A DNA stretch of 58,395 nucleotides from Acidobacteriota bacterium. Lineage in GTDB: Bacteria > Actinomycetota > Acidimicrobiia > ATN3. How positions within the stretch are numbered: the stretch's first letter is position 1; each line of letters opens with the position of its first letter. The stretch is taken from contig QEUQ01000008.1 in the NCBI GenBank assembly GCA_003577105.1, positions 1 to 58,395 on the forward strand, written 5' to 3'. Under the pieces are notes generated by a model that saw only the letters and a list, made by a program, of their open reading frames with translations, did no database searches and was not told the origin of the DNA. The translations under genes were made by a program, and so were the position numbers. Shown here piece after piece: positions 1-58,395 of the stretch.

Positions 1-402
1 GGCAACAGTGGTTGTTGTCGACGACCCGCCACGACCCAGTGTGAAGGCCAAGATCACGGCCACGAGCGCGAGAACCACAGCCAGCACAACAATCGCAATG
101 ATCATGCCGCGCTTTGACGATGGTTCACCGGGCGAACCGGGTGCACCGGGCGCACCCGCATAGGTCTGAGTCGAGGTGGCCTCGCCTGGAAACTGAGGAG
201 CGGGGTAACCCTGCGGCGGCGCATAAGGATCCTGCCCGGCAATCACTGTTGGCTGCTCGTCGTAGCCGCCCGTGCCTTCCACGCCGGTAGCTCCGGTATC
301 GCCGCCGGCCGTAGCATCTCCCGCGAACGGATCCCATTCGGTCGGGTCGCCTCCGCCGGACGCTCCGGGATATCCGCCCTCGGTTGGGCCGTCGCTTGTC
401 AT
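1..402 (-). CDS. Gly/Pro-rich single-pass membrane protein, C-terminus cut by window edge
   Basis: Reading leftward from an ATG at 402, the frame is open to the window edge (about 134 codons), so the 3' end is missing. The first ~100 residues are rich in Gly, Pro, Thr and Ala and look disordered. They are followed by a strongly hydrophobic segment (about residues 101-123, beginning MIIAIVVLAVVLALVAV) and then a Ser/Thr stretch. This is the pattern of a cytoplasmic low-complexity tail, one membrane anchor and an extracytoplasmic domain that would lie outside the window. The start follows the GNAT stop by one base (TGAgATG), so it is probably the last visible gene of the same operon. I do not recognise the family; actinobacterial proteins with this front end often carry DUF4352-like domains, but that part is not visible here. 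Confidence 0.6.
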   Translation of the reverse strand, partial: MTSDGPTEGGYPGASGGGDPTEWDPFAGDATAGGDTGATGVEGTGGYDEQPTVIAGQDPYAPPQGYPAPQFPGEATSTQTYAGAPGAPGSPGEPSSKRGMIIAIVVLAVVLALVAVILAFTLGRGGSSTTTTVA

Positions 403-403
403 C

Positions 404-1069
404 TCAAACCCCTTGAGTGCTTGGAAGTTTCTGAATCATCCTAAGACCGTGAAGGCGCGATCCGTCGGCAGCACGGACACCCGGAGCGAGCGACTTCTCG
501 TCTTCGACAAAGCCCTGGGACTTGAAGAATCCCACCGCGTTGGTGTTCTCGGCGGTTGTTTCAAGAAATACACCGCTCAGACCGTTCGCTCGAAGGAGTT
601 CGAAGTAATTCTTGATGAGCAGGCCGCCGAGCCCGCGCTTTCGCCCACGCGGCAGGAGATTGATGTGCAAGTGCGCCGGGTACTCGTCGCCCGCATCCCC
701 AAAATGTGGCTTCTCCCGGAGCCAGTCAACGACGAATCTCCAGACCAGCGGTGCTGTACCAGGGCGCAAAAAGACCCCTCTAGCAAACGCTCTCTTGAGG
801 ATGCGCGCTTCGAGGTCGGACTTGACCCACGCCCGGTAGCGGACCGAGTCGAGACAGCCGAGAAGGTAGCCGATCACTTCGCCGTCATCTTCGATCACAA
901 ACGAAGAATCGCTCGCCACGTCGGTGTAATAGAACGAATGCAGATCCGCAAAGACTTCGCGATCTGAAAAATAGGGATCTATCGGATCACCGAGATGACC
1001 GGTCTCGTTGCATATGTGCCGTACGGCCTCGCGATCGCCTGGCACATATGGCCTGCAGGTAGTGGTCAA
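404..1069 (-). CDS. GNAT-family N-acetyltransferase
   Basis: 221-residue protein with a GNAT fold. The acetyl-CoA pyrophosphate-binding loop (motif A) is visible as LPRGRKRGLGGLLI at about residues 138-151, and the C-terminal motif B region contains the AVGFFKSQGF signature. GNAT enzymes transfer acetyl from acetyl-CoA to an amine; the acceptor cannot be told from sequence. The start is a TTG at 1069 that overlaps the TGA stop of the upstream DUF190 gene (TTGA), so translation is probably coupled. It sits downstream of a class III cyclase and a PII-like protein, which raises the inferred possibility that it acts on proteins or in a nucleotide-controlled pathway. Confidence 0.85.
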   Translation of the reverse strand: MTTTCRPYVPGDREAVRHICNETGHLGDPIDPYFSDREVFADLHSFYYTDVASDSSFVIEDDGEVIGYLLGCLDSVRYRAWVKSDLEARILKRAFARGVFLRPGTAPLVWRFVVDWLREKPHFGDAGDEYPAHLHINLLPRGRKRGLGGLLIKNYFELLRANGLSGVFLETTAENTNAVGFFKSQGFVEDEKSLAPGVRAADGSRLHGLRMIQKLPSTQGV

Positions 1070-1413
1070 TCCTCTTCACGGCGATATTGGCGCATCTCCA
1101 CATCTTCGATCGTCACAATCCCCTCGCCGATCATCTCGTCGAGTATCGACAGAAATCCTTCCGCCCGATCCTCGCGGGCAACCATTACGACGACGACCGG
1201 CGTGTGTGGATCGTCTTTGCCAAATCGGCGCACCTTGGCAGCATGAATTTCGTGATGCCGGCCGAACCCCTCAATCCCGTGAATCACGGTCGCGCCGTCA
1301 ATTCCATACTCGAGTGCCCGCTCGACAATGGCGTCATCGAGTGCCTTGCCTTTGTAGGACTCCGAGTCGCTGAAGTAGATGCTGATCTTGCGGGCTCGCC
1401 CCGTAACCTTCAT
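1066..1413 (-). CDS. DUF190 family PII-like protein
   Basis: 115-residue protein matching DUF190: basic N-terminal strand, the central G-ATV-HGIEGFG segment (about residues 40-51), and a C-terminal strand ending VEMRQYRR. DUF190 proteins have the ferredoxin-like fold of PII nitrogen-regulatory proteins and are often encoded next to crcB fluoride channels; no crcB is visible here. Here it lies 57 bp downstream of a class III nucleotide cyclase gene and overlaps the next gene. Some PII-like proteins bind adenine nucleotides including cAMP, so a link with the cyclase is plausible but is inference. ATG start at 1413. Confidence 0.85.
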   Translation of the reverse strand: MKVTGRARKISIYFSDSESYKGKALDDAIVERALEYGIDGATVIHGIEGFGRHHEIHAAKVRRFGKDDPHTPVVVVMVAREDRAEGFLSILDEMIGEGIVTIEDVEMRQYRREED

Positions 1414-1470
1414 GTGCTACCTCCACTCGGGCTCAAACGATATGCGCGGGCCCGGGATCGCGAGCCTCTT

Positions 1471-4400
1471 TCACGCATCGGCATCACGGCCCAGGGCCGC
1501 CCCGTAAAGCGCTTGCCAGCCGCAGTGGCTGATGCCGAGCTCGTTGAGGCGAGCTTCTGCGTCTGATCTGAGGCGATCGGCATCTGGCAAACCAAGCTCC
1601 TCGCACGCCATCGCCCTTGCGTATCTCGCTTTCACCCATTCGAGGTGGGCCTCGGCGCTTGCTGCAAGCTCGGCTGAGACACGAAATGCTTCGAGTGCCG
1701 CGGCTTGGTTGCCTAGACGGGTCTCGGCGAGACCGAGGGCGATCTGTGCACGAACTTGATCGGTCAGCCATCCACCAGAACCGAGCGATCGCTCTGCGAG
1801 TTCCTTTGCCAGACTTGGCTCGCCTTGAACCAGGTGACAAAAAGCGAGGGCGGTAGCGAAGGACGGGAACGCGGTGGTTTGTTCGAGTTCGGCTCGGACT
1901 AATTCGGCCATCTCAAGTGCTCGCCCAGACTCACCTGCCATGAGAGTTGCAAGCACCTCTGCGGTCTTCAATTCGCCGCCGCCGCTCGCAAGCGGGATCT
2001 CACCGACCTCCTGAGCCATCTCCAGCGATTCAAGGGCGCTGGCCGCATCTCCTGCCATCACATGAACCGCCGCAGCTGAGACCCCTGCTTGAACAGCCAG
2101 ACGCGGGTCGGTCAAGCCTTCGAGTACCTCCAGCGCCTGGCCGAGCACCTCGATGGCTTCGCGCGGCTCGCCAGATTGCATGAGGCTGACCGAAAGCGGC
2201 AGCAAGGCCTGCAGTACGCCCCACTGGTCACCAATTGACTCAAAGGTCGTGTGCGCCTGCCGAGCCTCCAAGATCGAGTCACGAATCCGTCCGTCGGCCC
2301 GCGCGACTTGAGAAAGAAGGATCTCAATCATGCCGACCGCCCACGGCGGGCCCGACTCCGCCTTGAGTCGCGCCAACAAGTCGGTGGCAATATCTCCGGC
2401 CTCACGCCAGCGTCCCTGGGTGTATCGCAGCCATGCAAGCAGGCCAAGTGCCCAGGCCTCACTCCCCTCGACTTCAACCTGCTCAAACACCTTGAGCGAT
2501 CGGCTCACCCAGTTCTCGGACTCCTCAATATCGCCGGCGCGAAAGGCTGCCCACGCCACGCTCTGCAGCGCCAGTCCTTCACCGCGCAGATCGCCGATTT
2601 CCCGGTAGATCTCAATAGCTCTGTCGAGCTTCCATCGGACAGGCTCGAGATTCCCTGCAAACAGATCTGTCATGGCCCACGCCCTGAGGGCCTCCGCCTC
2701 TCCTGACTGGTCACCGACTTTCTTCCAGAGCCCGACGGCCTCCTCAAAGAGCTGGCTCGCCCCTCTCAAGTTGTTGCCAAGACGCTCTGCTGCCCCAATT
2801 GCCGTAAGCGCGGCCGCAACTGATGCCTCGTCGTCGTCGGCTCGCGCCATTTCAAGCGCTTCGGTGGCATCGCGCCGCGCTTCATCAAGCCGATGAAGCC
2901 ATGCCTGCGCGTGTGATCTCCCTAGGAGCGCTCGCTTCCGCTCCGCGCGCTCCTCGCCCCTGAGGAGTTCGAGCATGCGGGTGAAATGGCGCTCCGCGTC
3001 GACAGACCGTTCGCCCTCTTGTGCCCGCAATGCGGCTCTCTCGATCCACTCGAGTGCCTCAGCTCGCAGGTCATCAGAAACGCCGCCCAGACCGCCGACG
3101 TCGCGCGTCAGCAGCGCCGCTTTTCCGAAATGGCTAGCCAGCTGGTCTGTGCGACCGGTGTCGCTTCCCGCGATACCTGGTAGCTCCGCGAGGCTCCTGG
3201 CCGCAACTGTGTGGCGCCGGGCTCGTTCGGACTTGGTGAGGGTCTCGTAGGCAACTTCACGAGTCAGATCGGAACGGAATTCGAATTCGCCATTTCGTCT
3301 GGCCAACAACTCCTTGGCAACGAGTGAATCCACTGTCTCGCCTATATCGGCGGTCCCGGTCTCGCCAAACATGCCACCCAAGTGGGCCATCTGACCTCGG
3401 CGGCCAATGACTGAGGCAGCCTCGATGACGCTTCGTTCCGAGTCGGTGAGGGAGTCAAGGCGCGCTGAAATCAAACCCCGCAACGTTGCCGGCATCTCCC
3501 GGGAGCCGCTATCGAGATCAAAGCCGATCCTCCCCTCGGCGATTTCCGAAATCTCGCCCGTCTCCAACAGGTATGCGACAAGTTCTTCGATGAAGAACGG
3601 GTTGCCACCACTTCGAGACAGCAGAAACGAACGAAGCTCGTCAGTCGGTGACGCGCCAAGTAGCGATTCAACGAGAGCGCTTGCAGCCCCCTCGTCGAGA
3701 GTGTCGAGCGTCACCGACAGCAGGTTCCTGCCGCTCAGACGCGGCCTCCATCGCTCCTCGATCTCTGTACGGGCAAGCGCCAGCATCAGAACAGGCTGGT
3801 TCTTGACTCGCTCCAGAAGATTGTCGATTAGCTCGAGAACTTCGTCGTCAGCCCACTGCAGTTCGCCGACAATGAATACGACCGGGGACTGCCGTGCAAG
3901 TGCCGACACAAGATCTTGCGCGGCGCGGATCGCCGACTCGCGGTTCCGGCCGGACTCCCCGCCCGCGTCATACCCCATCAAGTACATGAGGCCGCTCGCG
4001 GTTCGGCTGAGCTCCTTTGAGGCGTCTGGGCGGCCCGATTCATCCGGCAAGTCCTGCAAGAACTGTTGGCACCGCAGTAGCGCCTCCTGATCTGAGGCGC
4101 TGTCTGGCACAGAGCAGGCGCCTCGCAGTGCTGAGGCAATCGGCCACCAGATGTTCGCCTCGCCGTAGGGCAAGCAGCGGCCCTCGAGAACCTGAGCGCC
4201 GTATTCCGATACAGCCATGTCGGCTATCTCATGCGCGAGACGGGTCTTGCCGACGCCGGCCTCTCCGAGAATCATCGCCATGTAGGCGCGGGACTTCTTC
4301 ACAGAGGTCTCTGCGACCTGCGACAGCAAACCGAACTCGATTTCGCGGCCAACCATCGGCGCGCGATGACTGTGGGGCTTTGAGCCGGGAAGGGTCGCCG

Positions 4401-5019
4401 GACTGAGCGCGCGCCATGTATCCACCGGCTCAGATCGGCCCTTCACAGTCAGAGGTCCCACTGACTCATAGTGGATCACATGATGCGTCGCCAAATAAGT
4501 GTCGGGCCCGACAAGCACCTCACCGGGCTTCGCGGCCGACTCGAGCCGGGACGCAACATTGATCGCGTCCCCCATTGCCGTGTAATCACCACCGGCCTTC
4601 ATGGCCCCGACGAGTACCTCGCCCGTGTTGACCCCGACGCGCATCCTCACACCAGATCGATCTGAGTCCTGGCTCATGAGCGATTGCATTTCAAGGGCAG
4701 CACGGACTGCGCGCTCGGCATCGTCTTCGTGCGCCACCGGCGCGCCAAAAAGCGCAACGATTGCATCACCGATGATCTTGTCCACGCGCCCGCCGAACTG
4801 GTTAACCACCGCAACCAGGCGCTCAAAATAACTGTCTACCAGGTTCTTCACATTCTCGGGGTCCATCTGCTCGCCGAGAGAAGTGAATCCAACTAGGTCG
4901 GCAAATACGGCCGTCGCAACCCTGCGCTCATCACCCCGGGTTGCCACTGCCGCCCCGCAAGCGGGGCAATATCGAGCATCGGCGGGCAGTTCAGCGCCAC
5001 ACGAAGAACAGTTCATCAC
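1471..5019 (-). CDS. zinc-ribbon / class III adenylate cyclase / AAA ATPase / TPR signalling protein
   Basis: 1182-residue multidomain protein. Residues 4-21 form a CxxC...CxxC zinc ribbon. Residues ~32-180 are a class III cyclase homology domain with the metal aspartates D41 (FADLVGFT) and D85 (KIIGDAIVALFG), a base-contacting K81, T147 at the second purine-specifying position, and transition-state residues N154 and R158. The catalytic set is therefore complete for a homodimer. An AAA/STAND-like ATPase follows, with Walker A GEAGVGKTR at ~252-260. The C-terminal ~550 residues are TPR-like helical repeats. Proteins of this layout are soluble and common in actinobacteria; the input signal is unknown. 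Start is GTG 5019 or the adjacent ATG 5016. It heads a leftward operon with DUF190 and GNAT genes. Confidence 0.9.
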   Translation of the reverse strand: MMNCSSCGAELPADARYCPACGAAVATRGDERRVATAVFADLVGFTSLGEQMDPENVKNLVDSYFERLVAVVNQFGGRVDKIIGDAIVALFGAPVAHEDDAERAVRAALEMQSLMSQDSDRSGVRMRVGVNTGEVLVGAMKAGGDYTAMGDAINVASRLESAAKPGEVLVGPDTYLATHHVIHYESVGPLTVKGRSEPVDTWRALSPATLPGSKPHSHRAPMVGREIEFGLLSQVAETSVKKSRAYMAMILGEAGVGKTRLAHEIADMAVSEYGAQVLEGRCLPYGEANIWWPIASALRGACSVPDSASDQEALLRCQQFLQDLPDESGRPDASKELSRTASGLMYLMGYDAGGESGRNRESAIRAAQDLVSALARQSPVVFIVGELQWADDEVLELIDNLLERVKNQPVLMLALARTEIEERWRPRLSGRNLLSVTLDTLDEGAASALVESLLGASPTDELRSFLLSRSGGNPFFIEELVAYLLETGEISEIAEGRIGFDLDSGSREMPATLRGLISARLDSLTDSERSVIEAASVIGRRGQMAHLGGMFGETGTADIGETVDSLVAKELLARRNGEFEFRSDLTREVAYETLTKSERARRHTVAARSLAELPGIAGSDTGRTDQLASHFGKAALLTRDVGGLGGVSDDLRAEALEWIERAALRAQEGERSVDAERHFTRMLELLRGEERAERKRALLGRSHAQAWLHRLDEARRDATEALEMARADDDEASVAAALTAIGAAERLGNNLRGASQLFEEAVGLWKKVGDQSGEAEALRAWAMTDLFAGNLEPVRWKLDRAIEIYREIGDLRGEGLALQSVAWAAFRAGDIEESENWVSRSLKVFEQVEVEGSEAWALGLLAWLRYTQGRWREAGDIATDLLARLKAESGPPWAVGMIEILLSQVARADGRIRDSILEARQAHTTFESIGDQWGVLQALLPLSVSLMQSGEPREAIEVLGQALEVLEGLTDPRLAVQAGVSAAAVHVMAGDAASALESLEMAQEVGEIPLASGGGELKTAEVLATLMAGESGRALEMAELVRAELEQTTAFPSFATALAFCHLVQGEPSLAKELAERSLGSGGWLTDQVRAQIALGLAETRLGNQAAALEAFRVSAELAASAEAHLEWVKARYARAMACEELGLPDADRLRSDAEARLNELGISHCGWQALYGAALGRDADA

Positions 5020-5085
5020 CTCAAGAGAATAGTTCCCAACGATGCCTTTGACTCGGCCGAGGGGCCGCGGTCAGGCTCAGCGACC

Positions 5086-6312
5086 ATGCGTGAACGCTCT
5101 GCCACCCTCCCGGTTCTCTACACAGGCATTGGCCTGCAGGGCGCGAGCGTTGGGATTTCGGGGCTCGGTCTCCCTTTTCTCATTGAGCGATTTGAGGTCG
5201 ACAAGGGCGTTGGGGGGCTGATACCAGGTCTCGGGGCCTTGGGCTTCGGTCTCGGGGCCTTGATTGGCGGCAAGCTCGCGGACTTCCTTGGACGGGCGGC
5301 CACGGTTCGCACCGGTCTGATCATGATGGGTGTCGGGAATCTGGGGCTCGCAGCCTCTCCGTGGCTGTGGCTGGGAATCAGCTGCTCGTTCTTCTCCGGT
5401 CTCGGCTCTGGCTTCATGGAGGCTTCGGCCAATGCTGCCGTGGTGGATATCGCCAAGGACCGGGCGCCACACGCCCTAAACATCCTCCATTTCTGTTTCG
5501 GTCTCGGCGCGGTTGTGGCCCCAATGCTTTTTCCGATACTGCTCACACTCACAGGGAAGTGGTGGGGCGCCTTGGTCGGAGTCTCGGTCTCGTTCCTATT
5601 CACGGCAATCTGGACTGCCTTTGTGACCCTGCCCGGCAAGCCGCCGCCTCGCCCAGAAGTCGCCGATCACCCCCACCGGCACACAGTCAGGCGTCTCTTG
5701 ATTGTCACCGGGCTGATGATGCTCGTCTATATCGGCCTGGAGTTCGGGTTCTCCCAGTGGCTTTTCGCTTATCTCACCGAGCAACGAGGCGCTGGTGCGA
5801 GCATGGCCTCTTGGGCAGTTTCGGGATTCTTCCTGTTTCTTGCCGGAGGCAGGCTGATCACCGCAAGGCTCAGCCGCTCCATGTCCGTCGAACGCCTGCT
5901 GCTGCTTCTAGCCGCGTTCTCACTTGGATGCGCGGCGGTGATCCCCTTTGTTCCAGCCGTGCCCGTGGTGATCTTCTCGTGCCTGCTCGGTCTGGGATTC
6001 TCGGGGGTCTTTCCCTTGGGGATCGCGCTCGGAGGCCGTGCGGTGCCGGGATCTGCCTGGGCAATGGGGGCGATCGTGGCCTTCGGTGCAATTGGCGCAG
6101 TCGCAAGCCCGCCGCTGATGGGTGCGGTGGCCGACTCATCGTCGCTCTCGGCGGCAATGCTCGTCATTACTGCCGGATGTGTGCTCTTGGTTGGTTTCGT
6201 GCTCGCGCTCCCCAAGGGACTACCCGGTGCCGCGATCGAACCGATCGAACCCCCAGACGACAACTCCGCTGAGACCCCAGCGGCGGCGCCACAGGAGCCC
6301 GAGCCGGCCTAG
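5086..6312 (+). CDS. MFS transporter
   Basis: 408-residue integral membrane protein with about 12 hydrophobic segments and the MFS loop 2-3 signature (GGKLADFLGRA, about residues 61-71). Overall it resembles the sugar/drug exporter-like MFS_1 group. The central loop is charged and the C-terminus is a Pro/Glu/Ala-rich cytoplasmic tail. Substrate is unknown. It is divergent from the cyclase gene (66 bp gap) and converges on transaldolase: the two stop codons share the palindrome CTAG at 6309-6312. Confidence 0.85.
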   Translation: MRERSATLPVLYTGIGLQGASVGISGLGLPFLIERFEVDKGVGGLIPGLGALGFGLGALIGGKLADFLGRAATVRTGLIMMGVGNLGLAASPWLWLGISCSFFSGLGSGFMEASANAAVVDIAKDRAPHALNILHFCFGLGAVVAPMLFPILLTLTGKWWGALVGVSVSFLFTAIWTAFVTLPGKPPPRPEVADHPHRHTVRRLLIVTGLMMLVYIGLEFGFSQWLFAYLTEQRGAGASMASWAVSGFFLFLAGGRLITARLSRSMSVERLLLLLAAFSLGCAAVIPFVPAVPVVIFSCLLGLGFSGVFPLGIALGGRAVPGSAWAMGAIVAFGAIGAVASPPLMGAVADSSSLSAAMLVITAGCVLLVGFVLALPKGLPGAAIEPIEPPDDNSAETPAAAPQEPEPA

Positions 6313-7454
6313 TCTCCCTTACCCAATTCAGGAGCGCCTTCGAGGTCAACTTTGAGGAGCTCGCCTATCCGATCGAGCAATGTATCGAAGTCTGCCGCGA
6401 ACGCCTCGAGCCCTTCGGCGAGGAGCCTCTCGGTAACCAAGTTCAGATCGACGCCCGCATCCGCGAGCCCTTTGAGTACGTCGTCGGTAGACGCAAGGTG
6501 GTCGTCGATTCCGCCGATCGAATCCCCATGCTCAGCAAACGCATTGAGCGTCACCTCGGGGAGCGTGTTCACGGTGTCAGGCGCAATCAGAGCATCGACA
6601 TAGAGCGTGTCGGGGTAGGCAGGATTCTTCGTGCTCGTTGAGGCCCAGAGCGGACGCTGGTATCGCGCCCCCGCAGCGACAAGTCGCTCCCATCTCGCCC
6701 CGGCAAAAATCTCGCGAAAACGCCTATAGGCCAGGCAGGTGTTGGCAATCGCCGCTTTGCCTCGCAACGCAGAACCCTCGGGCAGCAAGTTGTCGATGGC
6801 GGTGTCGAGGCGGGAGACAAAAAAGGAGGCGACACTCGCTACGCGTGACAAGTCCTCGCCCGCATCGAGGCGGCGCTCAAGTCCACGCAAATATGCCTCG
6901 GCGCTTCGCTCGTAGTGCCCTACGCCAAAGAGCAAGGTTTGGTTGACGTTCACGCCCTCGGCAATCAGATCCTCGAGTGCTTTGGCGCCGGCGTCGGTGC
7001 CGGGCACCTTGATCATTACGTTGGGGCGACCGATCAGCCCAAAGAGCCGGCGAGCCTCATCGACAGTACCCTCGTAATCGTCGGCGAGTGCCGGAGGAAC
7101 TTCTAGAGAAACGTACCCGTCAAGTGCGCTCGATTCCTCGTAGACGCGATTCAAGACTTGGGCCGCGAGCTTGATGTCTTCCCCCCCAGCCGATACAAAC
7201 GCAATGTAGGGATCAGTAACGCCCGATTTCGCCATTGCGACTAGATCAGACTCGTAGTCGTCGCTCTCCGAGATCGCCTTGCGAAAGATCGACGGGTTTG
7301 AAGTGACGCCCGAGATCAGCCCATCGCCGATCATCTGGGCGAGTCGCCCCGAGAGAATCAGATTTCGCTGGATGTAATCCAGCCAAACGCTTTGCCCGCG
7401 CGCCCGGAGCCGCGCGATCGGACTGCCTTCGCCGCTGACGCCCGCGTTGCCCAT
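6309..7454 (-). CDS. tal: transaldolase
   Basis: 381-residue transaldolase of the actinobacterial/cyanobacterial size class. It moves a dihydroxyacetone unit from sedoheptulose-7-P to glyceraldehyde-3-P in the non-oxidative pentose phosphate pathway. Visible signatures are the N-terminal GVTSNPSIF (residues 49-57) and the Schiff-base lysine K149 in NVMIKVPGTDAG. A neighbouring transketolase or zwf, often linked with tal in actinobacteria, is not in this window. ATG start at 7454; 15 bp separate it from the upstream membrane-protein gene. Confidence 0.95.
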   Translation of the reverse strand: MGNAGVSGEGSPIARLRARGQSVWLDYIQRNLILSGRLAQMIGDGLISGVTSNPSIFRKAISESDDYESDLVAMAKSGVTDPYIAFVSAGGEDIKLAAQVLNRVYEESSALDGYVSLEVPPALADDYEGTVDEARRLFGLIGRPNVMIKVPGTDAGAKALEDLIAEGVNVNQTLLFGVGHYERSAEAYLRGLERRLDAGEDLSRVASVASFFVSRLDTAIDNLLPEGSALRGKAAIANTCLAYRRFREIFAGARWERLVAAGARYQRPLWASTSTKNPAYPDTLYVDALIAPDTVNTLPEVTLNAFAEHGDSIGGIDDHLASTDDVLKGLADAGVDLNLVTERLLAEGLEAFAADFDTLLDRIGELLKVDLEGAPELGKGD

Positions 7455-7469
7455 GATGTACTCAGACTC

Positions 7470-8294
7470 CTATTCGTCTTCGTCTGATTCCGGTAGAGGG
7501 GGTGCCATCGGCACCTGCGGCTCGCTCGTTGCCAACGCTCCAAGGGTGGTCGATCGATACACAGCTGCATAGGTGCACAGAGCGAAACCGCTCACCAAGA
7601 ACGCAACAATGCCCTGAAGGATCGGGCCAATGATCGGAACTGCTTGAACAAAGAAGGTCAAGAAATTGGCGAGCATCGAGATGCCTACGAGGACCAGATA
7701 GATCAGTATCAGCTCCCCGGCACGCTCCTTGACCGCCTCGAAGCTCTCTTTGATCGGGTTACCCCGCAGCCGACCCTCGATCACAATGAACGGGAGGAAG
7801 GCTAGAAAGAAGGCAATTGCGATACCCGGCAAGAGGCACAGCAGCAAACCGACCATGACCAGCAGCCAGCTGACAATCCCCCACCCGAAGAACGGACCGA
7901 TCCGCCCAAGAGCCTCGCGGCCGAGATGACCAAGGATTGAGTCGTCGCCATCCACCGCTGCCAGTGCAAGGCGAGTCTCAATTGCCGCCACAAAGACCGC
8001 CACGACAGCAAGGACGATCATCGTTACAACAAGCCCCCCAAGTGCGACCCCGAGAAACGCACCTGATGGCTGACCGTCTTTGTTAGTGGCCGAGCTGCCG
8101 ACGACAACCAGCAAGAGCACGCCCAAAATGATCCCGTACATGATTCCGACGCCGATCGAAACGACGAGGAAATCCTTCAGACGCGAGCGGAAGGCGCCCC
8201 AGCCGTCAGCCAATACGCGTCCGACGTCAAGCCCGCTGCCTGCTGCGCCTTCGGGTAATGGCTCCGGTGTCATATCAGGTGTCTCGTCACTCAT
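7470..8294 (-). CDS. multi-pass membrane protein of unknown function
   Basis: 274 residues from an ATG at 8294, chosen because a strong ribosome-binding site (GGAGGA, complement of 8301-8306) precedes it. The longer open frame reaching 8726 runs antisense to the next gene and is rejected. An acidic N-terminus is followed by about six hydrophobic segments containing the runs LLLCLLPGIAIAFFLAFLPF and ALCTYAAVYR, and the protein ends PESDEDE. The layout resembles uncharacterised DUF975/Yip1-type membrane proteins, but I do not claim a family. It is probably co-transcribed with tal. Confidence 0.75.
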   Translation of the reverse strand: MSDETPDMTPEPLPEGAAGSGLDVGRVLADGWGAFRSRLKDFLVVSIGVGIMYGIILGVLLLVVVGSSATNKDGQPSGAFLGVALGGLVVTMIVLAVVAVFVAAIETRLALAAVDGDDSILGHLGREALGRIGPFFGWGIVSWLLVMVGLLLCLLPGIAIAFFLAFLPFIVIEGRLRGNPIKESFEAVKERAGELILIYLVLVGISMLANFLTFFVQAVPIIGPILQGIVAFLVSGFALCTYAAVYRSTTLGALATSEPQVPMAPPLPESDEDE

Positions 8295-8445
8295 CGCGAC
8301 TCCTCCAATTGAAGCTTGCTGCGCAAGTGATTGGTGCCCGTGTGGGATTGTGCGCGCTGCTCGTGCAACCATGCCCACTCGCACCAAGCGTATTCCCGAG
8401 CAGCACCAAGATGTCGGATCAATCTGAGCCACAGGGAGATGAAAC

Positions 8446-9051
8446 GTGACAACTAGCGAAATCGAGCCTGAAGCGCGCATCCCGCTGCTTGATGACGAGG
8501 CGGCGGCGGCGGTGTCGGCGGAAGTTCGAATACCCAAATTCGTTGCCGACCTCAACATCTTTAGAGCGACGATGCACAGGCCGAAGCTCGCGCGCGCGCT
8601 GAACCTCCTCGGCGCAGTCCTATTGCAGGGGGATGTGAGCACCAGGCCCGATAGCGAGAAGCCCGCTTTGGACCCCCGGCTCCGAGAGCTCGCCATCATG
8701 CGAGTCGGATGGCTGACCAAGTCCAACTATGAGTGGACCCAGCACTGGCGCATCGCCCGGGGAATCGGCGTGCCGGCCGAAGACCTGATCGCGGTGCGTG
8801 ACTGGCGCTCTTCGGAGTTGCTGAGCGATGAGGACAAGACGGTTCTTGCCGCAGTCGATGAGACCCTTGGCGGCGACGCTATTAGCGACGAAACCTGGTC
8901 GGCGCTCTCTTCGTTTCTTGCCGACGACGCGCTCGTAGAACTGACCGTGGTCATAGGGCACTGGCTCATGGTCTCGACGATGCTCCGATCGCTCCGAGTT
9001 CCCCTGGAAGAAGGGGTCGAGGCGTGGCCCCCGGACGGAACCAAACCATGA
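8446..9051 (+). CDS. carboxymuconolactone decarboxylase (CMD)-family protein lacking catalytic cysteines
   Basis: 201-residue protein with the all-helical CMD/AhpD core: RELAIMRVGWLTKSNYEWTQH (first part, about residues 80-100) followed by ARGIGVP and a second helical hairpin. AhpD peroxidase members carry a CxxC pair in this position; none is present here, and the EWTQH motif replaces it, so it belongs to the non-thiol branch. The GTG start at 8446 has GGAGATG upstream. It is divergent from the membrane protein; 151 bp between the two genes probably hold both promoters. Substrate unknown. Confidence 0.8.
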   Translation: MTTSEIEPEARIPLLDDEAAAAVSAEVRIPKFVADLNIFRATMHRPKLARALNLLGAVLLQGDVSTRPDSEKPALDPRLRELAIMRVGWLTKSNYEWTQHWRIARGIGVPAEDLIAVRDWRSSELLSDEDKTVLAAVDETLGGDAISDETWSALSSFLADDALVELTVVIGHWLMVSTMLRSLRVPLEEGVEAWPPDGTKP

Positions 9052-9109
9052 CTTCCAACAGTAGAATTGGCGTACTTCCAGCACTCCGCATCGGATCGAG
9101 AACGCTCGC

Positions 9110-10825
9110 TTGCCCCGCCAAAGTCCATCGAAACATGCAGCACTGTCTCTGCTGCTAGCGATCGCGCTAGGACTTGGCGCGTGCGGCGGGAAGTCCGCGT
9201 CGCCCGGCTCCGGTGGCCCTTCAGCCGATGATCCCCCCAAGTTCGCTGCGGCCAAGGACGGGCTCTACTGCAACATCGCCGAGGAGGCGGGCCTTCAGGA
9301 CCAAGCCTTCTTTGGAAGGGGGGTTTCCTTCTCAGACGTTGACCTCGATGGCGACGACGACGTATTCGTAGCCAATACAGACGGCCGTAAGACCGAGAAC
9401 TTCGGAACCTCTGCCTTCTACCTCAACGACGGTGCAGGGCGCTACGAGCGCAAGGACGTCGGCTTCAACGTGGACGACCTCTACGCGACCTGGGGAGCGA
9501 GCTTCGCCGACTACGACAACGACGGCGATCCTGACGCGCTGATCACCAATGGCGGGTACACCGGCCAGTCCAATGTCGCCTTGTACCGCAACGAAATGCG
9601 TAAGTCGGGGCGCTTCGTAGATGTCTCCGATCCCAGCGGCATAAGTGCCGCTTTTCCGGAGCGACAGTACTGGGCATCTGCGTGGGATGACTACGACGGT
9701 GATGGCCAGGTTGACTTCGTTGTGGTCTCGCTCGGGGATCCCATCAAAGTCATGCACAACGACGGGGATGGAAATTTCTCTGACGCAACAGCCGCACTCG
9801 GAATAGCCGACCCACACGTAGATGCCCACAACCCCGTCTGGTTCGACTACGACGGGGACAGCGACCGCGACCTGTTCATCCCGGACATGGAATTCGTGAC
9901 CAATCATTCACAGCTGTACGAGAACCGGGTACGTGAGGGTGGCGGATTTGCGAACGTGACCGCGCAAAAACTTGGTCCGGCTTTCGCCGAAGCGCCGGGT
10001 GTCTTCGCGGCCGCTGCTGCCGATTTCAACCAAGACGGCCTTGACGACATCTTCCTCGGACGCTGGTCACTTCAGGATCTGGTCCTGGTGAGCCACGGCA
10101 AAGGCCCATTCAGTATTCACGGCAAGGACATTGGGCTCGACAAGCACACCTCTCCGATTACGCTCGACAACCGCGCTGACCAGAACGAGAACTCAATGGG
10201 TCTCAACGCCGCCAACTTCGACGGCAACGGGGTCAAGGTCTTCATGGGCACGGGAAATCCCGAATTCGCCTTTGAGGACATCGTCTGGTGCTCAAAACCG
10301 GATCCATCCAATCCGGCTGGATTTGTGCTCGAGCGATGCAGCGAACCCTTTGTGAAGGGTCAGGGCGCCACCTTCGGGCACGGCATGGCCTTCTCCGACA
10401 CCGACCGCGACGGCGATACGGACATCGTCTGGGCGCACGGTGGACACCCAGAGAGAGGCGAGAAGCAATCCACGGGTGAAGTGCGCCAGTGGACTTCTTA
10501 CTTCGAGAGCCGCACCGATGCCGGCTTGCACACCGCGTCGGTGTTCCTCGTCGGCGATAGGAGTGGCACCGACGCCTTCGGGGCGCGGATCAAGTCCACA
10601 ACCGATGGAGTTGCGCACTTCGATGCCGTCCGCACGATGCACGGGTTCTCTAGCCAGAACAGCAAGTGGCTCGTGATCGACACCGGCAAGAGCGGCGTCG
10701 CCGACTTGGAAGTTGCATGGCCGAGCGGCAACACGACCAGGGCTCAAGTGCGTGTCCAGACCAGCAACATTCTCCATGAGGATGGGGGTGTCGAGTCCTC
10801 GCCGAGAAACAAGTGGGGCGGCTAG
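9110..10825 (+). CDS. FG-GAP/VCBS-repeat lipoprotein with C-terminal ASPIC/UnbV domain
   Basis: 571 residues from a TTG start. A lipoprotein signal (hydrophobic stretch then LGAC, lipidated C25) places it outside the membrane. Repeated Asp-rich calcium-binding loops (DVDLDGDDDVFV, DYDNDGDPDALI, DYDGDGQVDFVV, DYDGDSDRDLFI, DFNQDGLDDIFL, DTDRDGDTDIVW) mark an integrin-alpha-like beta propeller. The last ~90 residues match the ASPIC/UnbV domain (DLEVAWPSGNTTRAQV). Such proteins are surface adhesion or cofactor-binding proteins, function unproven. The last 75 bp of the gene are repeated 1.6 kb downstream. Confidence 0.88.
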   Translation: MPRQSPSKHAALSLLLAIALGLGACGGKSASPGSGGPSADDPPKFAAAKDGLYCNIAEEAGLQDQAFFGRGVSFSDVDLDGDDDVFVANTDGRKTENFGTSAFYLNDGAGRYERKDVGFNVDDLYATWGASFADYDNDGDPDALITNGGYTGQSNVALYRNEMRKSGRFVDVSDPSGISAAFPERQYWASAWDDYDGDGQVDFVVVSLGDPIKVMHNDGDGNFSDATAALGIADPHVDAHNPVWFDYDGDSDRDLFIPDMEFVTNHSQLYENRVREGGGFANVTAQKLGPAFAEAPGVFAAAAADFNQDGLDDIFLGRWSLQDLVLVSHGKGPFSIHGKDIGLDKHTSPITLDNRADQNENSMGLNAANFDGNGVKVFMGTGNPEFAFEDIVWCSKPDPSNPAGFVLERCSEPFVKGQGATFGHGMAFSDTDRDGDTDIVWAHGGHPERGEKQSTGEVRQWTSYFESRTDAGLHTASVFLVGDRSGTDAFGARIKSTTDGVAHFDAVRTMHGFSSQNSKWLVIDTGKSGVADLEVAWPSGNTTRAQVRVQTSNILHEDGGVESSPRNKWGG

Positions 10826-10826
10826 A
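10752..10826 (+). repeat. 75-bp direct repeat, copy A (3' end of ASPIC lipoprotein gene)
   Basis: The last 74 bases of the lipoprotein gene plus the first base after its stop recur at 12382-12456 with 5 mismatches in 75 (about 93% identity). The two copies have the same orientation and bracket the toxin-antitoxin/IS remnants. Confidence 0.9.
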
Positions 10827-10968
10827 GACCTACGTCCTGTGCCGCGGCTCCTTCCCGAGACGTCCGCCTCAGCCGCGCTCCGGACATCGGATGCAACTGT
10901 CGGCGCTTTGCGCCTATCGGCGTTGTACGCTTGTTTTCGGTACCCAGATCGGCCAGACGGAGGCGAGA

Positions 10969-11292
10969 GTGACGACACCCCTTGCCGATGATGTGACCCG
11001 ACGATTGGCCGCAGACGACGGCTTCCTCCGGGACTTCTGCATGCGGCATCACATCCGCCGATTTTCCCTTTTTGGATCCGTCCTTCGTGATGACTTTGGC
11101 CCGTCTAGCGACATCGACGTGCTCATCGAGTTCGACCCCGAGCACATTCCCGGACTTGAGTTTATGTCGATGCAAGATGAGCTTTCGGACTTTTTTGGTC
11201 GCTCCGTCGACCTCAACACGCCGAACTCGCTCAGCCCGTACTTCCGTGACGTAGTTCTTGCAGAAGCGAAGGTCGAGTTTGCCGCAGCGTGA
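10969..11292 (+). CDS. MntA-type minimal nucleotidyltransferase (antitoxin of a MntA/HepT pair)
   Basis: 107 residues from a GTG at 10969. The nucleotidyltransferase signature GSVLRDDFGPSSDIDVLIEF gives the GSxxR...SDID pattern with two metal-binding aspartates, as in COG1669 proteins. In working systems MntA AMPylates and neutralises the HEPN RNase HepT encoded just downstream. Here the downstream hepT begins in an overlapping frame at 11279 but breaks off after 32 codons, so this antitoxin looks orphaned. Starts inside the longer frame upstream are less likely because the family begins close to this GTG. Confidence 0.85.
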   Translation: MTTPLADDVTRRLAADDGFLRDFCMRHHIRRFSLFGSVLRDDFGPSSDIDVLIEFDPEHIPGLEFMSMQDELSDFFGRSVDLNTPNSLSPYFRDVVLAEAKVEFAAA

Positions 11293-11377
11293 TACGGGCG
11301 TACTACTCGCCCAGATGCGCGACCACGCCAACGAGGCGCTCGCGCTGGTTGCCGGAGCTCTTCAAGACGGCTTCTAG
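11279..11377 (+). pseudogene. truncated HepT (HEPN) toxin, first 32 codons only
   Basis: A frame starting at TTG 11279 and overlapping the end of mntA reads MPQRDTGVLLAQMRDHANEA..., then stops at TAG 11375. The spacing of Leu, Met and Ala residues fits helix 1 of HEPN/DUF86 HepT proteins (RD-LL--M-EHA-EA). Nothing downstream restores the RNase motif RxxxxH, so the toxin is dead. The break coincides with the start of mobile-element-derived sequence. The homology call is from memory of the family and the fragment is short. Confidence 0.6.
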
Positions 11378-11425
11378 GGTCTGTCATGCCGCCACACCCG
11401 ATTTTGACCACGGTTCAAGCGATTT

Positions 11426-11450
11426 CGGGGTTCGAGTCCCTGGCGGCCCA
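11426..11450 (+). other. tRNA 3'-end remnant (T-arm plus acceptor strand)
   Basis: The stretch forms a complete T-arm: stem CGGGG (11426-11430), loop TTCGAGT, stem CCCTG (with one G-T pair), then GCGGCCC and an A discriminator. No matching D-arm, anticodon arm or 5' acceptor (GGGCCGC) lies upstream, so it is not a gene. The acceptor strand equals that of the tRNA-Lys at 13160-13233. Such pieces are left by elements that integrate into tRNA 3' ends. Confidence 0.6.
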
Positions 11451-11486
11451 CTGTGTGATGTCGCGGGGCATGGTGGACAGTTTCTC

Positions 11487-12005
11487 TCACAGCATCGTAG
11501 GTGGCTTCTTGTTCCTCGGACCACGGTGCCGTCCCTTGGGTGGTCCGGGTTTGCGCCCCATTGGCTGAAGGAAGATCTTGAGCGTCTGGTGGAATCTCTC
11601 GACCTTCCCGCATGTCTGCGGGTGGTAGATGCGCGAGTGCCTGAACTCGATGCCCAACTGAGCCAGCTCATACTCGAGGACAGTTGCCCCACCCCTGTGC
11701 CAAGCGGTGAAGACGCACCCGTTGTCTGTAAGGAGGGCAGCAGGCAGACCCCACTTCTCACCGGCAAAGCGGAAGACGTCGACAACGTCTCTTGCCGTGG
11801 TCACCTCAAGTGCCGTCGACGCAAGGCAAAGACGGGAGTAGTCGTCGATGAAGTTGCCGATCTCGACCTCGGTGAACTCGCCAGCCAAGTGATAGTGAAT
11901 AGCCTGTGGGCCCGCGCCGAACCCCTCTTCTTCGAGGGTCTTCCTCCACTCGGCTATTCGGTCTTCAAGATCGGGTCGGGCTCCCCCCGAGTGAACACGC
12001 CTGCC
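11487..12005 (-). mobile_element. IS481-family transposase remnant, internally deleted
   Basis: One continuous frame (12005 to 11487) contains a piece of the N-terminal helical region (DLEDRIAEWRKTLEEEGFGA, then GPQAIHYHLA) joined directly to the rve catalytic core (GEFTEVEIGNFIDDYSRL, LLTDNGCVFT, HPQTCGKVERFHQTLK). Known full-length members have roughly 70-80 residues between these parts, including the first catalytic Asp in a WQxDFTHW motif. That stretch is missing here, so an in-frame deletion between two similar HxxLA words probably made the fusion. The N-terminal helix-turn-helix and the C-terminus are also gone. The second Asp (TDNG) and the Glu (KVERF) remain, but the protein cannot be active. 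I found no inverted repeats bounding it. Confidence 0.8.
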
Positions 12006-12381
12006 TCAGCCATGCCTGGGCCGTGATCGATCGGCCGGTCGCGGGTGGTGCGGCATCACGCCGAGCAAATGCCGCAAATCCCCTTCTCCGTAATCATCGC
12101 AACGTCGGATGCGATGCGCGCCTCGTCGCGGGCGTCAACCACTATGGCCACCGATTCGCTCCTTCAACGCGTACTGTGTCCCGCGATCCGGTTCCGACCT
12201 TAGCTGCCCACGATTTGGGTTTGCTCAGAGCTCTTCGCCCGCGCCGCCTAGGCTCTGCCTCCGCTCCACAAAGCCGTGGCCAGCGTGGTTGCTCCCCGCC
12301 AGCCGAATGCACTACTTCTCGCGCTGCGCCCCAATTCAATTTGAGTCGACATCGGGCCTTGTCATTCGCCGCCTTGATTCC
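12006..12381. other. decayed accessory sequence with no supported gene
   Basis: Open frames here are overlapping shadows without recognisable domains. The only hint of a real gene start is a 31-codon leftward frame (12151-12056, reading MAIVVDARDEARIASDVAM...) preceded by AAGGAG seven bases from its GTG. It stops early and may be the 5' end of a gene cut by rearrangement. I see no terminal inverted repeats or tRNA. Confidence 0.5.
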
Positions 12382-12456
12382 GTGTCCAGACGAGCAACGT
12401 TCTCTATGGGGATGGGGGTGTCGAGTCCTCGCCGAGGAACAAGTGGGGCGGCTAGA
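12382..12456 (+). repeat. 75-bp direct repeat, copy B
   Basis: A second copy of the ASPIC gene 3' end (see 10752-10826), including the TAG stop, with five substitutions. No upstream part of that gene accompanies it. It lies directly before the vapB gene. Confidence 0.9.
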
Positions 12457-12501
12457 CGAGTGACATGATGCAATTGATGCAAGTGTCGCTATCCTGCGTG
12501 A

Positions 12502-12741
12502 ATGATTAGGACGCAGATATCGATCTCCGAAAGACAAGCGAGGCAGCTGCGAAACCTTGCGCGGGCGACAGGACGGTCTCAGGCGGCACTCATACGCGAC
12601 GCCATCGACTTACTAGTAAGTGACGATGAGCGCTTGCTCCGTATCGAGCGGGCTCGTCAACCGATTAGCGCGTACCGATCCGGTCAAGCCGACACAGCTA
12701 AGAATCATGATGAAGTACTAGATGAGGCATTCGGCGCTTGA
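12502..12741 (+). CDS. ribbon-helix-helix antitoxin, VapB-like
   Basis: 79 residues. The N-terminus (MIRTQISISERQARQLRNLA then RATGRSQAALIRDAIDLLV) is a typical RHH/CopG DNA-binding domain: one beta strand and two helices. The C-terminal half is charged and would wrap the toxin. It overlaps the PIN toxin gene by four bases (TTGA at 12738-12741), the usual vapBC layout. It probably represses its own promoter in the ~45 bp between repeat copy B and the ATG. Confidence 0.85.
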   Translation: MIRTQISISERQARQLRNLARATGRSQAALIRDAIDLLVSDDERLLRIERARQPISAYRSGQADTAKNHDEVLDEAFGA

Positions 12742-13153
12742 CCGAGTCAATCTTCGTCGACACCTCGGCCCTTTACGCAGTACTTGACGCCGACGACAAG
12801 TGTTCGCACCGAGCATCAGTTCGATGGGAACTACTACTAGCGGCATCAGAGCTAGGGCGCTGAGCGGCGTCACCCACTTTGGGGTCGTCGTCGAAACGAG
12901 CGCTCTCGTGCAGCGGCGCCTGGGCATGGCTGCTGTTCGCGACCTTCATGATGCACTCTTACCGGTACTCGAAATCTGCTGGGTTGATCGCGAACTTCAC
13001 AACCGAGCCGTGGCCGCGATGCTCGCATCGAAGAAGCGCGGCGTGTCGCTCGTCGACTGGACGTCGTTTGAGCTCATGCGCATCAGGGCTATCGATCGGG
13101 CACTTGCGTTTGACGATGCCTTCAAGAAGCAAGGCTTCGGCGCATTCGACTAA
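12738..13153 (+). pseudogene. VapC-like PIN-domain toxin with a frameshift
   Basis: The frame from TTG 12738 begins MTESIFVDTSALYAVLDADD, giving the first PIN aspartate, but stops at a TGA near 12855. The rest of the domain continues in another frame to 13153: VVVETSALVQRRLG (Glu), then LVDWTSFELMR (Asp) and a normal C-terminus. Joined, the parts make a full-length PIN RNase of about 138 residues. Total length (416 bp) is not a multiple of three, so a single-base loss (or two-base gain) around 12840-12870 explains it. Either a real inactivation or a sequencing error. Confidence 0.8.
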
Positions 13154-13159
13154 CTGAAG

Positions 13160-13233
13160 TGGGCCGCGAAGGATTCGAACCTTCGACCTGCGGATTAAAA
13201 GTCCGATGCTCTACCTGACTGAGCTAGCGGCCC
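13160..13233 (-). tRNA. tRNA-Lys (anticodon TTT)
   Basis: Cloverleaf on the minus strand: acceptor GGGCCGC/GCGGCCC, D-arm GCTC...GAGC, anticodon loop CTTTTAA, T-arm GAAGG-TTCGAAT-CCTTC, discriminator A. CCA is not encoded. The 27-43 position of the anticodon stem is a T/C mismatch. Confidence 0.95.
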
Positions 13234-13349
13234 TGCGAGATGCGAATCGTAGGTTCGCGAGCGATTACGGTCAATCAGATAGGTCACGACATGAAATTTG
13301 GAAATCCCTCTCTGAGCATCGAGGGTGCGCGGCGTAAACTCCACGCCCT

Positions 13350-13655
13350 ATGGCAATAACACCCGATGACGTCCGCCATGTCGCGAAGCTTGCTCGCCTC
13401 GATTTCGACGAGGCCGAAGTCGCGCGCTTTGCCAAGGACCTCGGCGACATCCTTGAGCACGCTTCAAAGATCGCAGAGCTGGACTTGGCCGACGTCGAAC
13501 CTACTGCGCATCCGATCAAACTCGAAAACGTCTGGCGCCCAGACGAATTGCGCCCATCGCTGACACCGGAACAAGCGCTCGCCAACGCGCCTGCCGCCGA
13601 GGAGCAGAAGTTCCGTGTACCGCGCATCCTCGAAGTTGAAGAGGTAGGGGAATGA
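13350..13655 (+). CDS. gatC: aspartyl/glutamyl-tRNA amidotransferase subunit C
   Basis: 101-residue GatC: N-terminal [17 protein letters not shown] helix and the [11 protein letters not shown]-terminal segment that threads through GatA. GatCAB converts Glu-tRNA(Gln), and often Asp-tRNA(Asn), to the amide forms. ATG at 13350; its TGA overlaps the gatA start by four bases (ATGA), so the three subunits are made from one operon. Confidence 0.96.
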
Positions 13656-15088
13656 GCGCCTCGACTGCCGCTGCGATTGCCAGGAGCATCCGTGAAGGGC
13701 AGACGACAGCTACAGAAGTAGTCGAGGCACACCTCGCAGAGATCGAGCGCACCGATGGCGACGTAAGGGCGTTTCTTGAAGTGCTGGGGGGCACGGCACT
13801 AGAACAGGCCAAGGCCGTCGATGCAGGCGAGGTAACCGGCCCGCTAGCAGGGGTGCCGATTGCGATCAAAGACGTTCTCTGCATGGAGGGCATTGCGACG
13901 ACGTGTGGCTCGAAGATTCTCGAGGGCTGGCGCCCCCCATATACGGCGACCGCGGTCAGGCGTCTTGTGGAGGCCGGAGCGATCCCGATCGGCAAGACCA
14001 ACATGGACGAGTTCGCAATGGGCAGCTCCACCGAGAACTCGGCCTTTGGTCCAACGCTTAACCCGTGGTCCACGGGGCATGTACCCGGGGGCTCGAGCGG
14101 AGGGTCAGCTGCGGCGGTGGCTGCGGGGCACGCCCCGGTATCGCTGGGTTCCGATACTGGCGGATCGATTCGCCAGCCCGCGTCTCTTTGTGGCGTGGTT
14201 GGCATGAAGCCGACTTACGGCAGGGTCAGCCGCTACGGCCTGGTTGCTTTTGCGAGCTCCCTCGACCAGATCGGTCCCTTCAGCCACACAGTTGAAGATG
14301 CGGCAATCGTCTACGCGGCAATGGCCGGCCACGATCCAATGGACTCAACATCTCTGCCTGAATCAGTTGGGGATCCCGTCGGTGCAATTGGGCGGGGCAT
14401 TGAAGGTATTCGCTTCGGCGTGGTGACCGAACTTGCCGGCGACGCGATAGAGCCAGAGGTCGCTGCTGCCTTTGCTTCGGCAATTGAAGGCCTCGGCGCC
14501 GGTGAGGTGTCGCTGCCCTCATTCGACCATGCGTTGAGCGCCTACTACTTGATCGCACCGGCCGAGGCATCGTCGAACCTCGCTCGCTTTGACGGGGTTC
14601 GCTACGGCCTTCGGATTGATGCCGCCGACACCACGGCCATGATGCGCCGCACCCGCGAAGCGGGTTTCGGCCCAGAGGTCAAGCGTCGAATCATGCTTGG
14701 CACCTACGCCCTCTCGGCGGGCTACTACGACGCTTACTACGGGCAAGCCCAGCGGGTCAGAACCTTGGTCGCCAACGATTTCGGGCGGGCCTTTGAGGAC
14801 TTTGACATTCTTCTGTCTCCAACGAGTCCGACCACCGCCTTTGAGATCGGCGAGCGCACCGCAGACCCGCTCGCCATGTACCTCTCTGACCTCTGTACCA
14901 TCCCAGCAAACTTGGCGGGGATTCCGGCGATTTCGATTCCGGCCGGCGTTGACTCGAGGGGCCTTCCCATAGGACTCCAGCTGATGGCGCCCGCTCTAGA
15001 AGAAGAGCGCCTCTTTGCCGCAGCAGCTGAACTAGAGACCCGGATTGGGTTTGACGCGAAACCAGCGCTCACCGGGGGTGCCGAATGA
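13652..15088 (+). CDS. gatA: aspartyl/glutamyl-tRNA amidotransferase subunit A
   Basis: 478-residue amidase-signature enzyme that releases ammonia from glutamine. The Ser-cisSer-Lys triad is intact: K73 (AIKDVL), S148 ([10 protein letters not shown]) and nucleophile S172 ([11 protein letters not shown]). Its stop overlaps the gatB ATG by four bases. Confidence 0.97.
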
Positions 15089-16521
15089 GCCGCTTCGAGA
15101 CTGTCATCGGCATAGAGGTTCACGTCGAGCTTTCGACCAACACCAAGATGTTCTGCGGGTGTTCGAACCGGTTCGGCGCACCTCCCAATACCAACACCTG
15201 CCCCGTCTGCCTCGGCCTACCGGGCTCGTTGCCGGTCGTCAATGAGCAAGCCGTTCGGGACGCAATGAAGATCGGCATCGCCCTTAACTGCGAAGTCGCC
15301 AGGTCTTGCCTCTTTCACCGCAAGAATTACTTCTACCCGGACATGCCCAAGGACTTCCAGATCAGCCAGTACGACGAGCCGATCTGCTTCGGTGGCTATC
15401 TCGACGTCGAGGGTGGGCGAGTTGGAATCACAAGGGCTCACATGGAGGAAGACACCGGGAAGTCCACCCACATCGGCGAGGGGGGCAGGATTCACGACGC
15501 CACACACTCGCTCATCGACTACAACCGCGCTGGTGTACCCCTGATTGAAATCGTCAGTGAGCCCGATATCACCGGGCCGGCCCACGCTCGAGCCTACGCG
15601 ACCGAGCTGCGCAACGTGCTCAGGTCGCTCTCGGTCTCCGACGTGAAAATGGAAGAGGGCTCGATGCGCTGCGATGCCAACATCTCGCTGCGCGAACCCG
15701 GCGGTGAATTCGGCACCAAGGTCGAGATCAAAAACATGAACAGTCTCCGCTCACTGCAGAAGGCACTTGAATACGAAGAAGCGCGCCAAGCAGAGCTCCT
15801 CGAATCCGGCAAATCGGTCACCCAGGAGACCCGCCACTGGAACGAAGCTGATGGAGAAACACACTCCATGCGCTCCAAGGAAGAAGCCTTTGACTACAGA
15901 TACTTCCCCGAACCCGACCTCGTACCACAGGCTCCTCCGTTGTCACTCATCGAGGAGATCCGCTCGTCGATGCCCGAGCTGCCCGCGTCCCGAAGGGCAA
16001 GGCTCGCCGAAGACTGGGCGCTGACAGACCAGCAAATCTTCACCCTGACCTCGGTAGATGGCTTGCTAGATCTAGTGAGCGACGCGGTCGAGCGCGGCAC
16101 AGACCCGGTCACAGCCACCAATTGGGCAACTGGCGACGTGCTGGCGAAGCTGAAGACTGACGGAGTCGATGCAGATCAAAGCGGATTGAACGGCCACAAG
16201 CTCGCGGATCTGTGCGAATTGGTCGCTAACGGGACACTATCAACGAAACTAGCCAAGCAAGTGCTGATCACGGTCATGGAAACGGGCAAGGGACCCGGCG
16301 AGGTCGTCGAAGAGGAAGGCCTCGCCCAAGTCTCCGACGAATCCGAGCTCGCTGCGATCGCCGAAAAGATCGTTAACGACAACCCCGGTGAAGCAGAGCG
16401 CTATCGCGCCGGCGAAGAGAAGCTGCTGGGCTTCTTTGTCGGACAGGCGATGAAAGCGACGCGGGGTAAGGGAAATCCACAGGCACTCAACGAACTGTTC
16501 CGCTCAAAGCTGAGTGAGTGA
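15085..16521 (+). CDS. gatB: aspartyl/glutamyl-tRNA amidotransferase subunit B
   Basis: 478 residues; begins [20 protein letters not shown] and contains the zinc-ligand cysteines C26/C28 and C43/C46 (CGCS...CPVC), the GatB kinase/transamidase cradle (MRCDANIS) and a C-terminal YqeY-like tail. It activates the tRNA-bound glutamate with ATP and accepts ammonia from GatA. Last gene of gatCAB; the following lipoprotein gene starts nine bases on. Confidence 0.97.
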
Positions 16522-16529
16522 GGGGCTAG

Positions 16530-17054
16530 GTGAGACGTCCGCTCGCCAAGATCCTCAGATCGGCCAACGGGCTAGATGCTCTGTTGGCAACGGTCGTGCT
16601 CATCGTGTCGGCCTCTGCCCTCGCGGCCTGCTCTGACAGTGCTCCTAGACAGGCCACGCCGCCGGGGGCCGAGCCGCTCCACAGATTCACAATCTCAGCA
16701 TCTCGGGCAGCTGACCCGCTCGTTCCCGCGGATCCATTCAATAAGCCCGCAGTGGGAACTCGATACGTGGCGGTGCGCCTGACGATTCGAAACGCTACCA
16801 ACCGCGACCTGACAGTTGAGCCGGCGCGCTGGATCCGTGCTGTCACGGGCAATGGTGCAGCACTTGACGCTGCGGTGCTGACTGCTCAGCCAGACGACAT
16901 CTCTGCCGGCGGGCCAACACGAGGTCTGATTGCACCCGGTGGGGAGATCTCGGGATTGCTGATCTACGAGGTCCCAGGGGGCGACGGTATCGCCCACCTG
17001 CGCTATGAGGACGACCTCGAACCACGCGAGCGCGGAGACGTTTCCCTGAGCTGA
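16530..17054 (+). CDS. lipoprotein with DUF4352-like immunoglobulin fold
   Basis: 174 residues from GTG 16530. The signal peptide ends at the lipobox LAAC (C34). The mature part has strands typical of DUF4352 domains: VGTRYVAVRLTIRNATNRDL and LIAPGGEISGLLIYEVP, which is the conserved 'R..VxLxIxN' and 'PGxxxxGxxxFxVP' pattern. Function unknown. It may be read through from gatB. Confidence 0.75.
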   Translation: MRRPLAKILRSANGLDALLATVVLIVSASALAACSDSAPRQATPPGAEPLHRFTISASRAADPLVPADPFNKPAVGTRYVAVRLTIRNATNRDLTVEPARWIRAVTGNGAALDAAVLTAQPDDISAGGPTRGLIAPGGEISGLLIYEVPGGDGIAHLRYEDDLEPRERGDVSLS

Positions 17055-17122
17055 GAGATTCGCTTGCCGCGCATCCGATATCTTGCTCGGTGTGAGGTAG
17101 TCGGCGAAATTAGTGACGAGAG

Positions 17123-18262
17123 GTGCTTGCGGTGGCGGTTTCACGACAGCACAAGAGAACTGAGCTGGTGATCGGCCTTGTCGTGGCCGTAATTCTGGTG
17201 TTCGGATACTTGGCAGTCCTCGGCGTTTACGATTCCGAAGCCAACAAGCGGTCGACGGCAACCATGATCGAGGAGTCCAACGCCAAGCATCGCCTCGATA
17301 TTTTCGCAAAGATCCAATCTGTGGATCCCAACAAGGGTGAAATGTCGCTCCGACTTGAATTCTTCGCCAAGGGCTCGGTTGCGCTCGAAGACACCGAACT
17401 TATTCCTGCGGTTGACATTGTGATCTACACCCCTGGCAGCTCGGGCAAGCAAGAACACAATTTCAAGGCAGGACGCCTCATGGGAGGCCTCGAGCTCGTG
17501 CTTCCTCTCGAAGGTCTTGCAAGCGACTACCCCTTCGACGAGCACAAGGCGGCGCTGGCGATCGTCGCATTCGCCAAGACGCCTGCCGAAGCATCGCCAA
17601 CGGGGGCAACCCAGCAGACGGTGAGTGACGGCGCCGACGATGCGGACTCAGACGAACAGCCGGATAGCTCAAGTGCGCAGTCGACCGATCCCCTCGACGG
17701 CCTTCAGGAATTGCCCATATCTGTAGCGCTATACGCTGCCCTGCCCAACGTGGACATGGCAATCGATCTCTCGGGCACCTCGGGTTCGGCTGATCCAAAT
17801 ATCGCTGAAGCGATAATCACAATTCACCGAGCCATCACAATTGTCGGATTCGCGATCTTCGTAATGGTGATCTTCTGGGTGATTGCCATTGCAATCGTCC
17901 TGCAAGCAGTGACCATCGCGAGCCGGGGGCGTGAGCCCGAACCAGACACCATGGGCTATATGGCCGCGTTGCTGTTTGCGTTTCCGTTCATGCGTGACGC
18001 ACTTCCCGGGACCCCGCCTGTCGGTACTCTCAGCGACTTCCTCTCGTTCTTCTGGGCCGAAGCGCTTGTCGCGATCGCGCTGATTACGACGTTGATTACG
18101 TGGATACGCCGCCCCACCGGCCGACCGAAGTGGTGGATGCCCGACGATACCGACGACGACTTCGATATCGCGGCCTCCCCGGCCCAAGACCCGGTTCCGA
18201 GTGGGGAAATGACACAGTCGTCGGTAGCATCTACCCCCTCCCCGCAGACCACATCCGAATAA
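17123..18262 (+). CDS. DUF4436 family membrane protein
   Basis: 379 residues from GTG 17123 (a second GTG nine bases on is possible). One N-terminal membrane helix (about 15-35) is followed by a ~190-residue extracytoplasmic domain with strands (MSLRLEFFAKGSVALEDTEL) and a variable Ser/Asp-rich linker. Three C-terminal membrane helices follow, with the conserved GYMAALLFAFPFMRDALPG segment between the second and third. This is the DUF4436 arrangement found in actinobacteria; no biochemical role is known. Nine bases before ilvD. Confidence 0.85.
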   Translation: MLAVAVSRQHKRTELVIGLVVAVILVFGYLAVLGVYDSEANKRSTATMIEESNAKHRLDIFAKIQSVDPNKGEMSLRLEFFAKGSVALEDTELIPAVDIVIYTPGSSGKQEHNFKAGRLMGGLELVLPLEGLASDYPFDEHKAALAIVAFAKTPAEASPTGATQQTVSDGADDADSDEQPDSSSAQSTDPLDGLQELPISVALYAALPNVDMAIDLSGTSGSADPNIAEAIITIHRAITIVGFAIFVMVIFWVIAIAIVLQAVTIASRGREPEPDTMGYMAALLFAFPFMRDALPGTPPVGTLSDFLSFFWAEALVAIALITTLITWIRRPTGRPKWWMPDDTDDDFDIAASPAQDPVPSGEMTQSSVASTPSPQTTSE

Positions 18263-18271
18263 GGAGCAACA

Positions 18272-19954
18272 GTGTCGAAGTCCAACAGGCCAAGTCTTGA
18301 AGTGACCCAAGGGCCTTCGAGGGCGCCACACCGCGCCATGCTGCGCGCTACAGGCTTCAAAGACGAGGACTTCGACAAAGTCCAGGTAGGCATTGCCAGC
18401 GCGTGGAACGAGGTCACTCCCTGCAACATCGGCCTCGATGGCCTGGAAATCGACGCCAAGGAAGGCGTAGCAGCCGCCGGTGGTATCGGAATCCGCTTCA
18501 ACACGATCGCGGTAAGCGACGCCATCGCCATGGGGCACGAGGGCATGCGAGCCTCCCTCGCAAGCCGTGAAGTTATCGCGGATTCGGTGGAGCTCGTCGC
18601 GTTTGCGGAGAAGCTTGATGGCCTTGTGACGCTAGCCGGATGTGACAAGAGCCTGCCGGGAATGCTCATGGCATCTGCGCGTATGGACCTGCCATCGGTC
18701 TTCGTCTACGGCGGCACGATCATGCCGGGAGAGCACGCTGGTCACGACGTAACGATCCAAGACGTGTTCGAAGCAGTCGGTGCCCACTCGGCCGGTGAAA
18801 TGAGCGATGAGGAACTCGACGCGCTCGAGCACGAGGCCTGCCCGGGCGCCGGGTCATGCGGGGGCATGTTTACGGCAAACACCATGGCCGCTGTGGCCGA
18901 AGGGCTCGGCATGTCGATTCCCGGCAGTGCGTCACCGCCCTCAATCGACAGGCGCCGACATGACTACGCGCGCCAAGCCGGGGAGCTTGCCGTAACGGTA
19001 ATCGAGAACGATCTCACCCCCTCGAAGATCCTCACAAGAGAAGCATTTGAAAACGCGATCGCTGTTGCCCTCGCACTCGGCGGTTCGACGAACATGGTTC
19101 TTCACTTGCTGGCAATCGCCAATGAAGCTCGGGTCGATCTCGTCTTGGACGATTTCGATCGCGTCGCGCGCCGGACTCCGGTGCTAGCCGATCTCAAGCC
19201 GGCAGGCCAATACGTCATGTTCGACCTGGACCAGATCGGCGGTGTGCCGGTGGTCATGAAGGAACTTCTCAACGCCGGACTGCTCCACGGCGACTGCCTG
19301 ACAGTTACGGGCAAGACCGTCGCCGAAAATCTTGCCGACACCGCCCGCGACAAGTCAGAGAAGGTGGTAAAACCCGCTACCGCGCCGATACATGAGACCG
19401 GTGGGATTGTGATCCTGCGAGGGTCACTGGCCCCAGACGGAGCAGTTGCAAAGGTCGTTGGCCACCCCGACTACAAGTTCCAAGGGCCGGCGCGGGTCTT
19501 CGAGGATGAGCAGAGCTGCTTCGAGGCGGTCACTACAGGCGGCATCAAGAAGGGCGACGTGATCGTAATTCGCAATGAAGGCCCTCGCGGTGGTCCGGGC
19601 ATGAGAGAGATGCTTGCGGTCACCGCAGCAGTTGCTGGGGCAGGCCTCGGTGACGACGTGGCTCTCCTCACCGATGGCCGCTTCTCAGGAGCCACACACG
19701 GCCTCATGATCGCCCACGTCGCTCCCGAATCGGTTGACGGCGGTCCGATCGCGGTGGTTCAAGACGGCGACACAATCACAATCGATGTACCGGCCCGCAA
19801 GCTCGACATTGAGATTGATGACGACGAACTCAAAGCGCGCTTTGAGTTCTGGGAGCCAATGGCCCCCCGCTACACATGGGGAGCGCTGGCCAAGTACGCT
19901 AGCCTTGTCTCGTCGTCGGCACAGGGTGCCGTCTGCAGACCGACATTCCAGTGA
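18272..19954 (+). CDS. ilvD: dihydroxy-acid dehydratase
   Basis: 560 residues; dehydrates 2,3-dihydroxy-isovalerate and -methylvalerate in valine, isoleucine and CoA precursor synthesis. Iron-sulfur cluster ligands C51 (NEVTPCNIG), C124 (AGCDKSLPG) and C196 ([12 protein letters not shown]) are all present; three cysteines fit a [2Fe-2S] enzyme. GTG start at 18272 preceded by AAGGAG. No other ilv gene is adjacent. Confidence 0.97.
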
Positions 19955-19965
19955 AGGGCCAGATA

Positions 19966-20451
19966 ATGAGTCGCAAACGGCGCTTCTTTGCACTGGCATT
20001 GAGCATCACGGCGCTGATCATTGCGGGAATCGGAGCCGGATGCTCCAAAAACACTCCGACCTCAACCACCCAATCACCGTCCCCGAAGACCTCGACGCCA
20101 GCGCCGACAAGCACTGATATCTCGCTTCCATCGAAGATATTTCAGATTGGCGAGACCTCCGATACTGCTCAAGTCCAGGTCTCCAACGGCGATCGCTTCG
20201 CCCTGGCGATACCCTCAAACGCCACAACAGGGTTCCAGTGGTCAGCCAGCACTGTGCCGTCATTTCTGACTTCCGAAGGCTCCAAGTATGCGGGCGCCCC
20301 GACACCGGCAATGCCAGGAGCAGGTGGCACTCAGTACTTGATCTTCAAGGCCACAGGCACTGGCACCGAGACGATGGCCCTGGCGTACGCGAGGCCGAAC
20401 TCAACAGAGGCACCCGCTCGTACCGTTCGCGTCGAAGTTATTGCCACGTAG
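19966..20451 (+). CDS. chagasin-like (I42) cysteine-peptidase-inhibitor lipoprotein, copy 1
   Basis: 161 residues from ATG 19966, preferred over the GTG at 19951 because GAAGGG lies at good distance. Lipobox IGAGC gives a lipidated cysteine, then a Ser/Thr/Pro linker. The C-terminal ~105 residues match the chagasin fold: the inhibitory loop NATTGFQW, a Gly-rich loop GAGGTQYLIFKA, and YARP near the last loop. Chagasin-type proteins block papain-family proteases. No such protease is encoded in the window, so it probably acts on outside or self-secreted enzymes. Confidence 0.82.
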   Translation: MSRKRRFFALALSITALIIAGIGAGCSKNTPTSTTQSPSPKTSTPAPTSTDISLPSKIFQIGETSDTAQVQVSNGDRFALAIPSNATTGFQWSASTVPSFLTSEGSKYAGAPTPAMPGAGGTQYLIFKATGTGTETMALAYARPNSTEAPARTVRVEVIAT

Positions 20452-20941
20452 CCGGAGTGCGACTTTCGCGCTCGTCGCAGCACTAGCCCTTGCCGCAATC
20501 GCGGGTGCCGGGAGTGCGTGCGGCCCAAAGACCCCGCACGGCGCCACACAGCGTCCGTCAACCGCCCCGCCGAAAAGCCCGAAGCCTCCTGAGCCGCCTC
20601 CGATCGTCGTCGAAGTACCCGCCGGCGCGAACGAATTCACGACGACGGTTCCGCGAACAATGCGCCTGCTGTTGAAGATCCCGCTCGATAGCGGAACGGG
20701 CTATGACTGGATAATTCGCAATACTCCCCCGGTCGTAAGCGCTCTCGACAGCGGCCTAGAACCTCCTCCACCGGGATCACCTCCGGGCGCCCTGGCCATG
20801 TCTACATTCCTTTTTCAAGGGGCCACAGAAGGCTCCGGGGCGATCGAATTCGCACTTGAGCGTCCAACTTCAGGGCCCCCAGCGCGCACCCTCACGGTGG
20901 CAGTCTCGGTCACTCCGGCAAAGAGTTCGCCCACGCCGTAG
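20441..20941 (+). CDS. chagasin-like (I42) lipoprotein, copy 2
   Basis: 166 residues from TTG 20441, overlapping copy 1 by 11 bases. The signal peptide ends AGAGSAC, then a Pro-rich linker. Its inhibitor-like domain has DSGTGYDW in place of NATTGFQW, STFLFQG for the second loop region, and FALERP for the third. It is therefore a diverged tandem paralogue of the upstream gene. Its last 127 bases overlap apbE on the other strand. Confidence 0.75.
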   Translation: MPRSRSATFALVAALALAAIAGAGSACGPKTPHGATQRPSTAPPKSPKPPEPPPIVVEVPAGANEFTTTVPRTMRLLLKIPLDSGTGYDWIIRNTPPVVSALDSGLEPPPPGSPPGALAMSTFLFQGATEGSGAIEFALERPTSGPPARTLTVAVSVTPAKSSPTP

Positions 20942-21843
20942 ACGACGCCATCTCTGGATGTGGCGATCGCATCGGCGTCGAGCGCCCCAAGCAGACTGAG
21001 ACCGTGCCGCACTCCGCCGACGATTGCGGCCTTGGCCATGGCCTCCGCACCAGCCCCTGACTTGGCGACAACACTCACTGCAACTAGTTCCTCGGCTGCA
21101 GCCCCGCCAGTGCGCGGATCAATTATGTGATGCACTTCGTGCCCCCCGAGAAACCAACGTCGCCTCAACGTCGAGGATGTGCACGTTGCGCCTTCTGCGA
21201 TCGTAAGCGTGCAAATATCTCCGGCTCCGTGGTCCAGCGCAATTGGCCAAAGACCGCCTGCCGGACCGGGTCCGACGGCAAATAGGTCACCTCCCAAGTC
21301 CACCAGCGCGCCGCCGTCATCGCCAAGAAGAACTGCAACGCGCTGCGCCGACCACCCTTTCGCCACGCCCCCTAAGTCAACTCCGGAACCCCGCGCAATG
21401 CGAAGGGTGCTGCCATCAAGCGTGATTCTCGGTCTACGTGCGATTGGATCACCGAGCGTCTGAGCGCCTTCAGGCATTTCAATCTCCTGGGTGCCAGACC
21501 GGTCAATTTCCTCGAAGTCTCTGTCGTATCCGACACGACCGATCTCGCCGAGAAGCGCGACGCTGAAGAGCCCGTGTGTCCGCGACTCAAGATCCAACGC
21601 GACCTCCAGTAAGTCGCGCATTTCCTTAGACACCAGGCCGCCGCCGCTCGCATTGAGCCGACTCAGCTCGCTGCCGGCCTTGAAGCGGGAGAATGTCTCT
21701 TCGAAACGATCGACCTCCAGACGCCCACGCTTCAAGAGCTCGTCGCAGTGCGGCCCTGGCTCAACGGCGATGAAACAATCGGCGCCCATGGCTCGAAATG
21801 AAATACTCGGCCAGGACTCATTCCCCATCGACAGTCGCCGCAC
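20815..21843 (-). CDS. apbE: FAD:protein FMN transferase (ApbE family)
   Basis: 342 residues from GTG 21843 (an ATG at 21828 is an alternative). ApbE covalently attaches FMN to Ser/Thr of extracytosolic redox proteins. Signatures: FRAMGADC, GVDLGGVAKGWSAQRV with the nucleotide-binding segment, DLGGDLFAVG and HHIIDPRTG with the metal-binding Asp. There is no evident signal peptide; the N-terminus starts at the catalytic domain. It overlaps the ferric-reductase-like gene and ends in a ~30-residue tail that is antisense to chagasin copy 2. No FMN_bind domain protein is visible in the window. Confidence 0.9.
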   Translation of the reverse strand: MRRLSMGNESWPSISFRAMGADCFIAVEPGPHCDELLKRGRLEVDRFEETFSRFKAGSELSRLNASGGGLVSKEMRDLLEVALDLESRTHGLFSVALLGEIGRVGYDRDFEEIDRSGTQEIEMPEGAQTLGDPIARRPRITLDGSTLRIARGSGVDLGGVAKGWSAQRVAVLLGDDGGALVDLGGDLFAVGPGPAGGLWPIALDHGAGDICTLTIAEGATCTSSTLRRRWFLGGHEVHHIIDPRTGGAAAEELVAVSVVAKSGAGAEAMAKAAIVGGVRHGLSLLGALDADAIATSRDGVVYGVGELFAGVTETATVRVRAGGPEVGRSSANSIAPEPSVAP

Positions 21844-22393
21844 GTCTGGCAGTCGTACTTCGCTCGTCGCCGACCCTATAGATCACGCGAAAGGCGCTGG
21901 CAAATAGGACACTAAAGGCCGATGACAGGGCGAGAACGAATACGTAGGCCCTCTTCGCTTCGGTTCCGATCGCAATGAAGTGCGCAAGGGCCAGCACGAA
22001 CACGGGATAGGCGAGCAGGTGCAATGCTCTCCAGGCGCGCATTCCGAGGTATTTTCGGAGGCGGAATGAGACCGCAATCGCCATTCCGAGCTCGAAAGCG
22101 ACCACCCCCATTGCTGTGGCAACTGGCGAGTCTTCGGCCGCGAACGGCACGAGGAGATCCGCTGCCCCGTAGCCAGCGTGCGAATCGAGCATTAGGACGC
22201 CTGCGTGGATACCTGCGAAGGCGAGTGCCGCTGTCGAGAGAATCCTGTGCCAATCGAGAATCGCAGCCCGCGAGATCTTCGACGAGAAGGGCTTACTCGA
22301 GACGAGAATTCCCCATATGACCGACGCCCACAAGAGAGCGAACGAGACTAGGCCAGCAGCCCGCGACGCCTGCCATGCCGACGAAGCACCCAC
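21818..22393 (-). CDS. ferric-reductase-like transmembrane heme protein
   Basis: 191 residues from GTG 22393. About five membrane helices with paired histidines able to hold heme b: LDWHRILSTAALAFAGIHAG (two His one helix apart) and ALHLLAYPVFVLALAHFIAI. This is the ferric_reduct domain found in YedZ/MsrQ and NOX-type proteins, without attached FAD/NAD domains. It most likely carries electrons across the membrane to a flavinylated or other outside acceptor. The start overlaps the previous stop by one base (TAGTG). Confidence 0.87.
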   Translation of the reverse strand: MGASSAWQASRAAGLVSFALLWASVIWGILVSSKPFSSKISRAAILDWHRILSTAALAFAGIHAGVLMLDSHAGYGAADLLVPFAAEDSPVATAMGVVAFELGMAIAVSFRLRKYLGMRAWRALHLLAYPVFVLALAHFIAIGTEAKRAYVFVLALSSAFSVLFASAFRVIYRVGDERSTTARRAATVDGE

Positions 22394-22761
22394 TACGAAG
22401 CTCTCGATCTAGCTACCGGGGCCGGCCTGGAGGACCGGCTTGATCCCGACGATCCCCCAGAGGCATGCGAACTCGATGGCGGGCTCTGTGCCTGACCTGA
22501 TCGCCTGCCCGATACGACTGCCGAACCGGAGCCCGCAGACGCTCGGTCGGGGCCGGCGGGCGCCCCAGAGCCCAAGCTGGCCTGTGACGACATGTCGGTG
22601 GAGCTCTCCAGACCTATCGCTCCCCAAGTTCCCATGAACATGGCAACCGCGGCGCTCCAAAGGGTCACCCTCCGGGCTATCTTGCGCCCACTGTCCATCG
22701 GCCTACTGCCTATGCGGCCAGCACTTGCTCGTTGATTGCCGCCCGTGGACCTAGTCGTCAT
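22393..22761 (-). CDS. small membrane-anchored protein with Ser/Gly-rich tail
   Basis: 122 residues from ATG 22761, which overlaps the previous gene's stop by 11 bases; the longer upstream frame is antisense noise. A basic N-terminus precedes one hydrophobic segment (VTLWSAAVAMFMGTWGAIGL) and a Ser/Gly/Ala-rich tail that would lie outside. No known domain. Its place between an acidic protein and the heme protein, in tightly coupled order, suggests it belongs to the same redox unit. Confidence 0.65.
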   Translation of the reverse strand: MTTRSTGGNQRASAGRIGSRPMDSGRKIARRVTLWSAAVAMFMGTWGAIGLESSTDMSSQASLGSGAPAGPDRASAGSGSAVVSGRRSGQAQSPPSSSHASGGSSGSSRSSRPAPVARSRAS

Positions 22762-23092
22762 CGTGACGCTCTCCGTGCTCTCGGTCGCGTGGCGTCTCAT
22801 GCTCCCGCTCCTTGCCCGACTCACCCTCTTCCCGGTCGTCGTGATCGTCGTCGTTCTCCTCGCCGGAGCGACTTGGCTCTCCGTGCCATTCCGGATCAGC
22901 TGTCTCCGTCGCGCCAGGGGGTACGTATTCGCTGCCGGCGACCACAGAGTCGGTGACCTCCGTTCGAGCCGAGACCGGCTCATGACCGGGGCCATCGCTC
23001 AAGATGCCTGAATTGACTCCGATCGCCCATACCGTCGCAAAGATCGCAAGAGCTACGGCAAATGCGGCAATCGCTGCCTGTGTTCGTTTCAT
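22751..23092 (-). CDS. secreted or anchored small protein with His/Asp/Glu-rich tail
   Basis: 113 residues; ATG 23092 preceded by GAGGAG. An N-terminal hydrophobic segment (residues ~6-27) acts as signal or anchor. The last ~45 residues are packed with Asp, Glu, His and Arg (DDDHDDREEGE..., HGERHDDD), suggesting metal or polycation binding outside the membrane. No family recognised. First gene of the leftward redox operon, divergent from the response regulator. Confidence 0.7.
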   Translation of the reverse strand: MKRTQAAIAAFAVALAIFATVWAIGVNSGILSDGPGHEPVSARTEVTDSVVAGSEYVPPGATETADPEWHGEPSRSGEENDDDHDDREEGESGKEREHETPRDREHGERHDDD

Positions 23093-23179
23093 CTGCTCCT
23101 CTTCCAGTTCGGGCAGAAATCGCCCGGAAGTCTTGGAAGCAATAGTCGTCTTTGACGGTTAAAGGCGAAGTGCAGAAAA

Positions 23180-23201
23180 GGCAAAGAGCTGGCAAAGACT
23201 G
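23180..23201 (+). promoter_or_regulatory. tandem 11-bp direct repeat, candidate OmpR-type operator
   Basis: GGCAAAGAGCT followed at once by GGCAAAGACTG in the 154-bp gap between the divergent redox operon and the response regulator. A weaker GGCGAAG occurs at 23164-23170. OmpR/PhoB-family regulators bind tandem half-sites one helical turn (11 bp) apart, so this could be the site for the adjacent regulator. Sequence-only inference. Confidence 0.4.
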
Positions 23202-23246
23202 CATGCCGGGCTGAAGGCCGGCCACTCGCTCGGCGAACGGAGCTCG

Positions 23247-23954
23247 ATGGGCAATCAGATTCTCATAGTCGAAGATGAAGATCGGATATCTGAGCCGCTC
23301 GCACGCGCGCTCAGCAACCGAGGCTACGAGACAAGCGTTGCGCCAACCGGTGCGTCAGCGCTGAAGACCGCCGCTTCAAAGGACCTATTCCTGGTTGACT
23401 TGAATCTGCCCGACATCGACGGCATCGACCTTTGCCGCAGGCTACGGTCGGTCACCGATGCACCGATCATCGTCCTAAGCGCAAGAAGTGGGGTGGGCGA
23501 CAAGGTGGCGTGCCTTGAGATTGGCGCTGATGACTACGTCACCAAACCGTTCGAACTCGACGAATTGCTGGCGAGAATCCGCGTGCAAATCCGCCGCTCG
23601 GACCATACAGCCGAGATCGATGTCGAGGCAGCAGATGAGATTGAGGTAGGTCGAGTTCGAATCGACCCACGCTCGCGTCGAGCATGGTCCGCGGGCAACG
23701 AGCTGGATCTGAGCCCAAAGGAGTTCGATTTGCTGTTGCTTCTGATGCGAAACGCCGGCGAAGTTGTTAGACGAGAGACCGCGATTAGTCGCGTGTGGGA
23801 CGAAAACTGGTACGGATCAACCAAGACGCTTGACGTTCACATCGGATGGCTACGCAAGAAGATCGAGACCAACCCCTCTAGCCCGATCTACATCACTACG
23901 GTTCGTCGAGTCGGATTTCGCTTCGCATCTTCCGACGAGCTCCCGAACCGGTGA
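23247..23954 (+). CDS. OmpR-family response regulator
   Basis: 235 residues: receiver domain with phospho-acceptor D51 (LFLVDLNLPDIDG), acidic pocket E9/D10/E11 and K100 (YVTKPFE), then a winged helix-turn-helix (LSPKEFDLLLLLMRNAGEVV ... VGFRF). Its stop overlaps the kinase GTG by four bases. It faces the redox operon across a 154-bp shared promoter region, the most likely target. Confidence 0.95.
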   Translation: MGNQILIVEDEDRISEPLARALSNRGYETSVAPTGASALKTAASKDLFLVDLNLPDIDGIDLCRRLRSVTDAPIIVLSARSGVGDKVACLEIGADDYVTKPFELDELLARIRVQIRRSDHTAEIDVEAADEIEVGRVRIDPRSRRAWSAGNELDLSPKEFDLLLLLMRNAGEVVRRETAISRVWDENWYGSTKTLDVHIGWLRKKIETNPSSPIYITTVRRVGFRFASSDELPNR

Positions 23955-25333
23955 GCCTTAGGGCCCGAATCTTCACGGGAACATTCGTACTCATCCTCCT
24001 CACGATTGCAGCCCTTGGGGTGCCACTCCTCGTGATCGTGCGGGATCACGCGCTAGATGAGATCCAGAACTCCCTCAAGGGCGATGCTTACCGGACCGCT
24101 TCACTGGTCGTGACCGCTATCGAGCAAGGCAACGACCGGCAGGTCGCCGAGATCGCAGATTACGCGGCCCGGCAGTCGAACTCCCGTGTGACGGTCACCG
24201 ATCGCGACGGTGCCCTGATCTTCGATTCGGACAATCCGGATCGCGCTAGTGAGGATTTTGCGAACCGCCCTGAGATCGAAGCAGCCCTCTCCGGCATCGA
24301 TGCGTCAGAGATTCGGATGAGCGAGACGCTTGGCACCGAAATCTTGGTGGTGGCCGTACCGGTAGCCCGCGCCGGACGCATCGCAGGAGCGCTCCGCCTC
24401 TCGCGCGGCATTGCAGAGGTACGAGCGGACCAATTCAAGACCACGGCAAGCGTGGTTGCTCTCCTCGCAATCCTGGTTGGAGCCGGTGCTTGGATCTCGT
24501 CGGGTATCGGCCGAAGTGTCGGCAGGCCGGTTGCCGAGATTGGCCGAGTTGCCGAGAGGATTGGCCACGGCGAATATTCGGCGAGAGCCCGCGAGGTGGG
24601 CCCGCCGGAGATCCGCGAACTTGCTCACTCGCTGAACAACTCAGCGGCCCGTGTCGAAACTGCAGTCTCAACTGAACGCACGTTCATCGGGAATGCCGCA
24701 CACCAGCTAAAGACCCCCCTCGCCGCAATAGGAATTCGTCTCGCATCGATCTCCGACGAGCCGCATCTCAGCGACGTTGCACTCGCCGATCTCAAGGAAG
24801 CCAAGACCGAGGTGCAGGATCTGGGCCGCCTTGTCGACCAGCTACTCCTACTTTCAAGGACCACTGACGCCACAGGCGCCCACATCGACGAACCGTCCGA
24901 TCCCGGCCCCGCTCTCAGAGCCATCGCCTCGCAATGGCGCGAAGCCATGGCCACTCAAGGAATCGACCTCGAAGTCGAGATTGCTCGTGACCTTCCGAAG
25001 ATCAGTTTGGCACCGGATCTGCTGGCTCAAGCGTGCGACAACCTGCTCGATAATGTGACAAGGCACTGCCCGAATTCGAAGAGTGCGCTGCTCGAAGCAG
25101 TGAGTGAGCAAGAGCGCCTCAAGATCAGAGTTCTCGACACTGGCGGCGGACTTAGCCCCGAGATCGAGAGGACTGCCTTTGCGCGGTTCACTCGGGGAAC
25201 CTCGGCGATCCCAGGGACAGGCCTTGGCTTGGCGCTAGTTCGACAGGTGGCTGAATCGGTTGGAGGAAGTGTCGAGCTTTCGACGTCGCCGGCCGGAACA
25301 GAGGTGACCTTGCGCATCCCCTCGGCCTCATGA
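23951..25333 (+). CDS. sensor histidine kinase
   Basis: 460 residues from GTG 23951. Two membrane helices (about 9-31 and 165-187) enclose a ~130-residue outside sensor domain. Then comes HAMP, a HisKA domain with phosphoacceptor H251 (NAAHQLKTPLAAI), and an HATPase domain with N box (ACDNLLDN), G1 (DTGGGLSPE) and G2 (GTGLGLALVRQV). The HQLKTP variant of the H box is common in actinobacterial kinases. Partner of the regulator directly upstream; signal unknown. Confidence 0.95.
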   Translation: MSLRARIFTGTFVLILLTIAALGVPLLVIVRDHALDEIQNSLKGDAYRTASLVVTAIEQGNDRQVAEIADYAARQSNSRVTVTDRDGALIFDSDNPDRASEDFANRPEIEAALSGIDASEIRMSETLGTEILVVAVPVARAGRIAGALRLSRGIAEVRADQFKTTASVVALLAILVGAGAWISSGIGRSVGRPVAEIGRVAERIGHGEYSARAREVGPPEIRELAHSLNNSAARVETAVSTERTFIGNAAHQLKTPLAAIGIRLASISDEPHLSDVALADLKEAKTEVQDLGRLVDQLLLLSRTTDATGAHIDEPSDPGPALRAIASQWREAMATQGIDLEVEIARDLPKISLAPDLLAQACDNLLDNVTRHCPNSKSALLEAVSEQERLKIRVLDTGGGLSPEIERTAFARFTRGTSAIPGTGLGLALVRQVAESVGGSVELSTSPAGTEVTLRIPSAS

Positions 25334-25384
25334 CGCAAGCGCTGAGCACGGGCGCCCCTCCACGGGCTAGCACGTTCCGAAGGC

Positions 25385-26440
25385 TCATGCCGGATAGACG
25401 CTTACTTCGGTCGCCTTGACTCCGGCCCAGACATCCTTGCCCTCATGCAAACCGAGCTCTGCCACAGCTGCCGCCGTTACCTCCGCAACCAGGGGGAGGA
25501 CCCCGCCAACGTGAACTCGAACTCGATCACCAAGCGCCTCGATACCGTCGATTCGGCCCGGCCATAGATTGCGCTGACTGCCAGCTGGCTTCGTGACGTA
25601 GAGCGAGACGGCGTCTGGGTGAATGAGCGCGAAGACTTCCCCCTCAGCCTTGTCTGCAATCACGATTTCGCCTTGGGTGTCAGTGAGGGCGATCGAGTTC
25701 GCCGCCGCCGATCCTCTGTACAGATTCAAACCCGCGAGGTCCGCGACGTAGCGAGAGCGCGGCCTTCGGGTGATTTCCTCGACTGTTCCCGTCTGCGCGA
25801 CCGCCCCCGACTCGAGCACGACTACCCGCGTAGCGAGCGTCAGAGCGTCAACGGGGTCATGGGTGACCAGCAGCGTGGCTCCACCAAATTCGCTCAGGTG
25901 CCTTAGCAAGTCTCGTCGAACTGACACTCTGCTCGCCGCGTCAAGGGCCGAAAGCGGCTCGTCGAGCATGAGCAGTCTCGGTGCCGTGACAAGAGCCCTC
26001 GCCAGGGCAACCTTCTGCGCCTGCCCACCCGAGAGCTCGGCCGGCCTGGCGCCGGACTTCTCGGCAATGTCGAAACGCCCCAGCCATTCATTCGCCCGAT
26101 CACGAGCGTCTGCCTTCGCCACACCGCGCGCTCTGAGTCCAAATGCCACATTGTCCAGAACCGACATGTGCGGGAAGAGCAGGTAGTCCTGGAAAACGAG
26201 GGCCACGGGTCGCTGCGACGGAAGCAGAAACTGCTTCTTCTGCGGATCATCTAGGCACTTGTCGTCAACCGTGATCATCCCTCCGTCTAGAGGGATGAGC
26301 CCCGCAAGCACTTTCAAGAAAGTCGTCTTGCCTGAGCCATTGGGTCCGAGGAGCGCCACGACCTCGCCATCGCTCAGCTCTGTCTCGACGGCAAGCCGAA
26401 AATCGCCGCGGGCGACTTCGATCCTGGCCTCAACGGTCAT
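25385..26440 (-). CDS. modC: molybdate ABC transporter ATP-binding protein
   Basis: 351 residues from ATG 26440, overlapping the modB stop by four bases; the longer frame to 26701 is antisense to nothing useful and is rejected. Walker A GPNGSGKTT, Q-loop VFQDYLLFPH, ABC signature ELSGGQAQK, Walker B LLMLDEPLSALD, H-loop THD. A C-terminal domain of ~110 residues looks like a regulatory TOBE domain (ALIHPDAVSLYVTKP). Last gene of the mod operon; converges on the histidine kinase with a 51-bp gap. Confidence 0.92.
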   Translation of the reverse strand: MTVEARIEVARGDFRLAVETELSDGEVVALLGPNGSGKTTFLKVLAGLIPLDGGMITVDDKCLDDPQKKQFLLPSQRPVALVFQDYLLFPHMSVLDNVAFGLRARGVAKADARDRANEWLGRFDIAEKSGARPAELSGGQAQKVALARALVTAPRLLMLDEPLSALDAASRVSVRRDLLRHLSEFGGATLLVTHDPVDALTLATRVVVLESGAVAQTGTVEEITRRPRSRYVADLAGLNLYRGSAAANSIALTDTQGEIVIADKAEGEVFALIHPDAVSLYVTKPAGSQRNLWPGRIDGIEALGDRVRVHVGGVLPLVAEVTAAAVAELGLHEGKDVWAGVKATEVSVYPA

Positions 26441-27234
26441 GCTTCGCCCATCCATCTTTCGCGAAGCAAGACAATCACTGCTAGCGCCGCCAGCAAGAGC
26501 ACGAGACTCAGTGCTATCGCAGCGTCTGGCCGTGAGTCGAGGAAAAGATAGACCGCAAGGGGCAGCGTCTGAGTGCGCCCTTCGACGTTTCCCGCGAAGG
26601 TGATTGTCGCCCCGAACTCGCCCAGCGCCCGTGCCCACGCAAGAACTCCACCGGCGACGACCGAGGGGGCGACCAGCGGAAGAGTGACGTGGCGAAAGCA
26701 ATGCCAGCGGCTAGCTCCCAGCGTTGCGGCGACCTCCTCGTAGCGAGAGTCCACGGCGCGCAACCCCGCTTCGACGGTAATGACGAAGAACGGAAGCGCC
26801 ACAAAGGTCTCAGCCAATACTGCTCCCGCCGTGGAGTAGGTGAGCTGGATTCCGGCCCACTCATAGAGAAGTGAGCCCGCCAGTCCTCGGCGGCTGAAAG
26901 CCGTTAGCAAGGCCACTCCCCCGACGACCGGTGGAAGGACGAGAGGGAGCAGGACTAGACCGCGGATGAGCGGCCGCGCTCGAAAACGAACCCGGGCGAG
27001 CACCCACGCCAGGGGAAAGCCGAGGACTATTGAGAAGCCGGCGGCGGCAACTGAGCAGATCAGCGAGAGGCGAAATGCCGAAAGCGATTCGGCCGACGTG
27101 AGGTCGCGTCCGAGCGTTGACCAGGAGGCCCGGCCGATGAGTCCAAGTAGCGGCAGAGCGAAAAAGACCGCCGCGATGCCTGCCATGACGAGAAGTGCCC
27201 ATGAAGGCCGCTGCCCGGCTCGTCTCTTACTCAT
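26437..27234 (-). CDS. modB: molybdate ABC transporter permease
   Basis: 265 residues, about five to six membrane helices, with the EAA loop EVAATLGASRWHCFRHVTLP that docks on the ATPase. Highly similar in layout to ModB/CysT permeases; the neighbour modA and TOBE regulator point to molybdate (or tungstate). Overlaps modA by four bases and modC by four bases. Confidence 0.93.
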   Translation of the reverse strand: MSKRRAGQRPSWALLVMAGIAAVFFALPLLGLIGRASWSTLGRDLTSAESLSAFRLSLICSVAAAGFSIVLGFPLAWVLARVRFRARPLIRGLVLLPLVLPPVVGGVALLTAFSRRGLAGSLLYEWAGIQLTYSTAGAVLAETFVALPFFVITVEAGLRAVDSRYEEVAATLGASRWHCFRHVTLPLVAPSVVAGGVLAWARALGEFGATITFAGNVEGRTQTLPLAVYLFLDSRPDAAIALSLVLLLAALAVIVLLRERWMGEA

Positions 27235-28028
27235 GCGGGATCCATGAATCCTGCGGAGCGAAGCACTGCCTGGCCTTCGCCGCTCAAGACGTACTCTACG
27301 AACGTCTCAGCCGCAGCGCCGTTCCTAGCCCTCTTTAGCACCGCAATCGTGTAGATCGCGATCTGGTTGTACTTCTCCGGGATTGACACCACATCCAGTC
27401 CCGGAATCGTGCTGTCAGTCGCAAAGATGATTCCGACATCGGCGTCTCCCACCGCAACAGCGTTCGCTACGGCTCTGGAATCTTTGGCTCTGGTGATTTT
27501 CGATGCGGGAACGTTCACCCCCGCGGAGGCAAGGCTCTTCTCCGCGTACTTGCCAACCGGAACCTCCTTGCCCCCGAGGGCAACGATGCCGGCACTTGCC
27601 AGGTCTTCCAGTCCTTTTACGCCTCTTGGGTTACCCCTCTTCACGGCTATTGCAAGTTGATTGCGAGCGAATGGGTGCGGCTCACCCTTGATTAGTCCTT
27701 CACCCACCAAGCGCTGCATGCTGTCAGAGTCGGCGGCTGCGAAAACGTCTGCCGGCGCTCCGCCCCTGATCTGGCTCGCCAGCGCTGCGGACGAATCAAA
27801 GCTGAACCTCACCGCGGCGGCGTTGCCCGTCGCAGCGACAAACCCGCTGCCGATCTCGTTGAGCGGACCCGTCAGCGAGGCCGCGGCAGCGATCATGAGT
27901 GGTTCGTTGCGCCCTCGCGATCCCTCGACGCTGGATTCGTCGTCGCTCTGATTGCCTGCGCATGCCGCGGCCAAGAGCACCCCGAGAGCGAGCAGCACCG
28001 CTGTGAAGCCTCTAGGTCGTCGCCTCAT
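27231..28028 (-). CDS. modA: molybdate ABC transporter substrate-binding lipoprotein
   Basis: 265 residues from ATG 28028. The signal ends at LAAAC. The mature protein has the ModA pattern: IAAAASLTGPLNEIG, FDSSAALASQIRGGAPADVF, and GDADVGIIFATD. The Ser/Ala residues of the first two loops line the oxyanion pocket. It starts 19 bp after the TOBE-regulator stop, so all four genes probably form one transcript. Confidence 0.94.
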   Translation of the reverse strand: MRRRPRGFTAVLLALGVLLAAACAGNQSDDESSVEGSRGRNEPLMIAAAASLTGPLNEIGSGFVAATGNAAAVRFSFDSSAALASQIRGGAPADVFAAADSDSMQRLVGEGLIKGEPHPFARNQLAIAVKRGNPRGVKGLEDLASAGIVALGGKEVPVGKYAEKSLASAGVNVPASKITRAKDSRAVANAVAVGDADVGIIFATDSTIPGLDVVSIPEKYNQIAIYTIAVLKRARNGAAAETFVEYVLSGEGQAVLRSAGFMDPA

Positions 28029-28047
28029 GGCCGTGGCGCGCCCGGAG

Positions 28048-28446
28048 CTAGCCGGGCACAACCTCGACGACAACATTGGTCGACTTGACCGCTGCGGTCG
28101 CCAACTTGCCGGGCTCGAGCTCCAGTTCATCGGCCGCCTCGCGAGTCATCAGCGAGACGATCCGGTATGGCCGGGCGTAGATCTCGACCAGCGCTGTCAC
28201 CTTGTCACGCTCGACCCTTGTGACGATGCCGGTGAATCGGTTGCGGGCCGACTGACCGAATATCGCCTTTGGCTCATATGCGGCTGGGTAATCGGCTAGG
28301 AAGCGGGCGAGGTCCTTGCCGTCTACCTTGCGATTGCCGCTCCTGTCTCGCCTGGACTTCAGCCTGCCGTCGTCACACCATCTGCGAACAGAGTCTGAGC
28401 TCACGCCGAGAAGTTCTGCAATCTGACTTGATCCGTAAGTCGCCAT
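28048..28446 (-). CDS. HTH (excisionase/MerR-like) + TOBE molybdate-responsive regulator
   Basis: 132 residues from ATG 28446; the frame extending to 28509 lacks a better start. Residues ~3-50 are a MerR/excisionase-type helix-turn-helix (SSQIAELLGVSSDSVRRWCD, then GNRKVDGKDLARFL). Residues ~64-130 are a single TOBE/Mop domain (RNRFTGIVTRVERDKVTALV) of the kind that binds molybdate or tungstate oxyanions. It therefore looks like a one-component sensor controlling the mod genes it leads. Known actinobacterial architecture; DNA target not proven. Confidence 0.85.
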   Translation of the reverse strand: MATYGSSQIAELLGVSSDSVRRWCDDGRLKSRRDRSGNRKVDGKDLARFLADYPAAYEPKAIFGQSARNRFTGIVTRVERDKVTALVEIYARPYRIVSLMTREAADELELEPGKLATAAVKSTNVVVEVVPG

Positions 28447-28455
28447 TGCCGGTAG

Positions 28456-28489
28456 ATTACCTATTTTACGATTGTATTTGCAAGGTATT
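28456..28489. promoter_or_regulatory. AT-rich inverted repeat upstream of the mod operon, candidate operator
   Basis: ATTACCT (28456-28462) and AGGTATT (28483-28489) are inverted copies with one mismatch, 20 bases apart, in an unusually AT-rich stretch directly upstream of the TOBE-regulator start. It is a reasonable place for autoregulation by that protein. Weak evidence. Confidence 0.35.
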
Positions 28490-28613
28490 ATGGCTGTCTT
28501 AGTTGGCACTTGCTATTGGTATTGCCAAGAGCCCGTGTTCGATGCGGCTCTCTTAGGAGTCGTGTCTCAGCCGGAATCCGGCGCCCGGTACGCCCCCGGC
28601 GCTGGAGTGTCAG

Positions 28614-29939
28614 CTAGATCTCTTGATCGGCAAGGCGTGCTGTTCGCAATGCGTGGTGCAGACCGACGGATATCGCGATCGCGCCGAAAATCCCGATTGC
28701 CCAGCGCAATCCGATGCCATCCATCAGCCAACTCATGACCATTGCCCCGACCGCTGCTGCCCCGGTGCTTGCGGAGACAACGATCGAGTTGACTCGACCG
28801 CTTGCGCCAGTGGGTGTATTGCGCTGGAGGCTCGCCTGGCTCGTTGTTGATGACAGCTCGAACGCTGCACCAATAACGGCAAACGTCGCTATGTCGTACC
28901 AGAAATTTCCGATGATCGAGCAGGCCATGAGGGCCAAGCCTCCGATTAAGACGGCGCTACCCATCAACCTCACCGCGCGTGCGCCTCGGTCGATCATTCG
29001 TCTAAGGGCAGGATTCGCAATGATGGCCCCGAGGCCCGCTGCGGCCCCCAGCGCTCCGACGGAATTGGCGCTTTCATTGTGGGCGGATGCTACTGCCGCG
29101 GCCAGGCGCTGCAGGGGGGTTACGAGCAGCCAAAACAGGATTGCCGAGTACAGCGCAATGCGCACCATGGGCACTTCGAGCGCTTGGCGGACCTTAGGGC
29201 GGGCTGCATCCGCCGCGGGCGATCCTTGCGCGGCACTCGGGTCTTCCGCGTCGCCTATCGCACCGTCGTCTTCGCGACTGCGACTGTGCTCGCGCAACCC
29301 CTCCTCCCCGGCATCATCCTCCGCAGAGTCTTCGCGAATGTGCTCACGCGATCTGTCCCACACCGCTCGGGGGAGCGTCGCGTAGATCACACCCGTCCCG
29401 ATCGCGGTCACAGCAACTACCCAGAAGGTGATCGCAATACCGACCCAGCCAATGAGCGCACCTCCGAGAATCGCTCCCACGGTGCGGGCCACGCTGTTTG
29501 GTATTGACGACTTGGTGATCGAATCGCGTTCGAGCTCGTCAGGCACTGAGGCGGTTAGCAGCCTCGATGCGAATGAGCTCGCGATCACCGTTGGAATCGA
29601 AGCAAGCGCAGCCATCGCGTAGACAACGACGGGCGTGATCCTTCCGTAGTGCGAAAGCGTCCCGAGAATGACACTCGGAACTGCCACTAGACCCCAGACA
29701 AACGTCGCGACAAGCCTCAGGTGCACACGGTCGATGAGCTGACCACCGAAGGGCGCGACAACAAGCCCGGGAATCATCATTGCGACCGCCAAGAACCCCA
29801 CTCCGGCAGCGGCATCTGTCAAGCGCATCACCAGCCAGCCGGCAGCGACGTTGGCAATCCACCTTCCCACAAGGGAGAACGCCTGACCCGCGACAACTCG
29901 CCGATATGGCGAGTAGCTGTACGGCGATTGCTTCAACAC
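28614..29939 (-). CDS. MFS transporter (MFS_3, EntS-like)
   Basis: 441 residues from TTG 29939, about 12 membrane helices. It begins with the MFS_3 pattern YRRVVAGQAFSLVGRWIANV and has the loop motif PFGGQLIDRVHLRLV. The long central loop (residues ~205-250) is highly charged. The family includes siderophore and multidrug exporters; no siderophore genes are nearby, so the substrate is open. Confidence 0.85.
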   Translation of the reverse strand: MLKQSPYSYSPYRRVVAGQAFSLVGRWIANVAAGWLVMRLTDAAAGVGFLAVAMMIPGLVVAPFGGQLIDRVHLRLVATFVWGLVAVPSVILGTLSHYGRITPVVVYAMAALASIPTVIASSFASRLLTASVPDELERDSITKSSIPNSVARTVGAILGGALIGWVGIAITFWVVAVTAIGTGVIYATLPRAVWDRSREHIREDSAEDDAGEEGLREHSRSREDDGAIGDAEDPSAAQGSPAADAARPKVRQALEVPMVRIALYSAILFWLLVTPLQRLAAAVASAHNESANSVGALGAAAGLGAIIANPALRRMIDRGARAVRLMGSAVLIGGLALMACSIIGNFWYDIATFAVIGAAFELSSTTSQASLQRNTPTGASGRVNSIVVSASTGAAAVGAMVMSWLMDGIGLRWAIGIFGAIAISVGLHHALRTARLADQEI

Positions 29940-30122
29940 GCTCCACCCACTTGCGGTCGGCCTTGTTTGGAAATCAATCGAGGGCTATTCGTGACCCCAG
30001 TTCAGAACGAGCGGGAGGGTAGCATGACGTGCACATTTGACACCGCTAGCCACGCTCCGATTGCCGCCTGAATAATCCGGGTCCAACGGGACCGAGCCGC
30101 CAACTCCCAGACGGAGACACTA

Positions 30123-30941
30123 ATGATCACAGAGCCAATGGAGCCGCCGACACTTGCCGGGCTCGACCTTGCGGTTGAGGGCAACCTCGGTCGCATGACC
30201 CTCAACCGCCCGGAAAAGCTGAATCCCCTCGCCACAGAGGTGCTGGCCGCAATTGCTGACGCCGCGGCCTGGTTTGACACCATCCGCGACGTCAAGGTTG
30301 TGGTTGTCGCCGGCGAAGGGCGAGCGTTCTCGGCGGGAGCCGACATATCCGGATTTGCCGGAGCCACCGACGACCTCTCTATCAGAGACAGGGCAGAGCT
30401 GGGCTCCAAAATGGCCGATTCGCTTGAAGCCATGCGAGCGGTCACAGTAGCCAAGATCCACGGATACTGCATTGGCGGAGCTGTCGTCCTCGCATCTGCC
30501 TGTGATTTCCGTGTCGCCGCAGAATCGACGAAGTTTTCCATCCCTGAAGTCGACCTGGGTATCCCCCTCACATGGGGAGGCATCCCCAGACTGATTAGGG
30601 AAATCGGTGCACCGGCAACTCGAGACCTCGTAATGACGTGCCGGCAGTTTGGGGCTGGCGAAGCAGAGCGACTCGGGCTGATACAGCGTGTAGTGCCAGA
30701 CGACTCTCTGGACGACGAAGTTGAAGCGCTGGCTCAGGTTCTCCTGTGGAAGGCGGCACTGCCCCTGCTTGCCACCAAGCGAAATGTTGACGCTGTCACC
30801 TCGACGATGATTGGCCGTGACCGTACCTGGGCTGATGCGGATTCCATTGTCTCCGCATATCAAGACGACGAGTCCCGCCAGGCTGCTTACAAGTACGTCG
30901 CCGCTCTAGCCGACAAGCGGAAAGGTGACGCCGGTTCCTAG
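30123..30941 (+). CDS. enoyl-CoA hydratase/isomerase-family protein
   Basis: 272-residue crotonase-fold protein. The CoA/oxyanion loop is present (AFSAGADISGF, and IHGYCIGGA). Of the two glutamates used by classical hydratases, the second is present (SIPEVDLGI) but the first, normally in GGGxE, is replaced (GGAVVL). It may be an isomerase, hydrolase or other crotonase activity rather than a 2-enoyl-CoA hydratase. Monocistronic, ATG at 30123. Confidence 0.85.
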   Translation: MITEPMEPPTLAGLDLAVEGNLGRMTLNRPEKLNPLATEVLAAIADAAAWFDTIRDVKVVVVAGEGRAFSAGADISGFAGATDDLSIRDRAELGSKMADSLEAMRAVTVAKIHGYCIGGAVVLASACDFRVAAESTKFSIPEVDLGIPLTWGGIPRLIREIGAPATRDLVMTCRQFGAGEAERLGLIQRVVPDDSLDDEVEALAQVLLWKAALPLLATKRNVDAVTSTMIGRDRTWADADSIVSAYQDDESRQAAYKYVAALADKRKGDAGS

Positions 30942-31052
30942 CGGCGGGCACGGAGCCGCTCGGCAGGTACCGTCCGGGCATGAAGAGCTTCTGGTCGACC
31001 GCGAGACTCTGCGGTGCTGATTCTGGGTGGCATTGAGCCGGTTTCAAGATTG

Positions 31053-31125
31053 TGGCTAGGGGCAGAATCGAACTGCCGACCCTCGGTTTTTCAGACCGAT
31101 GCTCTTCCAACTGAGCTACCTAGCC
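31053..31125 (-). tRNA. tRNA-Phe (anticodon GAA)
   Basis: Minus-strand cloverleaf: acceptor GGCTAGG/CCTAGCC, D-arm GCTC...GAGC, anticodon loop CTGAAAA, T-loop TTCGATT, discriminator A; CCA not encoded. First of three tRNA genes in a row. Confidence 0.95.
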
Positions 31126-31137
31126 CGGAAAACTTGG

Positions 31138-31212
31138 CGGGGACGACGGGATTTGAACCCGCGACCTCCGGCTTGACAGGCCGGCGTGCACTCCAAACTG
31201 CACCACGCCCCC
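31138..31212 (-). tRNA. tRNA-Asp (anticodon GTC)
   Basis: Acceptor GGGGGCG/CGTCCCC (one G-T pair), anticodon loop CTGTCAA, T-arm CGGG-TTCAAAT-CCCG, discriminator G. Twelve bases from tRNA-Phe; probably one transcript. Confidence 0.95.
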
Positions 31213-31215
31213 AAG

Positions 31216-31288
31216 TGCCCCCGGGGGAATTCGAATCCCCGTTACCGCCTTGAAAGGGCGGCGTCCTGGGCCGCTGGACGACGGGGGC
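31216..31288 (-). tRNA. tRNA-Glu (anticodon TTC)
   Basis: Acceptor GCCCCCG/CGGGGGC, anticodon loop CTTTCAA, T-loop TTCGAAT, discriminator A. Three bases from tRNA-Asp, so processed from a common precursor. The Glu-Asp-Phe order is common in actinobacteria. Confidence 0.95.
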
Positions 31289-31434
31289 AAGATTCCGAAC
31301 GATTCCGAGAGCGGCCGGGACGCGTTACTGCACAACTGCCCAGGCTGTCACCCAGGTGGTGGGGCGCAGAACTCCCCGGCGTCGAGGATCATCCCGACCA
31401 GCGGCGGCAAAGCCTACCACGCTGCCCCATCGGC

Positions 31435-31782
31435 CTAAGCGGGAGTATTCGAATCCTTAGAGCGGCCAGCTGCGCCGAGCTTGTACATGACGATCATCGC
31501 AATCACATACAGGGGAATGAGAATTAGCCACCAGATCGTGAAGCTGGCCGGCTTGGGCAAAGGCTGTACCGCCTCATCGCACTTGCACGGTGTAGGTGTG
31601 CGAGTCGTGCGGGTGCCCGTCGGCGAAGGTTGAACCGGGGGGCTCGGGGTGTATTCAGGTTCCGATATGGGCTGCCCATCGGGTCCGGTAGCAGGCGGTG
31701 GCGTCACCTGGGCGGCCGCGAGCGGCACTATGAGAACTAGTGCAAGACTCGCCAATAACGTGACAAGCATGAGGCGTCTCAT
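31435..31782 (-). CDS. small envelope protein: signal peptide, Pro/Thr linker, C-terminal membrane helix
   Basis: 115 residues from ATG 31782. N-terminal signal (LMLVTLLASLALVLIVPLAA), a Pro/Thr-rich extracytoplasmic segment with a CKC pair, and a C-terminal helix (FTIWWLILIPLYVIAMIVMY) with a short basic tail. No family recognised. The layout is that of a type I membrane protein displayed outside. Confidence 0.65.
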   Translation of the reverse strand: MRRLMLVTLLASLALVLIVPLAAAQVTPPPATGPDGQPISEPEYTPSPPVQPSPTGTRTTRTPTPCKCDEAVQPLPKPASFTIWWLILIPLYVIAMIVMYKLGAAGRSKDSNTPA

Positions 31783-31891
31783 GGTTGCTCTTTTCCCGAG
31801 GAGTGCATTCTCGTAGCGCACGCGGCTCCGAACCGCTTAACCCTAAGGGATTAACGCTGCTCCGTGCCGAGGCTTGCACCCATTCTCGATC

Positions 31892-31900
31892 TGTGGACAA
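31892..31900 (-). promoter_or_regulatory. DnaA box (perfect TTGTCCACA on minus strand)
   Basis: TGTGGACAA on the plus strand, inside the 14-base word CTGTGGACAATCCC that recurs 54 bp away. TTGTCCACA is a standard actinobacterial DnaA box. Confidence 0.6.
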
Positions 31901-31945
31901 TCCCATCTGTACCCATGCTTATCTGCATGAACACAGAACCGCCTC

Positions 31946-31954
31946 TGTGGACAA
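31946..31954 (-). promoter_or_regulatory. DnaA box (perfect TTGTCCACA on minus strand), second copy
   Basis: Same orientation and same flanking word as the box at 31892-31900, 54 bp apart (about five helical turns). Confidence 0.6.
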
Positions 31955-32013
31955 TCCCCCGCGAATCGATATCGTAAGCAAAGCAGGCACTCTGTGGGTG
32001 GATTAAGGCGCAT

Positions 32014-32373
32014 CTACCTGCGCGGGGCGCCACCGCGCCCTGGGAGCGTCGTCGAGTCGTCGAAAGCAAAATAGGCGGTCGCACAGAGGCCCGCGGCCAG
32101 TGCTATTGGTATAAGCCATTTCCTGTAATCGATCCCAACCTGCACATCCACCTGATTGAAGTCGGCCGTCACCGGACATCCGCTCCGCTGGGTCTTTTCG
32201 TCCAATCTGAGATCGGTAGCCGACGGCGGCAGCAACAAGAAGCCGTAACCAATGCCGACACGTGCATCGCAAACAGGCGGAATCCGGATGCTTGCCGTCC
32301 ACGGTGGAAACAGGATCATGAGTGCTATGAGCCCCAGCCCCGCGGCAAGGACGATTTTCTGCCGGGTGTTCAT
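32014..32373 (-). CDS. small two-helix membrane protein
   Basis: 119 residues from ATG 32373. An N-terminal helix (IVLAAGLGLIALMILFPPW) and a second helix (WLIPIALAAGLCATAYFAF) flank a ~60-residue outside loop with two cysteines. It ends in a basic tail. No family recognised; I infer it is real from the clean membrane topology and intact start. Confidence 0.6.
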   Translation of the reverse strand: MNTRQKIVLAAGLGLIALMILFPPWTASIRIPPVCDARVGIGYGFLLLPPSATDLRLDEKTQRSGCPVTADFNQVDVQVGIDYRKWLIPIALAAGLCATAYFAFDDSTTLPGRGGAPRR

Positions 32374-32518
32374 GGCATTTACCTTCGGGGAGCTAGTCGC
32401 GCCGCGTGGTTGACTTGGGTGGCCGTGCCGCAGGCCGGATAGATACTCGCGTATCGGAAGGCCGTCTCGCTGCCATTAGGATGTCGCCACCCCACTAGTC
32501 GCCACACCCGAAGGTACA

Positions 32519-34054
32519 TTGATGAGCTTCTGGCTCTGGCCCGTTCTGTTGGTCGCCGCGGCGCTTTTCGCGCTCGCTCTATTCGATCTTCTGCAGAAGA
32601 GGCACTCGCTCCTGCGCAACTTCCCTCTGGTGGCACACCTTCGTTACATGCTCGAGGCGATCGGCCCGGAACTTCGCCAGTACATAGTGACCAGCAACGA
32701 CGAGGACCTTCCGTTCAGCAGAGACCAGCGCCGCTGGATCTACTCCACCGCCAAGGGTGAGAACCCGTACTTCGGATTCGGATCAGACAATGACATTGAG
32801 CGGACCCCGAACTACCTGATTATCAAGCAGGCCTCATTTCCTCTTGATCTCCACGACGACTCAGGGCCCGGCAGCCCTCCAGACTTCGAGCTGCCCCCGG
32901 CTAAGGTTCTCGGCCGAAGCCGCGGGAGAAACAAGGCCTTTCGCCCCGAATCTGCCATCAACATCTCGGGCTTGAGTTTTGGGGCGCTCAGTCTCCGGGC
33001 AATCGAGGCGGTCAATCGGGGGGCGGCGATTGTCGGCTGCTGGCAAAACACTGGCGAAGGGGCAATCACCAGTGCCCACCGCTTCGGCGGCAAGCTGGTA
33101 TTCCAGATTGGCACCGGCTATTTCGGCTGCCGCGACTCCGCCGGCAACTTCAGCCTTTCGCGCCTCGTCGACGAGGTTGCGCAGCACGACGTCGTGGCGA
33201 TCGAGATCAAGCTCAGCCAGGGCGCCAAGCCCGGCATCGGTGGACTGCTCCCCGCCGCCAAGGTGAGCAAAGAAGTTGCTGCCGCCCGTGAGGTCGAACC
33301 GCACAAGGACTGCCTCAGCCCACCTCGTCACTCAGCTTTTGCCGACGCAGACTCAATGCTGGATTTCGTGGAAGAGATCGCTGATGCGACGGGATTGCCG
33401 GTCGGGATCAAGTCAGCTGTAGGGGAGATGGACTTCTGGAGGGACCTCGCCGACCTGATGACCCGTGGCGACCGTGGTGTTGATTTCATAGCTATCGACG
33501 GAGCCGAGGGGGGAACCGGGGCCGCACCGCTTGTCTTCAGTGACCACGTTTCGCTCCCTTTCAAGATCGGATTCCCCCGCGTCTACAAGGTGTTTGCTGA
33601 GCGGGGGCTGACTGATCAGATCACGTTTATTGGCTCGGGGCGCCTTGGCCTGCCGGAGTCGGCGCTTCTCGCATTTGCCTTCGGATGCGACATCGTCGCC
33701 GTGGGCCGCGAGGCGATGCTCGCGCTCGGATGCATTCAAGCCCAGCGCTGCCAGACAGACCGCTGCCCCACCGGTGTAACCACGAATTCGAAATGGCTGC
33801 AACGAGGGTTGGATCCTCAACACAAGGCTGAGCGCCTCGCGGACTACATAAGGGGATTGCGCAAGGAGCTGCTGCGCCTCAGTCGTGCGTGCGGCGTTGA
33901 GCACCCATCCCTTGTGAGTTTCGATCACATCGACTTCCTCGACGGGCACCTCAACGCCACGTCGGGCTGGGAATTCTTTGGATACCAGCGCGGGTGGGGC
34001 CTTCCCTCGGCAGAAAATGCTGCCGAGATTCGCGCGCTAATGACGTCAGCCTGA
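32519..34054 (+). CDS. FMN-binding glutamate-synthase-family protein (GltS domain 2-like)
   Basis: 511 residues: one N-terminal membrane helix (about 3-22), then the FMN-binding TIM barrel of glutamate synthase (GAEGGTGAAPLVFSD for FMN/substrate; SGRLGLPESALLAFAFGCD) and a cysteine cluster (GCIQAQRCQTDRCPTGV) resembling the 3Fe-4S site of GltB. It lacks the glutaminase and GXGXG domains, as in the stand-alone FMN_bind glutamate-synthase family. The membrane anchor suggests a redox role distinct from ammonia assimilation. Tail overlaps the thioesterase gene by nine bases. Confidence 0.87.
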   Translation: MMSFWLWPVLLVAAALFALALFDLLQKRHSLLRNFPLVAHLRYMLEAIGPELRQYIVTSNDEDLPFSRDQRRWIYSTAKGENPYFGFGSDNDIERTPNYLIIKQASFPLDLHDDSGPGSPPDFELPPAKVLGRSRGRNKAFRPESAINISGLSFGALSLRAIEAVNRGAAIVGCWQNTGEGAITSAHRFGGKLVFQIGTGYFGCRDSAGNFSLSRLVDEVAQHDVVAIEIKLSQGAKPGIGGLLPAAKVSKEVAAAREVEPHKDCLSPPRHSAFADADSMLDFVEEIADATGLPVGIKSAVGEMDFWRDLADLMTRGDRGVDFIAIDGAEGGTGAAPLVFSDHVSLPFKIGFPRVYKVFAERGLTDQITFIGSGRLGLPESALLAFAFGCDIVAVGREAMLALGCIQAQRCQTDRCPTGVTTNSKWLQRGLDPQHKAERLADYIRGLRKELLRLSRACGVEHPSLVSFDHIDFLDGHLNATSGWEFFGYQRGWGLPSAENAAEIRALMTSA

Positions 34055-34750
34055 GGCGGGCGGCCCGCCGTCACGCTCGGCCATGAGCTTCGCGAACTTC
34101 TCGAAGTCCACCGAAATGAAGGTCGCCTCGGCCTCGGCCGTCAGCGTGTCGTCGTGGCGGCACTCTCCCACGGTAAAGATCTTGCGCCCGTCGATTCGCC
34201 TCACCCGGCCGGTGAAGACCAGGTCAGCAAAGAGCGGGGTGGGATTCCGGTACTTGATCGTCAGTGTGCCGGTCATGCCCATTTTGCCCGTGAGTGTCTG
34301 CGCGAACCCGAGGACTTCGTCAAAGGCGGCCGCCACAAAGCCACCGTGTACACAGGAGGGCGGCCCTTCGTAGGCAGCCCCGAAGTTGACTCTGCCGATG
34401 ACGCTGCGCTCGCCGTCATCGTCGGCGGTCACTTCCATGCGGATGGGCGGAGCAAGCGGGTTGGCGAGTCCGATGATCGGGCTGTGATCAAAGAACGCGC
34501 TCGGGCTCCCTGCGTTGGCCGCCTCGGCAAAGCCTTCGTACCAGCGCCTGCTCTGCAAGCCCTTGAGGCGATCGGCAAATGCTGCCGCGGCGTCTGCCGC
34601 GGCGTGGAGATCCTCTTCCGGTGCGTCAACAAGAACCAGCCGCTCGATAACTCGTCGCATCTCCGATGCCAGCCGTCTGGCCTCTTGACGGCGGCCGTCG
34701 GTTGGCTCTGAGTAGATTTCCATTTCAAGCTCCTGAGCGCGTTGGCTCAT
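34046..34750 (-). CDS. PaaI-type HotDog thioesterase
   Basis: 234 residues. The HotDog domain is in the C-terminal half: CVHGGFVAAAFDEVLGFAQT (HGG-x-x-x-x-x-D/E catalytic signature), KYRNPTPL and a final strand EAEATFISVD. The N-terminal ~90 residues are helical and unassigned. It hydrolyses an acyl-CoA or related thioester; substrate unknown. Overlaps the downstream end of the CBS gene by four bases, so it is the third gene of a leftward CBS-CBS-thioesterase transcript. Confidence 0.85.
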   Translation of the reverse strand: MSQRAQELEMEIYSEPTDGRRQEARRLASEMRRVIERLVLVDAPEEDLHAAADAAAAFADRLKGLQSRRWYEGFAEAANAGSPSAFFDHSPIIGLANPLAPPIRMEVTADDDGERSVIGRVNFGAAYEGPPSCVHGGFVAAAFDEVLGFAQTLTGKMGMTGTLTIKYRNPTPLFADLVFTGRVRRIDGRKIFTVGECRHDDTLTAEAEATFISVDFEKFAKLMAERDGGPPASG

Positions 34751-35238
34751 CCACCATAGAGGTTGCGGCTCTCCCGTTTTGGATCGGGCGGCAAGTTCTG
34801 AACCTCGGCCGGGAAGTGCTCAGCGAGGTCGGCAATCACCCGTCGTATCGACAGCATCGCCACAGCCCTGCCCTGCTCATCTATCACAGGGAGATGCCGG
34901 AAATGCCCCTCTTTCATGCGGTGAATCGCTTCTGCCACCGAGTCCGATGCCGTGACGGTCACGGGGTCCGGCGTCATCAACTTTGAGAGTGGGCTCGCGA
35001 GCCACTCCTCGCCTTCGGAGAGACCTCTCAGCAATACATCGCGCTCGGTGAAAATCCCCACAACGCGGCCGACGTCATCTTCAACCGCCACCGCTCCCAA
35101 GTCGTTCTCGGTCATCTCCCTGACTGCAGCTGAAGCGGGCGCGTCGTGTCGGAGCGCGAGACACCCCTCGCCGACAACCTTGAGAACCGGAACGGTCGCC
35201 AGATGGCGAAGCTCTTCGCCGGAGATGATCTCGGGCAC
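34747..35238 (-). CDS. tandem CBS-domain protein, copy 1
   Basis: 163 residues from GTG 35238. Two CBS motifs (GRVVGIFTERDVLLRGL and KLMTPDPVTVTASDSVAEAI ... HLPVID) form one Bateman module, which usually binds adenine nucleotides. It starts directly after the stop of the upstream CBS gene (TGAGTG). Confidence 0.88.
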   Translation of the reverse strand: MPEIISGEELRHLATVPVLKVVGEGCLALRHDAPASAAVREMTENDLGAVAVEDDVGRVVGIFTERDVLLRGLSEGEEWLASPLSKLMTPDPVTVTASDSVAEAIHRMKEGHFRHLPVIDEQGRAVAMLSIRRVIADLAEHFPAEVQNLPPDPKRESRNLYGG

Positions 35239-35712
35239 TCAGCCACCCCCCACGTCATGCCACTGGTCTTCGCCAGCGTCGTCCCCATCGGCGCCACGCG
35301 CGGCGAGGGTGTCTTCAAGGATTTCGTCAAGGAAGTCGATCACCTCGAAGGCCCCCACCACCCCAAGTGGCTTCCCTTCCGCCTCGACAACTGGAATATT
35401 GCGATACCCGCCAACTGCCATCTTGTTGATCGCCCAGGCGACTTCGTCGATCTTCAGCAGTGACTCGGGGTCCGGCGTCATTACCTCGCCCACCTTGGTG
35501 TCTGAGCACGAAAGGCCAGGCGCCACTACGCGCTTCATGAAATCGCGCTCGGTGAAGATCCCCCGCAGCACTCCGTCGTCCGCCACGAGCACGCACCCCG
35601 CGTTGTTCTGCCTCAGTACCTCCGCAGCGCGCGCAACGGTGTCGGCTACCGAGACCGGCTCGGGATGGCGCTCACCTATGAACTCCGAGACCGGCGATTC
35701 GAGATTGTGCAT
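35239..35712 (-). CDS. tandem CBS-domain protein, copy 2
   Basis: 157 residues; two CBS motifs (GVLRGIFTERDFMKRVV and EVMTPDPESLLKIDEVAWAI) and a Gly/Asp-rich C-terminus. A paralogue of the downstream copy; the two may form a hetero-oligomeric nucleotide sensor. ATG start at 35712. Confidence 0.88.
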   Translation of the reverse strand: MHNLESPVSEFIGERHPEPVSVADTVARAAEVLRQNNAGCVLVADDGVLRGIFTERDFMKRVVAPGLSCSDTKVGEVMTPDPESLLKIDEVAWAINKMAVGGYRNIPVVEAEGKPLGVVGAFEVIDFLDEILEDTLAARGADGDDAGEDQWHDVGGG

Positions 35713-35823
35713 AGCTCACTCCGATCGTCGAACCCTCTGGCGCGCCATGACCGCCGCCAAAGGGCATCCGAGCGAATTAGTACCACAGAACCGCTTGCGC
35801 GCGATGGGGGTTTTCTTGCGGCG

Positions 35824-37464
35824 TCAGACTGCCGGAATTAGCAGCAGCGTCACCGAGTACGGCGGCAGGTCAATGCTGAACTTGTTTGAAGGCTGGTAGG
35901 TGATGACCGCGGCATCGACCGTGTCCGCTCCGGTGGGGGCCACGAGCTGGGTTTGCTGGATCGGAGCGATCACTCGGAACTCGACTGCGACGTTGGATTG
36001 CCTCGGTTTGGATGTGCGGTTCACGACGACTAGCGAGGCGTCGTAGTCGCGTTTCGAGCACCTCACACCAAGCGCTGGTATTCGGGCACTACCGCCCCCA
36101 GGTAGCTCCGTTTCTATCACCTCAACTCCGGCCGTCCGGGTCTCGATGAGCTCTCGCCCCAAGTGCCTCGCCATAACCTGGGTGGTTACCAGGGTTGGCG
36201 CAGGAGACTGCGGATCGCCTCCGAGCCAGTAGGAATACCCGCCGGGATCGCCGGGGGCGGCCGCCGCGGCGAAGTAGTTCAGCCGTGAGACCCCTCTGTC
36301 GGCCATGACCAGCATTGAGTCTGCCAGCGCGAGACCGGTCAGCCAGTTTCTACCCATGGCCGATGGAAACCGGCTGCCGGCCCAGTCGGTAACTGCAATC
36401 TCGAGCGCCTTCCCGCCACCTTCCTCTGTCAGGATCGTGCTGAACTCGACGAGGCGCTCGCCGAGAAATGCGGGGCGCAGCGCCACCTTTTCCGACGCCT
36501 GTCCGGGTTCTGCGGCCGCGTCGAAATGAAACGCATATCCGTCTACGTCGGGCGCGGTGAGCGAGACCAGTCGCCGCAGTGCTGTGCGTCCATAGGAGCT
36601 CAAGTCCCAGCTCGTTATGGGGGCAAACAACTTGACTGGCACGGGACTGCGGGCCCGCATGGCTCGCGCGAACTCGGTCTGGCGCCGCCCGAGGGCCTGT
36701 GGGTCGCGTGATCCGCCCGGTGAATCCGGGAACCTGTCGAACCCTGCCGACCCCGCCAGCCACGGCGTGGCGCCGATCTCAAAGACTTTCACCCCCCATG
36801 GCTCTTGCCTTCCCCGTGAACGGCGCAAGGCCACCATCGGGTCCGCCGGATCCGTCCCGTTGACGTACGCAACCAAGTCGGCCGCCTCACCGGCGGTGCC
36901 TGTTCCGAAGTTGACGACCAACTGAGGTTCAGCACCGACTCGGGTCGCATAACCCATGAACTCATCAATGCTCATCTCTGCTGAGTCATCTGCGAGGGCA
37001 TCACGCCAGTGATATCCCTGTACCAGCTTGCCGCCGGCATCGAAGAAGCCGTCAAACGGCTCGTACCCGAAGCGGAGCGGTACCCGTGGACCTACTAATT
37101 TCATGTGCTCTCGCAGCGCATCCTCGGTCGCCCCCAGGAATCGGGAATCCCAATCGACGGCCGTGTGCGCGTCACCCACCCAGCGCGGAACATTCAGCGA
37201 CGTGCCGAATAGATCGCCACGCGCGCCGACGATCTGGGGGCCGCAAGTGATCGTCACCTCGTTGCGCATGATCGGCGGGAGCTCTGCCATGGTCGACGGA
37301 GTCGACCCGCCACTCGGCCCCTTCTCCTGCCGCAATACGACATAGCCGAGATACGCGATGACGACAACTGCCACGACAGCTGCACCTATCTGAACTGACC
37401 GCCTCAAACCTTCGCTCCGCCATTCGTCGACCGCGTATTCGCTCACAGGGAGCACGAGCGACAA
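35824..37464 (-). CDS. membrane-anchored GH51-like protein, probably catalytically inactive
   Basis: 546 residues from TTG 37464. A cytoplasmic N-terminus, one membrane helix (about 25-45) and a large outside domain. The barrel resembles alpha-L-arabinofuranosidase-type GH51 (clan GH-A), including NFGTGTAGEAADLVAYVNGT. The canonical acid/base motif GNE reads GAT (residues 231-233, in VFEIGATPW), and the nucleophile site TEW reads TDW (D360). With both catalytic Glu residues replaced it is likely a carbohydrate-binding or scaffold protein. A C-terminal beta domain follows. Monocistronic. Confidence 0.7.
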   Translation of the reverse strand: MSLVLPVSEYAVDEWRSEGLRRSVQIGAAVVAVVVIAYLGYVVLRQEKGPSGGSTPSTMAELPPIMRNEVTITCGPQIVGARGDLFGTSLNVPRWVGDAHTAVDWDSRFLGATEDALREHMKLVGPRVPLRFGYEPFDGFFDAGGKLVQGYHWRDALADDSAEMSIDEFMGYATRVGAEPQLVVNFGTGTAGEAADLVAYVNGTDPADPMVALRRSRGRQEPWGVKVFEIGATPWLAGSAGFDRFPDSPGGSRDPQALGRRQTEFARAMRARSPVPVKLFAPITSWDLSSYGRTALRRLVSLTAPDVDGYAFHFDAAAEPGQASEKVALRPAFLGERLVEFSTILTEEGGGKALEIAVTDWAGSRFPSAMGRNWLTGLALADSMLVMADRGVSRLNYFAAAAAPGDPGGYSYWLGGDPQSPAPTLVTTQVMARHLGRELIETRTAGVEVIETELPGGGSARIPALGVRCSKRDYDASLVVVNRTSKPRQSNVAVEFRVIAPIQQTQLVAPTGADTVDAAVITYQPSNKFSIDLPPYSVTLLLIPAV

Positions 37465-37554
37465 AGTCTAGCTATGGGATGCGCGCCCGAACGTCTGTCG
37501 ACCGCTAGGCTCATCCGCACCAGAGATTTGGCGGAGCAGTAGTTCGGATACCGA

Positions 37555-38433
37555 GTGATGAGTCAGGCTTCAGGCGTGATCGAGTTGTCAGACCTCAGAT
37601 CCATGGTGAGGGCGGCAGGGGGCGTGGTCTTTCGCCGTAACGATCTCGGCATCGGCGAGGTGCTGCTAGTACACCGTCCGCGTTACGACGATTGGTCGTT
37701 TCCAAAGGGCAAGCTCGACCCTGGCGAGAGCTATGAGGAATGCGCTCTGCGCGAGGTGAGCGAAGAGACCGGGCTTCGCTGCAAGCTGCTGAACGAGCTC
37801 GATGGCACGACCTACATCGACAAGCGGGGGCGACCCAAGGTGGTGCGCTACTGGGCCATGAAGGTTCTCGATGGCGAGTTCGTACCGTCGAGCGAGGTTG
37901 ACGAGGCCGAATGGGTATCTATCATTGACGCACCGGATCGCCTGACTTACAGCCACGACCGCGAGCTTGTGGAGTCACTCGTGGAGACTCGCCTCCCACA
38001 TCCCATCTTGATACTGCGCCATGGTGCGGCGGGTGACCGAAGCACGTGGCAAGGGCCAGATCGCGACCGGCCGCTCACCAAGAAGGGCCGTCGACAGGCC
38101 GATGCGCTTGTTGATCTCTATGAGCCGTACGGCGTCACCCGGATTCTCTCGAGTCCGTATCTTCGCTGTGTTCAGACCGTCGAGCCACTAGCTGACGCGC
38201 TCGAAATCGAGATTGAGCTATCGGACGAACTGGCGGAGGGCGCGTTTGGAGCGGCAAGGCTCGCGGCCGGCGCAAGCCGCGAATCCGCTGGCGCTATCGT
38301 GCTGTGCACTCACGGGGACATCATCTGGGACTTGACGGGTGGTGGGCCCGCAGCTAAGGCGTCGACGTGGGTGCTCGTCGCTGGCAAGAAGGGCCTGAAA
38401 TCAGAGGGGTTCTTCGGCCCGCCTGAGGTCTAG
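37555..38433 (+). CDS. MutT1-like Nudix hydrolase fused to histidine phosphatase
   Basis: 292 residues. The Nudix box spans residues 52-74 (GKLDPGESYEECALREVSEE then TGL) with all REUxEE residues. The C-terminal half is a SixA-type histidine phosphatase with RHG (H156) and second His H253 (CTHGD). The same fusion in Mycobacterium (MutT1) hydrolyses 8-oxo-dGTP and diadenosine polyphosphates. Start GTG 37555 or ATG 37558. It faces ppk tail-to-tail. Confidence 0.92.
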   Translation: MMSQASGVIELSDLRSMVRAAGGVVFRRNDLGIGEVLLVHRPRYDDWSFPKGKLDPGESYEECALREVSEETGLRCKLLNELDGTTYIDKRGRPKVVRYWAMKVLDGEFVPSSEVDEAEWVSIIDAPDRLTYSHDRELVESLVETRLPHPILILRHGAAGDRSTWQGPDRDRPLTKKGRRQADALVDLYEPYGVTRILSSPYLRCVQTVEPLADALEIEIELSDELAEGAFGAARLAAGASRESAGAIVLCTHGDIIWDLTGGGPAAKASTWVLVAGKKGLKSEGFFGPPEV

Positions 38434-38445
38434 GGCCATACTTGC

Positions 38446-40569
38446 CTACTTCAGTTTGAGGGCCTTGCGAGTTCTTCGCTCTGGCGAACGCTTTGCGGCC
38501 CGCTTCATGAGCGTCTCCTGAAGCGACACGCGCTTCTCTCCCTCTGCGGGCGATACACGAGACCACTGGCCGTCCGAGTCGAGAAGCCAGGCAAAGGCGT
38601 TGTCCTCGAGCGCGGTTTCGATGATCTGACCGATCCGCTTGCGCACCGCCGCATCTTCGACGGGCACTATCACTTCGATCCGGCTATCAAGGTTGCGCGG
38701 CATGAGATCTGCTGAGCCCGTGAAGCAACTTGTCTCGCTGCCGGCCACAAATCGATATACGCGGGCGTGCTCCAAGAACCTGCCGAGGATCGAGCGCACT
38801 CTTATGTTCTCGCTCATGCCCGGAACCCCTGGACGAAGTGCGCAGATCCCGCGCACGCAAATATCGATCTGAGCTCCCGCCTCCGATGCCGCATAAAGCG
38901 CCTCTATGACCGACGCATCATTGATCGAATTGGCCTTGATTTGAATCTGGGCCTTCTCCCCTGCCCTTGCTGCGGCCGCGACCTTCTCGATTTCACCGAT
39001 GAGGCGCTCTCGCAGATTAAATGGCGCAACCAGAATCTTTCGGAACTGCTCGGGTTTCGCGAACCCGGTGAGGTAGTTGAAGAGGTCAGCGATGTCTGCA
39101 ACGAGGTCCTCGTCTGCGGTGAAGATACCGAAATCCTCGTACAGACGAGCCGTTGCCGAATTGTAGTTTCCGGTGCCGATGTGAACGTATCGCCGCAGCT
39201 TCCCGCCCTCACGCCTCACAACGAGCGTCGTCTTGCCGTGAATCTTCATGGTGAGGAATCCGTAGACGACGTGGACTCCAGCCTGCTCCATTCGGCGGGA
39301 CCATTCGATGTTTCGCATTTCGTCGAAGCGCGCCTTAAGTTCGACGAGGCACACCGTTTGTTTACCCTCCTCGGCCGCCCCAATTAGTGCCGGCACCACG
39401 GGGGACTCGTCGCTCGTGCGATACACCGTGGTCTTCATGGCCAGTACATCGGGGTCCTCCGCAGCTGCGCGCACGAAGCTGGCCACGCTCGTGTTGAAGC
39501 TCTCGTAGGGCATGTGCACGAGGATGTCCGCTTTGCGAATCTCGGCAAAGATGTCTTTCGGGGTTGTGGCTCGCGCAAATCTCGGCGAGGTCTTGGGGGC
39601 CCAGGGCGCGAATTTCAGGCGGGGCACATCGAGGTTTGCCACTTGGCTGACGTCAGCTAGATCAAGCAAGCCATCGACGGTGTAAACCTCGTCATCTCTC
39701 GCTCCCACTCCATCACGGATTCGGTTGAGCATCTGCGGAGACATCCCGCCTGACACTTCGAGGCGAACCACGTCGCCAAACCTGCGGCGCCTCAGCGCAT
39801 CGTCAACGGCCTCGAGAAGATCGTCGGCCTCGTCAGAGACCTCGAAGTCCGCATCTCTCGTCACGCGAAACGCAACGGTCTCGATCACTTCCATGCCTGG
39901 AAACAGCGTCGGGAGGAACTCGGCCATCGCGGCCTCAAGAGGTACCAGGCGAACGTCTTCACCTACCCGCACAAACCGAGGGATCCCCTCTGGCACCTTG
40001 ACGCGTGCAAATCGCTCCTCACCCGTACCTGGATCTCTCACGTAGACACCCAGCGACAGCGAGAGCCCCGATATGTACGGGAATGGCTGGCCAGGGCCTA
40101 CTGCCAGCGGTGTGACGATCGGGTACACCTCGCGCTCATAGACCTCTCGGAGCTGGGCCCGCTCATCGTCTGAAAGCTCAGCCGGAGACGCCACGGAAAT
40201 CCCCTCGGCCGCGAGTGCGGGCACGAGTTCTGACTCCCAGAGCTTGAGCTGGCGCTCACCCAGCTCGGTGACGCGCTCGCGAACGCCTGCGAGCGTCTCC
40301 CTAGGAGTCCGGCCGTCCGCGGATACGACATCTAAACCGAACGCTATTTGGCGCTCGAGTCCGCCCACTCTGATCATGAAAAACTCGTCGAGGTTTGACG
40401 AGTAGATCGAGCAGTACCGAACCCGCTCTAGCAGCGGGGTGTCCGGGTCGGCGGCCAGATCAAGCACCCTCTCATTGAAGTCCAGCCACGACAGCTCGCG
40501 ATTGAAGAGCCGATCCGCTGAACTGCGGAGCGGGCTCGCCATGTGCTGTCTCGTACCTTGGTGGGTCAT
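38446..40569 (-). CDS. ppk: polyphosphate kinase
   Basis: 707-residue PPK1, which polymerises ATP gamma-phosphate into polyphosphate. N-terminal LFNRELSWLDFNERVL, active-site His H444 (KIHGKT) and H463 (YVHIGTGNYN), and the ALYAASEAGAQIDICVRGIC region. ATG 40569; an internal ATG at 40542 is possible. Convergent with the MutT1-like gene, a pairing seen in other actinobacteria. Confidence 0.96.
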   Translation of the reverse strand: MTHQGTRQHMASPLRSSADRLFNRELSWLDFNERVLDLAADPDTPLLERVRYCSIYSSNLDEFFMIRVGGLERQIAFGLDVVSADGRTPRETLAGVRERVTELGERQLKLWESELVPALAAEGISVASPAELSDDERAQLREVYEREVYPIVTPLAVGPGQPFPYISGLSLSLGVYVRDPGTGEERFARVKVPEGIPRFVRVGEDVRLVPLEAAMAEFLPTLFPGMEVIETVAFRVTRDADFEVSDEADDLLEAVDDALRRRRFGDVVRLEVSGGMSPQMLNRIRDGVGARDDEVYTVDGLLDLADVSQVANLDVPRLKFAPWAPKTSPRFARATTPKDIFAEIRKADILVHMPYESFNTSVASFVRAAAEDPDVLAMKTTVYRTSDESPVVPALIGAAEEGKQTVCLVELKARFDEMRNIEWSRRMEQAGVHVVYGFLTMKIHGKTTLVVRREGGKLRRYVHIGTGNYNSATARLYEDFGIFTADEDLVADIADLFNYLTGFAKPEQFRKILVAPFNLRERLIGEIEKVAAAARAGEKAQIQIKANSINDASVIEALYAASEAGAQIDICVRGICALRPGVPGMSENIRVRSILGRFLEHARVYRFVAGSETSCFTGSADLMPRNLDSRIEVIVPVEDAAVRKRIGQIIETALEDNAFAWLLDSDGQWSRVSPAEGEKRVSLQETLMKRAAKRSPERRTRKALKLK

Positions 40570-40687
40570 CTCGGCCTGTTAACCTGACTCGTGTCTTGGG
40601 ATTGATTGTCTCAGAACTTGTTGGGGTCCTGTGCCGGAAATCGGGGTCTCGTAGGGCACGGGGGTTGGATCATCGAGGAGGTACGGG

Positions 40688-41455
40688 TTGGGGCCATCGG
40701 GCACCGAGGGCCGTTATGGCTCTGCCGCCAAGGAGTTGGAGTCTTCTCTAGTACCGACGGGCGTATCCACAGAGGTATCCGCGCCGTTGCCTGCGCCTGG
40801 TGAAATGGCTGAAAGCCCCGAGTGGCTCCTTGCGACGGTCATCTCCAGGCTTGGCACTGCAATCTCTAGATCGCTGGAGACCGGTGCGCGTCAGGCGGAC
40901 TTGACGGGAACACAGACTTCGGCCCTCTACTTCGCTCGGTTCTCGCGACCGCAATTCGCGACGGTAGGCAATCTGGCTCGAGTCCTAGGTGTCAGCCATG
41001 TGACCGTGGTGCGGTCAATCGGACCCTTGATCGAGCGGGGCTATCTCGAGCGAGAGACAGGGACTGACCGTCGTACTACCCACCTCGTCATTACTGAGTT
41101 GGGTGCAGAGGCGGTCGAAATTGCGTTTCGACAGCGACACCAGCTGCTACTCGATTTGGCATCGACACTCCCTCGAGAAGAGGCCGGCCACTTGGCCGAA
41201 CTCTTTGCTGGCCTCGCCCAAGAATTGGGTGACATTGTGGGCATGCGCGACTTTGGGCCGTGCACACGATGCTCGTTTCTCGACGATTCAGCTGGCGGTG
41301 CCTCTTCAGACGGCCCGCTTACCCTGAGATGTGACCGGTTCGACATGTCCATTGAGCCGGCGGAGATGAACCTCGGTTGTCCACACTTCGCTCGAATTGC
41401 GGAAAGGCGGTCGCCCCTTGCTATCAGCAATCAGCGGCCGCGGGTCCCTCGTTGA
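40688..41455 (+). CDS. MarR-family regulator with C-terminal cysteine cluster
   Basis: 255 residues from TTG 40688, chosen because GAGGAGGT lies just upstream; ATG 40805 has only a weak site. The middle is a MarR winged helix (VGNLARVLGVSHVTVVRSIG, then a DRRTTHLVIT wing). The last ~60 residues carry C-T-R-C, a lone Cys in LRCDRF, and CPHF, which could bind zinc or an iron-sulfur cluster and give redox or metal control. Divergent from ppk (118-bp gap), so it may regulate ppk. Confidence 0.8.
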   Translation: MGPSGTEGRYGSAAKELESSLVPTGVSTEVSAPLPAPGEMAESPEWLLATVISRLGTAISRSLETGARQADLTGTQTSALYFARFSRPQFATVGNLARVLGVSHVTVVRSIGPLIERGYLERETGTDRRTTHLVITELGAEAVEIAFRQRHQLLLDLASTLPREEAGHLAELFAGLAQELGDIVGMRDFGPCTRCSFLDDSAGGASSDGPLTLRCDRFDMSIEPAEMNLGCPHFARIAERRSPLAISNQRPRVPR

Positions 41456-41909
41456 CAGCAAGCCAGTACTCGATGGCGGCAGCTACAGTCTCGACGAAGT
41501 TCCCGCCGTCAAGAGGCTTGACGACATAGCCGTTGGCGCCGAGATCGTAAGCGGTAACGGTGTCGTACTCTTCGGCGCTCACAGTTAGAACTGCCACCGG
41601 CACTAGGCGTGTCTCGTCAACTTCTCGGATTCGCCGCAGGAACTCGTGACCATTGACCCTGGGGAGATCAAGGTCGAGCAGAACCAAGTCCGGCGGGCAA
41701 GCTACGTCGCGGTGCTCATAGTCACCGACACCGAACATGTAGTCGAGCGCATCGGAGCCATCGCTCACGACGTCGAGGTGACACTCGATACCGACGCGAA
41801 GCAGCGCTATCTCGATCATGGCTACGTCGTCACGGTTGTCTTCGACGAGCAACACGGTCGCCGGGCCAACTCGGCTTGCCATCGATCCCACCTCGATGAT
41901 CGTTGTCAA
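41424..41909 (-). CDS. single-domain response regulator (Rcp1/CheY-like)
   Basis: 161 residues; receiver domain only. Acidic pair E23/D24 (LLVEDNRDDVAMIEIAL), phospho-acceptor Asp in LVLLDLDLPRVNG and Lys in YVVKPLD. The NRDDVxMIxxAL start is that of Rcp1-type regulators that partner phytochrome-like kinases or relay phosphoryl groups. No kinase is adjacent. Its 3' end overlaps the MarR gene by 32 bp on the opposite strand. Confidence 0.88.
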   Translation of the reverse strand: MTTIIEVGSMASRVGPATVLLVEDNRDDVAMIEIALLRVGIECHLDVVSDGSDALDYMFGVGDYEHRDVACPPDLVLLDLDLPRVNGHEFLRRIREVDETRLVPVAVLTVSAEEYDTVTAYDLGANGYVVKPLDGGNFVETVAAAIEYWLAVNEGPAAADC

Positions 41910-42061
41910 TTACAGCGGCACAGGGCCTGCTGTTCAGAGCAACCAACCATCAGGTAGCGGAGCTGGTGTGCCAACTGGCGGAATTCCCCCCACCGAGCAG
42001 CAATCTGACCCTACACGACTCTTCGGCTGTGCTGCTCGCTCGAATAAATGGATATTCCCGG

Positions 42062-42135
42062 TGGAGACGATCGGACTCGAACCGACGACCCCCTGCTTGC
42101 AAAGCAGGTGCTCTAGCCAACTGAGCTACGTCCCC
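42062..42135 (-). tRNA. tRNA-Ala (anticodon TGC)
   Basis: Acceptor GGGGACG/CGTCTCC (one G-T), D-arm GCTC...GAGC, anticodon loop TTTGCAA, T-loop TTCGAGT, discriminator A. Not in an rRNA operon. Confidence 0.94.
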
Positions 42136-42166
42136 TCGAAAACCAATTGTAGTGGCCGAAGCTGGT

Positions 42167-42511
42167 CTAACCCGAAGCGGGTTTTCCCGCCTCAATGACG
42201 CCTGCCTCGGCCGAGTCGGTTAGCGGGGGCAGTTCCGACGGATCGTAGAAATCTCCTGGGTCCCTGTACGAACTGCTCCGCCCGGCCATGAGCCAGTACT
42301 CGGTGCCACTTTCCTCAGCAATCGTCCGCAGGCCCATCGCCTCATACCCCAGCCTCGCCATTGCCCTTGAGGCCGCCTCCCAGGACTCTTCACCGGCTGC
42401 CTCGTCGGTTTCGGCGGATGGCAGATGCCAGGTTTCGCCAGACTCCGAGCGGGTCAGAAGAACACGCCCTTCGCCGTCGTAATACAGCGCCGCGACCCGC
42501 TGGGCGCTCAC
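42167..42511 (-). CDS. Nudix-fold-like protein without the catalytic box
   Basis: 114 residues from GTG 42511, which overlaps the preceding stop by four bases (GTGA); the longer frame to 42559 is rejected. The first 35 residues (AALYYDGEGRVLLTRS then GETWHLPSAET) look like the opening strands of a Nudix domain, and the following helix and strand also fit. The Nudix box itself is absent: RExxEExG is replaced by SRAMARLG. Probably a non-catalytic Nudix relative or accessory to the upstream oxidoreductase. Function unknown. Confidence 0.6.
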   Translation of the reverse strand: MSAQRVAALYYDGEGRVLLTRSESGETWHLPSAETDEAAGEESWEAASRAMARLGYEAMGLRTIAEESGTEYWLMAGRSSSYRDPGDFYDPSELPPLTDSAEAGVIEAGKPASG

Positions 42512-43629
42512 GCCGCCACTCCATCTGCCGGCTCCAGCCTTGCCACCTTGATTCCCCAATTGGCGAGCCTCTGAAATACCTCGACCGGTTCCACAACCTC
42601 TTCCGGAGTCCTCACTCCAACCTCCCCTCGGCCGACCGTCCCTCGGCCGATTGCGAGCGCTATGGCCGCAAGCGGTCCCGCAGCGAGATTCTGCATCGAG
42701 TCAACGGCACCGAGCACCACGGTGGCCGGCGCGCTCATTCGCCTGCCTCGGACCTCCACGCGCAGGGCGGACCAGCGCGGGCCGCCTCCGAAGAATCCAA
42801 CACCGGGCAGCCAAGTCTCTATGCCCGGGAGGCCGCCGGCGCGTTCGAGTGTGCTGCGCGAAACACCAAGGCGCGATGCCAGTCTCATGGCGTCCTGGAG
42901 TATTGCGACGCCAAGTGAGCCCTTTACAGAAATCTCGCGGACTCCAGGAAAGGATCGGGCCAACATGACCGGCTCGGGGTGCCTGCACGTCGCTACGTCA
43001 ACAGCCCCGACTGGCTCGGGAAACCACACCTGCTCCCGTGCGCCTCCCGCCCTGACGAATCGCCAGCCGCCACCTACGAACATGCGCGCAGACCCGCCAA
43101 AGGATTTGAGAGTGTGAGCTACAGCCTCCACCCCTGAGGGGCTGTTGGTGGAGCCCACCCAGGAGATGTGAATCTCGTTGACTTCATCGAGGCCCCTCGA
43201 GGCGTGAAGCGCCATTAGGTTCGTAAGTCCCGGGCTGGCACCGGCGCCCGTTACCACCAACGTGTGGGCCTCGGACGCTTCGGGGTCCATTTCCAGGACC
43301 TCCTCTGTGACCTTCCAGTCATCGCAAATTCCGATGTAGGGGATGCGCGCGTCGATCGCCGCCTCGACGATTGGCCGCTCGAGCGAAGGCCTTCCGCCGA
43401 GACACCCAAGCGCCAGGTCCGCTCCTTCGAGCGCCTCGCGGGCTTCGCGTGGATCCGAGAAGTCTGTCCAGTACGCAGTCGCCTTCGAGCCAAATCGACT
43501 CGCAACCTCAGCTGCGTTCACCGGCGCCAAGTCAGCGATCACCATGCTCTCCACGGAGGGTTGGTCCGCCAGCAATGCCGCTGCACGCCTGCCAATCGCC
43601 CCTGCTCCGCCGACAATCGCCACCCTCAA
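42508..43629 (-). CDS. saccharopine dehydrogenase-like NAD(P)-binding oxidoreductase
   Basis: 373 residues from ATG 43629. Rossmann motif VAIVGGAGAIGRRAAALL (residues 3-20) and the Sacchrp_dh domain features (YIGICDDW, GAGASPGLTNL). The C-terminal half is the catalytic-like domain. These proteins are mostly uncharacterised reductases, not lysine-pathway enzymes. Coupled to the Nudix-like gene. Confidence 0.82.
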   Translation of the reverse strand: MRVAIVGGAGAIGRRAAALLADQPSVESMVIADLAPVNAAEVASRFGSKATAYWTDFSDPREAREALEGADLALGCLGGRPSLERPIVEAAIDARIPYIGICDDWKVTEEVLEMDPEASEAHTLVVTGAGASPGLTNLMALHASRGLDEVNEIHISWVGSTNSPSGVEAVAHTLKSFGGSARMFVGGGWRFVRAGGAREQVWFPEPVGAVDVATCRHPEPVMLARSFPGVREISVKGSLGVAILQDAMRLASRLGVSRSTLERAGGLPGIETWLPGVGFFGGGPRWSALRVEVRGRRMSAPATVVLGAVDSMQNLAAGPLAAIALAIGRGTVGRGEVGVRTPEEVVEPVEVFQRLANWGIKVARLEPADGVAA

Positions 43630-43669
43630 TGCGACCGCCGCTGTGCGCCACTCCGCCCAGGTGCGTACA

Positions 43670-43855
43670 TCAGTCGAAGTCGGGCGGGCGAAGTTCTCGC
43701 CAGTGGCCCCTAATTGATGGGGCAGAACCTGCTGGCCTAGAAATCTTGGCGATCAGGACTCCGAGCAGCACGGCCGCCAGCGCCGCAACAAAGACCACCT
43801 TCATGACAAAGAAGAGCGCTCGCTTCACCATCGCCCATACCGCCTTACAGATCAA
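43670..43855 (-). CDS. small single-helix membrane protein
   Basis: 61 residues from ATG 43855: a basic N-terminus, one helix (VMKVVFVAALAAVLLGVLIA) and a short polar tail. It lies between tRNA-Ile and the oxidoreductase gene. Plausible small gene; no homologue recalled. Confidence 0.45.
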   Translation of the reverse strand: MICKAVWAMVKRALFFVMKVVFVAALAAVLLGVLIAKISRPAGSAPSIRGHWRELRPPDFD

Positions 43856-43882
43856 CGGGCCGCCGACTTCGGGGCCTTGTGT

Positions 43883-43956
43883 GGGGCTAGTTGGACTCGA
43901 ACCAACGGCCTCATCCTTATCAGGGATGCGCTCTAACCGGCTGAGCTATAGCCCCG
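43883..43956 (-). tRNA. tRNA-Ile (anticodon GAT)
   Basis: Acceptor GGGGCTA/TAGCCCC, D-arm GCTC...GAGC, anticodon loop CTGATAA, T-loop TTCGAGT, discriminator A; single gene. It precedes the small membrane gene on the same strand. Confidence 0.95.
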
Positions 43957-44016
43957 GATTCCGATCGCGGAGTGAGTGATATTAGCAGCGGCGCGAGTAC
44001 TGGCCACCCGGTTTGA

Positions 44017-44394
44017 TCAAACCTTGGCCTTTATCCGCTCCGGTTCTTCCTCGATGACTGTGATCTCGATTCCGCCAACGAGATCAGAGATCAAGTTGTA
44101 GAGAAATGCCATGAGGACGTTGACCGCGGTTAGAACGACGACCAGCACCATTCCGATCAGGAAGGATGCGAGCAGCAGCTTGTCACCGCGGAATCTGAAG
44201 TTCTCGAAGCCGCCTTTTTGTGCGATGCCCTCAACCTTGGCCATCACGCCTGCGGCACGCGAGACGTTGTAGATGATTCCGCCCGCTACAAGAAGGACAA
44301 CCAGGAAACAGGCAAGGAAGATTAGTGAGACCTTCAGGACGGTCCATGGATCAATTCGCCTGACAATTCGCCTGACGCGGCGGCCTTTGGCCAA
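44017..44394 (-). CDS. DUF3566 membrane protein
   Basis: 125 residues from TTG 44394, chosen over the longer frame (to 44538) because AGGAG lies six bases upstream. A basic N-terminus (RRVRRIVRRIDPWTVLKVSL) leads into one helix and a second helix (LLASFLIGMVLVVVLTAVNV) near the C-terminus. This is the DUF3566 pattern, an actinobacterial membrane protein usually encoded next to gyrA. Here apgM, the peptidase and a membrane protein lie between it and gyrA. Confidence 0.82.
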   Translation of the reverse strand: MAKGRRVRRIVRRIDPWTVLKVSLIFLACFLVVLLVAGGIIYNVSRAAGVMAKVEGIAQKGGFENFRFRGDKLLLASFLIGMVLVVVLTAVNVLMAFLYNLISDLVGGIEITVIEEEPERIKAKV

Positions 44395-44554
44395 CAGTTG
44401 CTCCTCGCGTGAGGGATAACTCGGCAAGAGTCGCGCATCTAGGCGCTGCGCACCGAAACTAGTCGCACATTCTAGGCGAGCACAAGCTCGTCGAAGTGGA
44501 ATCCGATCCTTGCCTGGGGTTAGATAGCGTAGAGACAAGCTGGTCTATGACGCC

Positions 44555-45781
44555 ATGCGGGCCCGAGGAGAGACATTGGACGAAGCGCTCTATGAACAAC
44601 TCGCTCTCAACGAAGGCGGGCGAATCCTCTTTCTTGTTATGGATGGGCTTGGCGGATTCCGCACGGCGGAACGCGGAAGCGAGCTTGCCGAGGCCGACTG
44701 CCCAAACCTCGACCGGCTGACATCAGAGGGGATTACCGGTCTGCTTGATCCGGTTGCCGCCGGCATCACGCCGGGCAGCGGCCCCGGGCACTTAGGGCTG
44801 TTTGGATATGACCCGTTCTGCTACGAAATCGGTCGCGGCGCGCTCTCGGCCGCAGGCCTTGGCTACGACCTCGCCCCCGGCGATGTTGCGGCGCGCGTCA
44901 ATCTCTGCACCCTGTCAGATGACGGAACCATTGCAGACAGGAGGGCGGGCCGCCTTCCCACCGATGAAGCGCGCGCTGTGTGCGAGGCCGTTCTTTCTGG
45001 ACTGAAGATAGATGGCGTCGAAGTCGTTCTGGCGCCCGAACGTGAGCACAGGGCGCTGCTGCTACTGAAGGGGGACGGCCTAGACGCCCGAGTCGGGGAC
45101 ACCGATCCTCAAGCCGAAGGGGTCATCCCACTGGATCCCCGGCCCCTTGACCCCGCTGCGAGCCGTACGGCAGATGCGGTTGCCCAACTTCTTGACCATG
45201 CTCGTTCGGTGCTTTCCGATCGAGAACGCGCGAACTTCCTGCTGCTGAGAGGGTTCGACTCGCAAACGGACCTGCCGAGCTTTGCCGAGCGATACCGGCT
45301 TCGTGCGCAAGTACTTGCCCAGTACCCCATGTACTTCGGGATCGCCCGCCTCCTCGGCATGGAGGCTCGGGCACTGCTCACAGGTATCGAAGAACAAGTC
45401 TCCGAACTAGTTGAGACCTTCGGTCAATTCGATTTCACATTCTTCCACTTCAAGGCAACTGACTCAGCAGGGGAAGATGCTGACTTCGCGCGCAAGTGTG
45501 CCGCTATAGAAGAGTTCGACAGTGCTGTGATTCCCGCCGCGCGCGCTCTCGATCCTGATGTGATCGTGGTGACCGGTGACCACGCGACTCCTTCGCAATA
45601 TGGCGCCCACTCGTGGCATCCGGTACCGGTGATCCTCTGGTCGAGCCGGGCGGGCCGCGACCTAGTCGAGAGGTTCGACGAGGACGCGTGCGTTCTAGGG
45701 CGAATCGGACGAAGGCGTGCTTGTGAGCTGTTCCCAATGGTTCTAGCGGCCGCGGGGCGGCTGGCGAAGTACGGCGCCTAG
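44555..45781 (+). CDS. apgM: cofactor-independent phosphoglycerate mutase, archaeal type (ApgM)
   Basis: 408 residues. Interconverts 2- and 3-phosphoglycerate. Metal ligand D30 (FLVMDGLGG), likely phosphorylated S75 (ITPGSGPGHLGLFGYDP), and the late metal site VTGDHATPS...AHSWHPVP. This alkaline-phosphatase-fold enzyme is typical of archaea and patchy in bacteria. The 3' end overlaps the peptidase gene by 39 bp on the other strand. Confidence 0.93.
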   Translation: MRARGETLDEALYEQLALNEGGRILFLVMDGLGGFRTAERGSELAEADCPNLDRLTSEGITGLLDPVAAGITPGSGPGHLGLFGYDPFCYEIGRGALSAAGLGYDLAPGDVAARVNLCTLSDDGTIADRRAGRLPTDEARAVCEAVLSGLKIDGVEVVLAPEREHRALLLLKGDGLDARVGDTDPQAEGVIPLDPRPLDPAASRTADAVAQLLDHARSVLSDRERANFLLLRGFDSQTDLPSFAERYRLRAQVLAQYPMYFGIARLLGMEARALLTGIEEQVSELVETFGQFDFTFFHFKATDSAGEDADFARKCAAIEEFDSAVIPAARALDPDVIVVTGDHATPSQYGAHSWHPVPVILWSSRAGRDLVERFDEDACVLGRIGRRRACELFPMVLAAAGRLAKYGA

Positions 45782-46564
45782 GGGGCTTGGCGCCCTCCCC
45801 CGAGCCCTGCCGCCGCACTCGACCGACGTTGCGGGCGCGAAGTGGATCGGGTCGCGCTGGGGGAATGGCTGGCAAAGCCCGGCCTCGGCCGCTACCGACT
45901 GCAGCGGACCGACCCATCCGCGCGGAACGTCGATCGCCATTCCGATGTTATGCGCCGACTTGCCCGGGGGTGCCACCGGGTAGGGATTGGTCGCTCTTCT
46001 CGCCCATAGGGCCATCTGCTCTTCAACCGATCGGTAGCCGCTCACGACCGGAACGGGCGCTGGCAGACCCCTCTGTGCGAGAGCATCATCGGCTCGGCGC
46101 AGGGCATTGAGCATCTCTGGGGCGAGTCCGTTGCGCTTGCCGCCTGCTTGAGTACCTGGCGCCCCAGTACCTGGCGCCCCAGTGCCTGCCGGAGGAATGG
46201 CAGCCGCCCAGGCCCTCTTGTCTCGATAGAGGATCTCCACTTCGATCTCCCCCGGCTCCGAGGGGAGCTCTGAGTTTGGCCGGCCCCCTCCTGCCTGCGA
46301 ACTGCTTCTTCGCCAAGCCAGCTCAGCGCCATTGGCCCGCGCCGCTTCTCGCTCGTCAGCCCCAATGGCCGCGGCTAGCGCGGCAGCTTCAGCGGCCGCA
46401 TCGCTCTTAGCGAGTGCGACACCCTGAGCACCAAGTCGGGCTGCGCCCACAAAGCCCAAAGCGACGAAGCACATGACTACGCAGGTGAGGGGCAGGATTC
46501 CCCCACGGTCGTCTCTTCGGTCGAACAACTGAGAATCGTTGTCGACCCTTCGAGTTCGCCTCAA
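45743..46564 (-). CDS. TadE/G-like N-terminus fused to VanY-type (M15) peptidase
   Basis: 273 residues. N-terminus resembles TadE/TadG-like secreted proteins: DRGGILPLTCVVMCFVALGF then LAKSDAAAEAAALAAAIG, a single pseudopilin-like helix. After a Gly/Pro linker with a 15-bp tandem repeat (APGTG units) comes an M15B carboxypeptidase-like domain: VVSGYRSVEEQ, SAHNIGMAIDV (zinc ligands H205, D212) and DPIHF (H241). It would trim peptidoglycan near a surface-anchored helix. The C-terminus is low complexity. Unusual fusion. Confidence 0.75.
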   Translation of the reverse strand: MRRTRRVDNDSQLFDRRDDRGGILPLTCVVMCFVALGFVGAARLGAQGVALAKSDAAAEAAALAAAIGADEREAARANGAELAWRRSSSQAGGGRPNSELPSEPGEIEVEILYRDKRAWAAAIPPAGTGAPGTGAPGTQAGGKRNGLAPEMLNALRRADDALAQRGLPAPVPVVSGYRSVEEQMALWARRATNPYPVAPPGKSAHNIGMAIDVPRGWVGPLQSVAAEAGLCQPFPQRDPIHFAPATSVECGGRARGRAPSPLGAVLRQPPRGR

Positions 46565-46705
46565 CGCACTGCTCCCCTTGGTTCTGGGGAAGTGGGCCTG
46601 CTCGCCAGGCTACCGACTGCCGAGGCCGCTCTCAATGGCACGAAATGGCCATTTGCCCGGCTATTGTCGAATTCTCGGCGTGCACTTACGACCCGGAGGT
46701 ACGCG

Positions 46706-47233
46706 ATGCGAAAGCGATCGATCGCACAAGCACTTGCACTCGTCGGTGGTTTCTTGCTCGCTCTCCAGCTGATGGCGGTGTGGGCTGTCGTCGATGATCT
46801 CGACTACTTCGGAATTCGCCTGGGTCTCGGCGCGTTGAGCGGTCGGCCATCTCCCGGGCAAGTCCCCGTGGTTGGCGCCCTCTTCGTTGCTATCGGCGTC
46901 GGCGGTGCAGTTGGCGCAGTCATCGGCAATCCACGGGTCTTTGCCGGAGCCGCGGGGCTCATGGCTAGCTCGTTGACCATGTGGGTAGTCGTTGCCACGG
47001 CGGGGGCTCAGACCGAGGATGGAGCCGCCGGGGTAGTCGGTATAGCCACCGGCCTACTTACGGGCCCTGTGCTTGCCTGGGTGGCCGCGTTCATGTTCTT
47101 TCTGGCCTCCGCAATTGACTCAGAGCGAGAGGGCGCGGCGCCCGAAACGCCAGATGTTCCCGATCAGTCCGGGGCCACCTCGTCTGAGCCTTCGGATTCC
47201 ACCGGCACGGAGGTGATCGCGGCGACCTCGTGA
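46706..47233 (+). CDS. four-helix membrane protein of unknown family
   Basis: 175 residues from ATG 46706, with GGAGGT five bases upstream; the longer frame from 46592 is rejected. Four hydrophobic segments and an acidic Ser/Pro/Thr C-terminal tail. The last 70 bases overlap the 3' end of gyrA on the other strand. No family recognised. Confidence 0.7.
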
Positions 47234-49644
47234 ACTCTGTCGAGCTTCATGACCGATACCCCCGTCGCGGGTCGGCCTTGCCGACTGATCCCATCAGCCG
47301 AAACGCGAATCACCTGGCCGTCAGTCGAGGTCAGAATCACATCTTGTCCCTCGACGACTTCGACGCCACCGACCAGCTTGCCTCGGGTCGCCGGCAACTT
47401 GATTGCGATTCGTCCTTTGCCGCCTCGCTTCTGGCTGCCGAATTCCTTGACGGGTGTCCGCTTGCCATGCCCGCTCGTGGTTACTAGGAGCAGGTCCGAA
47501 CCTTCAGCGGCGACGATGGCCGAGACGACATAGTCGTCTGGCGCGAGATTCATGCCGCGCACGCCCCCGGCAGTCCTGCCCATCGGCCTCGCGTCCGTCT
47601 CGGCGAAACAGATCCCTTGTCCGGCGCGGCTGACCATGAGGACATTGTCGGTACCCGACGTCGGAAGCACCGCGACCACTTCGTCGCCCTCTTTGAGGGT
47701 AAGGGCGATGATGCCATCTCTGCGGCTCGAGTCATATGCGTTGAAGGCTGTCTTCTTGACGGTGCCGTTCTTCGTGGCGATCACCAGAAAGCGGTAGGTC
47801 TCGTAGTCCCGCGTGTCAATGATCGCCTGAATTCGCTCATCTGGGTGAAGCGGAAGGACGTTCTGAACCACAACGCCGCGCGCCGTTCGGTCGCGCTTGG
47901 GGACCTCGTGCGCCTTGATCCGATAGACCTTGCCCGTGTTCGAGAAGAAGAGCAGGAATGCGTGCGCCGTCGTGTGAATGATGTGATCGAGGACGTCTTC
48001 GTCTTTTAGCTTCCCTCCGCTCACACCACGCCCGCCCCTGTTCTGCGTGCGATACGAGGCCGCCGGAACCGCTTTGATGTAGTTATTCCGGCTCAGGGTG
48101 ATTACAAGATCTTCGTCGGCGACAAGATCTTCGATATCGAAGTCCCCGTCTTCGGAGCCGATTACGGTGCGGCGCGCATCCCCAAACTTTTCCTTCACCT
48201 CGGCGAGCTCGGTGCGGATCAATTCGCGGACGCGACTTGGGTCGTCAAGGATTGCCTTGAGGTCCGCGATTGTTGCATTCAGTTCTGCGGCTTCATCTCT
48301 GAGCTTGCTCGTCTCGAGCTGCGTGAGGCGCCTCAATGGCATGTCGAGAATGTGATTCGCCTGAATCTCGCTGAGCCCGAAGCGGATCATGAGGGCTGTG
48401 CGCGCAGCGTCGGTGTCTTCGCTCCCCCGGATGATCTTGATTACTTCGTCGATATTGTCGAGGGCGATGAGCAGGCCTTCGACGATGTGAAGGCGCTCTT
48501 CGGCCTTGCGAAGCCTGTATCGGGTACGGCGCTCGATCACCTCGACCTGGTGATCAACGTAATAGCCGATCATCTCGGCGAGATTGAGGGTGCGGGGCCT
48601 TCCGCCAACGAGTGCGAGCATGTTGACGCCGAAGCTGTCCTGGAGCTGGGTGTACTTGTACAGCTGGTTGAGAACCACCTGGGGAATTGCGTCGCGCTTC
48701 AGCTCTACCACCAGCCGGGTGCCCTCCCTCGATGTCTCGTCACGGAGGTCAGAAATGCCTTCGACCCGCTTTGACTCGACTAGATCCTTGATCTTGAGTA
48801 GCACGTTGTTGGCCGAGACCTGGTATGGGAGTTCGGTAACGACGATTCTCGGGCGGCCCTTGGAGTCCTCCTCGATGGACGCCTTTGCCCGTATCTTCAC
48901 CGAGCCCCGTCCCGTTCGGAACGCGTCCATGATGCCGTCGCGCCCCATGATCACTCCGCCGGTCGGAAAGTCCGGGCCTCGCACGATCTTCGCGAGATCG
49001 TCGGGAGTGCACTCTGGGTTGTCCAAGTAGTAATCGACGGCTGAACAGATCTCGCTCATGTTGTGGGGCGGAATGTTTGTGGCCATGCCAACGGCGATGC
49101 CGCCCGCTCCGTTGACCAGCAAATTTGGGAATCGCGCGGGGAGCACGAAGGGCTCCTGCTCTTCACCGTCGTAGTTGTCGACGAAGTCGACTGTCTCTTC
49201 GTCGATTCCCTCGATCATCTGCATTGCAAGTGGAGCAAGCCGGCATTCGGTGTAGCGCATGGCCGCGGCGCCGAAGTCGGGTGAGCCGAAGTTCCCGTGC
49301 CCGTCGATCAGCGGATACCTGAGCGAAAAGTCCTGTGCCATTCGTACGAGCGCGTCGTAGATCGCGCCGTCTCCGTGGGGGTGGTACTTACCCATCACAT
49401 CACCGACCATGCGCGCGCACTTCTTGTGTGGCCGGTCAGGACGAACGCCCTGTTCAAACATGCCGTAAAGAATTCGCCGGTGGACGGGCTTCAGACCGTC
49501 TCTGACATCGGGCAGCGCTCGCGAGACGATCACCGACATCGCATAGTCGAGGAAAGAGCGCTCCATTTCCTCTTGAATGCCGATCGGCTCTATCGCGGAA
49601 TCAATTCCGCCTCCGTCGAAGTTATCTCTTGTAGTTCCCGGCAA
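47164..49644 (-). CDS. gyrA: DNA gyrase subunit A
   Basis: 826 residues. Catalytic Y131 ([10 protein letters not shown]); six-bladed C-terminal domain with the GyrA box Q-R-G-G-K-G ([12 protein letters not shown]). The quinolone-determining loop reads [10 protein letters not shown]: the usual Ser (E. coli S83) is Gly93, while D97 (E. coli D87) is kept. Downstream of gyrB by 57 bp. The C-terminal acidic tail is antisense to the convergent membrane-protein gene. Confidence 0.98.
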
Positions 49645-49701
49645 GTTTTCCCTTTCCTACCCGGCATGCCTCATCGTGGCGCTATGCCGGAGATCGCCTG
49701 G

Positions 49702-51939
<2,238 letters not shown>

Positions 51940-52308
51940 TCACCGCCGCCCCCGGTCAACGACGACGCGAACGCGAGGCTCACCGCCCAGTGAGTACACC
52001 TCCACCGCCCAGTGAGCCAATGTCGATTTTTCGTATCCGAGAAGGGTCGCGTCCGCGTTTGTTGCGGCAACGACAAGCAGCTCCCCGTCTCGGTATGTGA
52101 TCGTCGTACGCTCGGCCAGCTCGGGGTCTATGACGCCATCTAGGGTCGGGGCGGCGGATTCGTCAGCACACAGCGCTCCGCCCAGCCGATCGATCACCGC
52201 GCCTAGCGCATCGCCTATTTGTTCTGGATCTGCTCGCCTTTCGCTTCGGCGGGACCGCGTGGACCTGCCCCTGTTGGGTGATCGGGGCGACTGCGGAACT
52301 GGGCTCAT
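51940..52308 (-). CDS. dciA: DUF721 protein, DciA-like helicase-loading factor
   Basis: 122 residues. Basic N-terminus, then the DUF721 core (IGDALGAVIDRLG ... YRDGELLVVAATNADATLLG). DciA loads the replicative helicase DnaB in bacteria lacking DnaC/DnaI. The sequence is diverged but position between recF and gyrB is the standard actinobacterial one. ATG overlaps the recF stop by four bases. Confidence 0.82.
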   Translation of the reverse strand: MSPVPQSPRSPNRGRSTRSRRSERRADPEQIGDALGAVIDRLGGALCADESAAPTLDGVIDPELAERTTITYRDGELLVVAATNADATLLGYEKSTLAHWAVEVYSLGGEPRVRVVVDRGRR

Positions 52309-53411
52309 GTGATCTGCTCGACCCTTCCCATCTTGACTGAATAGGTCGCACTGACTTGCTCACGGATTTCCGTTGGCAACATGCCCGCCGCTGTCAGTAT
52401 CGACTGAGCGCTCGCCAGCCGTTCGACGAGCAGGCGAGAGCGGCTCGGATCCAGCTCTGAAAAGACGTCGTCGAGAAGTAAGATCCCCTCCTCCCCCGAC
52501 GCCGCGGCGACGCTCTCGTGCTCTGCGAGCCTCAGCGACAGAGCAACCGTGCGCTGCTCCCCCTGAGATGCCCTGGTCCTCGCATCGAGTCCATTTACCG
52601 AAATCGCGATGTCATCGAGGTGGGGGCCGGCAAGGGTCAGTCCGCGACGAAGTTCCTCGGGGCGGGCCGCCTTAAGCGCCTCTTGTAGGGCCGTAGCGCT
52701 TCCGGCACCGGATTTGTCGAATGAGCACGCGTATTCGGCTCTGAGTTCAGCCCCTATGCCGGGTCCGCAAGCTTGCCTGTATACGCTCTCAGCCACTCCC
52801 ATGGCCGTCTGAAGGGCGTTGCGACGGGCGGCTACTAGCGCCTCCCCTTTTGTCGCCAATTGGCTGTCCCAGACGTCCAGCGTTTCTGCGTCGTGCTTTC
52901 GCGTGAGTGCTGCCGATTTCAGCAGCCCGTTTCGCTGCTTGAGAACTCGCGCATAGTCGGAGACCACCCCCGCCTTTGCCGGTCTCAGCTTCACCACCAG
53001 ATCATCGATGAAGTCGCGGCGCCCGCCGGGGGGACCCTTGACAATCTCGAGGTCCTCCGGTGCGAAGAGTGTGGCTGTGACGACACCTGCCAATTGCCGC
53101 CGCCGCGGGTCACGTGTGTTGTTTACGACGGCGTCGCGTTCCTTTCCAAGCCCGAGGGCCACGCGCACCTGATTCCCGCGTCTGTTTTCGACAAGAGCGG
53201 AAATGCGTGCCGACTCACAGCCATCGCGGACAACGCTTTCTTCGCGAGATGTCCTCCACGAATGCTGCACCGCTAGGTAGTAGATCGCCTCCAAGATGTT
53301 CGTCTTTCCCTGTCCGTTCTCGCCTTCGATTAGCGAAACGCCTGCTGGGAAGTGGATCTCGGCTTCTTGATAGTTTCGGAAGTTGTGTAGTTCGAGCTCG
53401 CGTATCAGCAA
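52305..53411 (-). CDS. recF: RecF DNA repair ATPase
   Basis: 368 residues. ABC-type SMC-like ATPase: Walker A GENGQGKTNILEAIYYLA (residues ~32-49), signature SQGEQRTVALSLRLAE, Walker B ILLLDDVFSELD. Helps load RecA at gaps. It starts five bases after dnaN stops. Confidence 0.96.
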   Translation of the reverse strand: MLIRELELHNFRNYQEAEIHFPAGVSLIEGENGQGKTNILEAIYYLAVQHSWRTSREESVVRDGCESARISALVENRRGNQVRVALGLGKERDAVVNNTRDPRRRQLAGVVTATLFAPEDLEIVKGPPGGRRDFIDDLVVKLRPAKAGVVSDYARVLKQRNGLLKSAALTRKHDAETLDVWDSQLATKGEALVAARRNALQTAMGVAESVYRQACGPGIGAELRAEYACSFDKSGAGSATALQEALKAARPEELRRGLTLAGPHLDDIAISVNGLDARTRASQGEQRTVALSLRLAEHESVAAASGEEGILLLDDVFSELDPSRSRLLVERLASAQSILTAAGMLPTEIREQVSATYSVKMGRVEQIT

Positions 53412-53416
53412 ACTGG

Positions 53417-54544
53417 TCAGATTCGAATTGGCATTAGCAGATGTCGGTAGTCAGCGCTCTCGACCCCCTGGAGCAGTGCTGCCTTGAGTTCGTCGACGAT
53501 CTCTATCGCCACGGTCTCTCCTGGACAAGCGCTGATCGCCTCCCTTAGATACCCGGGGTTGAACGCAATGGTGAGGTCTTCTCCCTCGAATTTCACATCG
53601 CTTATATCTTCGTCTGCCTCTCCGATGTCTTGCTCTCGGACCGAAACGCTCACGCCCGATGCGCTACAGGCGATGCGCACTGGTGTGTTTTGTTGAGCCA
53701 AGGTACCTACCCGCCTCAGCGTGTCAGAGAATTCGGTCTTGCTAATTGTCAGTTTCCGCTCGAAGCTTGCTGGGATGAGCTTCTCGTAGTCCGGGAATTC
53801 CCCTTCGATCAGTCTCGCAAGGATGCTCACCGACCCTGCCACGAACCCCGCCTCGCGCTCTCCGAGAGCAACGCTCACCGACTTCGCCGACTCGGACTTG
53901 ATTGTTCTCCCAACTTCTGAGAGCGCCCTTGCTGGAATGAGACAGCCACCCTCAGCGACGAGGCCCTCGCCGGCGTCAAGGTCTCTTATCGACAGGCGAT
54001 AGCTGTCAGTTGCAACCAGGCGCAGCCGCCCGCCTACCTCGGTCAGCAGGACTCCGGTCAGAATCGGCCTGGCCTCGTCCGTTGACGCGGAGGAGGCAAC
54101 CTGGTTGATGGCCTCCTCGAGTTGATCTGCTGAGATTTCTGCCCCTCTCTGCCCCTCTATCTCTCCTAGGGTGGCGAGATTCGGGTAGTCCTCTGCCGGG
54201 AGGGTTCTCAGCTTGAAGTGGCTCTTCCCGGAAGTGATGACAGCTTCGGATCCGCTCGATTCAATCAGTACTGTTCCTGCTCCGAGCGTCTTGACAATGT
54301 CTTGCAAGTAGCGGCTCGGGATCAGGACTGAGCCGGATTCCTCGACTGAGCCGGCGACGCATGCGGTTACTGAGACGCTCTGGTCCGTGCCCGACAGGCT
54401 GACTGGCAGAGCGCCGCTTGCTTGGCCTCCGGCGGCCCTGATGAGAATTCCGGACAACGCGGGCTGGGTGGCCCGCTGGCTCACAGCGCGCGCCGCTGAC
54501 TGGACTGCTGCGACCAGTTGCTCTTGGTCACATTGAATCTTCAA
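53417..54544 (-). CDS. dnaN: DNA polymerase III beta sliding clamp
   Basis: 375 residues; three clamp domains. Begins MKIQCDQEQLVAAVQSAARA and ends RHLLMPIRI, the typical actinobacterial ...YLLMPVR.. end. 219 bp downstream of dnaA in the same orientation. Confidence 0.97.
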   Translation of the reverse strand: MKIQCDQEQLVAAVQSAARAVSQRATQPALSGILIRAAGGQASGALPVSLSGTDQSVSVTACVAGSVEESGSVLIPSRYLQDIVKTLGAGTVLIESSGSEAVITSGKSHFKLRTLPAEDYPNLATLGEIEGQRGAEISADQLEEAINQVASSASTDEARPILTGVLLTEVGGRLRLVATDSYRLSIRDLDAGEGLVAEGGCLIPARALSEVGRTIKSESAKSVSVALGEREAGFVAGSVSILARLIEGEFPDYEKLIPASFERKLTISKTEFSDTLRRVGTLAQQNTPVRIACSASGVSVSVREQDIGEADEDISDVKFEGEDLTIAFNPGYLREAISACPGETVAIEIVDELKAALLQGVESADYRHLLMPIRI

Positions 54545-54763
54545 TTCACACCCCTACAGCAGCAATACATAAAGGCTCTCTTAGTTAGTTGTTGTAGTTG
54601 TAGGCCCTGTGGAAACAGGGGAAATCTCCAATACACCGCCAATCACCAGGCGCTTTTCGGCAAAACCACAAAAATTAGCTGTGCGCGCGAGTCGCGGAAA
54701 CCCGGTGACAAGATCTGTGGGATCGGTGAACAACGTAGCACCGCGATGTGACAAAACCACGAG
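54545..54763. other. dnaA-dnaN intergenic region, candidate part of oriC
   Basis: AT-rich compared with its neighbours, no gene. Contains a phased TAG/TTG trinucleotide tract (54581-54603) resembling a DnaA-trio unwinding element, and next to it a hairpin whose minus strand reads TTTCCACAG, one step from a DnaA box. A CTATCCACA box overlaps the dnaA stop at 54764-54772. This is the usual oriC site in actinobacteria, though recognisable boxes are few. Confidence 0.6.
54605..54620. other. perfect 6-bp inverted repeat (CCCTGT-GGAA-ACAGGG)
   Basis: A stem of six G/C-rich pairs and a four-base loop, just downstream of dnaA in transcription. It has no U-tract, so it is as likely an origin element as a terminator. 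Confidence 0.5.
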
Positions 54764-54772
54764 CTATCCACA
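54764..54772 (+). promoter_or_regulatory. DnaA box CTATCCACA overlapping the dnaA stop codon
   Basis: One mismatch from TTATCCACA; the first three bases are the complement of the dnaA TAG stop. Confidence 0.5.
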
Positions 54773-56152
54773 GCTCCTCACCATGGCGGTAATGTCGTTG
54801 ACTTGGTTCAGGGTCTTGCGCTTCTGCTTCATCTGGTCGTTGATCTTACGCACGGCATGGAGCACAGTCGTGTGGTCTTTACCACCAAAGGCTTCACCAA
54901 TAGCGGGTAGTGATAAGTCCGTGAGCTCCCTGCAGATGTACATGGCAACTTGGCGCGCATCCACCAGGGGCCTAAGGCGTTTACTGCTCAACAACTGCTC
55001 AGAAGTGAGATTGAAGTACTCGGCGGTGGCGTCGATGATTGTCTGCGCCGTAATAGGGCGAGCTTCTTCAAATAGGTGCCCCTGGAGCTCAGCTTCGGCG
55101 AGGTCAGTAGTGATCGGAATGCCGTCAAGAGACGCATAGGCAACGACGCGATTCAACGCGCCTTCTAGCTCTCGAATGTTGTCGCGGCACTTCGAAGCGA
55201 TGAGCGCGAGCACATCGTCAGGCACCGCGACCCGCTCAGCGTCGGCACGCCTGCGAAGAATTGCAATTCTTGTTTCGAGATCGGGTGCTTGGATGTCGGT
55301 AATGAGACCCCAAGAGAGGCGCGAGCGGAGCCGGTCCTCAAGCGACCCAAGCTGCCCAGGCGGCTGATCGCTCGAGAAGGCCATCTGCTTATGGTTGTTG
55401 TGGAGCTCGTTGAAAGTGTGAAAGAACTCTTCTTGGGTGCGCTCACTATTACCGAGGAACTGAATGTCATCGACGAGCAGCACGTCGACGGAGCGGTAGC
55501 GGGCTTTGAACTGCGGGGTCCGGTCATAACGAATGGCCGTAATGAAGTCGTTGATAAAAGTTTCGCTGGTGACATATTCAACGCGCTTGCGCGGGTAGAG
55601 CTTCTTGACAGCGTTACCTATGGCGTTCAGGAGGTGCGTCTTGCCGAGGCCGGCATCGCCGTGAAGAAACAGGGGATTGTAAACCTGAGCTGGTTGTTCG
55701 GCAACGGCACGGGCGGCGTGATGCGCTAGGCGATTGCTCTCGCCGATAACGAAATTCTCGAATGTGTACTTCGGCGCAAGGCCGTCGTCCGTCGGGAAGA
55801 AATCAGGCTCTTCATCTCGCGCCGGCTCAGAGGTCACCCGGACTGGAGGCTCGACAACAGCAACAGGGGCCTCCGATGCCGGCGGCATGTCGGGGTCAAC
55901 GACCAACCGCAGAGCGACGGGCTCGCCGAGCATGTCGTTCAGGACCTCCACGACGGGGTCGTACAAATCACCTTCAATCCGATTTCGAACGAACGAGTTC
56001 GGAACCGCGAGGGTAAGCGTGCCGCCCTCAAGGGACACGGGCCTTGTAGGCGAAAGCCATGCCTTGTAGGTGGCATCGGAGGTCGCCGAAATCAGCCGTT
56101 CGGCAGATCCGGCCCAAAGGGCCTGGGCAGAGAGGGGCGGAGAATCAGACAA
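54764..56152 (-). CDS. dnaA: chromosomal replication initiator DnaA
   Basis: 462 residues from TTG 56152, chosen because GGGGAG lies six bases upstream. The frame extends 12 codons further to a GTG at 56188, but that would place DnaA box 56169-56177 inside the gene. Domain I (ALWAGSAERLISATSDATYKAWL), acidic linker, AAA+ with Walker A GDAGLGKTH and Walker B LLVDDIQFLG, and domain IV with the box-reading signature GGKDHTTVLHAVRKI. It is the leftmost-reading gene next to the rightward rpmH set. Confidence 0.96.
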   Translation of the reverse strand: MSDSPPLSAQALWAGSAERLISATSDATYKAWLSPTRPVSLEGGTLTLAVPNSFVRNRIEGDLYDPVVEVLNDMLGEPVALRLVVDPDMPPASEAPVAVVEPPVRVTSEPARDEEPDFFPTDDGLAPKYTFENFVIGESNRLAHHAARAVAEQPAQVYNPLFLHGDAGLGKTHLLNAIGNAVKKLYPRKRVEYVTSETFINDFITAIRYDRTPQFKARYRSVDVLLVDDIQFLGNSERTQEEFFHTFNELHNNHKQMAFSSDQPPGQLGSLEDRLRSRLSWGLITDIQAPDLETRIAILRRRADAERVAVPDDVLALIASKCRDNIRELEGALNRVVAYASLDGIPITTDLAEAELQGHLFEEARPITAQTIIDATAEYFNLTSEQLLSSKRLRPLVDARQVAMYICRELTDLSLPAIGEAFGGKDHTTVLHAVRKINDQMKQKRKTLNQVNDITAMVRSCG

Positions 56153-56168
56153 TGGGCACTCCCCAACG

Positions 56169-56177
56169 TTGTCCACA
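56169..56177 (+). promoter_or_regulatory. DnaA box TTGTCCACA
   Basis: Perfect actinobacterial box just upstream of the proposed dnaA start; suits autoregulation of dnaA. Confidence 0.7.
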
Positions 56178-56180
56178 GCC

Positions 56181-56189
56181 ATACCCACA
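56181..56189 (+). promoter_or_regulatory. weak DnaA box ATACCCACA
   Basis: Two mismatches to TTATCCACA-type consensus, between two better boxes and same orientation as the first. Confidence 0.35.
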
Positions 56190-56193
56190 AGCC

Positions 56194-56202
56194 TGTGGAT
56201 AG
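56194..56202 (-). promoter_or_regulatory. DnaA box CTATCCACA (minus strand)
   Basis: TGTGGATAG on the plus strand; one mismatch to TTATCCACA. Faces the TTGTCCACA box 16 bp away. Confidence 0.6.
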
Positions 56203-56269
56203 GCGCGATGGCGCGACAGTAAGGACGCAGGTCCGGCGAGAAGTACCGCCTCGGGCGCCGCCGTAACTA

Positions 56270-56302
56270 CCGCCGCCGAAGCGCCGCCGAAGCGCCGCCG
56301 AA
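56270..56302. repeat. three tandem 11-bp repeats GCGCCGCCGAA
   Basis: Two exact copies (56281-56291, 56292-56302) and one with a first-base change (56270-56280). One helical turn per unit, between dnaA and rpmH. Confidence 0.85.
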
Positions 56303-56563
56303 GCAAAGCGAGCAGCCCTGCCCGAGAAGGGGGGAAGTCCCCAGGCGCCCATGGCACCGTGGGTGTCGCCGAGTATAGCAATGCCTCCGAGGGCGTCAAA
56401 TGGGTCGCATCTAGCAGGCAATTGTTGGGAAGAAATGCCGCCAGCTCACCCCCCTGCGACGTGAATGCTCCCTTGACCGGAGGGTTCCCGGGCACCTAGG
56501 GTTACCCCACCTCGCGCCAAAAATGACGGCGCCAAGGCTTGCCGCCGCATAAGAAGACTTGGC

Positions 56564-56581
56564 GGCCTGGTGGGCCAGGCC
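56564..56581 (+). other. hairpin in the rpmH leader (GGCCTGG-TGGG-CCAGGCC)
   Basis: Perfect 7-bp stem with a four-base loop, 42 bases before the rpmH start. A second pairing GCCAAG/CTTGGC (56531-56536 with 56558-56563) lies just upstream. Could be a leader structure controlling rpmH. Confidence 0.5.
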
Positions 56582-56623
56582 GGTAAGCGACGGCGCCAGA
56601 CGACTAACGAAAGAAGCGCTTGA

Positions 56624-56758
56624 GTGAAAAGGACCTATCAGCCAAACACCCGGCGCCGGAAGAAGAAGCACGGATTCCGAAGGCGGATGCGTACTCGTTC
56701 GGGGCAGGCCATAATCGCCAGACGCCGGAAGAAGGGGCGCAGCCGAATTTCTGCCTAG
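56624..56758 (+). CDS. rpmH: 50S ribosomal protein L34
   Basis: 44 residues, almost all Arg/Lys: begins [20 protein letters not shown] and contains RMRTRSG. GTG start at 56624, with AAAGAAG seven bases upstream. The stop TAG shares its G with a GTG that may start rnpA (TAGTG). The gene lies wholly within a second open frame that begins at TTG 56620 and continues into rnpA. Confidence 0.95.
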
Positions 56759-57120
56759 TGCAGACGAGCCGGCCGGGGCGACTGCGCCTGAAGGCAGACA
56801 TCGATAGAGTTGTGCGCTCGGGCGCTCGCCTGAAGGGGAATCACTTGCAGGTGGCCGCGCTCGAGACCGGCGACACCCCACCGCTGATGGCCCTCGCTGT
56901 GGGGCGGATGGCCGGAGGAGCGGTGGTCCGGAATCGGATCAAGCGGAGGTTGCGCGCGGCGGCTGCCGAGTGTGAACTAGCCGAGGGGTTCGCTTATGTT
57001 GTTTGGGGGGACTCCGAAGTAGAACGGATGGACTATTGGGAATTGCTGGAAGCGCTACAGTCGCTGACTCGGCGCGCAGCAAAGAAGGCGGAAAAGACGA
57101 AAAGCCCTGGTCACCACTAG
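56758..57120 (+). CDS. rnpA: ribonuclease P protein component
   Basis: 120 residues from GTG 56758, overlapping the rpmH stop by one base. RNase P protein core: [20 protein letters not shown], then [20 protein letters not shown] (the RNR motif that binds the RNA subunit). The same frame is open back to TTG 56620, giving a 166-residue version that would encode L34 inside it out of frame. Which start is used cannot be decided; the core is complete either way. Confidence 0.93.
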
Positions 57121-57335
57121 CGTGGTTGGCGATCGGGCTAATTCGTCTGTACCAAATGACGCTAAGCAAGCTGATTGGCGCCCAGTGCCGATACATGCCG
57201 TCGTGCTCGCAGTACACGTTAGAGGCGATACGCAGGTTTGGTTTCTTCAGGGGCGGCTGGATGGGCGCGAGGCGGATCGGCAGATGCCACCCGTGGGCCG
57301 ACGGCGGCCATGATCCGGTACCGGAGCGCCGATGA
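57003..57335 (+). CDS. yidD: YidD membrane-protein insertion efficiency factor
   Basis: Core is [33 protein letters not shown]...RIGRCHPW, the haemolytic-domain signature with PSCSxY and CHP. YidD aids YidC-dependent insertion. The start is unclear: TTG 57003 gives 110 residues overlapping rnpA by 118 bases; TTG 57036 or TTG 57126 (six bases after rnpA) give 99 or 69 residues, and the last still covers the whole domain. The stop overlaps the yidC ATG (ATGA). Confidence 0.88.
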
Positions 57336-58395
57336 ACCAGATTATTGAACTAATCGTTCAAGGGTTTAAGGCAGACATGGCTGCCGGAAATCCATTTGCT
57401 GCAATCTTGGGAGTCCTGCTCCGAACGCTTGGCGGAGTGCTTTCGGGAATCTACACGGTAATTCCGAGCTACGCGATCGCAATTGCCCTGCTCACGCTGC
57501 TTGTCAGGGCGCCACTTTGGCCGCTGACCGCGAAGCAGACTAAGTCCATGGCGGACCTTCAGAAGATCCAGCCGGAAATCCAAGAACTCAAGAAGAAGTA
57601 CAAGGACGATCGCGTCAAGCTCAACGAGGAGCTGATGTCGCTCTATCAGGAGCGAAAGATCAACCCCCTCGGGAGCTGTCTGCCGATTTTGATTCAGGGC
57701 CCGGTGCTGTTCATCTTGTGGCGAGTTCTCGGCGTCGCGTGGGGCGCGCCGAGCACCAAACCATTTAGCGGCGCCGTGACGAACTTCTGCACAAATGAAC
57801 TCGGCCAGCCATCCCAATGTGTTACCGGAACAGCATTTCTACCGGTTGACAGCTCCCTGTTTAGGGCACTTCAAGGTCACAACGTGTCGTTTTTTGGTAT
57901 CGACCTCACCAAGCCGGGAAGCGGACAGACTGGACTCGGCTGGGTCATGTTCGTCGTGCTAATCATCGCAGTGATGGCGACAATGTGGTACCAGCAAAGG
58001 CAGATGCAGAAGAAGACAGGAGCGGCAAACCCGCAAATGAAGGCTGTCGGGCAGATCATGCCGCTCTTCTTCGGGCTACTCACGTATCAACTTGCGGGTG
58101 GCCTGGGCATCTACTTCGTGGTTGGCAACTTGTTTCAAATCGGGCAGCAAGAGGTCCTGCTTCGGCGCATGGAGAAGACCCCCGACGGAGGCGCAAAGGG
58201 CGAGCCCGATGACAGGAAACAGAAGACCGGGGGCTTCATGGCGGCCCTGCGGGAGAAGCAGCAGGCCCAGCTCGAGTCGTTGCGGGCCAAGTCAGATGGA
58301 TCTTCCATCGCTAAGACGGCGGGAACAAGTGGTGACCAAACATCAAAAAAGGCCGCTGGCAGAGACAAGCAAAGCCCGCGAGAAGGCAACGAAGC
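57332..58395 (+). CDS. yidC: YidC/Oxa1 membrane protein insertase, 3' end outside window
   Basis: Reads from ATG 57332 to the window edge (354 codons) without a stop. It opens with a short N-terminus as in Gram-positive YidC. The conserved hydrophilic-groove Arg is R59 ([10 protein letters not shown]), followed by the cytoplasmic coiled loop ([20 protein letters not shown]), [20 protein letters not shown] (family signature), and later helices. The visible C-terminal tail is long and Lys/Gln/Gly-rich. Confidence 0.95.

Follow-up and report, generated by a model that had tools for sequence, protein, structure and literature searches.

Gene content of the ApbE operon

The window (the whole stretch of DNA that was analysed, 58,395 nt) carries on its minus strand four genes in the order S1, encoding a small protein with an acidic tail, S2, encoding a small protein with a Ser/Gly tail, FRD, encoding a ferric-reductase-like membrane protein, and ApbE. 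The initial annotation had described an ApbE operon without a recognised flavin acceptor, and all four genes are indeed present on the minus strand at 20815-23092. Its coordinates were correct apart from two points: S2 begins at 22761, and the two-component genes are not within 20815-23092. The features are as follows.

S1, 22751..23092, minus strand: open reading frame of 113 aa with a Shine-Dalgarno-like GAGGAG upstream
S2, 22393..22761, minus strand: 122 aa, the sole fully open frame between S1 and FRD
S2 transmembrane helix, residues 32-52, 22606..22668, minus strand: predicted from hydropathy
S2 C-terminal SRAS, proposed flavinylation site (Ser122), 22396..22407, minus strand: matches the family C-terminal consensus
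FRD, 21818..22393, minus strand: MsrQ-like/ferric-reductase-like membrane protein (PF01794, E 1.2e-7)
ApbE, 20815..about 21828/21843, minus strand: FAD:protein FMN transferase (PF02424, E 2e-40)
Response regulator, 23247..23954, plus strand: PF00072 and PF00486
Sensor histidine kinase, 23951..25333, plus strand: PF02518, PF00512 and PF00672, with a weak Cache-like match

S2 initiates at an ATG within the final codons of S1, one base is common to the S2 stop and the FRD start, and the ApbE start overlaps the end of FRD. These overlapping reading frames indicate that S1, S2, FRD and ApbE form a single translationally coupled operon. The arrangement is not due to chance, and dozens of relatives show it as well. 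A second frame that overlies S2 (22409-22660, with the end QAGPGS) was rejected, as it starts within S2, opens only past stops and lacks the family architecture. A scan for promoters and terminators found nothing above chance. The response regulator and histidine kinase genes are divergent from the operon, and the response regulator is its probable regulator. At 19951-20941 on the plus strand, chagasin-like (I42) peptidase inhibitors, exported or lipoprotein-like, are encoded by two overlapping genes in tandem. These genes are convergent with the ApbE operon and the second overlaps the end of ApbE.

Neither S1 nor S2 has a Pfam or NCBIfam match above the cut-off, in agreement with the earlier statement that the small proteins lack FMN_bind. 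S1 is small, is either exported or anchored, and has an acidic tail rich in His, Asp and Glu that ends in RHDDD. Under a strict rule, S1-like proteins (signal or anchor, often ANLGIL, and an acidic tail ending DDD) were found in 23 of 70 FRD loci. In four loci (L041, L050, L052 and L161), the S1 variants have a Cys-pair segment (C..G..L...E..G.I...Q.AALDALR.LC) in the centre, ahead of the acidic tail, and in three of these (L041, L050 and L161) the variant is adjoined by a further one-helix protein that ends in a conserved LPxSIxxVL.

Known flavin acceptors in the genome and the class

No match to FMN_bind was found across the whole assembly (2.87 Mb, 95 % complete, 104 contigs), and DUF2271 and NqrB/RnfD were likewise without a match in the assembly, which encodes a single ApbE. 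An FMN_bind protein elsewhere in the genome, DUF2271 and NqrB/RnfD were therefore all rejected as the acceptor for this operon. The search for FMN_bind elsewhere had been proposed in the initial annotation, where a conserved FMN_bind partner was named as grounds for refutation; the negative result thus favours that annotation, and most ApbE-containing genomes of the class also lack FMN_bind. Among 246 sampled Acidimicrobiia genomes, all of them drafts selected to be at least 90 % complete and in which genes were found using simple custom rules, ApbE is present in 136 and FMN_bind in just 46; hence, a missing FMN_bind is the rule in the class. Four genomes (G037, G060, G084 and G157) without an FMN_bind match include full-length matches to NqrB/RnfD, which is unusual for Nqr/Rnf.

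Where FMN_bind is present, the genes usually run FRD, FMN_bind, ApbE, and most of these loci have no two-component pair. In loci without FMN_bind, ApbE adjoins FRD and a two-component pair is often beside them (of 70 FRD loci lacking FMN_bind, 40 have genes for a response regulator and a histidine kinase).

FRD and S1 were also considered as acceptors. No conserved pattern was seen when 19 divergent FRD sequences were scanned, and a closer set was then used. His49, His63, His125 and His138 of the window FRD are invariant in 19 relatives and are predicted to be the ligands of two hemes. However, no Ser or Thr is invariant among the FRD relatives aligned, and FRD was rejected as the flavin acceptor on this basis. 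S1 is not supported as a flavin carrier, because it is not widely found and no shared acceptor-like motif was seen among the listed S1-like sequences. In two loci (L038, 5560-6276, and L046, 6928-7836), an anchored protein adjoining FRD contains what appears by eye to be a formylglycine-generating-enzyme-type domain.

The S2 proteins and their C-terminal motif

The window S2 consists of an Arg-rich cytosolic N-terminus, one helix and a 70-residue Ser/Gly/Ala tail. This architecture is repeated directly upstream of ApbE or FRD in relatives, where the gene in the S2 position encodes an Arg-rich start, one helix and a long tail rich in Pro, Ala, Ser and Thr. In 61 of 64 S2 proteins, the N-terminal flank of the helix is more positive than the C-terminal flank (mean +4.0 versus -0.2), pointing to an N-in orientation with the tail predicted to be outside the membrane. 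Outside the class, similar genes are found upstream of ApbE in other lineages of the phylum (L285, L287, L290, L296, L297 and L298), and 17 of the 19 genomes with such upstream genes that were checked lack FMN_bind.

The motif [ST]-x-[GA]-Ser was found at the very end of 42 of 67 S2-type tails and one residue earlier in 10 more (52/67). When the tails were shuffled (2000 rounds), the motif fell exactly at the end in a mean of 0.84 and a maximum of 5 tails, compared with the 42 observed. Away from the end of the same tails its rate is 1 %, and it ends only 29 of 2783 other ORFs and 18 of 736 other low-complexity ends. In a holdout set drawn from another collection, from which duplicates of the loci used before had been taken out, the motif was at the end or one residue before it in 39 of 51 loci, and most of the remainder show TxPS, TRSS or TKTS. 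Applying the strict rule, 44 of the 53 genomes examined that have ApbE but no known acceptor carry a gene with the motif; among the nine that do not, several show near matches or contig ends.

Ser is the final residue in 91 of 91 cases, though the pattern permitted Thr and Thr makes up about half of the tails. The family C-terminal consensus is P-V-[TA]-x-[ST]-[GRSK]-[GA]-S, with positions -8 to -4 also biased, and the window S2 end, PVARSRAS, agrees with it at each position. Ends in RSRAS recur in L035, L054, L206, L223 and L235. The window S2 is not matched by a profile of the S2 N-terminus. Though divergent, it can be provisionally assigned to the S2 type by its position upstream of FRD and ApbE, its architecture (one helix and a low-complexity tail) and its C-terminal [ST]x[GA]S.

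Variants, namely TxPS, TRSS or Cys-closed loops, are seen in a minority of loci. Where the loop is present (L057, L139, L140, L156 and L169), it is small, is closed by Cys around [PA]-S-G (e.g. CYSTPSGNVRCY) and replaces the free C-terminal Ser at the end of the S2 tail; all five loci are in one ApbE clade.

S2 as a candidate flavin carrier and its relation to known systems

The consensus for ApbE acceptors is [ST]GA[ST], with FMN going on the last residue (PMC8238504, PMC12052999); a stretch of seven residues is enough, and tags at the C-terminus are modified well (PMC12052999). Six S2 tails carry exactly this consensus at, or a few residues from, their end. Further observations link the S2 tail to flavin. 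First, an HMM built from the S2 N-terminus alone, and hence blind to the tail, recovered further S2 proteins, mostly with the motif at the end, and also five different FMN_bind proteins that share this Arg-rich anchor. The latter matches are moderate (E 9e-6 to 1e-3). The presence of the same anchor on both suggests that the FMN_bind domain and the short motif replace each other. Second, the nearest relative of the window, L032, has an FRD gene that extends into another helix and an S2-like tail ending TRSRGS, and that is followed by ApbE. Third, in the ApbE tree the FMN_bind type and the DUF2271 type each form one supported clade, with the S2 types elsewhere, and a single change separates the S2 and FMN_bind types. 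The ApbE subfamily thus follows the acceptor type. The earlier proposal that one of the small proteins is a new type of ApbE acceptor is therefore supported for S2, by the motif, anchor exchange, fusion and ApbE tree, but not for S1.

The window ApbE aligns with solved ApbE structures and has kept DLGGVAKG, VDLGGD and HHIIDPRTG, and is predicted to have FMN transfer activity. We infer that it would move FMN from FAD onto the C-terminal Ser of S2, in the motif [ST]-x-[GA]-Ser-COOH. The S2 helix would anchor the protein in the membrane, and the FMN at the tip of the long flexible tail would act as a swinging arm. The diheme FRD would take electrons across the membrane to the tethered FMN, which would hand them on to an acceptor outside the cytosol, for example ferric iron. 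A possible role of S1 is to concentrate metal, perhaps holding ferric iron, and the two-component system would turn the operon on. Judged from sequence, we give a probability of about 0.73 to the reading that the operon is an electron-export module with S2 as the flavin carrier and FMN on the terminal Ser. It also seems likely that S2 proteins represent a natural C-terminal flavin tag, i.e. a class of ApbE substrate with no folded flavin domain, in which FMN would be on the terminal Ser of a membrane-anchored disordered tether.

Neither the window ApbE nor any of 94 relatives (0/94) includes a signal peptide or hydrophobic N-terminus that would mark it for export. As the S2 tail is predicted to be outside, either flavinylation precedes export or the topology is different, and S2 is probably modified in the cytosol prior to export. 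The ApbEs of both FMN_bind and S2 loci lack a signal peptide, and the FMN_bind loci of the class share this conflict between ApbE and the topology of the acceptor.

The alternative that best survives, though we consider it unlikely, is that ApbE flavinylates FRD, S1 or an unlinked protein and that the S2 end serves FRD or ApbE as a peptide for docking or recognition. SRAS is a near, not an exact, match to [ST]GA[ST]; it and the motifs of most relatives deviate from the canonical SGA[ST] at one or two positions, and the usual upstream Asp is missing from the window motif and from most of the others. Moreover, S2 also adjoins FRD where ApbE lies elsewhere in the genome (L036, L042 and L045). However, S2 is favoured as the carrier by the lack of an invariant Ser or Thr in FRD, the presence of S1 in only a minority of loci, the canonical [ST]GA[ST] in the six S2 tails noted above, and the exchange of tail for FMN_bind on a shared anchor. 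It is quite improbable that ApbE acts only in flavin trafficking, hydrolysing FAD as does Treponema Ftp, with free FMN serving FRD or extracellular shuttling and S2 being structural. Some ApbE homologues are FAD pyrophosphatases (PMC4767422), but such a role leaves the strict C-terminal Ser motif and its exchange with a flavinylated domain unexplained, and the ApbE here lacks a signal peptide. Still less probable is an FMN_bind acceptor located in the unassembled 5 % of the genome. A completeness of 95 % in 104 contigs leaves room for one, but the same lack is seen in about 90 of the 136 class members with ApbE, each of them at least 90 % complete by selection, and the FMN_bind gene of FMN_bind loci is normally beside FRD, and usually ApbE, which is not the case here. 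Finally, overlap or abutment of the S2 stop and the next start in many loci might suggest a nucleotide artefact of translational coupling, with a downstream ribosome-binding site read as Gly-Gly-Ser, but this is hardly credible and was rejected because all six Ser codons are used at the S2 end (AGY and TCN both common) and the Gly and Ala of the motif are encoded by many codons, indicating that the protein and not a ribosome-binding site is conserved, while the bias at positions -8 to -4 and retention of the motif in the S2-like tail fused behind FRD also contradict it.

With S2 as the candidate carrier, the operon can be compared with known systems. The MsrQ-like flavinylation clusters (Meheust et al. 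2021, PMC8238504), which are widespread in Actinobacteria, likewise combine a PF01794 diheme membrane protein with ApbE. The window operon shares the apbE gene and a PF01794 protein with the heme-ligand His. However, an FMN_bind gene is typical of those clusters and their MsrQ often has an NAD-binding domain, neither of which is found here, and the acceptor proposed here is a disordered tail. That survey dropped genes without a signal peptide, which would exclude ApbEs of the window type. The engineered flavin-tag (Tong et al. 2021, as described in PMC12052999) is also a short terminal motif in which ApbE modifies the last Ser or Thr. According to the same account, it has the form D-x-x-[ST]-G-A-[ST] with Thr preferred, whereas the natural S2 tails lack the Asp and always end in Ser. 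In FMN_red proteins (Huang et al. 2024, PMC11334425), the acceptor site is on an unstructured C-terminal extension, as proposed for S2, but the flavin docks in a folded flavin-binding domain, which S2 does not have.

A search of the open-access literature found no paper combining flavinylation and Acidimicrobi, and, judged on that literature, a C-terminal flavin-tether substrate of ApbE appears to be unrecognised so far. The 2021 survey noted that genomes with apbE but no recognised substrate remain, their substrates being unidentified (PMC8238504). The S2 type provides a concrete candidate substrate for such genomes in a large group of environmental actinobacteria, and the C-terminal consensus is a simple sequence rule for finding more proteins of this type. 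If our reading is correct, such a system would occur widely in Acidimicrobiia and in further classes of the phylum, and many of their orphan apbE genes would be explained by it. A flexibly tethered covalent flavin would carry electrons without a protein fold around it, comparable to a lipoyl or biotin arm, and engineered flavin-tags would have a natural counterpart. The iron-reducing Acidimicrobiia strain A6 colonises electrodes (PMC6275345), and we speculate that the S2 system bears on electron export in iron-reducing members of the class.

The DUF2271 and DUF3570 proteins (PMC8238504) are, like the proposed S2 type, ApbE acceptors without FMN_bind and were found from orphan apbE genes. Unlike the S2 tail, they are folded domains with a canonical [ST]GA[ST]. 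DUF2271 is also present in Acidimicrobiia, with a separate ApbE clade that comprises L133, L134, L163, L168 and L170. A DUF2271 gene is beside ApbE in all of these except L163, where it is on another contig, and PepSY-like proteins adjoin the ApbE region in L134 and L168.
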